Source: Sphingorhabdus sp. EL138
GTDB taxonomy: Bacteria; Pseudomonadota; Alphaproteobacteria; Sphingomonadales; Sphingomonadaceae
DNA: 64,000 nt
Direction of reading: 5' to 3'
Assembly: GCF_945862485.1 (NCBI RefSeq)
Contig: NZ_CAMAYF010000007.1
Location: forward strand, 1-64,000
A program made the translations under genes and the position numbers. The notes below the pieces were generated by a model that did no database searches, was not told the origin of the DNA, and saw only the letters and a list, made by a program, of their open reading frames with translations. Numbering within the stretch: the stretch's first letter is position 1; the number at the start of each line of letters is the position of its first letter. This document shows positions 1-64,000 of the stretch, piece by piece.

Positions 1-405
<405 letters not shown>

Positions 406-604
406 TTCAAAAACCAGACTGGCACGGATAAATCCGCAAACCAGCAAGGCTCGAACTTTCAGGCGTTGTTCCTGCACAAATTACTATACATGGTGTATAG
501 GACATATGTGCTGAACGACGTAATTTTTTAACCAAGCACCCGGGGCCTAAAAACCCCCGGACCTGGCGCCGTCGCCCACATGTCCCTTCATCTAAATATC
601 ACAA

Positions 605-615
605 TGTCAAAGAGC
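605..615 (-). promoter_or_regulatory. boxA-like antitermination element of the rRNA leader
   Basis: The minus strand reads GCTCTTTGACA, a close match to the bacterial rRNA boxA core (TGCTCTTTAACA in E. coli). It lies about 140 nt after the predicted promoter and about 200 nt before 16S. In other bacteria the NusB/S10 complex binds this RNA to protect rRNA transcription from Rho. The assignment rests on the motif and its position. Confidence 0.6.
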
Positions 616-751
616 CGAACCGGTTTGACCCGATTACCACCGACAAAAAAGCGGACACCTAGCAATCCCTGATATTACTACCAGAGGAGTAGGTGACCTG
701 ATTGTTAGCGACCGAACCGCAGAAACGCTTGCTTCCCGTCCGGTGAGAGGC

Positions 752-780
752 CCTCTAAAGTGACTTCAGGATTCGGTCAA
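752..780 (-). promoter_or_regulatory. predicted rRNA operon promoter (sigma-70 type)
   Basis: On the minus strand a -35 TTGACC (780-775) is followed after exactly 17 bp by TAGAGG (757-752). An A/T-rich tract at about 790-811 lies just upstream of the -35, as in an UP element. A GC-rich discriminator (GCCTCTC) follows the -10, as expected for a stringently controlled rRNA promoter. A near-palindrome AGAGG-C-CCTCT (746-756) overlaps the -10 and start region. A second TTGACT at 855-850 has no good -10. Confidence 0.65.
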
Positions 781-1040
781 CCGCCATTTGCAATTTTATT
801 ACAAAAAAAATGCACTTCTGTCGTAAATCGACGGTTTTCTGGGGTTTTCAGTCAATTGGCCCCCCATGGTTTTAACGGTATGAGACAACGACTCTCACGG
901 GCGGAAGTTCCATATTCGGGAAGAATTGGCCGTTTTTGACTGTTTCGGGGCTCTGATTCTGACTTCTCACGACATTTGGGGTGCGATTCTCCCGGCTGTC
1001 CCAAATCTGTGATGCCAATGAACCGCGCTTGGTTCGAATA

Positions 1041-1973
1041 TCATGCCTTTAACAAACCAATCTCGATCAACCGTTCGCGCAGATAATCGTCCGCGAGAAT
1101 TGGCTCGGGGTACAGATTGGGATGGTCCACGTTCACACATTGCGGCAAAGTCGCAATTGGAAAGTCGGACCGCAAATGCAGAAAATAGGGCATGGAGTAA
1201 CGACTAAACTGCGACCGTTCGCCTGTCGGGTTCACCACGCGGTGCGTGGTCGATGGCAGCCTATGGTTGGTTAACCGCTGCAACATGTCGCCTACATTGA
1301 CCGCCAGGCCGCCCTGTGGCGGAGAGACGTCCATCCAGCTACCATCGGGACGCAATATCTGCAGGCCTGCCTCCTCTGCCCCCAGCAGCAAGGTGATGAG
1401 GTTAATGTCCTCATGTGCGCCTGCCCGGATGCAGCCATCGGCATTCCCTGCGATGGGGGGATAATGCAAAAGGCGCAAAATAGAGTTCCCGTCCGCAATC
1501 GCCGGATCGAACCAGTGCGCGGGCAAATCCAGATAACGGGCGATGGAAGACAATATCCGTGCGCCAACCTTGTCCATCTCTGTAAAGAGCAACTGGAACG
1601 TCTCTTTAAACTCCGGAACATCCGGCCAGATGTTAGCCAGCATCGATCCCGCAAGCGGGCTATCGGGCGCCACGTCACGACCGACATGCCAAAATTCCTT
1701 CAGGTCATGAAAGTCCGCGCCCTTGGCAATTTCGGTTTTGAAGGGCGTATACCCACGCTGGCCAGCGATAGCGGCGTCAAAGCCCGCACGCTTTTGCGAT
1801 TCAGATTGTTCGAAAAGTATCTTTGTCAGCGTCCATGCCTTTGCCACCAAGGCGGGATCAAGGCCATGATCAATGACGGTCGCAAAGCCATAGGTCTGAA
1901 ATGAATTGCCAAGCTGCTGACCAAGAGCATCGGCATCGCCGCTGTTCAGTGAGATTATGGGCATAACTGTCAT
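1041..1973 (-). CDS. 2-oxoglutarate/Fe(II)-dependent dioxygenase, isopenicillin N synthase family
   Basis: 310 aa. It has the double-stranded beta-helix signature of 2OG-Fe(II) oxygenases: iron ligands H187 and D189 (AHEDINL) and H244 (STTHRVVNP), with R258-x-S260 (RYS) as the expected 2-oxoglutarate anchor. The N-terminal DIOX_N region (about 5-110) and the length fit the IPNS/flavanone-hydroxylase-like group. The substrate cannot be read from sequence. Bacterial relatives act on small molecules or are unassigned. The ATG at 1973 lies 53 bp from the divergent EVE gene. Confidence 0.88.
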   Translation of the reverse strand: MTVMPIISLNSGDADALGQQLGNSFQTYGFATVIDHGLDPALVAKAWTLTKILFEQSESQKRAGFDAAIAGQRGYTPFKTEIAKGADFHDLKEFWHVGRDVAPDSPLAGSMLANIWPDVPEFKETFQLLFTEMDKVGARILSSIARYLDLPAHWFDPAIADGNSILRLLHYPPIAGNADGCIRAGAHEDINLITLLLGAEEAGLQILRPDGSWMDVSPPQGGLAVNVGDMLQRLTNHRLPSTTHRVVNPTGERSQFSRYSMPYFLHLRSDFPIATLPQCVNVDHPNLYPEPILADDYLRERLIEIGLLKA

Positions 1974-2026
1974 GGACAGCGCAATATAGCCTGCCTTAAA
2001 GGCTTGCTAGCGAAAAGGAGTGACAG

Positions 2027-2440
2027 GTGGCAAAACAATTTTGGCTAATGAAGTCGGAACCGGACGTTTATAGCTATGACGATCTGGTGGCTGAGGGCGA
2101 GGGCACATGGGACGGCGTGCGTAACTACAGCGCCGCGAATAACTTGCGGACGATGAAGGTCGGCGATGAAGCCTTTTTCTATCACAGCAATATCGGGCTG
2201 GAGATTGTGGCCATCATCACAATCAGCCAAGAACATTTCATTGACCCCACCGATGAAAAAGCCCGCTTCGTTGCAGTGAAGGTCAAACCTTCGCACAGAT
2301 TACAGCAGCCCGTCACGTTGAAGGCGATTAAAGCGAACCCGAAGCTGGCGGAGATGGAAATGCTGCGGCAGTCCCGCCTGTCCGTCGCCCCAGTCCGCCC
2401 AGCCGAGTGGAAAGAAATATTGAAGATGGCGGGCGAATGA
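2027..2440 (+). CDS. EVE domain-containing protein
   Basis: 137 aa, one EVE (PUA-like) domain over nearly the whole length. The signature pieces are FWLMKSEPDVYSYDDL at the N-terminus and TWDGVRNYSAANNLR plus GDEAFFYHSN in the middle. EVE domains bind modified bases in DNA or RNA, and the short stand-alone form is widespread in proteobacteria. The start is GTG at 2027, set by AAAAGGAG at 2013-2020. The 3' end overlaps the ATP-grasp gene by 4 bp (ATGA), so the two are probably translationally coupled. Confidence 0.88.
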   Translation: MAKQFWLMKSEPDVYSYDDLVAEGEGTWDGVRNYSAANNLRTMKVGDEAFFYHSNIGLEIVAIITISQEHFIDPTDEKARFVAVKVKPSHRLQQPVTLKAIKANPKLAEMEMLRQSRLSVAPVRPAEWKEILKMAGE

Positions 2441-3297
2441 GCGGTCTTCGAATCGCGATATTATGCCCGACGCCGGAATATGAAGAAGATTGGTCGCATA
2501 TACAGGCCGATTATACGCAATTGTTAGGCGCCAACGCTGTTTTCATCGATTGGACCAAGGCAGACGACTTTAGCAGCTTTGACCTTGTCACTCCCTTATT
2601 GGCCTGGGGCTATCCGCGCGATTGCCAGCGCTGGTTTGGCTTGCTCGACCAATTAGAGGCCGAAAATGTGCCGGTGCGGAACCCGGTCAGCATATTGAGA
2701 TGGAACAGCGACAAAGCCTATCTGGCTGAATTAGACGCCGCCGGCATTCCTTCCGTGCCGACAATATTGTGTCCGCTACTCGACAGGGTCGCACTTGAAG
2801 ACGCGCGGAAAACCTTCAATGTCGAAACGCTAATCGTCAAGCCACCGATTTCGGGCGGAGCAGACGGGACGTTTCGCTTGAACCCCAGCGATATTGTGCC
2901 GGAGTCCGTCGCTGGCCAGCGCATGATGATCCAGCCCTATCTGCCCAATATTGCCGAAGAGGGCGAATATTCGCTCTTCTATTTCGCAGGGGTCTTCAGC
3001 CATTCCATCCTCAAACGCCCCGCCAAAGGCGACTTTCGCGTTCAAGAACAATATGGCGGTCGGGAGGAGGGCATCATTGCCCCCCAAGGCGCGCTGATGC
3101 TCGCCCAACGCGCCTTGGCCGCGACAGCCGAGATTACCAAGACCGGCACGCTGCCTTATGCGCGGGTCGACATATTGCGCGATGGTGATGGCGTTTTCCG
3201 GCTGATGGAACTGGAACTGATAGAGCCGTCTTTGTTCTTACGCTTTGCGCCCGATGCAGGCGCGGCATTTGCCCAAGCGTTGGTTTCAAGCGTTTAA
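2437..3297 (+). CDS. ATP-grasp domain protein (RimK/DcsG-like)
   Basis: 286 aa. The N-terminal pre-ATP-grasp part (IAILCPTPEYEEDW) leads into a central ATP-grasp fold. Recognisable parts are the lysine-containing ETLIVKPPISGGADGT, MMIQPYLPNIAEEGEYS, and the metal-binding end VDILRDGDGVFRLMELELI. The closest family resemblance is to glutathione-synthetase/RimK-like ligases and the D-cycloserine synthetase DcsG group, which join a carboxylate to an amine using ATP. The substrate is unknown. ATG 2437 overlaps the EVE stop. The coupling with an EVE protein has no obvious pathway meaning. Confidence 0.75.
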   Translation: MSGLRIAILCPTPEYEEDWSHIQADYTQLLGANAVFIDWTKADDFSSFDLVTPLLAWGYPRDCQRWFGLLDQLEAENVPVRNPVSILRWNSDKAYLAELDAAGIPSVPTILCPLLDRVALEDARKTFNVETLIVKPPISGGADGTFRLNPSDIVPESVAGQRMMIQPYLPNIAEEGEYSLFYFAGVFSHSILKRPAKGDFRVQEQYGGREEGIIAPQGALMLAQRALAATAEITKTGTLPYARVDILRDGDGVFRLMELELIEPSLFLRFAPDAGAAFAQALVSSV

Positions 3298-3311
3298 CCG
3301 CCGGACACGCT

Positions 3312-3336
3312 GGAACCAACGGCCACCCGCGGGGTT
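3312..3336 (+). promoter_or_regulatory. candidate EcfG-type general stress promoter before csbD
   Basis: GGAAC at 3312-3316 and GGTT at 3333-3336 are separated by 16 bp. This fits the alphaproteobacterial sigma-EcfG pattern GGAAC-N16/17-GTT. The expected transcript start is about 50 nt before the CsbD-like gene, whose family is commonly stress-induced. The same bases also form an inverted repeat (GGAACC/GGTTCC), so a hairpin at the end of the upstream gene is an alternative reading. Confidence 0.45.
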
Positions 3337-3396
3337 CCCTTCTCGTACCGTCCCGCAATTCACGCGCGGCCGGATGACACAGAAAGGACGTGCATT

Positions 3397-3579
3397 ATGG
3401 GCGAACTTAAGGACAAGGCCAAAGGCATCGGCAATGAAATCGTAGGAAACCTGAAGCAAGCTGCAGGTAAGATCTCTGGGGATCATCGCCTACAAGCCGA
3501 AGGCATTGCGCAAGAACGCAAAGGCGAGGGCCAGAATCTTAAGGGCAAAGTAAAGGGCGCGATCGGCGACAAAGTCTAG
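3397..3579 (+). CDS. CsbD family stress protein
   Basis: 60 aa, highly charged and without a membrane segment. It carries the two short CsbD repeats (KDKAKGIGNEIVGNLKQAAG and GEGQNLKGKVKGAIGDK). CsbD-like proteins are small, abundant and mostly disordered, and are induced by general stress; their molecular role is unknown. The SD AGAAAGGA lies about 10 nt before the ATG. The gene is a single unit between a candidate EcfG promoter and a clear terminator. Confidence 0.88.
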   Translation: MGELKDKAKGIGNEIVGNLKQAAGKISGDHRLQAEGIAQERKGEGQNLKGKVKGAIGDKV

Positions 3580-3597
3580 GTACCGTTCGTTCCCAAG

Positions 3598-3625
3598 AAA
3601 AGGCCGCCTATAAGGCGGCCTTTTT
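3598..3625 (+). terminator. Rho-independent terminator after csbD
   Basis: A 7-bp GC stem, GGCCGCC (3602-3608) and GGCGGCC (3614-3620), has a 5-nt loop and is followed by TTTTT. The A-run before the stem (AAAA, 3598-3601) lets it also act weakly on the minus strand, against the converging GST gene. Confidence 0.85.
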
Positions 3626-3640
3626 CATGTCCGGCCTGCT

Positions 3641-4327
3641 TCAGCCCTGACGATAATCGGCGGTTATCACGCCACAGTCCCGCAGTTCCGCCTCATGGCC
3701 TGCTTCGCGCCAGCTCTCCGTCAAAGCGTCTTTTTCCCAAGCCAGCATCGGTGCAAGCCCAAGCATATGCTGCACCCATTCTTTGCCCGCATGGCCCACA
3801 TCCAATCCATAAGTGCGTACCCGAAACGCCACCGGCGCGAAAAAGGCATCCACCGCGGTAAATTGGGGCCCGGCTAGAAATGGACCGCCAAAACTATCTA
3901 ACCCTCGCGCCCACAATTCGGTTAAACGCGCGACGTCGCGCACCAACGCCGCAGACATCGGCTTAGGCTGAACTCTGACCCCGACATTCATTGTGCAGTC
4001 GTTTCGCAAAGCGGCAAAACCGCCATGCATTTCCGTAACCGCACATTGCGCCCACGTCCGTGCAGCGGGATCCGACGGCCAGACGCCTTCGTGCCGGTCT
4101 GCCAGATATAAAGTGATACCCAGCGAATCCCATATCGTCCGCGCGCCGTCCAACAGCACGGGCACTTGGCCAGTCGGTGAAAATGCCCGAAATGCATCAT
4201 AGTTGCTAGCCGCAGCAAAGGGCTCCAAGCGATCCTCAAACGGGATACCGAGCATCGTCATCAGCACCCAAGGCCGCAAGCTCCAGCTCGAATAATTGCG
4301 ATTCGCGGTAATCAGCGTGTAGCCCAT
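3641..4327 (-). CDS. glutathione S-transferase family protein
   Basis: 228 aa. The N-terminal thioredoxin-like domain (about 1-80) starts YTLITANRNYSSWSLRPWVL, where the serine/tyrosine cluster at 12-16 is the probable glutathione-activating site. GQVPVLLDGARTIWDSLGI carries the cis-proline and the gamma-glutamyl binding segment. The C-terminal part is the all-alpha GST domain. The electrophilic substrate is unknown. It is the last gene of a minus-strand run and faces the CsbD terminator. Confidence 0.88.
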   Translation of the reverse strand: MGYTLITANRNYSSWSLRPWVLMTMLGIPFEDRLEPFAAASNYDAFRAFSPTGQVPVLLDGARTIWDSLGITLYLADRHEGVWPSDPAARTWAQCAVTEMHGGFAALRNDCTMNVGVRVQPKPMSAALVRDVARLTELWARGLDSFGGPFLAGPQFTAVDAFFAPVAFRVRTYGLDVGHAGKEWVQHMLGLAPMLAWEKDALTESWREAGHEAELRDCGVITADYRQG

Positions 4328-4377
4328 GTCAGTCTTCCTTTTGGATTCTGAAGCAAAACAGATGCTTAGCAGATCTG

Positions 4378-5598
4378 TCAGTCCAATTCCAACCAGCGCG
4401 AGTCCGTCCGTTTATGGTAACTGTCAAACACGGCAAATGGAATGCGGAAGGGTGTGCCCCAGTTGCTGTTCCACATCGCGACAACACCGACACGACTGGC
4501 TGGATCAAAAATCATAGTTGCACGGTAGCCGTCAACCGCGCCGGAGTGCCCCAATAACAAATGGCCGTCATATTTAAAGCTGCGCCAACCAAGGCCATAA
4601 TGTGCCTCCGAATTCGCCTGCCGCAATTCGCCGCCATAAATCGGCGCCGTATTCACGCGCGGCGATTGCGCAATCCGCAGCGTCGATTGGGCTAACACAT
4701 CGGGACGATCGCCCATTGTCGCCTGCATCCAACGGGCAAAATCAACGATATTGCTTTCAACACCCGCAGCCGCCGGGACCCGCCAATAGGTTTCTTTCAC
4801 GGTGCGGACCATGCGGCCATTATGCGGCCGCGCCCAATCTTTCGCATTGGTAAGGCCAGCCATGCCAAAATTGGCGCTGTTCATACCCAAGGGCAAAAAG
4901 AAGCGCTCGCTCACGGCATCGGGATATGACCGCTGCGCTACCTGCTCCAATATCTCAGTCGCGGCGTCAAAGGCGATATTCTGATAAGTGTGGCACGAAC
5001 CCGGCGGACACTGCAACGGCGCGCTGGCCAGACTGGTGCGCAGCACACGCGGATCTTGGCCATCCTCCAACCGTTCGTCAAAAGCGTTTTTGGTGAGGCC
5101 GGTTTGCTGGGAAAGCAATTGTTGGAAACTCACCCGCGTCTCGGCACCTTCGGGCAAGCGCAGCGTTGTATCATAACGCGCGACTGGGCTGTCCAAATCC
5201 ACCAGCCCCTCGTTGGCCAAAGTTGCTGCCAATGTCCCAGCAACGGTCTTAGACACAGAAGCCCAGCGAAAAACCGTATTCAGCGTCACTGGCGCATTCG
5301 TATCCCTATCAATCACGCCATATGTGCGGACAAAACGCAGTTCGCCATCTTCAACAATAGCAATGGCAAGCCCTGCCATTTCAGACCTTTGCGCCATGGC
5401 CGCAAATTGTTGATCCAGTTGGGCATAATGGATCCGACCGCGCCATTCGTCCGGCTGGTCCGGCAAATTCGTATGGGGCTTGGTAAATTTACGCAATATT
5501 ACAGCAACCTGATTATTTTCAGGCGCGGCACGCATGGTATAGATGCCAGTCAGTCCCAACACAGAAGCCGCAATCAAGGTCAACAATATCCGCCGCAT
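4378..5598 (-). CDS. serine hydrolase of the class C beta-lactamase family
   Basis: 406 aa with an N-terminal hydrophobic export segment (about 3-20). The catalytic motifs are present: S114-x-x-K117 (ASVSKTVAG), Y205-x-N207 (TYQNIAF), and HSG in LLGHSGAVDGYRA near the C-terminus in place of KTG. Family members are periplasmic or membrane-anchored esterases, D-aminopeptidases or penicillin-binding-like enzymes. Resistance function should not be assumed. It follows scoB by 8 bp and is probably co-transcribed. Confidence 0.85.
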   Translation of the reverse strand: MRRILLTLIAASVLGLTGIYTMRAAPENNQVAVILRKFTKPHTNLPDQPDEWRGRIHYAQLDQQFAAMAQRSEMAGLAIAIVEDGELRFVRTYGVIDRDTNAPVTLNTVFRWASVSKTVAGTLAATLANEGLVDLDSPVARYDTTLRLPEGAETRVSFQQLLSQQTGLTKNAFDERLEDGQDPRVLRTSLASAPLQCPPGSCHTYQNIAFDAATEILEQVAQRSYPDAVSERFFLPLGMNSANFGMAGLTNAKDWARPHNGRMVRTVKETYWRVPAAAGVESNIVDFARWMQATMGDRPDVLAQSTLRIAQSPRVNTAPIYGGELRQANSEAHYGLGWRSFKYDGHLLLGHSGAVDGYRATMIFDPASRVGVVAMWNSNWGTPFRIPFAVFDSYHKRTDSRWLELD

Positions 5599-5606
5599 GT
5601 TCCTGC

Positions 5607-6248
5607 TCAGATCGCAACCTCAAAATACGCCGTCGTCTTTGCCCGCACATCGTCAACGCCGACGCCGGGGGCGACCTCAATCAGCTTAAACGCCGATGCT
5701 TTGTCCGCCCGCTGAAACACCGCAAGATCGGTTATGATCATGTCGACGACGTTTTTGCCCGTCAGCGGTAGCGTGCAAGCCGGAATGAATTTGGGCGATC
5801 CATCCTTGGCAACATGCTCCATCACTACGATGATTTTTTTGACGCCCGCGACAAGGTCCATTGCGCCGCCCATGCCCTTGATCATCTTGCCGGGGATCAT
5901 CCAATTAGCGATATCGCCATTCTCCGCCACTTCCATCGCGCCTAAGACAGTCAGGTCGATATGACCACCACGGATCATGGCAAAGCTGGCGGCGCTATCG
6001 AAATAGGCTGTCTGCGGAAGCTCGCTAATCGTCTGCTTGCCCGCGTTGATTAAGTCGGCGTCTTCTTCGCCCGCAAAGGGAAATGGCCCGATACCCAAAA
6101 TGCCGTTTTCCGATTGCAGGGTTACTTCGACGCCTTGCGGAATGTGGTTCGCAACCAAAGTCGGAATGCCGATGCCAAGGTTCACATAATATCCGTCGCG
6201 CAGTTCCTTCGCTGCGCGGGCGGCCATGTCATCACGGGTCCAGCTCAA
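5607..6248 (-). CDS. scoB: 3-oxoacid CoA-transferase subunit B
   Basis: 213 aa, the usual length of a B subunit. It transfers CoA from succinyl-CoA to acetoacetate or a related 3-oxoacid. The catalytic glutamate is E47 in [12 protein letters not shown], and the oxyanion/CoA-binding part is [31 protein letters not shown] is also diagnostic. It is separated from scoA by a DUF5076 gene and its ATG overlaps that gene's stop by 4 bp, so all three are likely translated together. Confidence 0.93.
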
Positions 6249-6571
6249 TGTATCAATCCATCTTCATCGGTGATTGGGTGCTCGGTTGGCAAATCGGTCG
6301 GGTTGGCACGCTCCGCATCCACCCCTTCCCAAATGCGCTTTAGGGCGTCGGTTTCGGACGCCCCTGTCGCGCGCGCCCATGTCCTGGCACCATGGCGAAT
6401 ACAATCGACCAAGGCGATGCCATAGCCCATCGGATCGCCACCAACCGGAACAGGGTTGATGAAGCAAGTCACAGGTCCACCTTCCTTCGCCCAAACGCGC
6501 AGAAACTCGCGAGAGTCACCCAGCATGTCGGCATAAGGGACAAGGTCGATAGGAACGGGTTTGTCAGCCAT
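6245..6571 (-). CDS. DUF5076-like protein inserted between scoA and scoB
   Basis: 108 aa, soluble, without signal or membrane segment. I recognise it as the DUF5076 type from the opening [20 protein letters not shown] and the later [17 protein letters not shown]; the family name is from memory. It overlaps both neighbours: TAATG with scoA and ATGA with scoB. That spacing suggests a stoichiometric link to the CoA transferase, for instance a regulatory or assembly factor, but no function is known. Confidence 0.65.
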
Positions 6572-7281
6572 TACGCATCCTCCCGTTCGCGCACAGTGCG
6601 GAACTCAATCTTTTTGTCATAAGGCGCGCCGACTATCATGCGCTGGACATAAACGCCGGGCAAATGGATGCAGTCGGGGTCAAGGCTGCCGACGGGCACC
6701 AATTCTTCAACCTCAACCACACAAATTTTGCCGCACGTCGCTGCGGGCAAATTGAAATTGCGCGCAGTCTTGCGGAAAACCAGATTACCGCTTTCATCGG
6801 CCTTCCAAGCTTTAATGATGGAAAGGTCAGCGAATATCCCATGCTCGAGGATATATTCCTCACCGCCAAAGTCTTTCACTTCCTTGCCCTCGGCGACCAA
6901 GGTGCCAACGCCGGTTTTGGTGTAAAAACCCGGAATGCCAGCGCCGCCAGCGCGCATGCGTTCGGCCAAAGTGCCTTGCGGGCAGAATTCAACTTCCAAT
7001 TCACCCGCCAAATATTGGCGTTCAAATTCTTTATTTTCGCCCACATAAGACGAAATCATTTTTTTGACTTGCTTCGTCCGCAGCAGCTTGCCGATGCCTT
7101 CATTGTCGATGCCAGCATTATTCGACACAAAGGTCAAACCCGTGACCCCGCTGTCGCGCACGGCATCCAACAAACGTTCGGGAAGGCCGCAAAGACCAAA
7201 GCCGCCGCTCGCAATCAACATATCGTTTTTCAGTACGCCTTCGAGCGCCGATTTTGCATCGGGGAAGAATTTCTTCGCCAT
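6571..7281 (-). CDS. scoA: 3-oxoacid CoA-transferase subunit A
   Basis: 236 aa, full length for an A subunit. Diagnostic parts are the glycine-rich GGFGLCGLPERLLDAV, SNNAGIDNEGIGKLL, and the C-terminal LPGVYVQRM. With subunit B it forms the SCOT-type enzyme of ketone-body and poly-3-hydroxybutyrate use. The gene is preceded by the HAD gene on the same strand with a 41-bp gap and an SD near GGAGCA. Confidence 0.93.
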   Translation of the reverse strand: MAKKFFPDAKSALEGVLKNDMLIASGGFGLCGLPERLLDAVRDSGVTGLTFVSNNAGIDNEGIGKLLRTKQVKKMISSYVGENKEFERQYLAGELEVEFCPQGTLAERMRAGGAGIPGFYTKTGVGTLVAEGKEVKDFGGEEYILEHGIFADLSIIKAWKADESGNLVFRKTARNFNLPAATCGKICVVEVEELVPVGSLDPDCIHLPGVYVQRMIVGAPYDKKIEFRTVREREDA

Positions 7282-7322
7282 GAAATGCTCCAGTTAATGG
7301 GAGAGACGGAACAGCCTTCCGC

Positions 7323-7982
7323 CTAGACCCCCAGGGGCGTGAAGGTCAACGCCAATAGCACGCCTAAATCGTGCAAAGCTTGATCACCGCTTGTAACTTT
7401 TATGGCGGCCATCCCCATCGCGGCAGCCGGTTTGCAGTTGATGCCAAGGTCGTCCAGATAGATGCATTGCGAAGGTGCCACTGCCAAAGCGGCGCACATC
7501 ATCGCATAAATACGTGGATCGGGCTTGCGTACCCCGACTTTGCTCGATTCAATGATATGGTCGAACCGTTCCATGACCGCAGCAATCGCCGCCGCTTTCT
7601 CATCACTGCCTGCCATACCAGCACCTTTGCCAGTCGGCACATTGTTGGTGATGCACCCGAGCGCAAAGCCCTTGGACTTTAACACATCCAATGCCGCCGC
7701 CATAGCAGGGCGGATGTCACCCGATAAGCAGGCAATCACCGAAGCGCCGTCAAGTTCCTGCCCCAATGCCCGCGCTTCGGCAGCAAATAACGCGTCAAAT
7801 TCCGCTGCATCGCACTCCGCTCGTTCAAACTTCGCCCATGCATTATCATCAGGGTTGCGCGCATTCACGCTACGCACGAAATCCTTAGGCAGACCGCGTG
7901 TCGCCTCCATGCGGTTGAAGGCCTCAAAAGGCGAAGTCGTAACGACCCCGCCAAAATCGAAGATAACAGTATTGAACGTCAT
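7323..7982 (-). CDS. HAD-IA family hydrolase
   Basis: 219 aa. HAD motif I is FDFGGVV with the nucleophile at D9; the second acid D11 of a phosphatase is replaced by glycine, as in epoxide-hydrolase-like and YihX-type members. Motif II is ITNN, the motif III lysine lies in SSKVGVRKPDPRIY, and motif IV is YLDDLG. ATG 7982 is chosen because AAGGAAAAAC precedes it and it follows the VIT stop by 8 bp. The substrate is unknown. Confidence 0.85.
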   Translation of the reverse strand: MTFNTVIFDFGGVVTTSPFEAFNRMEATRGLPKDFVRSVNARNPDDNAWAKFERAECDAAEFDALFAAEARALGQELDGASVIACLSGDIRPAMAAALDVLKSKGFALGCITNNVPTGKGAGMAGSDEKAAAIAAVMERFDHIIESSKVGVRKPDPRIYAMMCAALAVAPSQCIYLDDLGINCKPAAAMGMAAIKVTSGDQALHDLGVLLALTFTPLGV

Positions 7983-7990
7983 GTTTTTCC

Positions 7991-8686
7991 TTAGGCAACC
8001 GTCGTGCCGAACAACCCGCCAATAGCAGCCGTTGCGGCCATAGCAATCGCCCCCCAAAAGGTAACGCGCATCACAGCCCTACCCATTGGTGCCCCGCCAG
8101 CTTTCGCCCCAATAGCACCCAAGACAGCGAGGAATAGCAATGCTGCTATGGATACGGTCCAAGTGAGATACAGCGCTGGGGAAAGCGGCACCATAGCCAA
8201 GGGCAATGATGCGCCAACTGCGAAAGATGCTGCCGATGCCAATGCCGCCTGCACCGGTCGTGCGGCAGTGTGTGTGGCCATCCCCAATTCGTCGCGCAAA
8301 TGCGTCGCCAGCGCGTCGTGCGCCGTAAGCTTATCCGCCACTATCTCTGCGAGCGCGCGATCGAGGCCCCGCGCTTCGTAAATGCCTACCAACTCCTCGC
8401 GTTCCTTATCGGGAATGGTCGCCAGCTCATTCTTTTCCCGCATGCGGTCCGCATTTTCCGTATCCGCTTGCGAACTGACCGACACATATTCACCCGCCGC
8501 CATCGACATGGCGCCCGCCACCAGTCCCGCAATCCCCGTCAGCAATATGGTCGCAGGCGTTGCTTGCGCCGCAGCAACGCCGACAATCAAGCTTGCAGTC
8601 GACACAATGCCATCATTCGCCCCAAGGACCGATGCCCGCAACCAGCCAATGCGGTCGATAAGATGTGCTTCCTTGTGCCGAGGCAT
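7991..8686 (-). CDS. VIT1/CCC1 family transporter (probable Fe2+/Mn2+)
   Basis: 231 aa with about five membrane helices. The first helices carry the family signature GANDGIVSTASLIVGVAAA and GAMSMAAGEYVSVSSQ. A soluble, acidic helical segment (about 75-145) follows, and three C-terminal helices end the protein. VIT/CCC1 proteins move ferrous iron or manganese out of the cytosol. ATG 8686 lies 29 bp after the SMP-30 stop, in the middle of a minus-strand run. Confidence 0.87.
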   Translation of the reverse strand: MPRHKEAHLIDRIGWLRASVLGANDGIVSTASLIVGVAAAQATPATILLTGIAGLVAGAMSMAAGEYVSVSSQADTENADRMREKNELATIPDKEREELVGIYEARGLDRALAEIVADKLTAHDALATHLRDELGMATHTAARPVQAALASAASFAVGASLPLAMVPLSPALYLTWTVSIAALLFLAVLGAIGAKAGGAPMGRAVMRVTFWGAIAMAATAAIGGLFGTTVA

Positions 8687-8715
8687 ATCCTTGTTTCCAG
8701 TTCTAGGGTCAGGAC

Positions 8716-9636
8716 CTAATATTGCAGCTTCAGTCCCGGCCGCGCCCATCGGGTTTTAACTAGACGCCCGCTGCCCGAGAGGCAGATATAAGCGTCCATC
8801 ATATCATCGCCGCCAAAGGCAATGTTGGTTGTAAAAATATCATCGGTTGCAACAAATTCCACCAGCTCGCCCGTCGGTGAAATGACGCTGATCCCGCATT
8901 CGCCGATGGTCGCGACACAGATATTGCCATTAGCCTCCATGCCAAGGCTATCAAAGAATTTATATCCCGCCGGGCGGTAAAGCGGAATGCCCGGCCCGCC
9001 GGGACCCGCATCGCCAGCAACCTTGCCGGGCGCGGTGATGTTGAACTGCATCAAACGACATGTGTAGGTTTCGGCGGCGTACAGCGTGCTCCCATCGGGG
9101 GACAAGCCAACGCCATTGGGGTTGTTTGACGGGAAGATGACTTCTTCCAAATGGCTACCATCGGCCTTTGCATAAAAAATGCCAACGATATCATGACTGC
9201 GTTTTGCATAGTCGATCTTGCCATGATCGGTGAACCAAAACCCGCCATTTGCGTCGAACACAATGTCGTTTGGCCCGCGCAGACTGCATCCAAAGTCATC
9301 TGATTTATATAATATTTCGACTTCGCCGGTTTCGATATCGATGCGTTCAATCCGGCCACCTGAATAATCCTTGGCAATGCCATGCGGCGCGAGAAAGCCA
9401 TTGGCTTCCATATAATCAAACCCGCCATTGTTGCAGCAGTACAGCTTGCCATCCGGCCCCAGCGCCAGACCGTTCGGTCCACCGCCGGGCTTGGCGATGA
9501 CGGATTTGCTGCCATCGGGGCGTACGCGCGTGATTTGGCCTTGCGCGATCTCCACCAATATGACGCTTCCATCGGGCATGACGACGGGGCCTTCAGGGAA
9601 GCGAAGTCCATCGGCGACCAATTCAAACTCAGCCAT
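8716..9636 (-). CDS. SMP-30/gluconolactonase/LRE family protein
   Basis: 306 aa, a six-bladed beta-propeller of the SMP-30 type. The metal-binding glutamate is expected in LRFPEGPVV, and later blades show GPNGLALGPDGKLYCCNNGG, GPNDIVFDANGGFWFTDHG and NGVGLSPDGSTLYAAET. The family contains calcium- or zinc-dependent lactonases; the substrate here is not predictable. The start at 9636 has GGAGAG about 6 nt upstream. No signal peptide is seen. Confidence 0.87.
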   Translation of the reverse strand: MAEFELVADGLRFPEGPVVMPDGSVILVEIAQGQITRVRPDGSKSVIAKPGGGPNGLALGPDGKLYCCNNGGFDYMEANGFLAPHGIAKDYSGGRIERIDIETGEVEILYKSDDFGCSLRGPNDIVFDANGGFWFTDHGKIDYAKRSHDIVGIFYAKADGSHLEEVIFPSNNPNGVGLSPDGSTLYAAETYTCRLMQFNITAPGKVAGDAGPGGPGIPLYRPAGYKFFDSLGMEANGNICVATIGECGISVISPTGELVEFVATDDIFTTNIAFGGDDMMDAYICLSGSGRLVKTRWARPGLKLQY

Positions 9637-9686
9637 ATTTGCTCTCTCCTTTACGTGCGACTCTCGCGCATTCATCCTTTAATCGA

Positions 9687-10244
9687 TTAGGCAGGCTCTC
9701 GCGCTGGCGCTGAACGGTCTCCCTCGCCAAGCTCGGCTTGCATGTAGACGGTGTCAAGCCAGCGTCCGAATTTACGGCCAACTTTGCGCATACGTCCGGC
9801 ATGGGTGAACCCCATTTTACTGTGTAAAGCAACCGAGCCGGGTTCGCCGCCGCCAATGACGGCTATCATCTGACGAAAGCCGCAATCACGTGCTTGTTCC
9901 ATTAACGCGCGCATCAATTGCACGCCCACGCCCTGTCCCACAAAAGCGGGATCGACATAGATCGAATCTTCGCAGGTATAACCATAAGCTGGCCGGTCGC
10001 GAAAAGCGGTCACATAGGCATAGCCGATGATCGTTTCGGCACGCTCCGCCACGATGAACGGCCACCCTTTGGACAATATGTCGCGGATTTTCTCTTCGGT
10101 TTGCACCGGTGTGCGCGCAACAGCATCAAAGCTGGCGGTGCCATGCTGCACATGATGCGCATAAATGCGGGCAATGGCTTCCGCATCCGCGGCGTGCGCA
10201 GACCGCACCACCAAATTCGTTAATGCCGGACTTCCATCATTCAT
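9687..10244 (-). CDS. GNAT N-acetyltransferase, phosphinothricin/methionine-sulfoximine acetyltransferase type
   Basis: 185 aa. It opens with VRSAHAADAEAIARIYAHHV and has TASFD, EDSIYVDPAFVGQGVG (the acetyl-CoA pyrophosphate loop QGVGVQLM) and LHSKMGFTHAGRM. This is the arrangement of MnaT/Pat-type acetyltransferases that acylate small amino-acid-like amines. The native substrate is unknown. It is divergent from the universal stress gene, with the FNR-type box in between. Confidence 0.85.
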   Translation of the reverse strand: MNDGSPALTNLVVRSAHAADAEAIARIYAHHVQHGTASFDAVARTPVQTEEKIRDILSKGWPFIVAERAETIIGYAYVTAFRDRPAYGYTCEDSIYVDPAFVGQGVGVQLMRALMEQARDCGFRQMIAVIGGGEPGSVALHSKMGFTHAGRMRKVGRKFGRWLDTVYMQAELGEGDRSAPAREPA

Positions 10245-10293
10245 ACGTCATGGCTGACATAATATCCCAGGCTTTGAAAGTTTTTTGCTGTGT

Positions 10294-10307
10294 TTGATGT
10301 CCATCAA
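10294..10307. promoter_or_regulatory. FNR/FixK-type box upstream of the universal stress gene
   Basis: TTGATGTCCATCAA is an exact match to the FNR/FixK consensus TTGAT-N4-ATCAA. A -10-like CAGAAT at 10329-10334 puts a start near 10341, so the box would centre at about -41, the class II activator position. The gene served is the universal stress protein, a family often induced by oxygen limitation. Confidence 0.65.
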
Positions 10308-10386
10308 TGACTTTGCAGCGTTTAGGTTCAGAATGGCTCCTGTGAGACCGGCGCATCACTACCGGCCGTTAGGTAAGGAAATGACG

Positions 10387-11190
10387 ATGAAATCTATCAT
10401 GGTTCATGCAGGCGGAGATAACGCCTTTGAAAGCAGGCTACAGGCGGGGCTCGACCTTGCACGGCGTTTTCACGGGCATATGTCGCTCATATTGCCGAGA
10501 CCGACGCAGGATTATGTCGCGTTCGACATGTTCGGCGGCGCGCATTTCGTCGCCGAGGCCTTTGAAGCAGCGGAAAAAGAGCGCGAGAAGCTGTGCACGC
10601 GGATCGATGCGCGGTTGCAGGCAGAGGATGTGCCTTGGGACTGGCAAATATTTGATGGCACAACATCAGATGCGCTGATCAACGCTGGGCGATTGGCGGA
10701 TGTCTTGGTCATGTCACTGAATCCGGCGGGTACGGCGGGCACTGCCCGCGCTTGGATTAGCGATGTTGTGACGGCATCGCGCACCCCTGTTCTGGCCATC
10801 CCTGCAAAAGCCGCGCCTCTTTCCTTCGAGCGGGCCATGGTCGCATATGATGGCGGCTTTGAAGCGGCCAATGCATTGCGGGCAGCATTGCCTTTACTTC
10901 AAGCCGCATCATTTGTCCGCATTTCGGAAATCGAGATGGTGCCGGAGCAATTCCCGGTCACCGACGCGGCCACTTACTTGTCGCGTCACGGCATCAATGC
11001 CGAAATCGCCGTTGCCGCAAAAGGCGATCAGAGCGTCGAGGAGAGGCTTTTGGCAGAGGCGAAGGCGTGGACACCCGACTTCCTTGTTATGGGCGCCTAC
11101 GGCCATGGGAGATGGCGTGAGACGTTGTTTGGCGGCGTGACGCGGTTCATGCTTGGCGAGCTTGGTATCCCGGTATTGCTCGCGCATTAA
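10387..11190 (+). CDS. universal stress protein (tandem UspA domains)
   Basis: 267 aa, cytosolic. The N-terminal Usp domain (about 1-135) is diverged and lacks the ATP-binding glycines. The C-terminal one (about 145-267) keeps GAYGHGRWRETLFGGVTRFM, the G-x2-G-x9-G nucleotide motif. ATG 10387 is preferred over 10381 because AAGGAA at 10375-10380 gives a 6-nt spacing. An FNR-type box 80 bp upstream suggests induction at low oxygen. Tandem Usp proteins are common in proteobacterial hypoxia responses. Confidence 0.88.
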   Translation: MKSIMVHAGGDNAFESRLQAGLDLARRFHGHMSLILPRPTQDYVAFDMFGGAHFVAEAFEAAEKEREKLCTRIDARLQAEDVPWDWQIFDGTTSDALINAGRLADVLVMSLNPAGTAGTARAWISDVVTASRTPVLAIPAKAAPLSFERAMVAYDGGFEAANALRAALPLLQAASFVRISEIEMVPEQFPVTDAATYLSRHGINAEIAVAAKGDQSVEERLLAEAKAWTPDFLVMGAYGHGRWRETLFGGVTRFMLGELGIPVLLAH

Positions 11191-11262
11191 GCAGCAACCT
11201 AAACAAAGCTTGGCTTTTGCCCCCGTTCCATGCCAGCTTGGCAGATAACGAGGGGAAATGTC

Positions 11263-12585
11263 GTGAAGCAAGATACAGCCGCAACAGCCCGGCCCATGGG
11301 GTTCTGGATGGCGCTCGCTTTGGTCATGGGTAGCATGATCGGGTCGGGCGTGTTCCTGTTGCCCGCAAGCCTTGCGCCCTTGGGTTGGAACTCGGTCATT
11401 GGCTGGGTGATTACGGTGTCCGGCGCGCTTTGCGTGGCGGCGGTATTTGGCGCGCTGAGCAAAGCATTGCCAAAGGCCGGCGGGCCTTATGCTTATACAA
11501 GGGCTGCATTCGGCGATGGTGCAGGCTTTGCGATTGCTTGGGCCTATTGGATTTCGATGTGGGTGGGCAATGCCGCAATAGCAACAGCAGCGGTTAGCTA
11601 TCTTAGCCAATTATTCCCTGTCGTCGGCACCCACGGCGTGTCCGCCGCCGTGACCATAGCCATCGTATGGGCTTTCACGCTGATCAACATTCGCGGCACA
11701 AAGCTTGCGGGGCAAGTGCAGATCATATGGACGATCGCCAAATTGCTGCCGCTCATCGCGGTTATTGGCCTTGCCGCTTATGTGTTGACGATTCAGGGGA
11801 CAGGTGTGGTCCGCAGCTTCGAACTGGCCGACATTTCGACAGCAAGCATTTCGACGGCCACCATTTTGACGCTTTGGGCGATGCTTGGCCTTGAACTGGC
11901 TACGGTTCCAGCGGACAAGGTGCAAGATCCTGAACGCACCATCAATCGCGCGACATTGTTCGGAACCGCTGGCGCGGGCGGCATTTACATATTGGTCTGC
12001 TCAGCCGTGGTCTTAATGTTGCCTGTGGCGATCACCAGCGCCTCTGCTGCGCCATTTGCCGATTTCGTCAGTATTTACGCTGGCACCAATGCTGGCACCG
12101 CTATTGCTGCTATTGGCGCAATCAGCGCGCTTGGTGCATTGAACGGGTGGATCATGTGTCAGGCCGAATTACCCGCCGCTTTGGCACGCGATGGCTTGTT
12201 CCCGGCATTCATGGGCAAGGCCGCCGCCAATGGTACGCCGCGCAACGCGCATCTGTTTAGTACAAGCCTGTTGATGCTTGTTATCCTGATGAACAGCAGC
12301 CGGACGATGGCATCCATGTTTGAATTTTTGATATTGCTCACCACGGCCATCGTTCTGGTCATGTATTTCGGTTGCGCAGCGGCGGCATTCCGGCTCGTCC
12401 AGGCGGGTACATTGAAGGTAGGCGCAGGGTTTAAAGTCATCTTAATGCTGGCCGCGCTCTATTCCTGCTGGACGATATATGGCGCAGGCGCCGAAGCCTT
12501 GGTCTGGGGCATTGCGTTATTGCTCGCGGGCTTTCCGGTTTTCTGGCTCTTGCGACTTGCAAGGGGTTCCAAAGCCGTCACCTGA
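11263..12585 (+). CDS. APC family amino acid permease
   Basis: 440 aa with about twelve membrane helices. The unwound first helix has GSMIGSGVFLLP, the APC substrate-binding glycine motif, and GGPYAYTRAAFGDGAGF follows. GTG 11263 is chosen for AGGGGA at 11251-11256 with a 6-nt gap. It most resembles arginine/agmatine- or YjeH-like exchangers; the substrate is not certain. The aldehyde dehydrogenase gene follows in 39 bp, so uptake and catabolism of an amino acid or amine may be linked. Confidence 0.85.
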   Translation: MKQDTAATARPMGFWMALALVMGSMIGSGVFLLPASLAPLGWNSVIGWVITVSGALCVAAVFGALSKALPKAGGPYAYTRAAFGDGAGFAIAWAYWISMWVGNAAIATAAVSYLSQLFPVVGTHGVSAAVTIAIVWAFTLINIRGTKLAGQVQIIWTIAKLLPLIAVIGLAAYVLTIQGTGVVRSFELADISTASISTATILTLWAMLGLELATVPADKVQDPERTINRATLFGTAGAGGIYILVCSAVVLMLPVAITSASAAPFADFVSIYAGTNAGTAIAAIGAISALGALNGWIMCQAELPAALARDGLFPAFMGKAAANGTPRNAHLFSTSLLMLVILMNSSRTMASMFEFLILLTTAIVLVMYFGCAAAAFRLVQAGTLKVGAGFKVILMLAALYSCWTIYGAGAEALVWGIALLLAGFPVFWLLRLARGSKAVT

Positions 12586-12624
12586 CGCCTACAAGCAAGG
12601 CACATTAGATTTGCAGGAAAACCG

Positions 12625-14052
12625 ATGAGCTATACCACTGATTTTGGTCTATATATTGACGGCAGTTGGCGCACAGGTGAAGGCCGCGACACGCATTCTG
12701 TGATCAATCCGGCCACGGGTGAGACGCTAGCAGAATTACCGTTGGCGACGACTGCTGACCTTGATGAAGCACTGGCCGCAACGGCCAAGGGTTTTGCCCA
12801 ATGGCGCGCGGTAGACGTTAATGCCCGTGCGGCGATATTGCATAAGGTCGCTGACCATATTCGCGAACGCGCCGAAACAATCGCTGTCCTGCTCACCACC
12901 GAACAAGGCAAACCAATCGCCGAGGCACGCACCGAAGTGCTGTCCTGCGCCGCACAGTTCGATTATTTCGCAGAGGAAGCCAAACGCAGCTATGGCCGTG
13001 TGCTGGTAAGGCCAAAGGGTCAGCGGGCGGTGGTACTGAAGCAACCAGTTGGACCAGTGGCCGCATTTTCACCATGGAACTTCCCGGTCAATCTGATGTG
13101 CAAGAAAATGGCGGCTGCGTTGGCGGCAGGATGCTCGATCATCGCAAAGCCGCCGGAAGAAACACCCGCAAGCACGAGCGCAATCATGCAATGCGTTATC
13201 GACGGCGGCGTGCCCGGTAATGTGGCGCAATTGGTCTACGGCGTGCCCGATATGGTCAGCCGCCATTTGATCGCGTCTCCCATCATCCGCAAGGTGAGCT
13301 TCACAGGCTCCGTGCCCGTTGGCAAACATCTGCTTAAGCTAGCCGCTGACGGCGTGAAACGGACCACTATGGAGCTGGGCGGTCATGCACCGGTGCTGAT
13401 TTTCGACGATTGCGATCTGGAAAAAGCGATCAGCTTGTCGGCCACAACCAAGTTCCGCAACGCAGGCCAAGTGTGCATTTCACCTACCCGTTTCTATGTG
13501 CAAGAGGGCGTATATGACCGCTTCGTCGCTGGCTTTGCTGCGCGAACGAAACAGATTCAGGTCGGCAATGGCCTCGACGCTGGAACGGTCATGGGGCCAT
13601 TGGCCAACGCGCGGCGACCATCGGCCATCGCGGCCTTGGTCGAAGATGCGACGTCAAAGGGCGCCAATTTGCTCACTGGTGGGTCGCGTGGAAATCATGG
13701 CTTTTTCTTTACGCCAACGGTGCTGTCCGATGTGCCGCTTTCGGCCAAGGTCATGGACGACGAACCCTTTGGTCCGGTTGCATTGATGCGGCCTTTCAAG
13801 ACCCTTGACGAAGCCATTGAACAGGCAAACCGCCTGCCCTTCGGCCTTGCCGCTTATGCCTTCACCGAGAACGCGCGGCAGGCAAATCTGGTCGCCGACG
13901 CGCTCGATACAGGGATGGTTGGCCTCAACAGCTTTGTCATCTCGATGCCTGATGCGCCCTTTGGCGGGGTCAAGGAATCGGGATTTGGCAGCGAGGGCGG
14001 TCCCGAAGGGCTTGATAGCTATTATGTAACCAAGGCAGTGCATCAATATTGA
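12625..14052 (+). CDS. NAD(P)-dependent aldehyde dehydrogenase, succinate-semialdehyde type
   Basis: 475 aa. Catalytic residues are C284 (NAGQVCISPTRF), E250 (TMELGGHAPV) and N152 (SPWNFP). The cofactor part has SFTGSVPVGKHL, and the end GGVKESGFGSEGG is typical of GabD-like enzymes. It oxidises a semialdehyde such as succinate semialdehyde to the acid. Placement after an amino acid permease fits gamma-aminobutyrate or related catabolism, but no aminotransferase is adjacent. It overlaps the next gene by 4 bp. Confidence 0.88.
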   Translation: MSYTTDFGLYIDGSWRTGEGRDTHSVINPATGETLAELPLATTADLDEALAATAKGFAQWRAVDVNARAAILHKVADHIRERAETIAVLLTTEQGKPIAEARTEVLSCAAQFDYFAEEAKRSYGRVLVRPKGQRAVVLKQPVGPVAAFSPWNFPVNLMCKKMAAALAAGCSIIAKPPEETPASTSAIMQCVIDGGVPGNVAQLVYGVPDMVSRHLIASPIIRKVSFTGSVPVGKHLLKLAADGVKRTTMELGGHAPVLIFDDCDLEKAISLSATTKFRNAGQVCISPTRFYVQEGVYDRFVAGFAARTKQIQVGNGLDAGTVMGPLANARRPSAIAALVEDATSKGANLLTGGSRGNHGFFFTPTVLSDVPLSAKVMDDEPFGPVALMRPFKTLDEAIEQANRLPFGLAAYAFTENARQANLVADALDTGMVGLNSFVISMPDAPFGGVKESGFGSEGGPEGLDSYYVTKAVHQY

Positions 14053-14405
14053 TAAAGCGGCAGCTTTATCTGTGGGCTGGCTTGCTGGCTCTGGCCTTGG
14101 GCACAGCGGGCGTTGCCCTGCCCTTACTGCCGACGGTGCCGTTCATGATATTGGCCGCCTTCTGTTTCGCGCGCAGCAGCCCGGCGCTTGAAGCACGGCT
14201 GTTGAACCACCCTAAATTTGGGGCGCATCTGATAGCATGGCGGGAAAAGGGCGCGATTAGCAGGCGCGGAAAATGGTCGGCAACGATCGCATTTGGTGTC
14301 AGCATCGCCATCGGCTTTACAGCTTTGGGCTTGCCATGGTCGCTTGTGCCCGTGGGTGTTGCGGGGGTTTGCCTGAGCTGGATCTGGCTTAAACCCGAAG
14401 GTTAA
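14049..14405 (+). CDS. DUF454 (YbaN) family inner membrane protein
   Basis: 118 aa with two hydrophobic blocks (about 6-40 and 78-112). The DUF454 core is PLLPTVPFMILAAFCFARSS followed by a short cytoplasmic stretch (HPKFGAHLIAWREKGAISRR). The function of the family is unknown. The only start that fits is TTG 14049, overlapping the dehydrogenase stop (TTGA), which implies coupled translation. Its 3' end overlaps the converging crtZ stop by 4 bp. Confidence 0.82.
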   Translation: MIKRQLYLWAGLLALALGTAGVALPLLPTVPFMILAAFCFARSSPALEARLLNHPKFGAHLIAWREKGAISRRGKWSATIAFGVSIAIGFTALGLPWSLVPVGVAGVCLSWIWLKPEG

Positions 14406-14917
14406 ATGGCGGCATCGCGGACAATCGCGGTGCCAGCCTCGCGTTGCTTTTTAAGATCAGCCTTTAACTTGGCCGGGTCACGCGCGAATACAAAGCCAAA
14501 GCTTACGCCGCCTTCCTTGCCAATGGTCGCATGGTGCAATTTATGCGCCTGCACCAGCCGCTTTGCATAGCCACTGCGCGGCACATATTTGAAATAGCGC
14601 TGATGCACGAGACCATCATGCACTACAGTGTAAATGATCCCGTAACACATGACGCCAAGACCAATCCATGTCGCGGGCTCCCACGCGTCGTTGCCAAGCA
14701 CTAAAGGGCTGCCGATGGCGAAAAGCAATATGCTGGTGAATGCGCCGACGATGCCGTACAGATCATTCCTCTCCAACGCATTATCATGCGGCTCATGATG
14801 GTCGCGGTGCCAGCCCCAACCCCAGCCATGCATGATATATTTATGGCTGGACCAGGCCACCCATTCCATGACGAAGACTGTCGCAAGCACGATAAGAATG
14901 ATGCTAATAATGCTCAT
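14402..14917 (-). CDS. crtZ: beta-carotene hydroxylase, CrtZ family
   Basis: 171 aa integral membrane di-iron enzyme. The histidine boxes are complete: H25-x4-H30 (HKYIMH), H37-x2-HH (HRDHH), H100-x4-H105 (HDGLVH) and H125-x2-HH (HKLHH). CrtZ adds hydroxyl groups to the beta-ionone rings, giving zeaxanthin, in line with the yellow carotenoids of sphingomonads. ATG 14917 gives the usual length and N-terminal helix (IISIILIVLATVFVM). It is divergent from leuC; no other carotenoid gene is nearby. Confidence 0.92.
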   Translation of the reverse strand: MSIISIILIVLATVFVMEWVAWSSHKYIMHGWGWGWHRDHHEPHDNALERNDLYGIVGAFTSILLFAIGSPLVLGNDAWEPATWIGLGVMCYGIIYTVVHDGLVHQRYFKYVPRSGYAKRLVQAHKLHHATIGKEGGVSFGFVFARDPAKLKADLKKQREAGTAIVRDAAI

Positions 14918-14974
14918 ACTCCACCCTATAGACGCAAAGTTTGTAACTTTGAAGTGCAAGCAGCGCTGCCTCAC

Positions 14975-15002
14975 TTGATTTCGCTGCAATCGCTTCTATG
15001 GC
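14975..15002 (+). promoter_or_regulatory. possible leuC promoter giving a nearly leaderless mRNA
   Basis: TTGATT (14975-14980) and TATGGC (14997-15002) are 16 bp apart. A start about 6 nt later would fall only a few bases before the leuC ATG at 15012. No Shine-Dalgarno sequence precedes that ATG (the bases before it are CATTTTTATT), which fits a leaderless or near-leaderless message. The match is weak. Confidence 0.3.
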
Positions 15003-15011
15003 ATTTTTATT

Positions 15012-16442
15012 ATGTCAGCACCGCAAACACTGTATGAAAAAATCTGGAATGCCCATGTTGTGGAGCAACGCGAGGACGGGACATGCCTGATTTTCATCGA
15101 TCGCCATTTGGTTCACGAGGTCACTAGCCCGCAGGCTTTCGAAGGCCTGCGCGTCGCCGGACGTCGTGTGCGCAGACCCGACCTGACTTTGGCCGTGCCT
15201 GACCACAACCTGCCGACTACGGCGCGTTTGGACGCCAACGGTAACAATATCCCGATTGCCGACCCCGAAAGCGCGCAGCAATTGGAAGCACTGGAGCGTA
15301 ACGCGCCAGAGTTTGGTATTGCCTATATCGATGCCACCGATGTTAAGCAGGGCATCGTCCATGTCGTCGGACCGGAACAAGGTTTTTCCTTGCCCGGCAC
15401 GACAATTGTCTGCGGGGATAGCCATACCGCCTGTCATGGCGGGTTGGGCGCTCTGGCCTTTGGCATTGGTACGTCAGAGGTTGAACATGTTTTGGCCACT
15501 CAAACACTGCAGCTCAGCCAGTCCAAGTCGATGGAAGTCCGTGTTGAGGGCGAACTTGGCCCTGGCGTTTCTGCCAAAGACGTTGTGCTGCATATCACCG
15601 GCGTGCTGGGCGCGTCTGGTGGGACGGGCCATGTCATCGAATATACAGGCTCGGTCATTCGCGCGCTGAGCATTGAGGGCCGCTTGACCATTTCGAATAT
15701 GGCCATCGAACATGGCGCGCGCGCTGGCTTGGTCGCGCCTGATGATGTGACTTTTGCCTATCTCAAGGGCCGCCCAATGGCTCCCAAGGGCAACCAATGG
15801 GACGCAGCTGTCGCTTATTGGCGATCACTCGCAACCGATGCGGGCGCAGTCTATGACAAGGTCGTTCACATAAATGCTGCCGATATCGCGCCAAGCGTCA
15901 CTTGGGGCACGAGCCCAGAGGACGTGTTGCCGATTACAGGCGTCGTGCCTGATCCGTCGTCCTTTGCCGATCCATCCAAGCAAACAGCCGCCCAAAAATC
16001 ATTGGACTATATGGGACTTACCCCGGGCACGCTGATGACCGACATATCGGTTGAGAATATCTTCATCGGGAGTTGCACCAACAGCCGGATTGAAGATCTG
16101 CGCGCTGCTGCCGCCGTCCTCAAGGGCCGCAAAAAGGCGGATAACGTCAAATGGGCAATCGTTGTACCCGGCAGCGGCCTTGTGAAGCAAATGGCAGAAG
16201 CCGAAGGGCTTGACCGCATCTTCATGGAGGCAGGCCTTGAATGGCGTGAACCGGGTTGTTCGGCTTGCTTGGGCATGAACCCGGACAAGGTGCCAGCTGG
16301 CGAGCGTTGTGCATCGACGAGCAATCGCAACTTTGTTGGACGGCAAGGGCCCGGCGCGCGCACGCATTTGGTCAGCCCGGCTATGGCGGCGGCCGCAGCG
16401 GTCACTGGAAGGCTGACCGATGTCCGCGCATTGATGGACTGA
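15012..16442 (+). CDS. leuC: 3-isopropylmalate dehydratase large subunit
   Basis: 476 aa, full length. With LeuD it isomerises 2-isopropylmalate to 3-isopropylmalate in leucine synthesis. The [4Fe-4S] ligands are C355 (FIGSCTNSR), C416 and C419 ([12 protein letters not shown]). [20 protein letters not shown] and PDHNLPTT are aconitase-family signatures. A small membrane-protein gene separates it from leuD. The N-terminus [12 protein letters not shown] supports the ATG at 15012 despite the lack of an SD. Confidence 0.96.
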
Positions 16443-16560
16443 TAAATAACGCCGCGATTTGCCATTGCTGTTGCAGGTTAAACCTTGCGCAAAAATAAGC
16501 TATTCTCTTTACTTGCAACAGCAGCCGAAGCTAAGGTTGAGTCCATCAAGGAAGAGATAC

Positions 16561-16767
16561 ATGACCGATAAAAAATCCGATGGGGCCGACAAATGGTCGA
16601 CCACAGCAAAAGTTGGCGCAGCTTTAGGATCAGCGGCGTTAGTGGCCGCATTATTATATGCCGGTCGGCGCAGCATGACCCAGAAAAAGGGTAAGCTAGA
16701 ACCCATGTCCCCGGAACTCGAAGCTCAGCCAATAAGCCAGAATCATCCAAAAACGGAAACGGACTAA
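16561..16767 (+). CDS. small single-pass membrane protein between leuC and leuD
   Basis: 68 aa. A charged N-terminus ([12 protein letters not shown]) is followed by one helix (about 18-35, [18 protein letters not shown]), then a charged, proline-containing tail. ATG 16561 has AGGAAGAG about 4 nt upstream. It ends 4 bp before leuD, so it is in the leu operon. No function is known, and the protein is too simple for homology by eye. Confidence 0.7.
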
Positions 16768-16771
16768 ACGC

Positions 16772-17365
16772 ATGCAGCCTATAAGCAGCGTTAAAGGCAA
16801 AGCCTATCCGCTTGGGCTGAAAAATGTCGACACCGACATTATTATTCCTGCGGCATGGCTGAAAACCATAAGCCGGTCTGGGCTTGGCAAAGGCGCCTTT
16901 CAAACCTTACGAAGCTTGCCGGGAAATGTGTTTGATGATCCCGCATATGCAGGCGCGCCAATATTGATTGCCGGTGACAATTTCGGTTGTGGGTCAAGCC
17001 GTGAACATGCTGCTTGGGCTATGGCCGATTTGGGCATTTCGGCGGTCATTGCGCCCAGTTTCTCCGACATATTTTCAGGCAATGCCTTCAAAAACGGACT
17101 TCTGGCCATCGTGCTGCCGCAAGATGCCATCGACCGCCTGATGGAAGTCGCGAAGACCGATGATATTCATATCGATCTGGAAACGCAGACGGTCACCACG
17201 CCGTTTCAGGATCGCTTTGCATTTGAAATTGACCCGTTCCGCAAGCATTGCCTAATCAACGGTGTCGATGAAATCGGCCTGACGCTCAAAAGCAGCGATG
17301 CCATTTCTGCCTATGAAAACAAGTTATCGGCGAGCCAGCCCTGGCTGTCGCCCAACCAAGCCTAG
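16772..17365 (+). CDS. leuD: 3-isopropylmalate dehydratase small subunit
   Basis: 197 aa, the usual length for proteobacterial LeuD. Key parts are [16 protein letters not shown], the swivelling-domain loop [16 protein letters not shown], and [11 protein letters not shown]. It pairs with LeuC (15012-16442) and forms the active site of isopropylmalate isomerase. It is followed 9 bp later by an oxidoreductase gene that may share the transcript. Confidence 0.96.
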
Positions 17366-17374
17366 GAGAGAGAC

Positions 17375-18370
17375 ATGCGCGCCTTGTTATCAACCGCCAG
17401 CGGCGGCCCCGAAACGCTCGTTATAGGCGAATTGCCTGAGCCCGTTGCTGGCCCGGGTCAAGTCGTGGTCGCGGTAAAGGCGTGCTCGATCAACTTTCCC
17501 GACACGTTGATGATTGTCGACCTGTATCAGTTCAAACCAGAACGCCCCTTTGCGCCAGGCGGCGAAATCGCCGGTGTCGTCGAAGCGATTGGCGATGGCG
17601 TCAGCGGATTTGCCATTGGCGACCGCGTGATTGGCCTGTGCGGCAATGGTGGGCTTACCGAAAAGGTCGCCGTCGCAGCATTCAACTGCTTTAAAATGCC
17701 AGACGGCATGTCTTTTGACGATGGTGCATCATTGCTCATGACTTATGGTACGTCGATTCATGCGCTGAAGGATCGTGGTCATATGAAGGCTGGGGACAAT
17801 ATCCTTGTCCTTGGTGGTGCTGGCGGTATCGGCATTTCGGCGATTGAGTTGGCAAAGGCCTATGGCGGACGCGTTGTTGCAGGTGTTTCGAGTGAAGCGA
17901 AGGCGGACATCGCGCGCGAAGCTGGCGCCGATGAAGTTTTGGTTTACCCGCATCAGCCCTTCGATAAGGACCAATCCAAAGCCGTGGCCGAGATGTTTAA
18001 GACCGCCGCTGGCCGCGATGGTTATAACATCATCTATGACACGGTCGGCGGGGACTATAGCGAGCCTGCGGTCCGCGCTATTGCATGGGAAGGCAAGTTT
18101 TTGGTCGTTGGCTTCCCCGCTGGTATCGCCAAGCTACCATTGAACCTGACATTGCTTAAAAGCTGCGACGTTTGCGGCGTCTTCTGGGGTGCCTTTGCCG
18201 CGCGCACACCGCAAAAGAACCATGCCAATGTTTCCGAACTGTTTGATCTCTATGCCGCGGGCAAGATCAAGCCGCGCATTTCCGAGACGTTCTCGCTGGC
18301 CGATGCCGGGACTGCGATTGCACGGCTTGGTGACCGCGCGGCTGTAGGGAAACTAGTGGTACACATTTGA
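17375..18370 (+). CDS. NADPH:quinone oxidoreductase family protein (zinc-free MDR)
   Basis: 331 aa, a medium-chain reductase. GroES-like half (about 1-125): INFPDTLMIVDLYQ, PGGEIAGVVEAIG, GDRVIGL. Rossmann half: VLGGAGGIGISAIELAKAYG binds NADPH. The catalytic and structural zinc cysteines of alcohol dehydrogenases are missing, as in QOR and acryloyl-CoA-reductase-like enzymes. The substrate is probably a quinone or enone. AGGAGAG lies just before ATG 17375, and the gene looks co-transcribed with leuD. Confidence 0.88.
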   Translation: MRALLSTASGGPETLVIGELPEPVAGPGQVVVAVKACSINFPDTLMIVDLYQFKPERPFAPGGEIAGVVEAIGDGVSGFAIGDRVIGLCGNGGLTEKVAVAAFNCFKMPDGMSFDDGASLLMTYGTSIHALKDRGHMKAGDNILVLGGAGGIGISAIELAKAYGGRVVAGVSSEAKADIAREAGADEVLVYPHQPFDKDQSKAVAEMFKTAAGRDGYNIIYDTVGGDYSEPAVRAIAWEGKFLVVGFPAGIAKLPLNLTLLKSCDVCGVFWGAFAARTPQKNHANVSELFDLYAAGKIKPRISETFSLADAGTAIARLGDRAAVGKLVVHI

Positions 18371-18438
18371 CATGCATCAGCCTTGTTGATTGGACGCAAA
18401 GCCATTATCTTGGGCAGGCAACAGATAGGAACTGCAAC

Positions 18439-18762
18439 ATGACAAGTTTCGACAACCGCGAAACCGCTTTTGAAAACAAGTTTGCGCATGACGCAGAAAC
18501 GCAGTTCAAGATAACCGCCCGCCGGAACAAGCTGCTGGGGCAGTGGGCCGCCGAAAAAATGGGCCTTACGCCAGAAGAAACCACCGCTTATGCCACTTCT
18601 GTGGTGCAAGCAGACTTTGAAGAAGCTGGCGACGAAGACGTGGTGCGCAAGCTGCTAGGTGATTTGACGTCGGCAGGCGTTGAAATTGATGACGCCATGA
18701 TCCGTAGCGCGCTTGAAGACAAGATGGTCGAAGCGCGCCGCCAGTTTATCGAGCCAGCATAA
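18439..18762 (+). CDS. DUF1476 protein (zeta-type F1-ATPase inhibitor)
   Basis: 107 aa, all-helical and charged. The family opening is clear: FDNRETAFENKFAHDAETQF. DUF1476 includes the zeta subunit of Paracoccus denitrificans ATP synthase, which blocks ATP hydrolysis by F1; this role is assumed from the family, and in other alphaproteobacteria the inhibition can be weak. ATG 18439 has ATAGGA upstream. The stop overlaps the BolA start (TAATG). Confidence 0.85.
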   Translation: MTSFDNRETAFENKFAHDAETQFKITARRNKLLGQWAAEKMGLTPEETTAYATSVVQADFEEAGDEDVVRKLLGDLTSAGVEIDDAMIRSALEDKMVEARRQFIEPA

Positions 18763-18998
18763 TGGCAATGCAGGCAGATGAAATTGAAGGCATGATTAAG
18801 GCCGCCTTGCCCGACGCGTTGGTGGAGATTACCGACCTTGCAGGTGACGGCAACCATTATGCCGCACGCGTAGTGAGCGAGAGCTTTCGCGGACTACCCC
18901 GTGTAAAGCAGCATAAGGCAGTTTATGACGCGTTGGGGGGCCGGATGGGCGGCGTTTTGCATGCCTTGCAGCTTACGACAGCCATTCCTCAGAATTAG
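18762..18998 (+). CDS. BolA/IbaG family protein
   Basis: 78 aa, a single BolA domain. The family parts are IEGMIKAALPDALVEITDL, the conserved histidine in AGDGNHYAARVVSESF, and the RVKQHKAVYDAL helix. BolA proteins bind a [2Fe-2S] cluster together with a CGFS monothiol glutaredoxin, and the next gene encodes exactly that partner. It overlaps the DUF1476 stop by one base. Confidence 0.9.
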   Translation: MAMQADEIEGMIKAALPDALVEITDLAGDGNHYAARVVSESFRGLPRVKQHKAVYDALGGRMGGVLHALQLTTAIPQN

Positions 18999-19017
18999 AA
19001 TTTTTGGAGTATAAAAG

Positions 19018-19344
19018 ATGAGCGTTCACGAACGGATCGAAGAGATCGTCAAAGGCAATGATGTTGTTCTGTTTATGAAGGGCAGCCCATTATTTCCGCA
19101 ATGTGGTTTTTCGAGCAAGGCGATAGCCATTCTTGACCATCTCAACGTCGCTTATGAAAGCGTCGATGTGCTGCAAGACATGGAAATCCGTGCTGGCATT
19201 AAGGACTATAGCGATTGGCCTACAATCCCGCAGCTTTACGTTAAGGGCGAGTTTTTGGGCGGTTCCGACATTATGATGGAAATGTACGAAGCTGGCGAAT
19301 TGCAAGAACTCGTCGAAACCGAGGGCCTCGCAAAGCCCGCATAA
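19018..19344 (+). CDS. grxD: Grx4-type monothiol glutaredoxin
   Basis: 108 aa. The active site is C29-G-F-S (FPQCGFSSKA), with the glutathione-binding WPTIPQLYVKGEFLGGSDIM. Monothiol CGFS glutaredoxins carry and transfer [2Fe-2S] clusters and pair with BolA, encoded just upstream. TTGGAG precedes ATG 19018. A strong hairpin follows the stop. Confidence 0.94.
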   Translation: MSVHERIEEIVKGNDVVLFMKGSPLFPQCGFSSKAIAILDHLNVAYESVDVLQDMEIRAGIKDYSDWPTIPQLYVKGEFLGGSDIMMEMYEAGELQELVETEGLAKPA

Positions 19345-19361
19345 GCATTAAGATGCATTAC

Positions 19362-19397
19362 ATCTTCATGTGGCGCGCTGACGCGTCACATGAAGAT
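19362..19397. terminator. bidirectional terminator between grxD and the MFS gene
   Basis: A perfect 11-bp stem (ATCTTCATGTG 19362-19372, CACATGAAGAT 19387-19397) extends through a G-T pair and CGCG/CGCG to about 16 bp with a 4-nt loop. It stands between two converging genes. The T-run after it is short (TTTCAT), so efficiency is uncertain; on the minus strand the flank is TAATGC. Confidence 0.65.
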
Positions 19398-19411
19398 TTC
19401 ATATCTAGCTA

Positions 19412-20659
19412 TCATGCGGCAATTGCTCCGCCTTTCTCAACGCGCCGAATATTTGGCAAAAGCCAATGCAACCAGCCCAAGGCGAGTAAATAAGACGCCG
19501 CCGCAAAGATAAACAGCGGTGTGAAACCCAATCCGGCGGCCAAGACAGCGCCCGTCACCAGCTGAATCAAGGCACCCCCCATATTGCCCATAAATGCGCC
19601 AAAGGCGGTAACGCGCCCAACCTTGCCGCGCGGCACGACGTCGGTGATAATCGAGAATATCGATAACGAAAAACCCTGATGCCCGGCCATCACAAAACCC
19701 ATCATGATCGCCACAGGCCAGAACGAGTCCAGCGTGAGAACAAAAGGCAATGGCACCACAATCGCCGCCGACCCGAACATGATCGTCTTACGCACGCGGT
19801 TGACGCTCCACCCGGCCTCTAAAAGCCGCGTTGACAACCAGCCTGCAAACAATGCGCCAGCCCCCGACCCGAAAAACGCAATCGCAAGCGGGATCGCAAG
19901 CTCGCTTGTCGTCAGACCGAATTCCTTGCGGTAAAAATCTGGCAGCCAGAAATTGATGAGCCACCAAGTCGCGTCGGACAACATTTTGGCGATCACGATT
20001 GCCCACGTACGCCGTTCCATCAATATCGGGCCATAAGGCGCACCATCATCGGCAAAGTCTCGACTGGCGTCTTCGGCTTTATCGTCAAACTTCACTCCCC
20101 GCGCGCACCACAGCCACAGTGCCAGCGTGATAAAACCGCCGACCCCGCCAAAGATGAGCGCCCCGCGCCATCCCCAAATAGCGGCAATGACGGGGATGAA
20201 AAACGGCATGGTGATGGTACCAATACCGGCAATCGCCGTGCCGACACCAAAGGCGAACGAACGCTTGTCCGGGGGGAAAAGGGTTGCAACGGTCTTGATG
20301 GTCAGCGGCGTTTGCACGGCTTCGGTCGCGCCAAGGCCAATACGCGCAGCCACAACATGCCAGCCTGCGATTGCCCAGCCATGCGCCATGGCGGCAAGAC
20401 TCCATGTCGTTACGCCAGCTATCATCGAACGCAGCACGCCGATTCTATCAACAAGCCAACCAGTGAACAGGAAAGACAGCGCTGCTGCAACCTGCGTTAC
20501 AAAAGCGAGATTGGCAAAATCGGTATCAGTCCAGCCGAGGTCAGTCGAAATATCGGGCTTCAGGATCGCGATAACCGGCCGATCCATGGCATTGAAGATT
20601 CCGGCGACACATAGCAGCCCAAATAGCACCCAGCGCAGCGTCGGCGTGATTGGCTTCAT
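19412..20659 (-). CDS. MFS transporter (anion:cation symporter-like)
   Basis: 415 aa with about twelve helices. The first half has FNAMDRPVIAILKPDISTDL and FTGWLVDRIGVLRSM, which fits the MFS loop 2-3 motif. The layout resembles ACS-family transporters of organic acids (hexuronates, galactonate, phthalate). The substrate is unknown. ATG 20659 gives a normal cytoplasmic N-terminus. It is divergent from the YeiH gene with a 95-bp gap. Confidence 0.83.
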   Translation of the reverse strand: MKPITPTLRWVLFGLLCVAGIFNAMDRPVIAILKPDISTDLGWTDTDFANLAFVTQVAAALSFLFTGWLVDRIGVLRSMIAGVTTWSLAAMAHGWAIAGWHVVAARIGLGATEAVQTPLTIKTVATLFPPDKRSFAFGVGTAIAGIGTITMPFFIPVIAAIWGWRGALIFGGVGGFITLALWLWCARGVKFDDKAEDASRDFADDGAPYGPILMERRTWAIVIAKMLSDATWWLINFWLPDFYRKEFGLTTSELAIPLAIAFFGSGAGALFAGWLSTRLLEAGWSVNRVRKTIMFGSAAIVVPLPFVLTLDSFWPVAIMMGFVMAGHQGFSLSIFSIITDVVPRGKVGRVTAFGAFMGNMGGALIQLVTGAVLAAGLGFTPLFIFAAASYLLALGWLHWLLPNIRRVEKGGAIAA

Positions 20660-20754
20660 ATCGCTTGACCCCACTGCATCATTGCCCCCGCTCGGCCGAG
20701 AGCGCATCCCGCTTTATGCTGGAACTCCTCGCGCACTCGCCTATAGAAGGCGAT

Positions 20755-21828
20755 ATGACACCGCAAGACATAAACGCGAATTACATCGCTGACCTGTACG
20801 GCGAAACCTACCTCGCGGAGGATAATCCTGCGCGCGCCAAACGGTTAACAATCAGCGCCTTGTTTCCGGGACTTGCGGTCGTCGGCATTGCCTCCGTCGC
20901 CGCAACTTGGTTTTCTGAACATTATGGCATGCCCGTCATCTTGGCGGGTTTGCTGCTTGGCCTGGCACTCAATTTTGTGTCGGCTGAACAAAAGGTGCAT
21001 CCCGGGCTTGATTTCTGCGGCACGTCCTGCTTGCGCTGGGGCATTGTGTTGTTGGGCACACAAGTCACTGCGATGCAAATTGGCGGGCTCGGTGCGCTCG
21101 CATTTTTGGGACTGCTCGGCATCATGTCTTTGGTCATGGGTGCTGGGCTTTTAGGTGCGCGTCTCGGCGGACAAAGCCGCTACGTAGGCTGGTTAGCCGG
21201 CGGCGCGACCGCCATTTGCGGCGCATCCGCAGCCTTGGCGATTTACGCCGTTATAGGCCGCGAGCGCCTGAACCAGTCGCAGTTTACGCTCATTCTCGTT
21301 GGCGTGGCTTTGGCAAGCGCGGTCGCCATGTCCTTCTACCCGCTCATTGCGGTACAGCTCGATTTCACTGACACACAAGCGGGCTTCTTAATGGGCGCTG
21401 CGGTGCATGACGTCGCGCAATCTTTAGGTGGCGGCTATAGCTTCTCACAATCGGCAGGTGAGACGGCGACGATCGTGAAACTGTCCCGCGTCGCGCTCCT
21501 TGCACCAGCGGTTGCGCTTGTCGGGCTTGCTATTGGTTCAACCGATGGCCGCTCCACAAGTTTCGTGTCCAAACTGAAGCTGCCATGGTTCATCATCGCC
21601 TTCTTTGTTACCGTTGCCTTAAATTCCATCGTTGACGCGCCCGACTGGGTGGCGGAATATGGCCTGGTCGCTTCCAAGGCGATGCTGTTGTTTGCGGTGA
21701 CGGCCACCGCTATGCGGTCACGGCTTGATCTGTTACTCACCCAAGGGTGGAGAGCACTGCTTCCGGTGATACTGGCGACCTTGACCGCCTTTATAGCGGC
21801 AGCGGCATTTGCATGGGCATTTTTATGA
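20755..21828 (+). CDS. YeiH family putative sulfate exporter
   Basis: 357 aa, about ten helices after a soluble N-terminus. Family marks are ILAGLLLGLALNFVS, GLDFCGTSCLRWGIVLLGTQ, GGATAICGASAALAIYAVIG and GAAVHDVAQSLGGGYSFS. YeiH/DUF1132-like proteins are annotated as sulfate exporters, but evidence in bacteria is limited. ATG 20755 has AGAAGG 4 nt upstream. The stop overlaps the glpD start (ATGA). Confidence 0.85.
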   Translation: MTPQDINANYIADLYGETYLAEDNPARAKRLTISALFPGLAVVGIASVAATWFSEHYGMPVILAGLLLGLALNFVSAEQKVHPGLDFCGTSCLRWGIVLLGTQVTAMQIGGLGALAFLGLLGIMSLVMGAGLLGARLGGQSRYVGWLAGGATAICGASAALAIYAVIGRERLNQSQFTLILVGVALASAVAMSFYPLIAVQLDFTDTQAGFLMGAAVHDVAQSLGGGYSFSQSAGETATIVKLSRVALLAPAVALVGLAIGSTDGRSTSFVSKLKLPWFIIAFFVTVALNSIVDAPDWVAEYGLVASKAMLLFAVTATAMRSRLDLLLTQGWRALLPVILATLTAFIAAAAFAWAFL

Positions 21829-23360
21829 ATCAGATAATTTATGATTTGGCCGTAATTGGCGGCGGCATAAACGGCGCAGGTATTGCACGGGACGCCGCTG
21901 GTCGGGGCGCTAAAGTCATCCTGCTTGAACGCGGGGATTTGGCGCGTGGCACATCGTCCGCCTCGACGAAGCTCATCCATGGGGGGCTTCGCTATCTTGA
22001 GCATTATGAATTCGCATTAGTGCGCGAATCCTTGATCGAACGCGAGCGGCTTTGGGCCATCGCCCCGCATATCATCTGGCCGCTACGTTTCATTTTGCCG
22101 CATCAAAAAGGGATTCGTCCTGCGTGGCTCGTGCGGCTTGGTTTGTTTCTGTACGACCATATTGGTGGCAGGAAATTGCTGCCCGCGACTCGGACGGTCA
22201 ATTTAAAAACCGAGCCTGCGGGCAAACCGCTTCGGCCCGAATTTGTGAAGGCATTTGAATATTCGGACTGCTGGGTCGATGACGCGCGCTTGGTCGTTTT
22301 GAACGCGATGGACGCCGCGGAACATAAGGCAGATATTCGTACCCGGTCCGAAGTGACGCACCTCGAGCGTCGCGACGGATTGTGGCATATACAAATTGTC
22401 GGACAAGAACCCGTCCGTGCCCGCGCGGTTGCCAATGCGGCGGGACCAGCGGTACTCGACTTGCTCGCACGGACAAGTGGGCATGACCGGCCATCAGGCG
22501 GTACAATCCGCTTGGTAAGAGGATCGCATATCGTGGTCCGCAAGATGTTCGACACACCGCAAGCTTATTTCTGCCAAAACCCCGACGGCCGCATATTCTT
22601 TGCGATACCGTATGAGGATGACTTTACCCTCATCGGGACGACTGATGCCGACCATAAAGGTTCGTTGGAAGACATTCACGCGACGGCAGAAGAGATTGAT
22701 TACATTTGCGCGTCGGCCGCGGCCTATTTCAAACAAACCATCACAGCTGCGGACGTGCTGTACAGCTTTGCCGGTGTCCGGCCCTTGGTCGATGACGGCT
22801 CAGGCAAACCGGAAACAGCATCGCGTGGATATCATTTCGAACTGGATGTAGGTGCAGACGAAACGGCACCTATCCTCTCGGTCTTTGGCGGCAAAATAAC
22901 CACCTATCGGCACTTAGCCGAGAGTGCGGTCGAACGGCTTTCAAAGCATTTGGCTATACTTAAAGGCGAAAGCTGGACATTGCGTCAGCCATTACCAGGT
23001 GGGGATTTCCCAATTGATGGCGCCAATCGCCTCGCCCAAGATATTCAGGGGGAGCATGTTTATTTGCCTGCATCACTTGTTCACCGTTGGGTGCGGAGCT
23101 ACGGAACAAAGGCGCGTTCCTTCTTATCAAACGCCAGCGCACTTGCCGATTTGGGTACGGATTTCGGGCATGGTCTATATGCGGTTGAGGTCAATTATCT
23201 CATCAGCCGCGAATGGGCGCGTTCCGCTGAAGATATATTGTGGCGGCGCAGCAAGCTTGGCCTTCGGTTTGCAGAGGTGGAAACGCGAAAGCTGGAAGAT
23301 TATGTCAACGCTGTGCTGCACAAAAATAATTTCAGCGACACGGAGTCCTTTCCGGCTTGA
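21825..23360 (+). CDS. glpD: glycerol-3-phosphate dehydrogenase (FAD, respiratory)
   Basis: 511 aa. The FAD-binding N-terminus is DLAVIGGGINGAGIARDAAG, followed by the GlpD marks RGTSSASTKLIHGGLRYLEH and LFLYDHIGGRKLLP. FAIPYEDDFTLIGTTDADHKG and FGGKITTYRHLAES are in the substrate half. It oxidises sn-glycerol 3-phosphate to dihydroxyacetone phosphate and passes electrons to quinone at the inner membrane. No glpK, glpF or glpR is adjacent. The start overlaps the YeiH stop. Confidence 0.94.
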   Translation: MNQIIYDLAVIGGGINGAGIARDAAGRGAKVILLERGDLARGTSSASTKLIHGGLRYLEHYEFALVRESLIERERLWAIAPHIIWPLRFILPHQKGIRPAWLVRLGLFLYDHIGGRKLLPATRTVNLKTEPAGKPLRPEFVKAFEYSDCWVDDARLVVLNAMDAAEHKADIRTRSEVTHLERRDGLWHIQIVGQEPVRARAVANAAGPAVLDLLARTSGHDRPSGGTIRLVRGSHIVVRKMFDTPQAYFCQNPDGRIFFAIPYEDDFTLIGTTDADHKGSLEDIHATAEEIDYICASAAAYFKQTITAADVLYSFAGVRPLVDDGSGKPETASRGYHFELDVGADETAPILSVFGGKITTYRHLAESAVERLSKHLAILKGESWTLRQPLPGGDFPIDGANRLAQDIQGEHVYLPASLVHRWVRSYGTKARSFLSNASALADLGTDFGHGLYAVEVNYLISREWARSAEDILWRRSKLGLRFAEVETRKLEDYVNAVLHKNNFSDTESFPA

Positions 23361-23386
23361 TTTCCATGTATAAAGGGACCATCTGC

Positions 23387-23419
23387 CCCCAATCGGAGTA
23401 AATTTATCTGATTAGGGGA
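23387..23419. promoter_or_regulatory. palindromic operator candidate of the Rrf2 suf regulator
   Basis: A long inverted repeat has outer arms CCCCAATC (23387-23394) and GATTAGGGG (23411-23419 region), inner GA/TC bases and a 9-nt A/T-rich centre (GTAAATTTA). In short form it is AATCnGA-N9-TCnGATT flanked by CCCC and GGGG. It overlaps the SD (AGGGGA) of the regulator gene, so a bound dimer could block both transcription and translation start. Autoregulation is usual for IscR/SufR-like Rrf2 proteins. Confidence 0.6.
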
Positions 23420-23425
23420 CGCAAT

Positions 23426-23839
23426 ATGCGTTTGTCGAATATGGCCGATTATGCAGTGGTGATCATGAGCGCAGCGTCGCGCCACTGCGGTTTTGCGCGC
23501 GTGTCGGCCACTGATCTTGCCGCCGAAACTGGCCTGGCCCTGCCGACGACGCAAAAGCTGGTGAGCATATTGACAAAGGCGGGCCTGTTGCGTTCGGCCC
23601 GTGGTACAGGCGGCGGCATCATGCTGGCCCGCCCCGCAGCCGCGATCACCATTGCCGATATTATCGAAGCTGTCGAAGGTCCGATTGCGCTGACCATATG
23701 TTGCGATTCACACAAACAAGCGATGGGGCAACATTGTGTGAAGGAAGGCAGCTGCCACGTCCAGGCGCACTGGCCAGTGGTCAACAATGCGGTGCGCGGT
23801 GCCTTAGCACAAATCAATTTGGCGGGATTAACGCGATGA
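23426..23839 (+). CDS. Rrf2 family regulator of the SUF Fe-S assembly operon
   Basis: 137 aa. The winged helix is at about 1-70 ([20 protein letters not shown] as recognition part, [12 protein letters not shown] as wing). Four cysteines, C92, C93, C104 and C110, are in place to bind an Fe-S cluster, like the three of IscR. It matches the type annotated as SUF system assembly regulator. It probably senses cluster status and controls sufB onward; its stop overlaps sufB by 4 bp. Confidence 0.9.
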
Positions 23840-25338
23840 GCGATGACATGGACATTAAGGACAAGGCCGCTTGGGATGCCGCAGAACGCGTCGCGGATTA
23901 TGAGCATGGCTGGTCATCAGACATCGAAACCGACTTCGCGCCCAAGGGCCTGACCGAGGATACCGTCCGCTTTATCTCCGCCAAAAAGAATGAGCCCGAA
24001 TGGATGCTCGAATGGCGGTTGAAGGCGTTCGCAAGTTGGAAAACGATGACGCCGCCCGATTGGGCCAAGCTCAACGTGCCACCCATCGATTATCAGGACG
24101 CCTATTATTATGCCGAGCCAAAGGCGAAACCAAAGCTTGGTTCGCTGGACGAGGTTGATCCTGAAATCCTGCGCATTTATGAAAAGCTTGGTATTCCAAT
24201 TGCCGAGCAGAAGTTGCTCGCGGGTGTAGAAGGCGGCGAAGATGGCGGCTTGCCGCAACCCCGCGTCGCGGTTGATGCCGTGTTTGACAGTGTCTCGGTC
24301 GCCACCACTTTTCGCGCCGAACTGGAGCGCGCCGGCGTTATCTTCCGCAGCATATCAGAAGCGATTAAAGAATATCCGGAGCTGGTGAAAAAATGGCTCG
24401 GCAAGATTGTGCCGATGCACGACAATTATTTCGCGACATTAAACTGCGCAGTCTTTTCCGACGGGACGTTCGTGTACATCCCCGAAGGTGTGCGTTGCCC
24501 GATGGAGCTTAGTACCTATTTCCGGATTAATGCCGAAAACACCGGCCAGTTTGAACGCACGTTGATTATCGCCGACAAGGGCAGTTACGTGTCCTATCTC
24601 GAAGGCTGCACCGCGCCGATGCGCGACGAAAACCAATTGCACGCCGCTGTCGTTGAACTCGTCGCGCTCGACGATGCCGAAATCAAATATTCGACGGTGC
24701 AAAATTGGTATCCCGGCGACGCCGAGGGTAAAGGCGGCATCTACAATTTCGTAACCAAGCGGGCGCTTTGTCAGGGCCGAAACAGCAAGGTAAGCTGGAC
24801 TCAGGTCGAAACCGGCAGCGCCGTGACATGGAAATATCCAAGCTGCGTATTGAATGGGGAAAATTCGGTGGGCGAATTTTACTCGGTCGCTGTGACGAAC
24901 AATTATCAGCAAGCCGACACCGGCACCAAGATGATCCACAATGGCAAAGGCAGCCGCTCGACCATCGTCAGCAAGGGCATCAGCGCCGGACACAGCAACA
25001 ACACCTATCGCGGCTTGGTCCGCGTTGCGCCGAATGCCGAAGGCGTGCGCAACTTCACCCAGTGCGATTCGCTGCTGCTCGGGTCCTTAAGCGGCGCACA
25101 CACCGTTCCCTATATCGAAGTCCGCAACCCAAGCGCACAGATTGAACATGAAGCAACGACAAGCAAGATCAGCGATGACCAGATGTTCTACGCAATGGCC
25201 CGCGGCTTAAACACGGAAGAAGCGGTGACGTTGATTGTGAATGGCTTTGCCAAGGAAGTATTGCAGCAACTGCCGATGGAATTTGCGGTGGAGGCACAGA
25301 AACTGCTGGGAATTAGCTTAGAGGGATCGGTTGGATAA
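23836..25338 (+). CDS. sufB: Fe-S cluster assembly protein SufB
   Basis: 500 aa, the expected length. Typical regions are [59 protein letters not shown] and [20 protein letters not shown]. SufB is the scaffold core of the SufBCD complex that builds Fe-S clusters from persulfide sulfur. ATG 23836 overlaps the regulator stop. It is followed by sufC in 52 bp. Confidence 0.97.
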
Positions 25339-25390
25339 ACCAAACAGCGCCCAATGATCGAACCAAGCTTTGATGGATAAAAGAAGTAAC

Positions 25391-26134
25391 ATGCTCCAAA
25401 TTACAAATCTCCACGCCAATGTTGGCGACAAGCCTATTCTTAAAGGCCTCACACTTTCCCTGAACGCAGGCGAAATCCACGCGATCATGGGACCGAATGG
25501 TGCGGGCAAATCAACGCTTGGTTATGTGCTGTCCGGCCGACCAGGTTATGAGGTGACGGAGGGTGAGGTGACATTTAACGGCCAAAACCTCCTCGACCTC
25601 GAACCGCATGAACGCGCGGCGGCTGGGTGTTTTTTAGGTTTCCAATATCCCGTCGAAATTCCCGGCGTATCAAATGTCCAGTTTTTGCGTGAAGCATTGA
25701 ATGCGCAGCGCAAGAACCGAAACGAAGCTCCACTATCGGGCGCGGAATTTCTTAAAGTTGCGCGTGAACAAGCGACAGCGCTGGGCATGGATATGGACAT
25801 GCTCAAGCGCCCTGTAAATGTCGGCTTTTCCGGCGGTGAAAAGAAGCGCAATGAAATGGTCCAAATGGGCATCATTAACCCCGCGCTCGCGATCCTCGAT
25901 GAAACCGACAGCGGCCTCGACATCGACGCATTGCGCATCGTCGGCGACGGCATCAACCGGATCATGCGGCGCCCCGATAAGGCCGTGTTGCTTATCACCC
26001 ATTACCAACGCTTACTCGATTATGTGAAGCCGGACTTTGTCCACGTCCTCGCCGATGGGCGCATCACGCGGAGTGGCGGACCTGAGCTCGCGCTGGAACT
26101 CGAGCGTGACGGATATAAGGAACTAGCGGCGTGA
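25391..26134 (+). CDS. sufC: Fe-S cluster assembly ATPase SufC
   Basis: 247 aa ABC-type ATPase. Walker A is GPNGAGKST, the signature is NVGFSGGEKKRNEM, and Walker B is ALAILDETDSGLD, with the TDSGLD form specific to SufC. It binds SufB and SufD and drives the conformational change needed for cluster assembly. ATG 25391 gives the standard N-terminus MLQITNLHANVG and follows AAAAGAAG. An inverted repeat pair separates it from sufD. Confidence 0.96.
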   Translation: MLQITNLHANVGDKPILKGLTLSLNAGEIHAIMGPNGAGKSTLGYVLSGRPGYEVTEGEVTFNGQNLLDLEPHERAAAGCFLGFQYPVEIPGVSNVQFLREALNAQRKNRNEAPLSGAEFLKVAREQATALGMDMDMLKRPVNVGFSGGEKKRNEMVQMGIINPALAILDETDSGLDIDALRIVGDGINRIMRRPDKAVLLITHYQRLLDYVKPDFVHVLADGRITRSGGPELALELERDGYKELAA

Positions 26135-26160
26135 GTATCTACATTGCCTTTATCCAACAC

Positions 26161-26251
26161 CGTCATGCTGAACTTGTTTCAGCATCTATCGTGACGATCA
26201 AGCCAAAGAGTATAGAAGCGAAATGGACCCTGAAACAAGTTCAGGGTGACG
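26161..26251. repeat. REP doublet (REPIN-like) between sufC and sufD, copy 1
   Basis: Two 26-bp REP units are in inverted orientation, at 26161-26186 and 26226-26251, with a 39-bp unique middle. Unit 1 forms a hairpin with 8-bp arms ATGCTGAA/TTCAGCAT and loop CTTGT. Unit 2 forms CCCTGAA/TTCAGGG with the complementary loop ACAAG. A second copy with the same arms lies at 49377-49466. Such doublets are normally moved in trans by RAYT transposases; none is seen in the window. Confidence 0.85.
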
Positions 26252-26261
26252 GAGTGTGGGA

Positions 26262-26990
26262 GTGACTGCCTTGCTCCCCACCCGCCACGACGAAGCTTGG
26301 CACTACAGCGATATTGCCGCGGTTGCTGCGGCGTGGCCTCTTCCTGCGCCTGAAAACATCATTGTGCCCGCAGGCGGTCATTATGCGCGCACGATTGTTC
26401 AAGACACGGGATCCATCCACCAAATTGATGTCGCCATTGGCAAAGATGCGACAGCGGCGGTCCATGTGCTCAATATCGGCGGCGAATATGGCCGCGTTGA
26501 ATTGAATGTGACCTTGCATGAGGGCGCGGATTTCAAACTCGGCGGCGTGCAAATTGGTGGGAACGCGCAGACGCTCGAAATCATTACGACCGTCACCCAT
26601 GCCGAACCCAAAGCGACGTCATCACAGATCGTGCGCTCGGTCCTCGCGGATACTGCAACCGGAACTTATTTGGGCAAGATCGCGGTTGCGCGCGATGCGC
26701 AGCTGACCGACAGTGAGCAATCGGTGAAGGCCATGCTGCTTGACCGCAGCGCGACAGCCAATGCGAAGCCCGAACTCGAAATCTACGCCGACGACGTCAA
26801 ATGTGCGCATGGTTGTGCGATTGGTGAATTGGACCCGATGGGGCTATTCTATCTGCAAGCCCGCGGCCTATCGCCAGCGGACGCAAAAAAATTGATGCTG
26901 CAGGCCTTTGTCGCGGGTGTGTTTGAAGGCGCGGGGGATGAAGAGATGCTGACCGAAGCGGCGTTGAAGAAATTGGGCGAATTGGTGTGA
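26262..26990 (+). CDS. sufD: Fe-S cluster assembly protein SufD
   Basis: 242 aa, a short form: E. coli SufD is over 400 aa and the N-terminal helical region is reduced here. The beta-helical core is recognisable, with the C-terminal family mark DDVKCAHGCAIGELDPMGLF (conserved C-x-H) and YLQARGLSPADAKKLML. Start GTG 26262 is favoured by GGAG at 26251-26254; GTG 26256 is possible. That SD touches the end of the REP doublet. The stop overlaps sufS (GTGA). Confidence 0.9.
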   Translation: MTALLPTRHDEAWHYSDIAAVAAAWPLPAPENIIVPAGGHYARTIVQDTGSIHQIDVAIGKDATAAVHVLNIGGEYGRVELNVTLHEGADFKLGGVQIGGNAQTLEIITTVTHAEPKATSSQIVRSVLADTATGTYLGKIAVARDAQLTDSEQSVKAMLLDRSATANAKPELEIYADDVKCAHGCAIGELDPMGLFYLQARGLSPADAKKLMLQAFVAGVFEGAGDEEMLTEAALKKLGELV

Positions 26991-28213
26991 GCACTGCTAC
27001 CGCCATGTCTCCCCTTTTGCAGGCAGAGAACATTCGCGACCAATTCCCGGGCCTCGCTAACAACTGGCATTATCTCGACACCGCCGCGACAGCGCAAAAA
27101 CCCCAGGTCGTGCTCGACGCGATGATGCGGGCTGGTGGCGTAGATTACGCAACGGTGCATCGCGGTGTGTATGCGCGGTCGGCGAATATGACGGTGGCGT
27201 TCGAAGCTGCGCGGACCCGTGTGGCGCGGTTTATGGGTGCGGCTTCGGCCGATGAAATTGTGTTTGTTCGGGGTGCAACGGAGGGCATTAATCTTGTCGC
27301 GCATAGCTGGGGCACAGCGAACTTGATGGCGGGCGACCGCATCATGCTGAGCCAGCTGGAGCATCACAGCAACATCGTGCCATGGCAAATGGTTGCCGAA
27401 AAGGTTGGCGCGTTTATTGATGTGTGTCCGTTGACCGAGGACGGTCAGATCGACCTTGATTGGTTAGAGGCCCATCTAACACCAGCGCACAAGATGGTCG
27501 CACTCGTACATGTGTCCAATGTGCTTGGTTCGGTGCTCGACGCAAAACGTGCCGCGCATGCGGCACATGCGGTTGGCGCAAAGTTGCTGCTCGACGGCTG
27601 TCAGGCTGCACCCCGAATGCATTTGGACATGGCGGCGTTAGACTGCGACTTTTACGTGATGTCCGGGCATAAATTATACGGTCCGACCGGTGTTGGCGTG
27701 TTGTGGGCAAAGGCCGAAACGCTGGATACGATGCCCCCTTATCAAGGCGGCGGCGCGATGATTGACCGGGTGACGTTCGAGAAAACGAGTTATGCGCCCG
27801 CGCCATCGCGATTTGAGGCGGGGACACCGATGATCATTGAGGTCATCGGGTTGCATGCCGCCATCGACTTCATCGACAGCTTTGGTCCTGACAAAATTTT
27901 CGCACATGAAAGCGCACTTGCCGCACAGACGCGTGATGCGCTGCAGTCGATCAATTCCATCACTTTATACGGCCCTGAACAATCCGCGGGGATTGTCTCC
28001 TTCTCCATGGAAGGTGTGCATCCGCATGACATCGGCACGATATTGGACGAAGAAAATGTCGCCATTCGCGCTGGCCACCATTGTGCGCAGCCGTTGATGG
28101 ACAATTTGGGCGTGTCTGCCACAGCGCGGGCAAGCTTTGGGATTTATAATGACGAAGATGACGTCGCGGCTTTGGTGCGCGGCCTCGAACGGGTGAAGAG
28201 GATTTTTGGATGA
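26987..28213 (+). CDS. sufS: cysteine desulfurase SufS (type II)
   Basis: 408 aa PLP enzyme. The Schiff-base lysine is K229 (VMSGHKLYGPTG) and the persulfide cysteine is C366 (RAGHHCAQPLM). ATVHRGVYARSANMT and LSQLEHHSNIVPW are class-V aminotransferase marks. It frees sulfur from cysteine for SufBCD. No separate SufE or SufU gene is in the operon, so a sulfur acceptor must be encoded elsewhere. GTG 26987 overlaps the sufD stop. Confidence 0.95.
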   Translation: MSTATAMSPLLQAENIRDQFPGLANNWHYLDTAATAQKPQVVLDAMMRAGGVDYATVHRGVYARSANMTVAFEAARTRVARFMGAASADEIVFVRGATEGINLVAHSWGTANLMAGDRIMLSQLEHHSNIVPWQMVAEKVGAFIDVCPLTEDGQIDLDWLEAHLTPAHKMVALVHVSNVLGSVLDAKRAAHAAHAVGAKLLLDGCQAAPRMHLDMAALDCDFYVMSGHKLYGPTGVGVLWAKAETLDTMPPYQGGGAMIDRVTFEKTSYAPAPSRFEAGTPMIIEVIGLHAAIDFIDSFGPDKIFAHESALAAQTRDALQSINSITLYGPEQSAGIVSFSMEGVHPHDIGTILDEENVAIRAGHHCAQPLMDNLGVSATARASFGIYNDEDDVAALVRGLERVKRIFG

Positions 28214-28665
28214 GCGAGAACATCCGCATAGAAGAAGTCGATAGCGTAGAAAAACCGCCAAAGGCGCGGGTTGATAGCGCAACCGAGAATGTCGAACGCG
28301 AAAAGGATTATCTTGAGGGTTTCCTTGCACAAAAACCATCTATGCCCGCGCCAAGCGAACCTGACAGTGATTTGTACGAGGCGGTGATTGCTGCGCTCAA
28401 GGAAATATATGACCCCGAAATTCCGGTGAACATTTATGACCTTGGCCTCATTTACAATGTCGAGATTAATGATGGCCATGCGGTCGTTTCCATGACGCTC
28501 ACGACGCCGCACTGCCCGGTAGCGGAATCGATGCCCGGAGAGGTTGAGCTGCGCGTGGGTGCGGTACCCGGCATTGGCGATGCCGAAGTGAATTTGGTGT
28601 GGGAGCCGGCATGGAGCCCAGCCAATATGACCGATGAAGCCCGTTTGGAGCTGGGAATGTTATGA
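28210..28665 (+). CDS. sufT: SufT-like DUF59/MIP18 Fe-S assembly protein
   Basis: 151 aa. A charged, probably flexible N-terminus (about 1-50) is followed by the DUF59 domain: LKEIYDPEIPVNIYDLGLIY, the hyper-reactive-cysteine segment TTPHCPVAESMPGEVE, and NLVWEPAWSPANMTDEAR. SufT proteins help mature Fe-S proteins under high demand. ATGA overlaps exist on both sides, with sufS and sufA. Confidence 0.9.
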   Translation: MSENIRIEEVDSVEKPPKARVDSATENVEREKDYLEGFLAQKPSMPAPSEPDSDLYEAVIAALKEIYDPEIPVNIYDLGLIYNVEINDGHAVVSMTLTTPHCPVAESMPGEVELRVGAVPGIGDAEVNLVWEPAWSPANMTDEARLELGML

Positions 28666-29018
28666 CTGATCTTAAAACACGCGCGCGCCCTGCGGCAGTT
28701 ATGCTTACCGCAGCATCCGAGGCGAGGATTGCCGAACTGATGTCCAAGGCCCCCGAAGGCGCGATTGGCGTCAAGCTGTCCACCCCGCGTCGCGGCTGCT
28801 CGGGCCTTGCTTATTCAGTCGATTATGTAACTGAGGCCGTCGCGTTCGATGAAAAGATCGAAACACCGGGTGGTGTTTTGTATATTGATGGCGGCTCTGT
28901 GCTATATCTCGTCGGGTCAATCATGGACTGGGTCGAGGATGAATTTGCCGCCGGCTTTGTGTTCACCAACCCCAATGCAACTGGAAGTTGCGGCTGTGGC
29001 GAAAGCTTTACCGTTTAA
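28662..29018 (+). CDS. sufA: HesB/IscA/SufA family Fe-S carrier
   Basis: 118 aa A-type carrier. The three conserved cysteines are C46 (RRGCSGLAY), C110 and C112 (GSCGCGESF). It accepts clusters from SufBCD and hands them to apoproteins. It is the last gene of the suf operon. Its TAA (29016-29018) overlaps the stop of the converging S8 protease gene, so there is no room for an intergenic terminator. Confidence 0.94.
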   Translation: MTDLKTRARPAAVMLTAASEARIAELMSKAPEGAIGVKLSTPRRGCSGLAYSVDYVTEAVAFDEKIETPGGVLYIDGGSVLYLVGSIMDWVEDEFAAGFVFTNPNATGSCGCGESFTV

Positions 29019-31396
29019 AAGTCAAAGTGCAGGCGGAAGGCAACGCCCACATCATCGGGCGCGTTTTCAAAATGCCCTGGCTCCTGCCGCCAAAACAGGT
29101 TCGACGAGAAATGGCCGCCATATATCGGCACGCCCCATGCAAGCTCGCTAGCAATTTCCCGCCCCTTTGGTGCAAGCGAAATCTGGCGGACAGCAAATGT
29201 CGTTCCAAGCGTTGCATAATCATAAGCCACCGGCAGATTGAGGGCGAGTCCGCCGTGTGTGACGCGCAAGGGCTGCGCAATCCGGAAGGCAATGCGGTCA
29301 CCGCGCGTCAACACATGAGCGCCCGACAGGTCCAGCGAAAAGGCGTTGCTGTGCAACAGGCTTTGGCCGGCCAGCGACACGCCAGCATTGGGGGTGGTCC
29401 AACCCTGCCGCCAGCTTGCGCCAAGCGTCCACGGCCCAATCAATGTCACATCGCCCCGGCCGTCAACAAATAGACTGCGTGCGCCATTTTGGCCAATGAA
29501 GTTGGCGAACCGAGCACCAAGAACGGTTTCGTCTTCACGCATCCAATGTGCGCCAACAGCGAGTCTGGCAGGGCCAATCTGGCGGTCTAGCGACAGGCCG
29601 AGGGAGGAATAAGAATAAAGCTTGTTTGCGCTACGCAAATACGCCGCGCCACCGCGCTCGAAGACACGTGCCTGGCCTGCCTCAACGCTTCCTGTCAGAC
29701 CGACGCGCCCAAGTTGACGGCGCAACGCCAATGACTGTCCCGGTGCGCGATCAAAACCGCCGTCCATTTGCGCATCGGTCGCGGTTAGAAACGCAGCCCG
29801 CGACATAGCCTGCAATGCCACGACTTGGCCCGCTGCCGCTTGACGGATGCCAAAACTAAACCGTGTGTTGCGTGCTATCGCGGCACTCACGCGGCCTGCC
29901 AAAATACGCGCTTGGCTCTGTTGCCCATAGGACAGAGGCAATGGAAAAAAGCGCGGACCTCCGGCGTCACCGTCGCTGATGGAAAAGGCGAGTTCGGTTG
30001 CTCCGCGCGATATGCTGACGGATCGTCCCTGATCCACCAAAGCAGGCGTCAGCCGAAGACGTGGCGCGCTTGGGCTTAGCCCTTCGGCCACATTGATATC
30101 ATACGCACGGCCATAGCTGTCCAACACCACTGCGTTTATTGACATAGGAGCTGAAGCAGCGTCCCCCATGGACATCGATGTTGTCCCGCCATTGCCGTTC
30201 AGCGCAACAGCTGTGTTTGTACCGGCCAGCGATGTTGTTCCCGCAGGTGCAAAGGCGCGCCCAATATCCAATATGCCACGCCCGTAAATCGCATCGGTGT
30301 CTGGGGCCCCAGCATCACGCGCCGATGTCAGCAGCAAGTTCACAATCTGTGCGCCGGTCAAATTCGGAAAGGCCTGCGCCAGCAAAGCTGCGGCACCAGC
30401 GATCTGTGGCGCAGCATAGGACGTGCCATTATACACCCGAACAGACGTCCCATCATTGGCATTTAAACGGTAAATCGTGTCGTTGCGATATTCGCAGCAA
30501 ATGTTTTGACCTAGGGCAGATAGCACCGCATTCTGCAGAACCCCTGCCTTGTTGCTGAATTTTGCTATGATGCCATCGTCATCAACGGCAGTGGCAATGA
30601 TGACAAGCCCGTTGCCATTGGCCAATAATGCTTGCGCAAAGGGGCTTGGACTATTCGGATCAAATGCGGGATCTAATTCATTCCCCTCATTTCCTGCTGA
30701 CACAACCACCACAACGCCAGCCGATGTCGCACGGTTTATTGCGGTGCGCAGCGCGCTGCTTGCGCCGCCTGCACCACCCAGCGAAATATTAATCACGCGT
30801 GCTTTATTGTCCACGGCGCGATCAACGCCAGCGGCAATTGCAGAATCGAAGAACGAACACCCCGCCTCATCCACACCCTGAGCCGTTGGGGCGCAGCTTC
30901 CCACTTGATCGGCGCGCAATGCTAATATTGTGGCGTTAAACGCTATACCGTGGACATCGCGATCATTCTTGGCGGCAGCCAAAACGCGCGAAACGCTCGT
31001 GCCGTGTCCATCATCATCGCCAAGCAGTCGACCCGCGCCCGTCACATCCGCCGACTGCGCATGGATTCGGCCCGAAAACTCGTGGCTATTTGGGTCAATC
31101 CCGGAATCAATTACGCCAACAGTGACCCCGTGCCCGCTGGCGCCCGCTTGATAGGCAGTGATCGCCCGATGAAAACTTGGTCCATCCGAGCGGAGATATT
31201 CCGGAGTTGCGAAACTGGTCGTTGGCGGCGGCGGGGGTACAGGGGGCGTTGCGGCAGGCGCCGGCGGCAAGTCTGCTGTAGGAGGAGGCGGCACCGGTGT
31301 AGAACGCACCTCACCTCCGCCGCAAGCAGACAGCGCGAGTGCAAAAATGAGCGAACTGCCGATCGCAATTTTACGACCAAAGCGAGGTTCATGCAT
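29015..31396 (-). CDS. S8 (subtilisin) family peptidase, lipoprotein with probable autotransporter barrel
   Basis: 793 aa. The N-terminus has a lipobox ending at C25 (FALALSACGGG) and a proline-rich linker (about 34-58). The catalytic triad is D97 (GVIDSGID), H131 (DDGHGTSVS) and S326 (GTSYAAPQIAG), with oxyanion N236 (SAGNEG). From about 400 the sequence is rich in alternating hydrophobic residues and ends in aromatic F (RLHFDF), as in an autotransporter beta-barrel. It is probably anchored at the outer membrane and cuts proteins at the surface or in the periplasm. A lipobox on such a protein is unusual. Confidence 0.85.
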   Translation of the reverse strand: MHEPRFGRKIAIGSSLIFALALSACGGGEVRSTPVPPPPTADLPPAPAATPPVPPPPPTTSFATPEYLRSDGPSFHRAITAYQAGASGHGVTVGVIDSGIDPNSHEFSGRIHAQSADVTGAGRLLGDDDGHGTSVSRVLAAAKNDRDVHGIAFNATILALRADQVGSCAPTAQGVDEAGCSFFDSAIAAGVDRAVDNKARVINISLGGAGGASSALRTAINRATSAGVVVVVSAGNEGNELDPAFDPNSPSPFAQALLANGNGLVIIATAVDDDGIIAKFSNKAGVLQNAVLSALGQNICCEYRNDTIYRLNANDGTSVRVYNGTSYAAPQIAGAAALLAQAFPNLTGAQIVNLLLTSARDAGAPDTDAIYGRGILDIGRAFAPAGTTSLAGTNTAVALNGNGGTTSMSMGDAASAPMSINAVVLDSYGRAYDINVAEGLSPSAPRLRLTPALVDQGRSVSISRGATELAFSISDGDAGGPRFFPLPLSYGQQSQARILAGRVSAAIARNTRFSFGIRQAAAGQVVALQAMSRAAFLTATDAQMDGGFDRAPGQSLALRRQLGRVGLTGSVEAGQARVFERGGAAYLRSANKLYSYSSLGLSLDRQIGPARLAVGAHWMREDETVLGARFANFIGQNGARSLFVDGRGDVTLIGPWTLGASWRQGWTTPNAGVSLAGQSLLHSNAFSLDLSGAHVLTRGDRIAFRIAQPLRVTHGGLALNLPVAYDYATLGTTFAVRQISLAPKGREIASELAWGVPIYGGHFSSNLFWRQEPGHFENAPDDVGVAFRLHFDF

Positions 31397-31500
31397 ACAG
31401 ACACCACTTTCAGCGATTAAATATGCAATTAAGCATGGTTCGTTTTTGCTAATCTTAACGTCCCCGTTGAGTAAAGCTGCTTTTCTGGCTAGGCAGTTGG

Positions 31501-32175
31501 ATGCATTCGCGTTTCGAACATATCGACAGTTGGATTTTTGATCTAGACCTTACCCTTTACGGGCCAGAGGCGAATATAATGGCGCAAGTTCGGGACCGAA
31601 TTGCGTTATATGTTGAACGGTTTTTCAACATCGATTCCGACGCCGCGCACCAAATTCGGCACGCTTATTGGAAGAAATATGGAACCACGCTGGGCGGATT
31701 GATGGCCGAACATGCCGTTGACCCACATGGGTATCTTGATTTCGTCCATGATGTGGACATGACCCTGTTGCAGCCCGCCGCCGATCTGCGTAGCCATATC
31801 GAAGCTTTACCGGGACGCAAATTGATTTTTACGAACGCAGATGCGCCTTATGCCCATCGGGTTTTAGCGGCGCGCGGCCTTGATGGCGTGTTTGAGGATA
31901 TATTCGATATTCACCGGATGCAGCATCTGCCAAAACCTGCATCCGCGAGTTATGACAGACTGTGCATTGAGCTACATATCGATCCGGCCCGCGCACTTTT
32001 TGTCGAGGATTCGGCCCATAATCTTGGCCCAGCGAAGGCCTTGGGCATGACAACTATTTGGGTGAATCATGACGTCGAAGCTGATAGCAGCGACGCAGAA
32101 CCATTCATTGATCATGAGATTGCCGATGTAAGCGCATGGCTTTCCTCACTGCACGCCATTGAAAGAACTATATGA
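31501..32175 (+). CDS. HAD-IA pyrimidine 5'-nucleotidase
   Basis: 224 aa. Motif I is [14 protein letters not shown] with D14 and D16, motif II IFTNA, the motif III lysine in LPKPASASY, and motif [14 protein letters not shown]. This is the SDT1/YjjG-like subgroup that dephosphorylates pyrimidine nucleotides, including damaged ones. The ATG at 31501 gives a normal start. It overlaps dapD by 4 bp (ATGA), an arrangement I regard as conserved in related bacteria from memory only. Confidence 0.88.
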
Positions 32176-33011
32176 CTGACCAACTTGCCACAATCATTGA
32201 TGCAGCATGGGACGCACGCGACAGCATTTCCAGCTTTACCCAAGGCGAAGTGCGTGACGCGGTGCAGACGGCCTTGGCTGGCCTAGATGACGGGTCGTAT
32301 CGCGTGGCTGAAAAGCTGACTGGCAGTTGGCAGGTCCACCAGTGGTTGAAAAAAGCTGTGCTTTTGTCGTTCCGCCTGAATGACAATATTCTGGTCGATG
32401 GTGGGGCGTCCGGCGCGCCTGCTTATGATAAGGTTCCGTCGAAATTCAGCGGTTGGGATGCCGACCGTTTCCGCGACGCAGGTTTCCGCGTCGTGCCCGG
32501 GGCCGTTGCCAGACATGGCAGCTATGTCGGCAAAAACGTCATCCTGATGCCCAGCTTTGTCAACATTGGCGCGCGCGTGGATGATGGGACGATGGTCGAT
32601 ACATGGGCTACCGTCGGCAGTTGCGCCCAAATTGGTAAGAATGTACATTTGTCCGGCGGCGTTGGCATTGGCGGCGTTTTGGAACCACTTCAGGCTGGGC
32701 CAGTAATCATTGAAGACAATTGCTTCATTGGTGCGCGGTCGGAGGTTGTCGAAGGCGTAATTGTCGAAGAAGGCGCCGTGCTGTCCATGGGCGTGTTCAT
32801 CAGTTCCACCAGCAAGATTATCGACCGCACGACAGGCGAAATATTCGTTGGCCGCGTCCCAGCTTACTCGGTCGTCGTGCCAGGCTCGATCCCCGGCAAG
32901 GCCTTGCCCGATGGTAGCCCCGGCCCAAATTTGTCCTGTGCCGTCATCGTCAAACGTGTCGATGCGCAGACCCGCGCAAAGACAGCAATCAACGACCTGT
33001 TGAGGGATTAA
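32172..33011 (+). CDS. dapD: 2,3,4,5-tetrahydropyridine-2,6-dicarboxylate N-succinyltransferase
   Basis: 279 aa, full length. A helical N-terminal domain precedes a left-handed beta-helix of hexapeptide repeats (about 105-240: [59 protein letters not shown]). It adds succinyl to tetrahydrodipicolinate in lysine and meso-diaminopimelate synthesis. Its translation is coupled to the nucleotidase upstream. Confidence 0.97.
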
Positions 33012-33198
33012 CTCGACGAGCCGAGTTTCTTGTGTCGCAATCGCCTTGCAATTCGGACTGAATCGCTCCATAAAAATGAAGCGGATCGGGCCCCTCTGAC
33101 GCTCGCTTCTTCGGAAGGAACGTGATGTCGGCCGCATCGGATGTTTCCGGTGCAGTGGTCAGGTGGTCTTCAAATACCCCCGAAATACGCTTGGCCAT
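32989..33198 (-). CDS. hypothetical small protein (weak ORF)
   Basis: 69 aa, soluble and without recognisable domain (begins [18 protein letters not shown]). It fills most of the 235-bp gap between dapD and the DUF465 gene and overlaps the dapD 3' end by 23 bp on the opposite strand. Codon choice looks ordinary for the window, but there is no good SD before the ATG. It may be chance. Confidence 0.3.
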
Positions 33199-33246
33199 GC
33201 CCGGAACATCCGATTGAACTTAAACTATGTTCAAAGAGGATGAGCT

Positions 33247-33441
33247 ATGACATTATCGTCATTTCGATTGATGCAATATCACCAGAAGATTGACCGCGAA
33301 TTGCGCGCCGAAATCACCCGGCGTTGGCCAGACATTTTTCGCGTTCAAAGGCTGAAGCGGCTTAAACTGGCAATCAAGGATAGGCTCGAGAGTCACACAA
33401 AAGCGCCGCTGCGGCGGCCTTTGCGTCTTAACAAAATCTAA
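33247..33441 (+). CDS. YdcH/DUF465-like small protein
   Basis: 64 aa. The central part (YHQKIDRELRAEITRRWPD then RVQRLKRLKLAIKDRLESH) has the antiparallel helical hairpin and LKRLKLAIKD ending seen in DUF465/YdcH proteins, whose function is unknown. The C-terminal tail is short and basic. It is preceded by AGAGGA and, at 33214-33234, by the inverted repeat TTGAAC-N9-GTTCAA, which may be a regulatory site. Confidence 0.7.
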   Translation: MTLSSFRLMQYHQKIDRELRAEITRRWPDIFRVQRLKRLKLAIKDRLESHTKAPLRRPLRLNKI

Positions 33442-33456
33442 ATTTTGAAACTTAGC

Positions 33457-33484
33457 CACCACGCGGATTTTCGTCCGCGTGGTG
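33457..33484 (+). terminator. GC-rich hairpin between DUF465 and terC
   Basis: A perfect 11-bp stem, CACCACGCGGA (33457-33467) and TCCGCGTGGTG (33474-33484), has loop TTTTCG. No T-run follows on either strand, so it may be a weak or Rho-assisted terminator or an mRNA leader structure. The conserved yybP-ykoY manganese riboswitch elements, which can precede terC genes, are not visible. Confidence 0.45.
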
Positions 33485-33514
33485 CACGACATCCGGTAAA
33501 ACAGGGAATATTTC

Positions 33515-34504
33515 ATGGAATTTTTGACAATGGATTGGTTGGGGACACCAGTCTGGTTTTGGCTCGCTTTTCTGAGCATTGTTGTCGCGCTGACAGCCTT
33601 TGATCTTGGTATCCTGCACAAGGAGGACAAGGAAATGGGCATCGCCGAAAGTCTGAAGCTGTCGGCTTTCTATATCAGCATTGCACTGCTGTTTGGCCTA
33701 TGGGTCTGGTTCCAAAAAGGCGCCGACATGGGCATGAAATATTATACAGGCTTTTTCATCGAAAAGGCACTGTCGATCGACAATGTCTTTGTCATCAGCC
33801 TGATTTTCACCTTCTTCGCGATACCACGAAAATATCAATATCGCGCGCTTTTGTGGGGCATTATCGCGGTTATCGTGTTGCGCGGCCTCATGATCGCTGC
33901 AGGTGCGGCCATCGTGCAGGAATATGGTTGGACCCTGTATATTTTCGCAGGCTTCCTCATCGCCACTGGCATCAAAATGCTGTTCAGTGGTGACCAGGAA
34001 ATGGACGTCGCGAAGAATCCGGTCGTCAAATATATCTCAACACATATGCGCGTCACCAAGGAGCTTCATGCCGAGAAGTTCTTCGTCATGGTGCCCGACG
34101 AGAAATCTGGCAAGATGGTACGTGCGGCAACGCCCTTGTTCCTTGCGCTGGTGGTCATCAACCTGGCTGATTTGGTGTTTGCAGTAGACTCGGTGCCAGC
34201 GATCTTTGCGATCACCACAGACACCTTCATTGTCTACACGTCCAACATCATGGCGGTATTGGGCCTGCGCGCTTTGTATTTTGCGTTGGCTGCGATGGTC
34301 CATCGCTTCCATTATTTAAAATATGCGCTCGCGCTGGTCCTTGTCTTCATTGGTTCGAAGATCTTCGTGTCCCACTTCCTCATGGACGGCGACAAGTTCC
34401 CGCCGGTGTTAAGCCTTGGCGTGACCTTCGGCCTTATCTTGGGCGGCATCCTGTTTTCCCTCTGGAAGACGAAGGATGATGCGCACGCACAAGCATCCCA
34501 TTAA
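33515..34504 (+). CDS. TerC/Alx family membrane protein (probable Mn2+ transport)
   Basis: 329 aa with nine or so helices. Family marks: ALTAFDLGILHK, GFFIEKALSIDNVFVISLIF, LADLVFAVDSVPAIFAITTD (acidic metal-site residues) and FIVYTSNIMAVLGLRALYF. Alx-type TerC proteins export manganese and protect exoenzyme metallation; tellurite resistance should not be inferred. GGGAA lies before ATG 33515. Confidence 0.9.
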   Translation: MEFLTMDWLGTPVWFWLAFLSIVVALTAFDLGILHKEDKEMGIAESLKLSAFYISIALLFGLWVWFQKGADMGMKYYTGFFIEKALSIDNVFVISLIFTFFAIPRKYQYRALLWGIIAVIVLRGLMIAAGAAIVQEYGWTLYIFAGFLIATGIKMLFSGDQEMDVAKNPVVKYISTHMRVTKELHAEKFFVMVPDEKSGKMVRAATPLFLALVVINLADLVFAVDSVPAIFAITTDTFIVYTSNIMAVLGLRALYFALAAMVHRFHYLKYALALVLVFIGSKIFVSHFLMDGDKFPPVLSLGVTFGLILGGILFSLWKTKDDAHAQASH

Positions 34505-34521
34505 GGCGCGCAACTCGCGCC
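34505..34521. terminator. small hairpin after terC
   Basis: GGCGCG (34505-34510) and CGCGCC (34516-34521) form a 6-bp GC stem starting at the terC stop, between converging genes. There is no T-run, so terminator activity is doubtful. Confidence 0.3.
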
Positions 34522-34534
34522 TGCGCCGAACATG

Positions 34535-34855
34535 CTAACGCCGGTCTTTGGTCGGCGCGTTAAAGTCGGGCGGTTTGTTGGCTATCCAGTCGACAAACCG
34601 CCCGATTTCGTCATGCGCCAATAAAGCGTCGACAGTGGCGAAGCGCTTTTCGAGATCGCTGTTGGTGAAATTAGCGTGGATGGTCCGGTGGCAGATTTGG
34701 TGCACAGGTTGCCGCTCTTTCCCGCCCCGGCTTTTGGGCACGGGATGATGCCACTCGGTCACATTACCCATCGGGCGGGAGCAGAGCCAGCAGCTTAACT
34801 CTGGTTCCGCCGACGCATCATCCGGTTCGTAATGATCGCGAATTTTGCGCGCCAT
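34535..34855 (-). CDS. HNH endonuclease domain protein
   Basis: 106 aa. C22-x2-C25 (CWLCSRP) gives a zinc knuckle half. EWHHPVPKSRGGKERQPVHQ and ICHRTIHANF carry the HNH core with H36/H37, H52, H56 and H60. The fold is complete but there is no partner domain. Small lone HNH proteins are often nicking or repair nucleases, and some accompany McrA-like systems; no restriction gene is near. It converges on terC. Confidence 0.8.
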   Translation of the reverse strand: MARKIRDHYEPDDASAEPELSCWLCSRPMGNVTEWHHPVPKSRGGKERQPVHQICHRTIHANFTNSDLEKRFATVDALLAHDEIGRFVDWIANKPPDFNAPTKDRR

Positions 34856-34888
34856 AATGGGCTATCCTATACTCTGCTTGGCCAGCGA

Positions 34889-36223
34889 TCAGTTTTTGCT
34901 TGGCCCAAGCAAATCGAGCACCGCAGCGGTCGTTGCCTCAATCCCCAGCCGTACGGATGATTCCGGATCAATTTTGAACAAAGGCGAATGGTGGCCAGCC
35001 ACTGGCGGCCCGCCATTCTTGGCCGCAGCTATCCATTCAGGTTTCGTCCCGCCAACGGCGAAATAATAACCCGGAATGCCATGTTTCTGATCCACGAAGA
35101 AGGCGAAGTCTTCCGCGCCCATTGTCGTCTGACGGAATGGTGTCACCACATCATTACCCAAGGCATCGGCAATAGCCCCGTTCAAGCGGCGGGCAAGCGC
35201 GCCGTCATTGACCGTGACAGGTGCGCTTTCGATAACGGTTACCACTGGTAACTTATCTGCGGGCAAGCCATGTGCCGCGCCAATGCCCTTGGCAACGCGC
35301 TCGATGGAGGCAATCAGCTGGTCGCGCACGGCCTGATTGTTGGAACGCACTGTGACCTGCAAGTCAGCATATTCGGATATGATATTATGCTTTGTTCCGG
35401 CGTGGAAAGCGCCAATGGTAATCACGCCGGGGTCCAATGGACCCTTTTCACGGCTGATGATCGATTGAAGACCGACAACGATCTGCGAGGCAATATAGAC
35501 TGGATCGCGGCCCAATTGCGGCGCTGCGCCATGGGTGGCGATGCCGGGAACACGGATATCAACGCTGTCCGCTGACGAATATTGAATGCCTTCTGAGGCC
35601 GAGATTTTACCGGTCTCAAGCTCTGCTGCGACATGGAAGGCCAATGCATAATCGGGCTTTGGAAAACGGGTGTAAAGTCCATCTGCAATCATCGCTTTTG
35701 CGCCGCCAACGCGTTCTTCGGCAGGCTGGACGATGAACAATACCGTCCCTTTCCAGCGATCTTTCATCCGCGCCAACTGACGGGCTGTACCCACCAATGA
35801 GGTGATATGCACATCATGGCCGCACGCGTGCATAACAGGCATTTCAAAGCCATCGACCCCGACCTGTTTCACTATGGACGCATTGGCAAGACCGGAGCGT
35901 TCTTGCACTGGCAAGCCATCCATATCCGCACGGACAAGAACGACTGGGCCATTACCGTTTTTCAGCATGCCCTCGACGCCGGTGCCGCCAACTTTCTCGG
36001 TCACCACCATGCCGGGGACGGCGCGTAGCTCCTGCGCCATACGCGCGGCGGTCTTAAATTCGCGGAATGACAATTCGGGGTTGCGATGGAAATGGTCCCA
36101 CAGGCTTGCCAGCGACTTATCATAGTCGGCCTTAATCGCGTCTGCGTAATCTGGCTGCGCAGCTGCCGGAGTTACGACCAACGCGCTGGCCAATAAGGCG
36201 CCCAAAATAGACCGTTTCATCAT
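34889..36223 (-). CDS. M20 family amidohydrolase, exported
   Basis: 444 aa with a signal peptide (about 1-22, ending TPAAAQ). Metal ligands are seen in MHACGHDVHITSLVG (C134, H136) and PAEERVGG (E169/E170); VRADMDGLP holds D100 and D102. It belongs to the AbgB/HipO group that hydrolyses N-acyl amino acids or peptides, here in the periplasm. It follows a class C hydrolase gene by 48 bp, perhaps as a periplasmic amide- or ester-degrading unit. Confidence 0.88.
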   Translation of the reverse strand: MMKRSILGALLASALVVTPAAAQPDYADAIKADYDKSLASLWDHFHRNPELSFREFKTAARMAQELRAVPGMVVTEKVGGTGVEGMLKNGNGPVVLVRADMDGLPVQERSGLANASIVKQVGVDGFEMPVMHACGHDVHITSLVGTARQLARMKDRWKGTVLFIVQPAEERVGGAKAMIADGLYTRFPKPDYALAFHVAAELETGKISASEGIQYSSADSVDIRVPGIATHGAAPQLGRDPVYIASQIVVGLQSIISREKGPLDPGVITIGAFHAGTKHNIISEYADLQVTVRSNNQAVRDQLIASIERVAKGIGAAHGLPADKLPVVTVIESAPVTVNDGALARRLNGAIADALGNDVVTPFRQTTMGAEDFAFFVDQKHGIPGYYFAVGGTKPEWIAAAKNGGPPVAGHHSPLFKIDPESSVRLGIEATTAAVLDLLGPSKN

Positions 36224-36271
36224 CTAAATTCCCCCGTTGCCACAATTTTCCGTTATCTATCGCCCACGCTA

Positions 36272-37429
36272 TCATGGGCAGCGGTCAAAGCAATGCCCGA
36301 CCGTGGAAAATTCATCAACCATCGTCACATAGCGGTAAAAACCCTTACGTTCGACAGGGTTGATCCAAAAGCCTGCGCGCAGCGAATAGGCCTCCCCCAC
36401 ATGGCCGAACCAGCGATTGCCCTGCGTGTCGGTCAACCAATGCACGCCAAGTCCATAGCCGGTAAAATAGCCTTTATCATCATCTCCATTTTTACCGTCA
36501 AAGGTCCAGACAGGGCCAATCATCTGCGCGAAACTTTTGGGCGACAACAAAGGTGCGCCATCGCGCAAAAGCAATTGGCCAATTTTTGCCAGATCGCGCG
36601 CCGAAATGCGCAAGCCACCTTGCGGGCTAAAAGCAGACCCGTTGCGACCAAGCACATAAAGCTTATCGACGTCACAACTACCGTCGCTGGCTGGATAAAC
36701 CGCGCATGGATCAGGCCCGTTCATCGGCGCATCGCGCGCAAGGTCTCCATTGGGTCGCAACAATGTAACCGCCTGCGCGCGCCGCCCGTCGCTGCACCCA
36801 GCACCCCAATTATAGCAGGCATCCAACCCAAGCGGCGTCAACACCAGCCGCGCCATAAGTCGGTCAAACCGTTCGCCCGTTGCACCCTCCACCACTGCCG
36901 CGATCAAGGGCGAATTGATATTGGCATAAGAAAAATAAGTGCTCGGCGCATGGTTCAGTTCCCATGCCTTTGGGTTGGCAAGGACCGTCTCAAGGATGCC
37001 ATCCAGCGGCACGATATAATCCACAGAGTCACGCAAGCCACTTTGATGCGATAACAAGGCGCGCAAGGTAATCGGCGCATCGGGAAAGGCTGGATTGCGC
37101 ACCCGCCAACCCAGATATTCATTCACGTCACGGTCGAGATCAAGCTTGCCTTGCTCCGATAGGCGCATGACGCCGATGGCAACGACCAATTTCGAAATAG
37201 AGGCAACCCGCGCCGGATCGTCTATGGTCACGGCCCGCCCAGCAACGCCGGCATCGCCCTCCACTATCGCGGAGGTGATGCTATCCGATGTGAAATCGAT
37301 TTTGACCATTGCAGGTTGGATATTGGTCTGGTCAGAGAGCGTTTCTGCATGAGCGCTTGTTGCACATCCGGCGGCCATTACCGCCGCCAGCGTTGCGCGG
37401 ACCAATTTTAAGCGGCGGAGGTTCATCAT
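36272..37429 (-). CDS. serine hydrolase of the class C beta-lactamase family, exported
   Basis: 385 aa with a signal peptide (about 1-28, ending TSAHAE). Catalytic motifs are S77-x-x-K80 (VASISKLVV), Y168-A-N170 (YFSYANINSP) and FGHVGEAYS as the third box. As for the related gene at 4378-5598, an esterase or peptidase role is more likely than beta-lactam hydrolysis. ATG overlaps the upstream DUF3617 stop by 4 bp. Confidence 0.85.
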   Translation of the reverse strand: MMNLRRLKLVRATLAAVMAAGCATSAHAETLSDQTNIQPAMVKIDFTSDSITSAIVEGDAGVAGRAVTIDDPARVASISKLVVAIGVMRLSEQGKLDLDRDVNEYLGWRVRNPAFPDAPITLRALLSHQSGLRDSVDYIVPLDGILETVLANPKAWELNHAPSTYFSYANINSPLIAAVVEGATGERFDRLMARLVLTPLGLDACYNWGAGCSDGRRAQAVTLLRPNGDLARDAPMNGPDPCAVYPASDGSCDVDKLYVLGRNGSAFSPQGGLRISARDLAKIGQLLLRDGAPLLSPKSFAQMIGPVWTFDGKNGDDDKGYFTGYGLGVHWLTDTQGNRWFGHVGEAYSLRAGFWINPVERKGFYRYVTMVDEFSTVGHCFDRCP

Positions 37430-37983
37430 GACGCGGGACAGGCACCAATATATTTGCCCATCGCATTGCCCTGCATGGCGACCTTACCGACCATCGGCAG
37501 GCGGATATCTACCCTGCTGTCATAATTAAAATCCGTTGCGCCCATGACGCCGGTAAGTTCCATATCAACGCTGCCCATGCTTTCCATGCCGCAAGACAGT
37601 TTCATACGCACATTTTGTCCAGAAACATCGAACGCCTTGTAAACGCATTTCTCAGCACCATTCCCGCCAAAGAAATCCGCATCTGGTGTAGTCGCCTCCG
37701 CTTCGGTCAAGCAGCTCCGGCTGGAGGTGCTTTTCGTTACTTCGTTCATGATCTGCTGCTTTTCGGCTTTACCCAATGTCGGAACATTGATGTCCGTAAA
37801 GACGAAATTGGTTTCCCAAAGTCCGGCCTTCATTGGAATAAACGCATCATAATCCATTTCAGCGGTACGCTCTTGGCTATCGATGATGCCATTAGCGCGC
37901 TTATCTGCGCCTCCGTCAGCTCCCTTGTCCGAACATGCGGATAATGTGAGCGCGGCGGCACCCAGAAGGAAAAATTTAAGCAT
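37426..37983 (-). CDS. DUF3617 lipoprotein
   Basis: 185 aa. The lipobox ends at C17 (LTLSACSDK). DUF3617 is recognised from [12 protein letters not shown] and from the cysteine pattern [15 protein letters not shown] and LSCGMESMG. The family is periplasmic and of unknown function. It is the first full gene of an operon with the class C hydrolase and the M20 peptidase. Confidence 0.75.
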
Positions 37984-37995
37984 CGATACACCACC

Positions 37996-38088
37996 TCATT
38001 TCTCTCGAATATATTTGTGTCGCCGCCGCCGCCAAAAGGCAACAGCGATAAAAAATATCAGCCATGCAGCGAGGTAAATTTGGTGCAT
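37996..38088 (-). CDS. possible 30-residue membrane peptide
   Basis: The ORF encodes [18 protein letters not shown] followed by a run of arginines and a basic tail: one helix and a cytoplasmic anchor. It ends 12 bp before the DUF3617 start. GGGA lies about 13 nt before the ATG, which is far. Small membrane proteins of this shape exist, but this could be chance. Confidence 0.3.
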
Positions 38089-38148
38089 CGGCTCGCATTC
38101 CCACGTAGCCCTCTTGCCCTTGCAGCGTACAAGGCACATAGAGCGAAC

Positions 38149-40335
38149 ATGGCAGAGCTCATCATCCGCCGTGGGCTGGAAGAACCGGACACGGTTGGCA
38201 CCTTCACCCCGCACCGACCGGAACGCCCGTCCAAGTTGGAGGGCGGCAGGCCGTTTAAGATCGTGTCGGACTACGAACCAGCCGGGGACCAGCCGACCGC
38301 GATTCGGGAGCTTGTAGACACCGCTTTAACGGGCGAAAAGAACCAAGTACTGTTGGGCGTCACGGGGTCGGGCAAGACCTTCACCGTTGCCAAGGTCATT
38401 GAAGCCTTGCAGCGTCCGGCACTTATCCTTGCGCCAAACAAAATATTGGCGGCGCAGCTTTATGGCGAGTTTAAAAGCTTCTTCCCCGACAATGCCGTCG
38501 AATATTTCGTGTCATATTATGATTATTACCAGCCCGAGGCCTATGTCCCGCGCAGCGACACCTACATCGAAAAAGAATCGAGCGTGAACGAGGCCATTGA
38601 CCGGATGCGCCATTCGGCGACCCGGTCTTTGTTAGAACGCGATGATGTCATCATCGTCGCTTCGGTGTCCTGTATTTACGGTATCGGCTCCGTCGAAACA
38701 TATTCTGCGATGATCTTCGACCTGAAAAAAGGCGAAAACGTTGATCAGCGGGAATTGATCCGCAAGCTGGTGGCGCTTCAATATAAGCGCAACGACATGG
38801 CCTTTGGCCGTGGCAATTTCCGCGTGCGCGGTGATAATCTCGAGATCTTCCCATCGCATTATGAAGATACCGCATGGCGCGTCAGTTTCTTTGGTGACGA
38901 GATTGAAGAGATTGCCGAATTCGACCCGTTAACCGGCCATACCGGCGCGAAGCTCAACAGCGTGCGCGTTTATGCCAACAGCCATTATGTGACCCCCGGC
39001 CCGACGATGAAACAAGCGAGCGAGGCCATCCGTTTTGAGCTGACCGAGCGATTGAAGGAACTGGTCGCCGAAGGCAAATTGCTGGAGGCGCAACGCCTAG
39101 AAGAGCGGACCAATTTCGATCTCGAGATGATTGCCGCAACGGGTTCGTGTGCTGGCATCGAAAATTACTCGCGCTTTCTCACGGGGCGCTTGCCCGGGGA
39201 ACCGCCGCCGACCTTGTTTGAATATTTGCCAGACAATGCGCTTCTGTTCGTTGACGAAAGCCATCAGACGGTGCCGCAAATCGGCGCAATGGCCAAGGGC
39301 GACCACCGGCGTAAGTTGACCTTGGCCGAATATGGTTTCCGCTTGCCCTCTTGCATCGACAACCGGCCACTGCGCTTTAACGAATGGGATATCATGCGCC
39401 CACAGACGGTGTGCGTTTCGGCAACGCCCGGCGGGTGGGAGATGGAGCAATCGGGCGGCGTCTTTGCCGAACAGGTCATTCGTCCAACGGGACTGATCGA
39501 TCCGCCGGTTGAGATAAAACCGGTCGAAGACCAAGTGCAGGATTGCATCAACGAATGCCGGAAAACGGCAGAGGCCGGCTTCCGCACATTGGTCACCACG
39601 CTGACGAAACGAATGGCAGAGGACCTGACCGAGTTCATGCATGAAGCTGGGCTGCGCGTGCGTTATATGCACAGCGATGTCGAGACGTTGGAACGCATTG
39701 AACTGATCCGCGATTTGCGGCGCGGCGTGTATGATGTGCTGGTGGGTATCAACTTGCTGCGGGAAGGTCTCGATATCCCCGAATGCGGGCTGGTTGCAAT
39801 ATTGGATGCCGACAAGGAAGGCTTCCTACGCAGCGAAACATCCTTAATCCAAACCATTGGTCGCGCGGCGCGTAACGTTGAGGGCAGGGTGATTCTCTAT
39901 GCCGACCGTATGACTGGAAGCATGGAACGCGCGATCCGCGAAACAGACCGCCGCCGTGAAAAGCAGCATGCTTACAATGTTGAACATGGGATAACCCCCG
40001 CCACAATCAAGCGCGATATCCATGACATCGTCGCCGACACGGCAAGCCGCGATTCTGTGCTTGTCGAAATTGACGCCGATGGTGCCAACAACCTCGTCGG
40101 GCATAATCTGCGCGCCTATATTGACGAACTGGAAAAGAAGATGCGCGCTGCTGCAGCCGATCTAGAGTTCGAAGAGGCAGGCCGCCTTCGTGACGAAATT
40201 CGGTCACTGGAGGCAACCGAGCTTGGCCTACCGCACCAGCAACATGTCGCTGCACCCAAGGGCCGCGCGACGGAGGGCCAACCCGGCACGCGCAAAATGC
40301 GTTATGGCAAAACGCAGCGTAAATTCGGGAAATAA
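38149..40335 (+). CDS. uvrB: excinuclease ABC subunit B
   Basis: 728 aa, full length. Walker A is [12 protein letters not shown], the damage-probing beta-hairpin is [20 protein letters not shown], and [16 protein letters not shown] and [19 protein letters not shown] are helicase motifs. The UVR domain is at the C-terminus ([20 protein letters not shown]). It verifies DNA lesions and loads UvrC in nucleotide excision repair. ATG 38149 gives [12 protein letters not shown]; a longer N-terminus is possible. No LexA-type direct repeat is evident upstream. Confidence 0.95.
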
Positions 40336-40338
40336 GGT

Positions 40339-41052
40339 TTAATTTAGCAACCGCAAAACGGCAGAAAGCCCAGCAAGGCCAAGAACGCCCGCGACAAAAC
40401 TGCGCCATAAAGTCGGCGGCACCCTGCCAAAGGATTTCGCGCCAAGCCAGTTGCCCAGCAGCACCGACGGGAACAGCAACAACGACAGCCACAACAGGCG
40501 CGCATCTGCCAGCCCCAGCGCATATGCGGATATCGTACCCGCAATCGCGGTGGCGAAAAACACCAGCATCATTGATGCCCGCGCCTCCTTAGGCGGGATG
40601 GGCTGGCGCAGGTAAAAAGGCACGACGGGTGGCCCCGGCATCGCAGCAAAACCGGTCAATATGCCCGAGGCGATACCCGTAAGCGCGGTTTCCTTAGGGC
40701 CAGGACGTAGCTCCCCACGTTGCGGCAGCAACACGAGCACAAACGCCGCGATAGCGATAAAGGCAATCATCAAACGCGCTACATCTGGGTTGGTCTTCAT
40801 CAACAGCCAGATACCAAGGGGCGTTGCCAACATGGCAAAGGCCGCAATCATCAACGCGCTTTGCCGGTGCGCGTCGGCGTAAATGACCTTGATCCCCACA
40901 GGCCCAATCAAAACCTGAAGTAATATCGCAATAACCACCGCCTCACCCGGCTTCACAATTAACCCGAACAAAGGCACAAGAATGATCGCCATGCCAAATC
41001 CGGTCAGCCCGCGAATATAGGCCGCGCCAAAGGTCATGGCCGCCAATAGCAA
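40339..41052 (-). CDS. sulfite exporter TauE/SafE family protein
   Basis: 237 aa from TTG 41052, with about seven helices. The TauE/SafE repeat motif YIRGLTGFGMAIILVPL appears early, and its second copy is GFAAMPGPPVVPFYL. The family exports sulfur compounds or organic anions. Coding sense continues upstream of the TTG (IGITTAQLLLL), so the true start may be the CTG at 41092-41094, which overlaps the DUF305 stop, or another non-ATG codon. It converges on uvrB with a 3-bp gap. Confidence 0.82.
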   Translation of the reverse strand: MLLAAMTFGAAYIRGLTGFGMAIILVPLFGLIVKPGEAVVIAILLQVLIGPVGIKVIYADAHRQSALMIAAFAMLATPLGIWLLMKTNPDVARLMIAFIAIAAFVLVLLPQRGELRPGPKETALTGIASGILTGFAAMPGPPVVPFYLRQPIPPKEARASMMLVFFATAIAGTISAYALGLADARLLWLSLLLFPSVLLGNWLGAKSFGRVPPTLWRSFVAGVLGLAGLSAVLRLLN

Positions 41053-41090
41053 CAGTTGCGCTGTGGTAATTCCAATCAGGTCTTGAATGT

Positions 41091-41507
41091 TCAGTGCCCC
41101 ATGGCGGCGTGATCAGCGGCGGTCAGCGGCTTTTCTGCAACCACGCCTTTTTTGTCGAGCCACGCCTGCATCTCCTTTATCTCGGCTTCTTGCGCGGCAA
41201 TGACCTTTTGCGCAAGCGCGCGCACTTCGGGGTCCTTGCCATGCTCCAGCGCGACCTTCGCCATCTCAACCGCGCCTATGTGGTGCGGGATCATGCCCTG
41301 CATGAACGCAATATCGGCGTCGGCATTGATATTACCCATGCCCGAATGCATCTTGTCATTGGCCGCTGCATAGGCCTTTTGTGCGGCGTTGTAGCTGGCG
41401 GTCGCATTTGCCGTTGTCTCTGGTGTAGAGGCGCTCTCATCCGCTGCGGGTTGCTGGCACGCGGCCAAGAAAAATACGGCTGCAAGCGTCAATGATAGTG
41501 TCTTCAT
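41091..41507 (-). CDS. DUF305 lipoprotein
   Basis: 138 aa. The lipobox ends at C17 (FFLAACQQ). The DUF305 core is GMIPHHIGAVEMAKVALEHG with the paired histidines; AQKVIAAQEAEIKEMQAWL follows. The family is ferritin-like and often linked to copper or other metals in the periplasm; the role here is unproven. AAGGAG lies 6 nt before ATG 41507. It sits between thrS and the TauE gene. Confidence 0.87.
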   Translation of the reverse strand: MKTLSLTLAAVFFLAACQQPAADESASTPETTANATASYNAAQKAYAAANDKMHSGMGNINADADIAFMQGMIPHHIGAVEMAKVALEHGKDPEVRALAQKVIAAQEAEIKEMQAWLDKKGVVAEKPLTAADHAAMGH

Positions 41508-41529
41508 CATTATCTCCTTAAAAATCGTC

Positions 41530-43527
41530 TCAACGCAAATCGGGCGGCGTTGCTTCATGTTTGAGCAAAGCAATTGCCTCTTCCAGCTTCATAATGCGTT
41601 GGCCATCGGAGCCAAGGCTGCGGATTGCGACCTTGCCTTCTTCTGCCTCACGCATGCCGACCACCAACAAATGCGGCACCTTGGCGACGCTATGTTCGCG
41701 CACCTTATAGTTGATTTTTTCGTTGCGCGTATCAGCCTCAACGCGAATGCCCGCCGCCTTCAACTTCGCCGTGACATCATGCGCATAGCCATCAGCCTCC
41801 GATGTGATCGTCGCGACCACGGCTTGCACAGGCGCAAGCCAAACGGGAAAGCGGCCCGTATAATGTTCAATCAAGATACCGATAAAGCGTTCATAGCTGC
41901 CAAAGATCGCACGGTGCAGCATGACGGGGCGATGACGTGCGCCATCCTCTCCAACATAGCTTGCATCCAGCCGTTCGGGTAGCACGCGGTCCGACTGAAT
42001 GGTGCCAACCTGCCATGTGCGGCCAATCGCATCGGTTAAATGCCATTCCAGCTTTGGCGCGTAGAAGGCACCTTCGCCGCGCAGTTCTTCCCAACCAAAT
42101 TCGGACGTAGCAAGGCCAGCACGAACCACAGCATCGCGCAGTTCGTTTTCCGCCTTATCCCAATCCGCATCGGACCCGAACCGTTGTTCAGGGCGTAAAG
42201 CGAGCTTGATCGAATAGGTAAAACCAAATTCCTTGTAGACCCGATCCGCCAGCGCGCAGAACGCCTGCACCTCTTCGACAATCTGGTCTTCGCGGCAAAA
42301 TATATGCGCATCATCCTGCGTAAACTGACGCACGCGCATCAGGCCATGCAACGCACCATGCGGTTCATTACGGTGGCAGCAGCCATTTTCGTAAATGCGC
42401 AACGGTAGGTCGCGATAGGATTTAATCCCCTGGCGGAAAATCAGAACATGCGCTGGGCAGTTCATGGGCTTCAGCGCCATCCAATCAGCATCGCCCGAAA
42501 TCACAGGGCCGTCGTCGTCGACATTAGGGACTTCGTCCGGGATCACGAACATATTGGCGCGATATTTGCCCCAATGCCCCGATTGCTCCCATTGACGTGC
42601 GTCCATGACTTGCGGCGTTTTGACTTCCTTATAACCAGCGCCGTCAATCGCGCGGCGCATATAGCCCTCAAGTTCGCGCCAGATCAGATAGCCATTGGGA
42701 TGCCAGAATACCGAACCATGCGCCTCTTGCTGCAGATGGAAAAGGTCCATATCTTGGCCCAAACGGCGATGGTCGCGCTTGGCAGCCTCTTCCAACCGGA
42801 GAAGATGTGCGTCCAATTGCTTTTTGTTCAACCAGCCAGTTCCGTAAATCCGGCTTAATTGCGGATTATTCTGGTCGCCGCGCCAATAGGCGCCCGCCAC
42901 CCGCGTCAGCTTGAACGCCGCAGGATCCAACTTACCCGTCGACGCCAAATGCGGCCCACGGCACATGTCCATCCAGTCATCGCCAGACCAATATACCGAC
43001 AACTCTTCGCCCTCAGGCAGCTCCGCCGCCCATTCGGCCTTGAAGCTTTCGCCAGCATTTTGCCAACTCGCAATCAAGGCGTCACGCGCCATGACTTCGC
43101 GGCGCAGCGGCTTGTCGGCGCGGATGATCGTGCGCATTTGTTCTTCAATCGCGGGCAGATCATCTATTGTGAACGGCCCACGCGCGGCAGGTGCCATCAC
43201 GTCATAATAAAAACCGTCATCGGTCGATGGGCCAAAAGTGATTTGCGTGCCAGGAAACAGCTTCTGTACCGCTTCTGCCAATATATGCGCAAAATCGTGG
43301 CGGGCGAGCTCCAGCGCATCGGCCTCATCACGGGTCGTCACCAACGCGAGCTGCGAATCGGCCTCAATCGGTCGCATGATGTCGCGCAATTCGCCATCCA
43401 CACGCGCCGCAATCGCCGCCTTGGCTAAACCCGGGCCAATCGCGGCGGCAATGTCCGCAGGGGTAGTGCCACGCGCAACTTCACGGGCAGAGCCATCGGG
43501 AAGGGTGACACGGATCATCTCGGACAT
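41530..43527 (-). CDS. thrS: threonyl-tRNA synthetase
   Basis: 665 aa, full length. N-terminal TGS domain (about 1-62), editing domain with HDFAHILAEAVQKLFPG and YYDVMAPA, class II catalytic core with MNCPAHVLIF, HRNEPHGALHGLMRVR and FTQDDAHIFC, and the anticodon-binding domain (VVATITSEADGYA onward). It charges tRNA-Thr and edits serine. ATG 43527 is preferred, giving MSEMIRVTLPDGS. A T-box is not expected in this phylum and none is seen. Confidence 0.97.
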   Translation of the reverse strand: MSEMIRVTLPDGSAREVARGTTPADIAAAIGPGLAKAAIAARVDGELRDIMRPIEADSQLALVTTRDEADALELARHDFAHILAEAVQKLFPGTQITFGPSTDDGFYYDVMAPAARGPFTIDDLPAIEEQMRTIIRADKPLRREVMARDALIASWQNAGESFKAEWAAELPEGEELSVYWSGDDWMDMCRGPHLASTGKLDPAAFKLTRVAGAYWRGDQNNPQLSRIYGTGWLNKKQLDAHLLRLEEAAKRDHRRLGQDMDLFHLQQEAHGSVFWHPNGYLIWRELEGYMRRAIDGAGYKEVKTPQVMDARQWEQSGHWGKYRANMFVIPDEVPNVDDDGPVISGDADWMALKPMNCPAHVLIFRQGIKSYRDLPLRIYENGCCHRNEPHGALHGLMRVRQFTQDDAHIFCREDQIVEEVQAFCALADRVYKEFGFTYSIKLALRPEQRFGSDADWDKAENELRDAVVRAGLATSEFGWEELRGEGAFYAPKLEWHLTDAIGRTWQVGTIQSDRVLPERLDASYVGEDGARHRPVMLHRAIFGSYERFIGILIEHYTGRFPVWLAPVQAVVATITSEADGYAHDVTAKLKAAGIRVEADTRNEKINYKVREHSVAKVPHLLVVGMREAEEGKVAIRSLGSDGQRIMKLEEAIALLKHEATPPDLR

Positions 43528-43641
43528 GGAGTATCTTGCTTTCAACTGCGGTTAGAAGCGCCCCTTTGCCAGCCCAGAGGCGAAGTCGCAAGTGGGCAGC
43601 CATTGTCCCTGAACAAGAACCACTGATCGCAGGCAGTCCAA

Positions 43642-44067
43642 CTAGCCTGCTGTCTTTTTCGAACGATAAGGCACAAACTCGCCTAGGCTGCACACGCCGC
43701 CAGTCATACCGGTGGTCCGGTCTACCAAGCGGATGATGTCGCCTCGGCATTTTTGGCTGCCAAATTGTTCGGACACAATGATGTCATCGTCGCGCGCCAG
43801 TCCGCTGCAAGCAGATCGTAAGTTGTTCTTATACACCAACCGACCCGATACGCGGTAGAGCAGGATATTGTCGCTTACGCGGATGGTATTGGCGCCGTTA
43901 AAGTCGCTGATGCAATTGACTGTCTTGCCCGCGACCTTGCCGTTCAGTTCTTTCATCAAGACCGCGCTCTGTTTTTCGGTCAGCGGCTTTGGCGTGCTAT
44001 CCACCTGGCCGCACGCAGCGAGCAATGTCAAAGGAATGGCCAAGGCGACCAGTTTAAACATATGCAT
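43642..44067 (-). CDS. small lipoprotein, DUF6491-like
   Basis: 141 aa. The lipobox ends at C19 (LTLLAACGQ). The rest has a spaced cysteine pattern (VNCISDFN, LRSACSGLARDDD, SQKCRGD, GGVCSLGEFVPY) that I associate with DUF6491; this is from memory. It is probably periplasmic with disulfides. GGAG precedes the ATG by 8 nt. No function is known. Confidence 0.65.
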   Translation of the reverse strand: MHMFKLVALAIPLTLLAACGQVDSTPKPLTEKQSAVLMKELNGKVAGKTVNCISDFNGANTIRVSDNILLYRVSGRLVYKNNLRSACSGLARDDDIIVSEQFGSQKCRGDIIRLVDRTTGMTGGVCSLGEFVPYRSKKTAG

Positions 44068-44124
44068 CGATTATCTCCGGTTCCAACGGCTGCATATCAT
44101 AAGCTTCGAATAATGAACCCTAGA

Positions 44125-45618
44125 TTATCCAACAAGTGTCGCATTATGGCGTTTTTCGCCCGCGGTGACCTGAACGACCGCGTTGCCAAGGTCGGCATCC
44201 ACCGGACCATCCATCACCGCCATGGCGCGCGCGCCGCCTTCGGTTTCCAGCAATAATGTCGCCGAACCAAAACCGTCTTTGGCCGCTGATCGCACAAAGC
44301 TGAGCACCCGCGCCTTGCCTTGGGGCGCATCGTCGAGCGCCACCGGCGTTGGCGCATAGCCCTTCACCGCATCGCCGGACCACGCGACCCGCGGCTGGGT
44401 TGCCGAGTAAATCCCGACCGCCTGCTTCGACATCACGCCGCCATTGGCTGTGACCAAAGCGGGCTTAGCGCCATCACGGCGCAGCGCGTCAACCATTGCG
44501 GCGATGTTATACACGCCATAGCCATTCCCAGGACCGCCAAAGAAGCTGAGCCCGCCGGTGAGCGTATAGTCGCCAAGCGCTCGGCCTGCATCTTGCATGC
44601 TCTCCACCGCCGCAAAGACCGCGCAGGGAAAGCAGCTATAAATGTCCACTGGACCAAGGTCAGCGGCCGCGAGACCGGCTTGATTAAGTGCGGCAGGTAT
44701 AGCAAAATCCAACGCAGCAGAACGGTGAATGACCGCGCGTTCGGACAAGGGTGGCTCTGCCGCTTCGGCAGCGCCGGCCAACCATACCCATTTATCTTGC
44801 GGTACGCCCAATGCGCGAGCCTTGCCTGCACTGGTCAGGATGACCGCGCCGCCCAAGTCGACCGCGTCCTGCGCAACATGCCAGCGACGGTAGATGTCGG
44901 TCAGCGGATAATTGGCGTTGTCGCCGCTTTGCAGCGCTTCCGGGGATCGAAAACCGGTGAATTGTGCATGCTCGCGGGTTTCGGCTTTTGCCGAAAAGGC
45001 AGACCATAACGCCGCCATCGCGCGAGCATAAGCCGCACCGTCAAGGCCGAGCGTCATCCGCCGAGCATTTTCGATCAGGCTATAGGCCAGCGGCATGGAA
45101 ATGATGCCGTGGCGGATTTCGGTGCGGCTTAGAATCGGGAAACTGGACAGCCGATTGTCGAACGGGGTGTCAGAAGCCAGACCCCAGTCCAATGATATGC
45201 CCGCCTTGCGGGCACGCTTGGCAGTACCCGTGGCCTCTGCTGCAACGAGCACCGCCATATCGCACGTACCGCGCCTTATGTCCTCGGCCAGCTCGTTCAA
45301 TATCGCCTGCGGGCTTTGCCCGCCGACATCGGCGTAGATCAAGCGCCGGGCGCTGACACCGCCCGCTGCGCCAAAAGCCTCCGGCGTGTTATCGGGCGAC
45401 CCTGTGCCAAGACTCACCCCGCTATCCTCGAACGTCCGAATAGCAGCGATGGTGTCGATTGCTGCAGAAACGGCCTGAGCTTGCCCTGTGTCGGCAAGCG
45501 CAATCTTAATTGCGGCTCCCGCCAGATCACGCGGGGCGGGCCATTCGCCGGCAACGGTCTTACGGCTTGCCTCGCCTACACCAATGATTACTGGCGCGGT
45601 CGCGTCAAAATTGCCCAT
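44125..45618 (-). CDS. SCPx-like thiolase/acetyl-CoA acetyltransferase family protein
   Basis: 497 aa. The thiolase fold is visible (PVIIGVGEASRKT, YADVGGQSPQAILNELAED, VDIYSCFPCAVFAAVE, GGLSFFGGPGNGYGVYNIAA). It belongs to the non-canonical acetyl-CoA acetyltransferase group related to SCP-x. The usual catalytic cysteine context is altered, so the exact reaction is uncertain. The C-terminal part (about 400-497) looks like an added OB-like domain. It is divergent from the CoA transferase with a palindrome between them. Confidence 0.78.
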   Translation of the reverse strand: MGNFDATAPVIIGVGEASRKTVAGEWPAPRDLAGAAIKIALADTGQAQAVSAAIDTIAAIRTFEDSGVSLGTGSPDNTPEAFGAAGGVSARRLIYADVGGQSPQAILNELAEDIRRGTCDMAVLVAAEATGTAKRARKAGISLDWGLASDTPFDNRLSSFPILSRTEIRHGIISMPLAYSLIENARRMTLGLDGAAYARAMAALWSAFSAKAETREHAQFTGFRSPEALQSGDNANYPLTDIYRRWHVAQDAVDLGGAVILTSAGKARALGVPQDKWVWLAGAAEAAEPPLSERAVIHRSAALDFAIPAALNQAGLAAADLGPVDIYSCFPCAVFAAVESMQDAGRALGDYTLTGGLSFFGGPGNGYGVYNIAAMVDALRRDGAKPALVTANGGVMSKQAVGIYSATQPRVAWSGDAVKGYAPTPVALDDAPQGKARVLSFVRSAAKDGFGSATLLLETEGGARAMAVMDGPVDADLGNAVVQVTAGEKRHNATLVG

Positions 45619-45637
45619 GCTGCTCTCCCGATTATCT

Positions 45638-45655
45638 CTTAACTGCACGCTTAAA
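45638..45655. promoter_or_regulatory. candidate TetR operator, copy A
   Basis: CTTAACTGCACGCTTAAA matches the palindrome at 55895-55912 in 14 of 18 positions. It stands between the divergent SCPx-like gene (start 45618) and CoA-transferase gene (start 45695), where one bound repressor could control both. Confidence 0.55.
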
Positions 45656-45694
45656 TATGCTAGCTATCGATGCAAGGCTTTTGGGAGAGTGGAA

Positions 45695-46939
45695 ATGGCA
45701 AAATGGCCGAAATTGACATGGGACACAGAACCAACCGGACCGCTGAAAGGCATTAAGGTCATTGATATGTCTACGGTGGTACTTGGGCCTTATGCCACTT
45801 TGCAATTTGCAGACTTGGGCGCCGAAGTTATCAAGATCGAGAATAGCGAAGGTAATACGCCCGGCGATCTGATGCGTCACGGCGGCGATTCACCCACCAA
45901 GCAGCATGGGCCGATATTCACTGCGCTCAACCGCAACAAAAAAGCGATCAACCTCAACATCAAAAAGCCTAAGGACAAAGCCGTGCTTGAGGCATTGTTG
46001 GAAGATGCCGATGTGTTCATCCACAATGTCCGCATGGCCGGCGTCGAGCGACTTGGCTTTGGCTATGAGGGGGTGAAGGCGATCAACCCTGATATCATTT
46101 ATGTCCACTGCGCCGGCTTTGGCGCGGGTGGCGCTTATGGTGAACGACAAGCGTATGATGACATCATTCAAGCCGCTTCTGGCTTCGCCGCGTTAAGTGA
46201 ACAACGTGACGGCAAGCGACCCAATTATGCGCCCAGCCTCGTCGCCGACAAGGTAAGCGGCTTGTTCGCGGCCAACGCCACCATGGCGGCGCTGCTTGCA
46301 CGCGCGGGCGGACAAGGCGGGCAATTTGTCCAAGTGCCAATGTTCGAATGCTTCACTTGGTTCAACATGGTGGAAAATCTGTGGGGCGAAACCTTCGTCC
46401 CCGGCAATGGCCGCATGGGCTACACGCGCTCCGTCAACCCGCGCCGACGGCCATATCCCACGAAGGACAGCTTCATCGCCATTGTGCCCTATAACGACCG
46501 GCAATGGGCAAAGTTTTTCGAACTGGGCGGGCGGCCCAATGTCTTCGATGATCCCCGCTTTGCAACATATCAGGATCGCACCAAGCACACAGGCGAGCTT
46601 TATGCGTTGATTGAGGAAGTTAGCGGGCTGTACACGACTGCTGAATGGCTTGAGCTGTTGGCACAACATGACATTCCGGCGATGAAATATAACCGCTTGG
46701 CAGATGTGCTAGCCGATCCGCATTTGGCCGATGTCGGGTTTTTTGAAGAGTTGGAATCGCCAGATATCGGCAAATATCGTTCGATGAAGCATCCCGTGCA
46801 TTATGCCGGAACGCCTATAACAAACTATGCACATCCGCCGATGCTGGATGCCGATGGGGATAAGATTAAGGCGGCGTTGGGTATGGAATTCCCTCCGTCA
46901 TTGGGAGAGGATAAACCTAAACCAACAACCCGCGCATGA
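45695..46939 (+). CDS. CaiB/BaiF family CoA transferase (family III)
   Basis: 414 aa. Family III marks: KVIDMSTVVLGPYATLQFAD, GAEVIKIENSEGNTPGDL, NRNKKAINLNIKKPKDK, and an aspartate in RQAYDDIIQAASG that fits the catalytic position. It moves CoA between acids, or racemises acyl-CoA as in Amacr. ATG 45695 has GGGAGAG upstream. The 3' end overlaps the converging TetR gene by 23 bp. It belongs to the acyl-CoA cluster by place and by the shared palindrome. Confidence 0.9.
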   Translation: MAKWPKLTWDTEPTGPLKGIKVIDMSTVVLGPYATLQFADLGAEVIKIENSEGNTPGDLMRHGGDSPTKQHGPIFTALNRNKKAINLNIKKPKDKAVLEALLEDADVFIHNVRMAGVERLGFGYEGVKAINPDIIYVHCAGFGAGGAYGERQAYDDIIQAASGFAALSEQRDGKRPNYAPSLVADKVSGLFAANATMAALLARAGGQGGQFVQVPMFECFTWFNMVENLWGETFVPGNGRMGYTRSVNPRRRPYPTKDSFIAIVPYNDRQWAKFFELGGRPNVFDDPRFATYQDRTKHTGELYALIEEVSGLYTTAEWLELLAQHDIPAMKYNRLADVLADPHLADVGFFEELESPDIGKYRSMKHPVHYAGTPITNYAHPPMLDADGDKIKAALGMEFPPSLGEDKPKPTTRA

Positions 46940-47555
46940 TCAGGTCAATGGTGTGCTCGCGATAGGCATCGCGCATATTCTCGTCGAAATCGTCCTGATT
47001 GTAACAGTGGCGCAGCACCAACCGCGATGAATAGAAACGGTCGGCTGCGCCGGTCACGGTGAAGTAGAAAAATTGCGGGTCGGTTTTACGGAACTTACCG
47101 GCCTTTACGCCTTGCGCAATAAGCACTTCGTAGACGTTGGAAATGGGCTTGAGATAAAGTTCCGCAATGCGCGCAGCTTCGGCAGGGGCGCTATCGCGGA
47201 CCATGCGCATCAGCAGGCGGTTGAGATAGGGGAAGGCATGATAGGTGTCGATAACAGCGCCGATATGGATGCGCAATTTTTCGGCAGGCTGCATGTCTTT
47301 GGCCACCAAAGCGCCTAGGCTTTGCACGATATTGCCCATGTCGCGATCAAGCAACGCCAGCATCAGACCGTTTTTATTACCGAAATAATATTTGACCAGA
47401 GCACTGTTGAGGCCAGCGCGCAACGACAATTCGGACAGTGACAGGTCAATCGTATCGCCATCGCGCATGATCTGGCTGGCAGCTTCAATCAATTGATCGC
47501 GCGCGTTATTGCCATCGGCTGAATCGCTCCCCAGTCTTGGTCCTGTTGTCGCCAT
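46917..47555 (-). CDS. TetR family regulator of the acyl-CoA cluster
   Basis: 212 aa. The helix-turn-helix is at about 38-62 (LSLSELSLRAGLNSALVKYY then FGNKNGLMLALLD). The C-terminal ligand domain is alpha-helical and has no recognisable specificity. It is the last gene of a minus-strand operon 27 bp after a crotonase gene, so it would be self-regulated through the palindrome at 50677. The ligand is probably an acyl-CoA intermediate (inference). Confidence 0.88.
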   Translation of the reverse strand: MATTGPRLGSDSADGNNARDQLIEAASQIMRDGDTIDLSLSELSLRAGLNSALVKYYFGNKNGLMLALLDRDMGNIVQSLGALVAKDMQPAEKLRIHIGAVIDTYHAFPYLNRLLMRMVRDSAPAEAARIAELYLKPISNVYEVLIAQGVKAGKFRKTDPQFFYFTVTGAADRFYSSRLVLRHCYNQDDFDENMRDAYREHTIDLIMRGLLV

Positions 47556-47582
47556 TGGTGCTCGTTCCCGCTTTACCTAAGG

Positions 47583-48455
47583 TTACTTATAAACAGGTTC
47601 ATCCCACCATGGAAAGAAGTCAGGCAAGTCTGTGGACACTTTGTCGGGGTAAACCGGACTGCGCTTCTCCAGAAAGCTGGTGATGCCCTCTTCTGCATCA
47701 CCGGACCGCGAACGGCGGTAAATTGCCCGGCTGTCAATGGCATGCGCCGCCATGGGATGATCCGCCGCAGAAAGCCGCCACAGCATGGCGCGGGTAAGGG
47801 CAATAGATACTGGCGCCGTATTATCGGCTATCTCACGCGCTAAATTCCGCGCCGCTTCCATCAATTCGGTCGGCGCGTGGACAGAGCGAACAAGGCCGCC
47901 GTTTAAGGCCTCACCGGCATCAAACACCCGACCCGTCATGCACCATTCCAACGCCTGTTGCATGCCAACCAAGCGGGGCAGGAACCAGCTAGAGGCCGCC
48001 TCTGGTACAATCCCGCGCCGCGCAAAGACAAAACCAAAGCGCGCGGTGTCGCTCGCCAAACGGAAATCCATCGGCAATTGCATCGTTGCACCAATGCCCA
48101 CCGAGGCGCCATTGATTGCGCCGATAACCGCTTTTTTGCATTGAAAAATTCGTAGCGTCAGCCGACCGCCAGAGTCGCGCACGCGCTCGTCCGAAAGCGA
48201 TTCTACCTCCGATTGGTTAGCAAACACATCGCCGCCCGCCTCCGGCGTAAGATCCGCGCCCGCACAAAAGGCGCGTTCACCGGACCCAGTAACGATGACC
48301 GCTCGCACAGCATCATCAACATCCACCAGATCAAATGCCGCGCACATCTCGCGCATCATAATATTGGTAAATGCATTCATCTTTTCGGGACGATGCATCG
48401 TGATTGTGGCGATACCGTCAGCGACGGCATATTGTATCTGAGTGAATTCGGTCAT
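47583..48455 (-). CDS. enoyl-CoA hydratase/isomerase family protein
   Basis: 290 aa. Crotonase core: HRPEKMNAFTNIMMREM, the oxyanion loop ERAFCAGADLTPEAG, NGASVGIGATMQLPMDFRLA and FARRGIVPEAASSWFLPRLV, where E is in the acid/base position. The C-terminal extension (about 255-290, DLPDFFPWWDEP) is longer than in simple crotonases. It likely hydrates a 2-enoyl-CoA in the pathway of this cluster. Confidence 0.88.
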   Translation of the reverse strand: MTEFTQIQYAVADGIATITMHRPEKMNAFTNIMMREMCAAFDLVDVDDAVRAVIVTGSGERAFCAGADLTPEAGGDVFANQSEVESLSDERVRDSGGRLTLRIFQCKKAVIGAINGASVGIGATMQLPMDFRLASDTARFGFVFARRGIVPEAASSWFLPRLVGMQQALEWCMTGRVFDAGEALNGGLVRSVHAPTELMEAARNLAREIADNTAPVSIALTRAMLWRLSAADHPMAAHAIDSRAIYRRSRSGDAEEGITSFLEKRSPVYPDKVSTDLPDFFPWWDEPVYK

Positions 48456-48480
48456 AGCAATTGGCCTCGCAATGAAACCG

Positions 48481-48548
48481 AAGCCCTAAGCCGCAGTTGC
48501 ATAGCGGCTGTGGCCTTCGAAGGGCGTCGCGTGAACGCCTCAGGGCTT
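48481..48548. other. structured intergenic region between SDR and crotonase genes
   Basis: An outer 7-bp inverted repeat, AAGCCCT (48481-48487) and AGGGCTT (48542-48548), encloses a hairpin AGCCGC/GCGGCT (48489-48509) and the palindrome CCTTCGAAGG (48514-48523). It may be a diverged member of the repeat type at 54564-54656. It lies in a 115-bp operon gap and would be transcribed. Confidence 0.45.
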
Positions 48549-48570
48549 GGGTTGTTGTTCATAGCTTCTA

Positions 48571-49353
48571 TTACCGGGGGGCCATCCGGATCGCACCATC
48601 AACGCGCACATCTTCGCCGTTGAAATACCCACATTCGATCATCGTTATCGCAACTTGCGCAAATTCGTGCGGATGGCCAAGACGCTTCGGGAAGGGCACA
48701 GATGCCGCAAGCGCGTCTTTGACGGCTTGCGGTGCACCATTCATCAACGGCGTGTTGAAAATGCCCGGCAATATGGTGTTGATGCGGATGCCTTCGCTCA
48801 TCAAATCGCGGGCTATAGGCAAGGTCATGCCAACAATGCCGCCCTTGGATGCGGAATAAGCCGCTTGGCCCATCTGACCGTCTTCAGCCGCAACCGACGC
48901 GGTGTTGACCATCGCACCACGTTCACCATCTTCCATCGGCTCCAGTGTCAACATGCCCGCGGCCGACTTGGCGATGCAACGGAACGTGCCAACCAGGTTA
49001 ATCTGAATGATGCGGTCAAAGGCATCGAGCGGGAAATGCTTAATCGAACCGTCTTCCTTCGAACGGCTGGCGGTCTTGGCAGCGTTGCCCGTTCCAGCGC
49101 AGTTCACCAAGATACGTTCCTGGCCATGCGCCGCGCGTGCCTTGGCAAAACCGGCGTCAACGCTTTCGTCGCTAGTAACGTTGACATTGCAAAACACGCC
49201 GCCAATCTCAGCGGCAACGGCTTCACCCTTATCGGCTTGCAAGTCGAAAATCGCGACCTTCACGCCCTTTGCAGCGAGCGCCCGTGCAGTCACTTCGCCA
49301 AGGCCCGATGCGCCGCCAGTAACGACGGCTGCGACTGTTGAGTCCAATTTCAT
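48571..49353 (-). CDS. SDR family 3-hydroxyacyl-CoA dehydrogenase-like protein
   Basis: 260 aa. NAD-binding VVTGGASGLGEVTARALAAK, catalytic S153, Y166 and K170 (NTASVAAEDG, AAYSASKGG). It resembles human HSD10-type 3-hydroxyacyl-CoA dehydrogenases (CNVNVTSDESV, INLVGTFRCI). It would oxidise the 3-hydroxyacyl-CoA made by the crotonase. ATG 49353 follows CGGAGCG. An upstream in-frame extension would translate part of the REP repeat and is rejected. Confidence 0.88.
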   Translation of the reverse strand: MKLDSTVAAVVTGGASGLGEVTARALAAKGVKVAIFDLQADKGEAVAAEIGGVFCNVNVTSDESVDAGFAKARAAHGQERILVNCAGTGNAAKTASRSKEDGSIKHFPLDAFDRIIQINLVGTFRCIAKSAAGMLTLEPMEDGERGAMVNTASVAAEDGQMGQAAYSASKGGIVGMTLPIARDLMSEGIRINTILPGIFNTPLMNGAPQAVKDALAASVPFPKRLGHPHEFAQVAITMIECGYFNGEDVRVDGAIRMAPR

Positions 49354-49376
49354 TATTTGCGCTCCGTTTCTAGTTC

Positions 49377-49466
49377 CGTCATGCTGAACTTGTTTCAGCA
49401 TCCATCTCTCCACCGAGATTCTCGTTTGTGTGGTACGATGGACCCTGAAACAAGTTCAGGGTGACG
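49377..49466. repeat. REP doublet (REPIN-like) between thiolase and SDR genes, copy 2
   Basis: The same inverted units as at 26161-26251 are present, here at 49377-49402 and 49441-49466. They have identical hairpin arms and loops but a different 38-bp middle. It starts 17 bp after the thiolase stop and ends 23 bp before the SDR start on the minus strand. Conserved ends with a free middle fit mobilised REP doublets. Confidence 0.85.
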
Positions 49467-49483
49467 GTGGTTGTGGTTGCTGT

Positions 49484-50653
49484 TTACACCCGCTCAATAA
49501 TCGTGACGTTGGCCTGACCGCCGCCTTCGCACATCGTCTGCAGGCCATAGCGCCCGCCACGAGCCTCCAGCGCATTCAGTAATGTTGCCATCAACTTCGT
49601 CCCCGATGCACCCAATGGATGGCCAAGAGCAATCGCGCCGCCGTTGACATTGATCTTTGACCGGTCACCGCCTGTGTGCTTGAGCCAAGCCAAAGGCACA
49701 GGGGCAAAGGCTTCATTTACCTCGTACAAATCGATATCGGACATTTTCATGCCCGAACGCTGGAACGCGCGATCGGTTGCAAACAATGGTTCTTCCAACA
49801 TGATCACTGGGTCACCCGCCGTCACCGTCAAGTTGACGATCCGTGCGCGCGGGGTCAGACCATGTTCTTTCAACGCCTTTTCCGATACAATCAGAACCGC
49901 CGATGCGCCGTCGCAAATCTGGCTGGCGTTGGCGGCGGTAATACTCCCACCTTCCTGAAGCAATTTGACGCCCGACAGGCTTTCAAAGGTCGCGTCAAAG
50001 CGGATACCTTCATCGCTGCTATGGACAATCTTGCCTTCTGGCGTATCGACTTCCATGCCGACAATTTCATTTGCAAATGCACCGCTTTGCGTGGCCGCAA
50101 TTGCCTTTTGGTGTGATTCCAGCGCGAAGCGGTCAAGGTCTTCGCGTGTGAAACCATATTTCTTCACCAGCATTTCAGCACCCATGAACTGGCTGAATGT
50201 GATGCCCGGATAAGCTTCTTCCAAACGCGGGCTTTTATTTGTCCCCATGCCTTCTTTTTTGAACAGCATCGATGTCGCGCCCATTGGCACACGTGTCATG
50301 CTTTCGATGCCAGCGGCCAGCACGATGTCCTGCGTGCCTGACATGACACCTTGGGCGGCAAACATCATTGACTGCTGTGACGATCCACACTGGCGGTCAA
50401 TGCTGACCGAGGGGATGGAATTGGGCAAGCGCGAGGCAAGCACAATGTTACGGCCGACGTCGCCAGCTTGTTCGCCACCTTGCGACACGCAGCCCATGAT
50501 GACATCCTCAATCGCGGCAGGATCAAAATCATTGCGGTCGGCAATCGCGTCCAGCACGGCAGCACCCAAATCCACCGGATGCACGCCAGCAAGCTTACCG
50601 CCACGACGGCCACCAGCGGTACGAACCGCATCCACAATATAGGCGTGTGCCAT
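49484..50653 (-). CDS. acetyl-CoA C-acyltransferase (thiolase)
   Basis: 389 aa. Catalytic C89 (VSIDRQCGSSQQ), the histidine of NGGAIALGHPLGASGTK and the second cysteine of MCEGGGQANV are all present, as is NEAFAPVPLAW. It cleaves 3-oxoacyl-CoA in beta-oxidation. A palindrome of the TetR operator type lies 24 bp upstream of ATG 50653, so this gene probably starts a separate transcript that includes SDR, crotonase and TetR. Confidence 0.94.
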   Translation of the reverse strand: MAHAYIVDAVRTAGGRRGGKLAGVHPVDLGAAVLDAIADRNDFDPAAIEDVIMGCVSQGGEQAGDVGRNIVLASRLPNSIPSVSIDRQCGSSQQSMMFAAQGVMSGTQDIVLAAGIESMTRVPMGATSMLFKKEGMGTNKSPRLEEAYPGITFSQFMGAEMLVKKYGFTREDLDRFALESHQKAIAATQSGAFANEIVGMEVDTPEGKIVHSSDEGIRFDATFESLSGVKLLQEGGSITAANASQICDGASAVLIVSEKALKEHGLTPRARIVNLTVTAGDPVIMLEEPLFATDRAFQRSGMKMSDIDLYEVNEAFAPVPLAWLKHTGGDRSKINVNGGAIALGHPLGASGTKLMATLLNALEARGGRYGLQTMCEGGGQANVTIIERV

Positions 50654-50676
50654 ACTCAATCTCCTGTTGTTCAAAA

Positions 50677-50694
50677 TTTAATCAGACGATTAAA
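50677..50694. promoter_or_regulatory. candidate TetR operator, copy B
   Basis: TTTAATCAGACGATTAAA has perfect 6-bp arms TTTAAT/ATTAAA, with a C-G pair extending them in part. It is 23 bp upstream of the thiolase start codon and matches the palindrome at 55895 in 14 of 18 positions, including both arms. Confidence 0.65.
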
Positions 50695-50754
50695 CCTTGG
50701 AAGGGGAGAGTCAAGGGAGAGATTGGTTGTCTATAGTGACGCAGCAGTAAGACC

Positions 50755-50778
50755 CTCCCCATCTTTAGCGATGGGGAG
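50755..50778. terminator. hairpin after the aldehyde dehydrogenase gene
   Basis: A perfect 9-bp stem, CTCCCCATC (50755-50763) and GATGGGGAG (50770-50778), has loop TTTAGC. It is 9 bp after the ALDH stop on the minus strand, but no T-run follows in that direction. It may be a weak terminator or one more dispersed palindrome. Confidence 0.45.
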
Positions 50779-50787
50779 AGTTTAAAT

Positions 50788-52209
50788 TTAAGCCGCTTCG
50801 CGCGCGATCGTAATCACTTGCGGATAGGTAAACTCAAGCAAGCCCTCCTCGCCCAATTCCGTGCCGAAACCAGACTGCTTATGTCCGGCAAATGGCGCGT
50901 TGGGGGCGAGGTGCATGGATTCGTTAATCCAGACTGTGCCGGTTTCCAACTGCTCGGCGACTTCGACCGCAGCCTCTGGATTGCTGGTCCAGATGGAGCC
51001 GGCAAGTCCATAATCCGACGCGTTGGCGCGGCTAATGACTTCATTGATCGTTGAAAATTTCATCAACGGCATGACTGGGCCAAATTGTTCCTCTGCCACA
51101 ATCCGCGCGTCTTCAGGCGGGTTATCAAGCACGGTGACAGGCACGAAATAGCCGGGAATCGATGGGTCATGGTCGCCACCAGTGAGGAATTTATAGCCTT
51201 TGTCCTTCGCGTCCTGAATAAGCTCCAAAACGCGCTTATATTGTGGTTTGTTCTGAATGGGGCCAATTGCAGTACCCTGCTCAGCGCCATCGCCGACCTT
51301 CACCGCCTTGGCATAAGCCGCAATCGCAGCGGACAGTTCGTCATAAATATCTTCATGAATATAGATACGCTTGGCCGCAATGCAGACTTGGCCTGCATTG
51401 TAAAAGCTTGCCCAAAACAGCTTTTCCGCGACCTTGCCCACATCGGCATCGGGCAGAACAATCGCGGCGTCATTACCGCCCAATTCAAGCGTAATGCGCT
51501 TCAAATCCTTAGACGCGGACTCCATCACGCGCTTGCCGGTGGCAGTCGAACCCGTGAAAGTGATCTTGTTGATGTCGGGGTGCGACGTCAGCAATGGTCC
51601 CAGCGCATCGCCACCCGTGATGATGTTGAGCACGCCTGGCGGGAATACGCCCGCCATGAGCTCGGCCAAACGCAAGGTCGCCAGCGGCGTAAACGGCGAT
51701 GGCTTGAGCACCATTGTGCAGCCGGACAACAACGCAGGCACAATCTTCTGGATTGCCATCAACACCGGGAAATTCCACGGCACGATGCCACCAACGACGC
51801 CAACGGGCACGCGGCGTGTGCGGCTCAAACGCTTGTCGCTATCCTCGGTGATTTTCTCTTCCAAATTCAGCATCGGCAAAGCGCGCGTCATGCCCACGCA
51901 GCCCGCTATTTCACTGCCCGCCTGCATATGCGGCTTACCCTGTTCAGCGGTCAATAAACGCATCAGCTCGTCGCTGTTCGTCTTGATCACGTCTGCCATT
52001 TTGGCGAACAGAGCGCGGCGTTCTTCAACGCTCGTCTTCTTCCATGTCTGGAACGCAGCGCGCGCAGCGGCAACTGCCTTGTCGAGTTCGGCCTGACCGC
52101 AATCGGGGACCTGGCCAATGACCTGCTCGGTCGCTGGATTCACAACATCAATCCACTGGCCGTTATCCACCAGCTCGCCGTTGATTAGATTTTTATACTG
52201 GATGGTCAT
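50788..52209 (-). CDS. NAD-dependent aldehyde dehydrogenase
   Basis: 473 aa. The catalytic cysteine is in FYNAGQVCIAAKRIY, the base glutamate in ITLELGGNDAAIVL, the cofactor part is FTGSTATGKRV, and IVPWNFPVLMAIQK holds the asparagine. It oxidises an aldehyde to the acid. Placed next to a CoA ligase, it may make the acid that the ligase then activates. It is the last gene of the ACAD-ECH-ligase-ALDH unit. Confidence 0.9.
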   Translation of the reverse strand: MTIQYKNLINGELVDNGQWIDVVNPATEQVIGQVPDCGQAELDKAVAAARAAFQTWKKTSVEERRALFAKMADVIKTNSDELMRLLTAEQGKPHMQAGSEIAGCVGMTRALPMLNLEEKITEDSDKRLSRTRRVPVGVVGGIVPWNFPVLMAIQKIVPALLSGCTMVLKPSPFTPLATLRLAELMAGVFPPGVLNIITGGDALGPLLTSHPDINKITFTGSTATGKRVMESASKDLKRITLELGGNDAAIVLPDADVGKVAEKLFWASFYNAGQVCIAAKRIYIHEDIYDELSAAIAAYAKAVKVGDGAEQGTAIGPIQNKPQYKRVLELIQDAKDKGYKFLTGGDHDPSIPGYFVPVTVLDNPPEDARIVAEEQFGPVMPLMKFSTINEVISRANASDYGLAGSIWTSNPEAAVEVAEQLETGTVWINESMHLAPNAPFAGHKQSGFGTELGEEGLLEFTYPQVITIAREAA

Positions 52210-52244
52210 TGTCTATCTCCTGATGAGTCTGCGGCATTATAGCC

Positions 52245-53780
52245 TCAACTTGTCGGCTTGTCCTGCTTTGCCCAATATTCATCGCGCAGCAGGCGCTTAT
52301 ATAATTTTCCGGTATCATGGCGGGGAAGCTCCTCGTGAAAATCGATACGGCGCGGGATTTTGATACCCGATAGCTTCTCACGTGCGTAAGCGATTAGTGC
52401 GTCACGCAAATCATCGCCCGCGTCGGCCATATCGAGTGGCTGCACCACGGCGATAACCTCTTCGCCCATTTCGTCATGCGGGCCGCCGATGACCGCAACG
52501 TCGCGCACGCGGGGATGGGTTATCAAATGGTTCTCGATCTCTTGCGGATATATGTTCACGCCACCCGAAATGATCATGAAACTTTTACGGTCCGTGAGGT
52601 AGAGATAGCCCTCTTCATCCAGCCGCCCGACATCGCCCAATGTGGTCCAGCCATGCTTGTTCGTCGCGCCTTTGGTTTTTTCGGGATCATTATGGTAGCT
52701 GAAAGACGCGGCACTTTCGAAGAACACGGTTCCTTCTTGGCCCACGGGCACATCCTCGCCTTCTTCATCGCAAATATGCATCGTCGCATTCAACGCCCGG
52801 CCAACAGACCCCTTATGCGTCAGCCATTCCTCGCTGGAGATGAAGGTTATCCCCTGCCCCTCGGTCCCGGCATAATATTCCCGCAATACAGGGCCCCACC
52901 AGTCAATCATCGCCTCCTTGATCGGCACAGGACATGGCGCGGCGGCGTGGACGGCGCTCTGCAAGCTAGATACGTCGTAGTTGGAACGCATATCTTCAGG
53001 CAGCTTCAGCATGCGCGCAAAATGCGTTGGCACCCATTGGCTGGCGGTAATCTTGTATGTCTCGATAGCCGCAAGCGCCGCTTCAGGATCGAACTTCTCC
53101 ATCACCACGACCGTGCCGCCAAGGCGGTGCACCGCTGTACACCAGCGTAACGGAGCGGCATGATAAAGCGGGGCGGGGGACAAATAAATACTATCGCCCG
53201 AAAATTTGAACGCCATCATAGCAAGGCCAGCAAGCACGTTGGGGGCGGCAATATTGGCGTCTTCGGGCAGCGGGAAGCGAATACCCTTCGGCTGCCCAGT
53301 CGTGCCCGAACTATACAACATGTCGGTGCCCGCGCGCTCATCGGCCACCGGCGTGATGGGCATATCGGCGACCGCATCGGCGTAATTTTCCCATCCGGCA
53401 TGTGCGCCGCCAAGGCTGAAACGCGTAACCGAGCATTCAATCTGGTCCAGCACCGCACCAAGATAAGGCGACGCAAAAAGCGCCTTCGACCCGCTGTCCT
53501 TCAAGATATAATCGATTTCGGACGCCGTGAGACGGCAACTGATGGCGACATAGATCAGCCCCGCCCGTTGTGCGCCCCAGGCAAGATCAAAAAATTCGGC
53601 ACGGTTTTCGAGGCAAATTGCCACCGTATCGCCATGCTGAAGCCCAAGCGCCCGAAACAAATGGGCGCACTGGTTGGAACGTTCATCAAGTTGCTTGTAT
53701 GATATGGTCTCGCCCGACCCCGCCATGATGACGGCGGGCTTATCAGGATGTGCGGCGGCGTGGACGACGGGATGGCCCAT
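52245..53780 (-). CDS. acyl-CoA synthetase (AMP-forming)
   Basis: 511 aa ANL-family enzyme. AMP-binding P-loop MLYSSGTTGQPKGIRFPL, motif YYAGTEGQGITF, GWTTLGDVGRLDEEGYLYLT and the C-terminal hinge/lysine region VNIYPQEIENHLITHP, ending KIPRRIDFHEELPRHDTGKL. It makes an acyl-AMP then an acyl-CoA from a carboxylic acid; chain type is not predictable. It starts 1 bp after the crotonase stop. Confidence 0.92.
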   Translation of the reverse strand: MGHPVVHAAAHPDKPAVIMAGSGETISYKQLDERSNQCAHLFRALGLQHGDTVAICLENRAEFFDLAWGAQRAGLIYVAISCRLTASEIDYILKDSGSKALFASPYLGAVLDQIECSVTRFSLGGAHAGWENYADAVADMPITPVADERAGTDMLYSSGTTGQPKGIRFPLPEDANIAAPNVLAGLAMMAFKFSGDSIYLSPAPLYHAAPLRWCTAVHRLGGTVVVMEKFDPEAALAAIETYKITASQWVPTHFARMLKLPEDMRSNYDVSSLQSAVHAAAPCPVPIKEAMIDWWGPVLREYYAGTEGQGITFISSEEWLTHKGSVGRALNATMHICDEEGEDVPVGQEGTVFFESAASFSYHNDPEKTKGATNKHGWTTLGDVGRLDEEGYLYLTDRKSFMIISGGVNIYPQEIENHLITHPRVRDVAVIGGPHDEMGEEVIAVVQPLDMADAGDDLRDALIAYAREKLSGIKIPRRIDFHEELPRHDTGKLYKRLLRDEYWAKQDKPTS

Positions 53781-53781
53781 G

Positions 53782-54540
53782 TTACTCCCCCCGCCAATTT
53801 GGTTTGCGCTTTTCGGCAAAGGCCAAAGCGCCTTCACGCGAGTCCTTCGACGCAAAAACAGGCCCGCTAATTTCGCTCTGCTTCTGCCACATTTCGTTGG
53901 AATTCCAGTCGGGGCGTTCATTAATGATACGCTTCGTTGCAATCAATGCTAGGGGTCCATTGGCGGCGACCTTGGCAGCAAGCTCAAGCGCAGCATCAAT
54001 GGCAGCGCCCTCCGTCACGCGGTTCACAAAGCCTATTTCATACGCCCGCTGCGCAGAGATAAAATCACCCGTCAGCGCGAGCTCCATCGCCATGCGTTTA
54101 CCAATAATCGATGGTAAGGTCAGCAAACCACCAGCGGCCGCGACAAGGCTGCGCTTGACCTCGGGAATACCGAATTGCGCCTTATCATTTGCTACCAAAA
54201 GGTCGCAAGCAATAGCAATTTCCATGCCGCCTGCGAGCGCATAGCCTTCGACTGCGCCAATGACCGGCTTAGCTGGCGGCGACTCAATAAAGCCTGCAAA
54301 ACCCTTGCCCTTGATGCTGGGTAGCTCTCCGCGCAGAAACGCCTTCAGATCCATGCCCGAGCAGAAAGTCCCGCCTGCGCCCGTGACGATCCCCGCATTC
54401 AAGCTTTTGTCGTTATCCAACTGCTCCATGGCCGCAGCGATGCCTTGCGCAACAGCCTGGTTGACTGAATTCTTAGCCTCGGGCCGGTTGATGGTGATGA
54501 TCAGGACACCGTCCTGGGCTTGAGTTAGGACTTCGGACAT
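53782..54540 (-). CDS. crotonase/enoyl-CoA hydratase family protein
   Basis: 252 aa. INRPEAKNSVNQAVAQGIAA, oxyanion loop GTFCSGMDLKAFLRGE, then GYALAGGMEIAIACDLLVA. The second catalytic glutamate of classical hydratases is not in its usual place (VKRSLVAAAGGLLTLP). This favours an isomerase, hydrolase or unusual hydratase. With the crotonase at 47583 it gives the cluster two crotonase steps. Confidence 0.86.
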   Translation of the reverse strand: MSEVLTQAQDGVLIITINRPEAKNSVNQAVAQGIAAAMEQLDNDKSLNAGIVTGAGGTFCSGMDLKAFLRGELPSIKGKGFAGFIESPPAKPVIGAVEGYALAGGMEIAIACDLLVANDKAQFGIPEVKRSLVAAAGGLLTLPSIIGKRMAMELALTGDFISAQRAYEIGFVNRVTEGAAIDAALELAAKVAANGPLALIATKRIINERPDWNSNEMWQKQSEISGPVFASKDSREGALAFAEKRKPNWRGE

Positions 54541-54563
54541 TCACACTCTCCTAAACAGTAACC

Positions 54564-54656
54564 ATAGCCCTGCGCTCAGTCGAAGGGGCTTGTTAAACAA
54601 TGACTGCGCCCAGCGGTGATGCGCCCTTAGACACGCTGAGGGCTATCCTTTTAAAT
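54564..54656. repeat. possible second family of inverted repeat doublet
   Basis: The outer arms ATAGCCCT (54564-54571) and AGGGCTAT (54649-54656) are perfect inverted repeats. The adjoining 18 bases of each half remain partly alike (TC-AAGGG core). Each half can form a small hairpin (AGCCC/GGGCT and GCCCT/AGGGC). The 93-bp size equals that of the two REP doublets, but the sequence is different. It fills most of the gap between two genes of one operon. Confidence 0.5.
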
Positions 54657-54661
54657 ATCGC

Positions 54662-55873
54662 TCACCGCCCCTTGGGAAGGCCAAGCACATGTTCGCCTAT
54701 GATATTCTTCTGAATCTGGCTCGTGCCGCCGCCAATCGTGGCGGAAAAGCTATTGAGGTAAGACCGATGCCAATAGCCATCATCGACGGCATTTTCGTCA
54801 CCAACATAATAGCCCGCGCGCGTGCCCTGAAACTGCAATGAAAATTCCGTTAGTTCGCGCACCAATTCGGTGCGCGCCAACTTGTTCATTAACGCCAGCC
54901 CCATCGGGCGGTCACTGGTGAGCGGGGCCATGCGGCGGCGTTGGTTGTTGAGGTTCAGCGCCTGAATCTCGATCATATAATCGACCAGCCTATCGCGCAT
55001 GACGGGATCATCCAACACTGGCTTACCGCCCCGCTTTGCCGAACGCGCCATATCGACAACACCCATCACATCCATTTCCTTGACGAAATAGCCGCCAACC
55101 GGGTTTACCTTCGCGCCGCGTTCATATTCTAACGTCTTCATCGCGACCATCCAGCCTTGCCCTTCTTCGCCGACAAGGCCCGATGCCGGGATGCGCGCAT
55201 CAGTGAAAAAGCATTGGGTGAAGCCATATTCGCCGGTAAGTTTCTTCAACCGACGCGTTTCAACACCGGGAATTTTCATGGGCGCTAAGAAGAACGAAAG
55301 CCCAGCATATTTGCTTGGTCCGTCATTCGAAGTGCGCGCGAGCAGGATCATATAATCTGCACGATCACCCAGAGATGTCCAGATTTTGGAGCCATTGATG
55401 ACATATTCGTCGCCATCACGCACCGCTTTGGTCTGCGCGCTCCCAAGGTCCGAACCATGCTCCGGTTCCGAGAAGCCCTGACACCAAATTTCTTCGGCAG
55501 ACAGCATAGGCTTGATGAAGCGGCGCTTATCCGCCTCACGGCCAATGTCGAGCAACAAGGGCCCTGTCCAGCCATTGGCAATGGCGTTGAGCATGATCGG
55601 CGCATCATGGCTTTTCATTATCCGCGTCGCGATACGCTGATATTCGGGATGCATGCCATAGCCGCCATATTCAGTGGGCCACGACATGCCAAAATAGCCT
55701 GCTTCGTAAACTTTGCGTTGCCAATCCCGCAGAAAATCAAACTGCTGATCGGTCGACACTTCCATGAAGGTCAAAGGCAGCATGAAGCCGGGATCGCGCA
55801 CCGTATTTTCGGAGAACCACGCGTCGCATTGCTTTTCAAAGGCGGCGAGTTCCTGCGGGCTTGGTGTGCTCAT
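54662..55873 (-). CDS. acyl-CoA dehydrogenase family protein
   Basis: 403 aa. Three-domain layout: N-terminal helical, FAD/beta-barrel (WCQGFSEPEHGSDLGSAQT, INGSKIWTSLGDRADYMILL) and C-terminal helical (GTSQIQKNIIGEHVLGLPKG). SEPEHGSDL is typical of the FadE17/26-like group acting on branched, aromatic or steroid acyl-CoA. It introduces the 2,3 double bond. It begins an operon with a TetR-type palindrome 22 bp upstream. Confidence 0.92.
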   Translation of the reverse strand: MSTPSPQELAAFEKQCDAWFSENTVRDPGFMLPLTFMEVSTDQQFDFLRDWQRKVYEAGYFGMSWPTEYGGYGMHPEYQRIATRIMKSHDAPIMLNAIANGWTGPLLLDIGREADKRRFIKPMLSAEEIWCQGFSEPEHGSDLGSAQTKAVRDGDEYVINGSKIWTSLGDRADYMILLARTSNDGPSKYAGLSFFLAPMKIPGVETRRLKKLTGEYGFTQCFFTDARIPASGLVGEEGQGWMVAMKTLEYERGAKVNPVGGYFVKEMDVMGVVDMARSAKRGGKPVLDDPVMRDRLVDYMIEIQALNLNNQRRRMAPLTSDRPMGLALMNKLARTELVRELTEFSLQFQGTRAGYYVGDENAVDDGYWHRSYLNSFSATIGGGTSQIQKNIIGEHVLGLPKGR

Positions 55874-55894
55874 GGGCTGATTCCTCTCTACGCA

Positions 55895-55912
55895 TTTAAT
55901 TGCGCGATTAAA
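55895..55912. promoter_or_regulatory. candidate TetR operator, copy C
   Basis: TTTAATTGCGCGATTAAA is a near-perfect 18-bp palindrome, extended to 20 bp by an outer A/T pair. It lies 21 bp before the acyl-CoA dehydrogenase start, in the 68-bp gap to the DUF482 gene. It is the best of three related sites in the cluster. Confidence 0.68.
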
Positions 55913-55941
55913 TTAAGGATTGCAAGAGCCGTTTGACTAGT

Positions 55942-57075
55942 TCAGCCCTTCTTGAACGGTGCCATTTCGCCGAGAAATTCGATCTCGCGCTCCATCGCCT
56001 GAGTTTCCCGCTTCAGAAAATCGGCCACGGCTGCTCGAAAGCCTTCATTGGCAATATAATGCGCTGAATAGGTAGGCACCGCTTCATAACCGCGCGCCAA
56101 TTTATGCGCGCCTTGCGCGCCTGCTTCCACGCGGGCGAGGCCGTGGGCGATGGCGTAATCAATCGCCTGATAATAACAGAGTTCAAAATGCAAAAAGGGT
56201 ACGTCTATTGTGCAGCCCCAATAGCGGCCATATAGGCAATCGGGTCCGACAAAATTGAGCGCACCTGCAATCGGACGGTCATCATCAAAGGCGAGGAAAA
56301 GGACGATGCTGTCGCGCATTTTTGTGCCGATAATGTCGAAAAAAGAACGGGTCAGATAAGGCGTGCCCCATTTGCGCGCGCCGGTATCCTGATAGAATAT
56401 CCAGAACGCATCCCAATGTTCGGGTGTGATATCCGCGCCAGAAATTTGTTCTATGCGGACGGCCTCTTGCGCACCTTTACGTTCCTTGCGGATGGCCTTG
56501 CGCTTACGTGACGATAAGGCACCCAGAAAGCCTTCAAAATCGGCATAATCGCGGTTTTGCCAATGAAATTGCGTTCCAACGCGTGTGAGCCAACCTGCCG
56601 CGCGAAATAACTCCAGTTCCGCCTCTTCAACAAAAGTGGCATGCGCGGACGACAGGCCATTTTGGTCCACAACCGCTTCGGCGGCGGCCAATATCACTGG
56701 CGCAAGAGTGGGGTCGCGCAATAACAATCGCGGCCCCGGAACGGGCGAAAATGGCGCAGCAATCTGCAGCTTGGGATAATATTGCCCGCCCGCTCGGTGA
56801 AATGCGTCGGCCCAATGATGGTCGAACACATATTCGCCTTGGCTGTGGGTTTTAAGATAGGTTGGAAGCGCAGCAGCGGGAATGCCGCCTTCATCGCGGA
56901 TCATGATCGGCGCAGGCGACCAGCCCGTCCCGGGGCCAACGCTACCAGACTCCTCCAACGCAACCAAAAACGCGTGACCGACAAACGGGTTGCCCCGCAG
57001 GTTCAGCGCATCCCACTGGTCGGCGGGAATATCGCTAACTTTGTTTAAGAGTTCGGCGGTGACGCCGTCGGTCAT
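55942..57075 (-). CDS. DUF482/GNAT family protein (peptidoglycan-branching FemAB-like fold)
   Basis: 377 aa. Diagnostic parts are GNPFVGHAFLVALEESGSVG, GEYVFDHHWADAFHRAG, YYPKLQIAAPFSPVPGPRLL, and the later WDAFWIFYQDTGARKWGTPY and EGAQGAHKLARGYEAV-like segment (VEAGAQGAHKLARGYE). The family has a double GNAT fold and is often listed as predicted N-acyltransferase; the substrate is unknown. It overlaps the RidA stop by one base (TAATG). Confidence 0.86.
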   Translation of the reverse strand: MTDGVTAELLNKVSDIPADQWDALNLRGNPFVGHAFLVALEESGSVGPGTGWSPAPIMIRDEGGIPAAALPTYLKTHSQGEYVFDHHWADAFHRAGGQYYPKLQIAAPFSPVPGPRLLLRDPTLAPVILAAAEAVVDQNGLSSAHATFVEEAELELFRAAGWLTRVGTQFHWQNRDYADFEGFLGALSSRKRKAIRKERKGAQEAVRIEQISGADITPEHWDAFWIFYQDTGARKWGTPYLTRSFFDIIGTKMRDSIVLFLAFDDDRPIAGALNFVGPDCLYGRYWGCTIDVPFLHFELCYYQAIDYAIAHGLARVEAGAQGAHKLARGYEAVPTYSAHYIANEGFRAAVADFLKRETQAMEREIEFLGEMAPFKKG

Positions 57076-57539
57076 TAAACCGCGCGCACCTTTACAACGC
57101 AGTCAATCTCGACGGTTGCGTCGCGTGGCAATACAGGAACCGAGACCGCCGCGCGGGCATGCTTGCCTGCGTCGCCGAACACAGCTTCCATCAAATCCGA
57201 AGCGCCATTGGCGGCTTCGGGTTGATCCGTGAAATCAGCGGTCGAGGCGACAAATACACCAAGCTTGACGATCCGTTCCACACGGTCGAGGTCGCCACCG
57301 AGGGCCGCCTTCATCTGGGCGATGAGCATGACTGCGCACGCTTTAGCCGCAGCCTTTCCGTCTTCAAGACTGCGCGTGTCGCCGACTTTGCCGGTGACAA
57401 CCTTGCCATCGACAAAGGGCAACTGCCCCGAAATGAACAGCATCCCGTTCGCTTCGACAGCGGGCACATAGGATGCGACCGGCGCAGCAGGTGCCGGAAG
57501 AATAACACCCAGTTCGGCCAATTTTGCTTCGATCATCAT
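57075..57539 (-). CDS. RidA family protein (YjgF/YER057c/UK114, type annotated as YabJ-like)
   Basis: 154 aa. MLFISGQLPFVDGKVVTGKV and the C-terminal VPVLPRDATVEIDCVV are the family marks. The extended N-terminus (PAPAAPVASYVPAVEANG) identifies the longer RidA subgroup. The arginine that binds the substrate carboxylate in true RidA is in the region of PRDATVEID. A deaminase acting on reactive enamines or imines is possible. It is in an operon with HAD and DUF482 genes, with overlaps on both sides. Confidence 0.88.
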   Translation of the reverse strand: MMIEAKLAELGVILPAPAAPVASYVPAVEANGMLFISGQLPFVDGKVVTGKVGDTRSLEDGKAAAKACAVMLIAQMKAALGGDLDRVERIVKLGVFVASTADFTDQPEAANGASDLMEAVFGDAGKHARAAVSVPVLPRDATVEIDCVVKVRAV

Positions 57540-58192
57540 ATTACCTTTTCCAATGCGGGCGCGGGCACATTTGCCACCAGCTTTTCCCTAATCCAACTCT
57601 CCGCATCCGCCCAACGATCCAGCCGTGCATGCGCCGATTTTGAGGGCTTTACGCGGTCCCACAGCAACGGCTCACCGACAAAATGCAGACGCCACACATC
57701 GGGATGTTGTTCGCCGACCGATTCATGCTGATGCCCCAGATCGTCAACAAAAACCGCTACGCTCGGGCGATATTCTTCGAGAATCCGTCCAAGCGCCTCA
57801 CCCTTGCCGCCTTGATTACAATAAACAGGTGCGTCGATGCCAACGGCCCGCAATTGCTCTGTCCGCGGCCCTGCGCGATGGTCGAGCAGGTTGGTCAGGA
57901 TGACGACATCGGCATGTTCACGTAGGCGATTAAGGCCTTCTACGGCACCATCAATTGCCTGTTGCCGGTGCATTTCGGTATCGAAAAATCCGTTGAGCAA
58001 ATCCCAAACCTGACCGCGTTCGACAATGGTGCCATCATGCTTGTGGCGCAATGCCTCACCCCAGTCGCCATGGACAAGGTCGAAATGGATATGGTGGACG
58101 CCATCGAGCCAATCGCGAAAGGGCACGATCATATGCAACAACACTTCGTCGCAATCAGAAATCAGCAATGGCCGGGAACTTGTGACACTCAT
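57536..58192 (-). CDS. HAD family protein
   Basis: 218 aa. Motif I is LLISDCDEVLLHMI with D-x-D, motif II is VVILTNLLDHRAGP, and motif IV is VAVFVDDLGHQHESV. The cap region (about 20-95) is small and helical (GDWGEALRHKHDGTIVERGQ). The substrate is not predictable. ATG 58192 overlaps the DUF3572 stop and the stop overlaps the RidA start, so four genes are tightly coupled. Confidence 0.82.
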   Translation of the reverse strand: MSVTSSRPLLISDCDEVLLHMIVPFRDWLDGVHHIHFDLVHGDWGEALRHKHDGTIVERGQVWDLLNGFFDTEMHRQQAIDGAVEGLNRLREHADVVILTNLLDHRAGPRTEQLRAVGIDAPVYCNQGGKGEALGRILEEYRPSVAVFVDDLGHQHESVGEQHPDVWRLHFVGEPLLWDRVKPSKSAHARLDRWADAESWIREKLVANVPAPALEKVI

Positions 58193-58458
58193 GATTCTAA
58201 CTCCTGCCGTGCATTTACCAGCACAACTGGCGACACCCCAATGACCTCTGCGCAAGCAACAAGGTCAGGCTCATACGCCTCCAAAAACGATAATATCGCC
58301 GCCTGAGTACTACGCTCCATCACGCTGTCGCGCAGGCCCTCTGGCGTGAGGCCCGTGAGCGACAATAATCGCTCCGCCCGTGATTCTTCCATCAATGCCC
58401 AAGCCAATGCCTGGAACGCCATAGCCGATGCGTCTAACGTGTCGTTTCTCTCATGCAT
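58189..58458 (-). CDS. DUF3572 family protein
   Basis: 89 aa, helical and acidic. The DUF3572 pattern is AFQALAWALMEESRAERLLS, LTGLTPEGLR and ILSFLEAYEPDLVACAEVIG. The family is restricted mainly to alphaproteobacteria and has no known function. It heads the operon DUF3572-HAD-RidA-DUF482. Confidence 0.8.
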   Translation of the reverse strand: MHERNDTLDASAMAFQALAWALMEESRAERLLSLTGLTPEGLRDSVMERSTQAAILSFLEAYEPDLVACAEVIGVSPVVLVNARQELES

Positions 58459-58595
58459 GACTTTCGCTTAAGCCAAGGCATAGCCGAACGCAAAGCGGGA
58501 AAAGATCCGTATGGATAAAAAGGTGATGGCGTTCTGGGAGGCGGTGCGGGCTATTGTAAAAAAGCAAGCGGCACGGCACTCATGTGGCAGCAATC

Positions 58596-58620
58596 AAAAA
58601 GGGCGCCCGAAGCGCCCTTA
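58596..58620 (-). terminator. Rho-independent terminator after rpmG
   Basis: On the minus strand, an 8-bp stem AAGGGCGC/GCGCCCTT (58619-58612 and 58606-58599) has loop TTCGG and is followed by T residues (58598-58596). It lies 29 bp after the rpmG stop. Confidence 0.85.
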
Positions 58621-58648
58621 TCGATTAGCATTCCAAGCAGCGCTAGGC

Positions 58649-58816
58649 TTACTTGATTTTGGCTTCCTTGAACTCGACATGCTTGCGCACGACGGGGTCA
58701 TATTTGCGGAACGTCATCTTTTCGGTGATGTTGCGCGGATTTTTCTTGGTCACGTAGAAGAAGCCAGTGTCAGCGGTGCTGAGCAGCTTGATCTTGATCG
58801 TGGCTGGCTTCGCCAT
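58649..58816 (-). CDS. rpmG: 50S ribosomal protein L33
   Basis: 55 aa, the standard length. It begins [20 protein letters not shown] and continues [20 protein letters not shown], the strongly conserved L33 sequence of alphaproteobacteria. The zinc-binding cysteines of the C-plus form are absent, so it is the C-minus (zinc-independent) type. It is a single gene with its own terminator. AAAGGAAT lies 4-11 nt before the ATG. Confidence 0.97.
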
Positions 58817-59189
58817 GGCCCATTCCTTTTGTTCAAAAATTTCGCAAAAAACTGCACACCAAAAAGGCCGCGCCGTTTACAGACGGGGGCTAATGCGGAT
58901 TCGCGGGGCTAAAGTCAAGCCAATAAGCTGGCACCTGGATTGGAGACCTGCCAAATTCTTGCCGAACTGACATGCTGAACGCATTTCGAGAGCTTACTTT
59001 TTCTCCACCCCGGCACACAAGGTCCTGAACCCGGTTCGATATGATGCGTAGGCTGCGCGCGCAAATGTAGCGATTCGTTCATCCTACCAATGTCAAAATA
59101 TCTGTATCGTGCACTGCCCTGCGGTGCGACAGCTTGGAAATCGGTCCCTTCATACCCATATTAAGGGTCCCCCCTACAGGAGAAATGCA
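58817..59189. other. intergenic region between rpmG and dps (no gene)
   Basis: These 373 bases hold the divergent promoters of rpmG (minus) and dps (plus); I cannot fix either exactly. A perfect 11-bp palindrome GAACC-C-GGTTC lies at 59027-59037 and may be a regulator site for dps. An element at 58970-59000 (ATGCTGAAC, then TTTCGAGAGC) vaguely recalls a REP unit but is too diverged to call. Confidence 0.5.
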
Positions 59190-59654
59190 ATGGCAGCTGG
59201 CGACAATAGCAAAAAGGCATTGGCCGACGCGTTAAATGGCATTCTGGCCGATTATTATGCGTTATATTTGAAAACCAAAAATTTTCACTGGCATGTCACT
59301 GGCCCGCATTTCCGCGAATATCATTTGCTGTTTGACGAACAAGCGACAGAGCTGATCGCCACGACTGACCTTGTGGCCGAACGGGTGCGCAAATTGGGTC
59401 AGGATACGCTGACCTCAATCGGATCTATCGCGGCAAAGCAGAGGATTATGGATCATGATTCGACGGCAACCGATGCCGCCCAGATGCTGAACGAGCTACA
59501 CGCAGATAATGAGACGCTGATCAAAGCGTTAAAGGACGCCAAAGACCTGGCCGACGAAGCAGGGGACAATGCGACCGATGGTTTGCTTGACGATTGGACC
59601 GACCAAGCCGAGCAACGCGCTTGGTTCTTGGCAGCGACCATCGGCAAGGCGTAA
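59190..59654 (+). CDS. dps: Dps family DNA-binding/ferritin-like protein
   Basis: 154 aa. The intersubunit ferroxidase ligands are in order: H33 (NFHWHVTGPHF), H45 (REYHLLFDEQ), D60 and E64 (TTDLVAERV), with the spacing of Listeria Dps. The dodecamer stores iron and shields DNA in starvation and oxidative stress. The lysines near the N-terminus are few, so DNA binding may be weak. AGGAG lies 7 nt before ATG 59190. Confidence 0.94.
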   Translation: MAAGDNSKKALADALNGILADYYALYLKTKNFHWHVTGPHFREYHLLFDEQATELIATTDLVAERVRKLGQDTLTSIGSIAAKQRIMDHDSTATDAAQMLNELHADNETLIKALKDAKDLADEAGDNATDGLLDDWTDQAEQRAWFLAATIGKA

Positions 59655-59665
59655 GGTCCAGATAC

Positions 59666-59705
59666 AAAAAAGGCGGGTAAAGCCTATTGCTGCACCCGCC
59701 TTTTT
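59666..59705. terminator. bidirectional terminator between dps and the cold-shock gene
   Basis: Arms GGCGGGT (59672-59678) and ACCCGCC (59694-59700) are flanked by A-run (59666-59671) and T-run (59701-59705), giving a 12-bp stem with a 15-nt loop. The T-run on the plus strand serves dps; the A-run read in reverse serves the converging minus-strand gene. Confidence 0.85.
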
Positions 59706-59722
59706 GAATGTCAGAAAAGCGC

Positions 59723-60517
59723 TTATTCGGAAAGCGTGCTCAGGTTTGTTGCCGAATATTTGCCGCGACGATCGATTTCGATGTCGAAGGACAAACGGTC
59801 GCCCTGTGTCACTTGACCCATGCCCGAGCGTTCAAGCGCCGAAATGTGCACAAACACATCTTCGCCGCCATCATCACGTTGCACAAAACCAAAACCCTTC
59901 ATGTCATTGAAGAATTTCACAGTGCCGTTGGCGCGTTCGCCTGTCGATTCGCGCTGTGGACCACGAGGGGCCGAATCGCGATCGCCGCCACGGAAGCCGC
60001 CACGATCATCGCCGCGCGGTGCACGGTCACGATCGAAAGCTGGACGGTCAGGACGCGGGGCGCGTTCACTAACGGGCATTGGTTCACCGTCGATGACGAG
60101 ATCGGTCGCCGACACCTTGCCGCCACGCTCCACAAGTTGAAACTCAAGCGGTTGGCCTTCAGCAAGACCAGCGAGGCCAGCTTGTTCGACAGCGCTGATG
60201 TGCACGAATACGTCGTCTGGACGACCATCTACCTGAATGAAGCCAAAACCCTTTTGACCATTGAAAAACTTGACGATTCCCTTGCCTGAGCCAATGACCT
60301 GCGCAGGCATTGGTGGGCCACCGGGGCCACGGCGTGGGGCACCAAAGCCACCTCCGCCGCCACTATTGCCGCCGCCGCCATATCCGCTGCCGCCTGTACG
60401 GCCGCCACCAAAATCACTTTGATAGGGGGATGGCGCGCGATAGCCATCGTAGCTTTCATCACCAAAACCGTCTCTCTTGTCCCGGCCCTTGCCAGCACGC
60501 TTGCGATCAAAACCCAT
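59723..60517 (-). CDS. double cold-shock-domain protein with Gly/Arg-rich regions
   Basis: 264 aa. Basic start, a glycine-rich low-complexity stretch (about 36-68), CSD 1 (about 78-142, RNP1 KGFGFI, RNP2 VFVHI), an RGG/RDR-rich linker (about 151-192) and CSD 2 (about 196-260, KGFGFV and VFVHI). Both domains keep the aromatic RNA-binding residues. Tandem CSD proteins occur in alphaproteobacteria. The disordered linkers suggest RNA chaperone or condensate-like behaviour (inference). Confidence 0.93.
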
Positions 60518-60732
60518 AACTTCTTGCTTGCCTTCTCATCGCCCTAAACCACTATGTTATGCAGTCGAGGGCGACTGTACTGCACGCCACAAGCGCAACC
60601 GTCGGTGATCACGCAATTGCCAGCTATATCGTAATAAAATGTGACGCGATAGCAAATATTGTTGCGGAAAATCACTGTGCCTAGGCTGTACTTTCATTTG
60701 CCTTGGGCAGCACTGTCGGGCAAAGGGCAAGC

Positions 60733-61350
60733 ATGAGCGTATATTTACATGAAGAAGACCTTCCCGTTGGCGTATTGGCGGAAGGTCCTGTCGCCGTTGA
60801 CACTGAAACCATGGGGTTGATTACCCCGCGCGACCGACTTTGCCTGTTGCAGATTTCGGATGGCCGCGGCGACGAACATTTGGTCCATTTTGGCCGTGAC
60901 AGCGACTATAAAGCACCTAATTTGCGGGCGGTTCTTGCCGATCCTGCACGCCTGAAGCTGTTTCATTATGCCCGATTCGATCTGGCCGCGATTTCGCATT
61001 ATTTGAATGTCGTCGCGACACCATTATTCTGCACGAAAATCGCCTCGCGCCTGACTCGGACCTATACGGATCGCCACGGCTTGAAAGAATTGGTGAAGGA
61101 GATGCTCGCAACTGACATTTCCAAACAGCAACAATCCAGCGATTGGGGTGGCCCCGTGCTGTCCGAAGCTCAAAAGGATTATGCCGCAAGCGATGTGCGC
61201 TATCTTCACCGCCTGCATGACGAATTTGTCATCCGCCTCGAACGAGAAGGCCGCACGGCAATGGCGCAAGCATGTTTTGACTTTCTACCACACCGCGCGG
61301 ACCTTGATCTTGCCGGTTGGCCAGAAATAGACATATTCGGGCACAGTTAA
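60733..61350 (+). CDS. rnd: ribonuclease D-like 3'-5' exonuclease
   Basis: 205 aa. Only the DEDDy exonuclease domain is present: D23 and E25 in VAVDTETMGL, the second aspartate in HYARFDLAAI, and Y-x3-D in DYAASDVRYLHRL. The HRDC domains of E. coli RNase D are missing, as usual in alphaproteobacteria. It probably trims tRNA or other stable RNA 3' ends. The lpt genes follow in 25 bp, an arrangement seen in related bacteria. Confidence 0.9.
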   Translation: MSVYLHEEDLPVGVLAEGPVAVDTETMGLITPRDRLCLLQISDGRGDEHLVHFGRDSDYKAPNLRAVLADPARLKLFHYARFDLAAISHYLNVVATPLFCTKIASRLTRTYTDRHGLKELVKEMLATDISKQQQSSDWGGPVLSEAQKDYAASDVRYLHRLHDEFVIRLEREGRTAMAQACFDFLPHRADLDLAGWPEIDIFGHS

Positions 61351-61375
61351 GGTTCGATCTGGTTAGACATCTATC

Positions 61376-62011
61376 ATGTCAGCACAAGCCGATCTTGAAC
61401 GCACACAAAGACAACGCTGGGCCATGCCCGGCGGGCAGCATGACCGCCTAATCCGCGCGCTGCGTTTTGTGTTGCCCATCATCATTGGCCTGTTGGTGGC
61501 GCTGCTAGCATTCAGCCCCTTTACCGGCAAACAGGAACTGAGTTTCGTACTGAATAAGGATGAAGTAGACCTGTCACGCGAGCGGCTGCGCGTCGTTGAG
61601 GCATTATATCGCGGCGATGACAGTAAAGGCCGTCCTTTTTCCTTACGCGCTGGCAGCGCAGTGCAGAAAACATCTGCCAATCCTGTCTTGGACATGACAT
61701 CCTTGTCGGGCCGGATAATGTTAAATGACGGACCTGCTTCAATCATCGCGCAGCGCGGGGTTTATGACCTGAATAAAGAAACGATGCGCGTGAACGGTCC
61801 CTTGGCTGTTGAATCGACGGGCTATGACATGGTCGCCAGCAATGTAGAACTATCGCTGAAAAATCGTTCGATGCAAAGCTTTGGTCCTGTTAGCGGTCGG
61901 ACGAAAGTGGGCACATTCCATGCGGGGCGGCTGCGCGCGGATCTCGACACGCGTATTGTGCGTCTGGATGGCGGTGTTCGTTTGCGTATCGACCAGAATG
62001 CGATTAAGTGA
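61376..62011 (+). CDS. lptC: LPS export periplasmic protein LptC
   Basis: 211 aa. One N-terminal membrane anchor (about 28-47, LRFVLPIIIGLLVALLAFSP) is followed by a periplasmic beta-jellyroll of LptC type (ISGRIMLNDG-like GRIMLNDGPASIIAQRGVYD, NGPLAVESTGYDMVASNVEL). It links the LptBFG pump to LptA in the LPS or glycolipid bridge. Sphingomonads carry glycosphingolipids instead of classical LPS, so the cargo may differ. Confidence 0.88.
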   Translation: MSAQADLERTQRQRWAMPGGQHDRLIRALRFVLPIIIGLLVALLAFSPFTGKQELSFVLNKDEVDLSRERLRVVEALYRGDDSKGRPFSLRAGSAVQKTSANPVLDMTSLSGRIMLNDGPASIIAQRGVYDLNKETMRVNGPLAVESTGYDMVASNVELSLKNRSMQSFGPVSGRTKVGTFHAGRLRADLDTRIVRLDGGVRLRIDQNAIK

Positions 62012-62018
62012 ACGCGCA

Positions 62019-62549
62019 ATGACTATCCGTTCTCTCTACTTTGGCCTGTGCGCAGCTATTGCTGGCATGAGCATGCTGTCCACGGCTTCGACGGCGCAAA
62101 GCATTCGCAATCATGATAGCAACGCCCCTGTCGATTTTTCGGCCGCGTCTATGGAGTTGCAGGACCGCGCAGACCGAGTGGTGCTGTCTGGGGGAGTAAC
62201 AGCGATACAAGCCGGGCTTACGCTGAAGGCAAATCGTGTGACCGCAGCATATTCCAGCAATAACGGCGTTGATGTGAACCGCTTGGATGCCACAGGCGGC
62301 GTGATGATAACCAAGGATAACCTGCGCGCAACCAGCAATTCCGCTATATATGATCTCGACTCTAGCCTGATCACGCTGATCGGCAATGTGAACCTCTTGC
62401 AAGGCAGTAATCGTCTCACCGGTGGCCGATTGGTCATTGACCTGAACGCTGGCCGCTCGACAATCAACGGTGGCGGCGGGGCGGCCGGCTCAACAAATCT
62501 GGGCGGCAGGGTCACTGGCACCTTCAGCGTTCCGCAACGCAAAAATTAG
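62019..62549 (+). CDS. lptA: LPS transport periplasmic protein LptA
   Basis: 176 aa with a signal peptide (about 1-27, cut after TASTAQ). The OstA-like beta-jellyroll shows SMELQDRADRVVLSGGVTAI, ANRVTAAYSSNNGVDVNRLD and SAIYDLDSSLITLIGNVNL. It forms the periplasmic bridge of the Lpt machine between LptC and the outer membrane. It starts 7 bp after the lptC stop. Confidence 0.9.
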   Translation: MTIRSLYFGLCAAIAGMSMLSTASTAQSIRNHDSNAPVDFSAASMELQDRADRVVLSGGVTAIQAGLTLKANRVTAAYSSNNGVDVNRLDATGGVMITKDNLRATSNSAIYDLDSSLITLIGNVNLLQGSNRLTGGRLVIDLNAGRSTINGGGGAAGSTNLGGRVTGTFSVPQRKN

Positions 62550-62668
62550 GCTTGAGCCAAAGTTGTAAATTATTCAGTGCAGCATGAACCATGCCAATTG
62601 CAAAATGCTTCGCTATTCACTAGCTATCATACAGAAAACAAAAGCATCATTGCAGGCGGATATTGAAT

Positions 62669-63448
62669 ATGGAAAGCATAACGGCCACCCCACCTGCTGC
62701 TGATGCGACCACTGATGCGGGTATGCAATCGGGGTTGGGCGTTTTGTCAATCGCCAAAAGCTATGACAAGCGCGCCGTTCTGACGGATGTCTCGCTGTCC
62801 GTGGCAAAGGGCGAAGTGGTCGGCCTGCTTGGTCCCAATGGCGCGGGCAAGACAACTTGTTTTTACTCGATCATGGGGCTGGTTAAACCCGATAGCGGCC
62901 GTATCACGCTCGATGGCGCTGATATTACCAAGCTGCCAATGTATCGCCGCGCCATTTTGGGGCTTGGCTATCTGCCGCAGGAAACGTCTATATTTCGCGG
63001 GATGACGGTTGAACAGAATATCAGCGCGGTTCTCGAAATGTCGGAACCCGACGCCGAATCGCGCGATGAGCGGCTGGAAAAACTGCTGGACGAATTTGGC
63101 CTGACCCGTTTGCGTAGCGCGCCTGCCATGGCCTTGTCTGGCGGAGAGCGTCGGCGGTGCGAGATCGCCCGCGCACTGGCCGCGAACCCGTCGATCATGC
63201 TACTTGACGAACCCTTTGCCGGCATTGATCCAATTTCGATCTCTGACATTCGTGATCTTGTTAAGGAATTGAAGACCCGAGGCATTGGCGTGCTCATCAC
63301 GGACCATAATGTGCGGGAAACATTGGATATCGTTGACCGTGCCTGCATCATTTACGGCGGTCAGGTTCTATTTGCCGGATCACCAGAGGCGCTGGTCGCC
63401 GATCCCAATGTCCGCCGCCTATATCTGGGCGAAAGCTTTTCAATGTGA
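62669..63448 (+). CDS. lptB: LPS export ABC transporter ATP-binding protein LptB
   Basis: 259 aa. Walker A GPNGAGKTT, Q-loop GYLPQETSIFRGMT, signature ALSGGERRRCEIARAL, Walker B IMLLDEPFAGIDP and switch histidine ITDHNVRETL. YLPQETSIFR and FAGIDPISI are LptB-specific. It drives LptFG. ATG 62669 has AGGCGGA upstream; TTG 62663 is possible. The extra N-terminal about 25 residues are Ala/Thr-rich and of unknown use. Confidence 0.95.
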   Translation: MESITATPPAADATTDAGMQSGLGVLSIAKSYDKRAVLTDVSLSVAKGEVVGLLGPNGAGKTTCFYSIMGLVKPDSGRITLDGADITKLPMYRRAILGLGYLPQETSIFRGMTVEQNISAVLEMSEPDAESRDERLEKLLDEFGLTRLRSAPAMALSGGERRRCEIARALAANPSIMLLDEPFAGIDPISISDIRDLVKELKTRGIGVLITDHNVRETLDIVDRACIIYGGQVLFAGSPEALVADPNVRRLYLGESFSM

Positions 63449-63470
63449 TTTGGAGGATATGACTACACTC

Positions 63471-63707
63471 TAGGCCGTGGACCCACAAATATCACCTTCG
63501 AGGCACCAAAATGGCAAAGATATCGCAGCAAAATGTCCGCCGCAGGCAGTTATTCTGCCTGCAAGGGCATTTTGCTGTGAGATCGAAGCCATTTTGGCGT
63601 CCTTCGGATTTAACCCATTTTGTCCATAACTGCGTTGGCAAAGCGCGCCTTGCACTGAACAAAATGGCCTCAAACCTCGAAGGCTATATTTGTGAGTCCA
63701 CGGCCTA
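63471..63707. mobile_element. 237-bp MITE-like element with inverted repeats and nested hairpins
   Basis: The ends are about 31-bp inverted repeats (63473-63503 and 63675-63705) with some 28 matches, starting GGCCGTGGAC. A TA flanks each end, as in Tc1/mariner-IS630 target duplications. Inside is a 92-nt nested hairpin (63506-63597; arms CCAAAATGGC/GCCATTTTGG, CAGCAAAATG/CATTTTGCTG, GCAGGCAG/CTGCCTGC, loop TTATT) and a second hairpin (63615-63667; CCATTTTGT/ACAAAATGG). CAAAATG occurs six times in both orientations. No transposase is encoded. Confidence 0.75.
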
Positions 63708-63712
63708 ACTTC

Positions 63713-64000
63713 ATGGCATTAGCTCCGCGCCTCGACCTTCGCCAAAGCCAGTCGCTGGTCATGACGCCGCAGTTACAGCAAGCGATTAAGTTATTGGCGC
63801 TTTCGTCTCTCGAAATCGAAGCTTTCATCACCGAAGAGATCGAACGCAACCCAGTGCTTGATGCGGGCGGCGGCGATTCCATATCAGACACGCCGCTTGA
63901 TGAATTGGTGCAAGCTACAATAACAGAGAGCAACGAACGCGGCAGTGACGAGATATTGGGCAATGACAGCCATGCCGCCTCTGACGCGCTTGACGTCGAT
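63713..64000 (+). CDS. rpoN: RNA polymerase sigma-54 factor, N-terminal part (cut by the window edge)
   Basis: 96 residues are visible. They form the region I activator-interacting domain: MALAPRLDLRQSQSLVMTPQ, then LQQAIKLLALSSLEIEAFI and EEIERNPVLDAGGG, the glutamine-rich hallmark of RpoN. It follows lptB, the normal alphaproteobacterial order. ATG 63713 has no SD; an in-frame GTG at 63692, inside the repeat and 8 nt after AAGG, could add seven residues. Confidence 0.93.
   Translation, partial: MALAPRLDLRQSQSLVMTPQLQQAIKLLALSSLEIEAFITEEIERNPVLDAGGGDSISDTPLDELVQATITESNERGSDEILGNDSHAASDALDVD

Follow-up and report, generated by a model that had tools for sequence, protein, structure and literature searches.

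A dispersed MITE-type element with IS5-family-like ends and a covarying core in the lptB-rpoN gap of Sphingorhabdus sp. EL138

The DNA analysed (the window) comprised positions 1 to 64,000 of contig NZ_CAMAYF010000007.1 of Sphingorhabdus sp. EL138, read on the forward strand. At its right end, lptB (ABC transporter ATPase; 62663-63448, + strand) is followed by a 237-bp insert (63471-63707) that occupies the gap to rpoN (63713-64000, + strand; sigma-54 activator-interacting domain), which runs off the window and whose start codon lies 5 nt downstream of the insert. To the left of the insert, a GGAGG read from the sequence (63452-63456, + strand) precedes a mini-ORF of four codons (ATG ACT ACA CTC TAG; 63459-63473, + strand), the stop of which is provided by the first bases of the insert.

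The insert is bounded by terminal inverted repeats of 33 nt (left, 63471-63503, + strand; right, 63675-63707, - strand) that are complementary at 30 of 33 positions and carry TA at both outer edges; a preliminary description of the locus had given repeats of about 31 bp with the same TA edges. The outer ~20 nt of the left repeat form a type A, insertion-sequence-like end (TAGGCCGTGRACYCA..) and its inner ~10 nt are specific to the element; the two copies of the duplicated target are the TA at the start and the TA at the end of the insert. Hairpins of 92 and 53 nt, also described previously, were found in the predicted + strand fold at 63506-63597 (hairpin 1) and 63615-63667 (hairpin 2), with a small hairpin around TCCTTCGGA (63599-63609, + strand) as the linker between them. 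Hairpin 1, with covarying helices and conserved unpaired purines, is a candidate structured RNA on the + strand, and pair asymmetry in hairpin 2 favours the - strand. Because hairpin 2 is longer in the 267-bp form of the element, the window copy has lost 30 nt. The minimum free energy of the folded insert was -132 kcal/mol on the + strand (z -13.55) and -138.6 kcal/mol on the - strand (z -13.76), and none of 200 shuffles was as stable on either strand. The word CAAAATG starts exactly at the six positions reported for it (63507, 63529 and 63660 forward; 63568, 63590 and 63616 reverse). CAAAATG/CATTTTG occurs 25 times across the 64-kb window, six of these in the insert; the six are mostly a product of the nested hairpin arms and therefore do not represent six independent motifs. 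No Pfam match was found in the two ORFs of the insert (65-67 aa), consistent with the view that it has no protein of its own.

The insert is a member of a dispersed, non-autonomous (MITE-type) family with a full length of ~267 bp. Five other copies were located in the host's own 2.18-Mb assembly (C5:63295, C1:249874, C5:99884, C3:110989 and C11:47201), together with a bare 42-bp end-to-end palindrome (C13:6141-6182) that consists of the two element ends alone and is an extreme internal deletion form. Relatives carried up to dozens of copies per genome, and in one (G026) a single end type gave 65 forward and 63 reverse matches (<=1 mismatch). Ends were paired at 133 of 151 places, and the other 18 were left out. 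Wider searches were performed with a covariance model of hairpin 1, stricter filters being used in the family-wide and class-wide runs. Of 397 genomes sampled in the family, 47 contained the hairpin-1 core, spread over 23 of 96 genera (the window's genus and 22 other sampled genera). In a class-wide draw of 385 genomes only two contained it, the window's own being one of the two. In a genome from another family of the same class (G677, locus L313), a 266-bp copy was observed whose 26-nt ends match perfectly, possibly reflecting horizontal transfer.

Length was ~268 bp in most copies across genera. Matched terminal repeats were present at all of 28 further loci, 22 of which were called at 266-271 bp, five at 4-12 nt short (inferred from the flanks) and one at 279 bp; three of the 28 were from the same genus, and one (L286) seems to be a copy already among the 79 distinct insertions described below. 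Shorter deletion forms measured, for example, 207, 181, 163, 84 and 42 bp, and the 237-bp window copy is also one of them. On plasmids, a full-length homologue at 70% was found in Sphingopyxis alaskensis, a partial match in Sphingopyxis indica and further element matches on two plasmids of Sphingobium yanoikuyae; no match to the element was found among phages. Queries with the ends matched one Bradyrhizobium and one Sphingopyxis plasmid, and gave short matches in 22 plasmids, mostly of Rhizobium and two of E. coli. One locus taken for a transposon (L183, ends 1153 bp apart) was rejected on inspection, being a lone end, an ordinary gene and then a normal element.

Sites lacking the insert were identified in relatives. 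The lptB-rpoN gap was searched in 40 relatives, and both flanks were found on one contig in at least 23 genomes of the same genus; in these listed genomes the flanks lay 5-117 nt apart and the insert was absent from every one. Nine of the empty sites were inspected, of which eight held one YTAR-like TA and one read TGA; the filled site in the window has TA on both sides. At the site of the C5:99884 copy, the flanks lay within ~10 nt of each other in 15 of 15 relatives searched, overlapping by exactly 2 nt in four (G040, G033, G006 and G034) and by 3 nt in two (G019 and G026), and in G040, G033 and G006 this site read ...GATTA/AAC.. with a single TA. One relative (G009, L354) carried a short piece of an element end (TAGGTCCTGATCCTA) at the same target, which may be a remnant or may stem from a separate insertion that was mostly deleted. 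Among distinct insertions bounded by TA on each side (79 in all), a pyrimidine preceded the TA in 73 and a purine followed it in 76, and YTAR was likewise present at 18 of 18 of the further loci with TA on both ends. The target is YTAR, and its TA is duplicated on insertion.

The dispersed copies in the host and its relatives, the empty sites with one TA fewer and the TA duplication strongly support the earlier proposal of a non-autonomous mobile element. The condition named there as its refutation, occurrence at this locus alone in all relatives, does not hold. The copies and empty sites also bear on whether the insert is a host regulatory RNA of the lptB-rpoN leader, a reading to which its position 5 nt before rpoN lends itself. 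The insert is absent from this gap in the 23 relatives with both flanks listed and is present at many unrelated sites, and the leader reading is extremely improbable.

The ends of the element resemble those of IS5-family insertion sequences. An IS5-family end was matched at 17-20 of 20 nt by 66 of 89 distinct element ends, and the best match averaged 16.8 of 20 nt; in 50 shuffles of the ends the corresponding mean was 11.9 and never exceeded 12.9. The insertion sequences that share the outer 20 bp of the element are 825-886 bp long. Paired ends were found at 27 of 60 DUF4096 transposase loci, some of the 27 being copies of one insertion sequence; 23 begin with TAGG and four are doubtful. Among the loci in the genus, L193 (841 bp) is flanked by ends such as TAGGCCGTGTACTCATAAAT, and the DUF4096 loci L218 and L219 are flanked by TAGGGTCAGGACTC..; these ends are close to both end types of the own-genome copies. 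Four ORFs of two such insertion sequences matched NF033580 (IS5 family), three above the cut-off and the fourth just under it (100.7 against 110 bits), and these ORFs also matched DUF4096 or DDE_Tnp_1. From size, DUF4096 and the two ORFs, we infer that the partner insertion sequences belong to the IS427 group. In the accessible part of a survey of Paracoccus, IS5/IS427 elements are 832-865 bp long, mostly make a 2-bp duplication and in most cases contain a frameshift motif and two ORFs (PMC3281130).

A DUF4096 match was present in 14 of 41 genomes of the genus and in 19 of 28 element-bearing genomes outside it (28 of 42 such genomes were searched). None was found in the window's own draft assembly or in the element-rich genomes G006, G015, G019 and G034, so a resident mobiliser is not evident there. 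Comparison of the element core with the inside of the 27 partner insertion sequences returned one 17-nt match (E 0.56) and no real similarity. IS5-family copies directly adjoin element copies at two places in G026 (C1:45780-46349 and C34:16494-17063), which suggests that the element ends may be preferred targets. Exact matches to the 20 outermost nt of the type A end occur in plasmids of Mesorhizobium, Sinorhizobium and Rhizobium (L189-L191), beside other sequence, and are perhaps insertion-sequence ends there; each of the three regions showed one type A end and no second end was seen, and in one of them an annotated IS5 transposase lies ~1 kb away, its frame holding stops.

These matches displace the Tc1/IS630-like origin proposed in the preliminary description. 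A MITE of Tc1/IS630 transposons would account for the TA target-site duplication, but the target is YTAR and the ends (TAGGGTCAGGACC or TAGGCCGTGAACTC) match IS5-family elements. The one IS630-like gene seen between element ends (L187:4039-5479, split over frames) is flanked on both sides by element sequence, that is, nested within an element copy. This origin is thus largely refuted and is given very low probability. A REP/REPIN-like palindrome that depends on a Y1 (RAYT) transposase would likewise be palindromic, multi-copy and often intergenic, but Y1_Tnp was found in three of 41 same-genus genomes (G022, G025 and G029), none of which is among the genomes rich in copies (G006, G015, G019, G026 and G034). 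Moreover, the element has a target duplication, and to our knowledge Y1 enzymes make none; we regard such a mobiliser as hardly credible. Near the Y1_Tnp gene of G022, the paired ends flank a DUF4096 gene instead.

Conservation within the element was determined from an alignment of 55 copies (25 from other genera and 30 representatives of the genus set, one of these 30 being a Sphingopyxis plasmid copy; the three same-genus loci among the 28 further loci were left out). The outer repeat (19 bp) was the least conserved part, with 56-57% mean identity, yet these variable ends stay complementary to each other. Mean identity was 69% in the hairpin-1 helices, 79% at hairpin-1 unpaired bases, 82% in the linker, 70% in the hairpin-2 stem and 64% in the hairpin-2 loop region. 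Left and right end variants were linked within a copy (33 AC/AC, 22 TA/TA, 9 mixed; Fisher p=8e-9), to which shared descent also contributes. The usual logic of a MITE is inverted here, the core being conserved and the ends variable.

In the core, paired changes were frequent. Double-sided changes were present in 17 of 39 pairs of hairpin 1 among 20 sequences (shuffle mean 6.2; 0 of 500 shuffles reached 17), and sliding the partners destroyed this signal, the slid controls being far lower. With 55 copies, double changes were found in 32 of the 39 pairs of hairpin 1 and in all 14 outer pairs of hairpin 2. Unpaired hairpin-1 bases A47, A48, A52, G69, C70, A94, A95, G112, A117 and A118 were each retained in 50-55 of the 55 copies, and positions 46, 71, 82, 83 and 84 vary.

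Mispairs were counted with helix registers fixed and pairs chosen without any fold. The G·T:A·C ratio was 141:18 in hairpin 1 (G·T is in excess in 51 of 55 copies and A·C in one; 17 columns versus 3, p=0.003), 28:29 in the terminal repeats, which are strand-symmetric, and 9:58 in hairpin 2 (A·C is in excess in 43 of 55 copies and G·T in two). Few sites carry the hairpin-2 asymmetry, the columns being just 3 versus 7. As copies are related, pair and mispair counts are not independent. Over + strand consensus pairs the ratio was 160:23, and 71:10 in sequences outside the definition of that consensus. The + strand gave the better fold for hairpin 1 alone in 29 of 30 sequences and for the whole element in 12 of 30; the whole element thus shows no strand preference. 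When only the hairpin-1 pairs shared by the two strands' folds were counted, the ratio was 6:9, and the pairs of the - strand fold gave 7:16, because most of the G·T-bearing stem is missing from the - strand fold. Column tests gave weaker results when pairs were taken from folds (p=0.013; 0.065 and 0.078 with 55 copies). The window insert gave two Rfam microRNA-family matches far under their gathering scores, and 10 element loci gave no Rfam match at E<=0.05.

These patterns suggest that hairpin 1 is a structured + strand RNA carried by the element, as upkeep of a DNA palindrome would not conserve mismatches and would treat G·T and A·C alike. The earlier proposal of a carried structured RNA is supported by covariation, conserved unpaired bases and the one-strand tolerance of G·U in hairpin 1. 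It is less certain for the core as one RNA: hairpin-2 mispairs lean to the opposite strand (9:58), and one + strand RNA would not account for all of the core. The same IS5/IS427-type MITE could instead have a core without RNA function, its palindromes kept by fold-back template switching or gene conversion, where copying from arm to arm would give paired changes without selection. The linked end variants, the strand-symmetric mispairs of the terminal repeats and the opposite leanings of hairpins 1 and 2 are all consistent with such copying. However, it would erase mismatches, and in hairpin 1 many bases that do not pair hardly vary between genera; G·T and A·C should then also be equally frequent, in contrast to the ratio seen in hairpin 1; and the near-constant length also argues against it. 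We consider fold-back copying of a functionless core rather unlikely.

Neighbouring genes were surveyed at 55 insertions with a crude ORF caller, by which 41 were intergenic and 14 inside ORFs. Convergent neighbours were the commonest class (16). The orientation of the element relative to neighbouring genes showed no bias (++ 10, -- 8), and a role inside host mRNAs is therefore not favoured. In a raw count, the insertion point coincided exactly with a stop codon in 18 of the 55 (12 on the left side, 10 on the right, 4 of them on both). A stop is rebuilt at insertion because TAR stops are part of YTAR and each end of the element starts with TAG. At lptB-rpoN, the target was the stop of the four-codon ORF just upstream of rpoN, and the element restores TAG. 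A four-codon ORF of the ATG ACG GAA AAY TAA type was seen at the same place in nine of nine relatives inspected (L055-L063), and in the window and these relatives it is preceded by GGAGG or a similar G-rich stretch; it is possibly a leader or a case of translational coupling. If transcribed, the insert would loop out on its end-to-end stem, leaving GGAGG and the rpoN start close together.

The reading we favour, at a probability of about 0.58, is that of a MITE-type element of ~267 bp (237 bp here) moved in trans by IS5-family (IS427-like) transposases, with a core selected as folded RNA. Transposases encoded elsewhere would recognise its ~20-bp ends, move it in trans, insert it at YTAR and duplicate the TA. 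Its TAGG ends would recreate a stop codon, so that insertion at the end of a gene would do little harm, which suggests how genomes tolerate dozens of copies. The core would be transcribed and kept by selection for its fold, hairpin 1 being preserved on the + strand by paired changes and conserved purine mismatches, and both ends would change as a matched pair, following different insertion sequences. A bolder reading, offered tentatively and at less than even odds, is that of a mobile structured-RNA element spread through Sphingomonadaceae, a selfish ncRNA of near-constant length that swaps matched ends to follow IS5-family transposases, the conserved heritable unit being the RNA and not the ends. 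Hairpins 1 and 2 may act from opposite strands, and the RNA might benefit the element that carries it, for instance if it binds or recruits transposase.

No description of this family was found in the literature searched, most subscription journals being outside reach. Bacterial MITEs are usually viewed as insertion-sequence remnants held together by their ends. An IS5/IS427-type MITE family with a conserved core, probably at the RNA level, and variable but matched ends is unusual, and RNA-like covariation over 23 sampled genera makes it a testable case of a non-autonomous element that has a selected RNA and switches transposase partners. As far as the sources were accessible, the Brucella repeat Bru-RS, with IS711, is likewise an alphaproteobacterial palindromic repeat tied to an IS427-type element. 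Bru-RS repeats are ~100 bp long, and we know of no covariation or conserved RNA core in them. In the part of the source available, Chunjie of Geobacter uraniireducens (178-235 bp) and Correia elements are, like the present element, short and without an ORF, with terminal repeats, stable hairpins and many, often intergenic copies (PMC10969869). Unlike these, as there described, the present element has a conserved core with variable ends, a length of ~268 bp across genera and strand-asymmetric covariation. The IS427 group (Paracoccus ISPaes2 and IS1248, from the accessible part of PMC3281130) shares with it the 2-bp TA duplication, and the ends of the ~840-bp, two-ORF partners match its ends; it differs from that group in having no transposase gene and a core unlike the interiors of the 27 partner insertion sequences.
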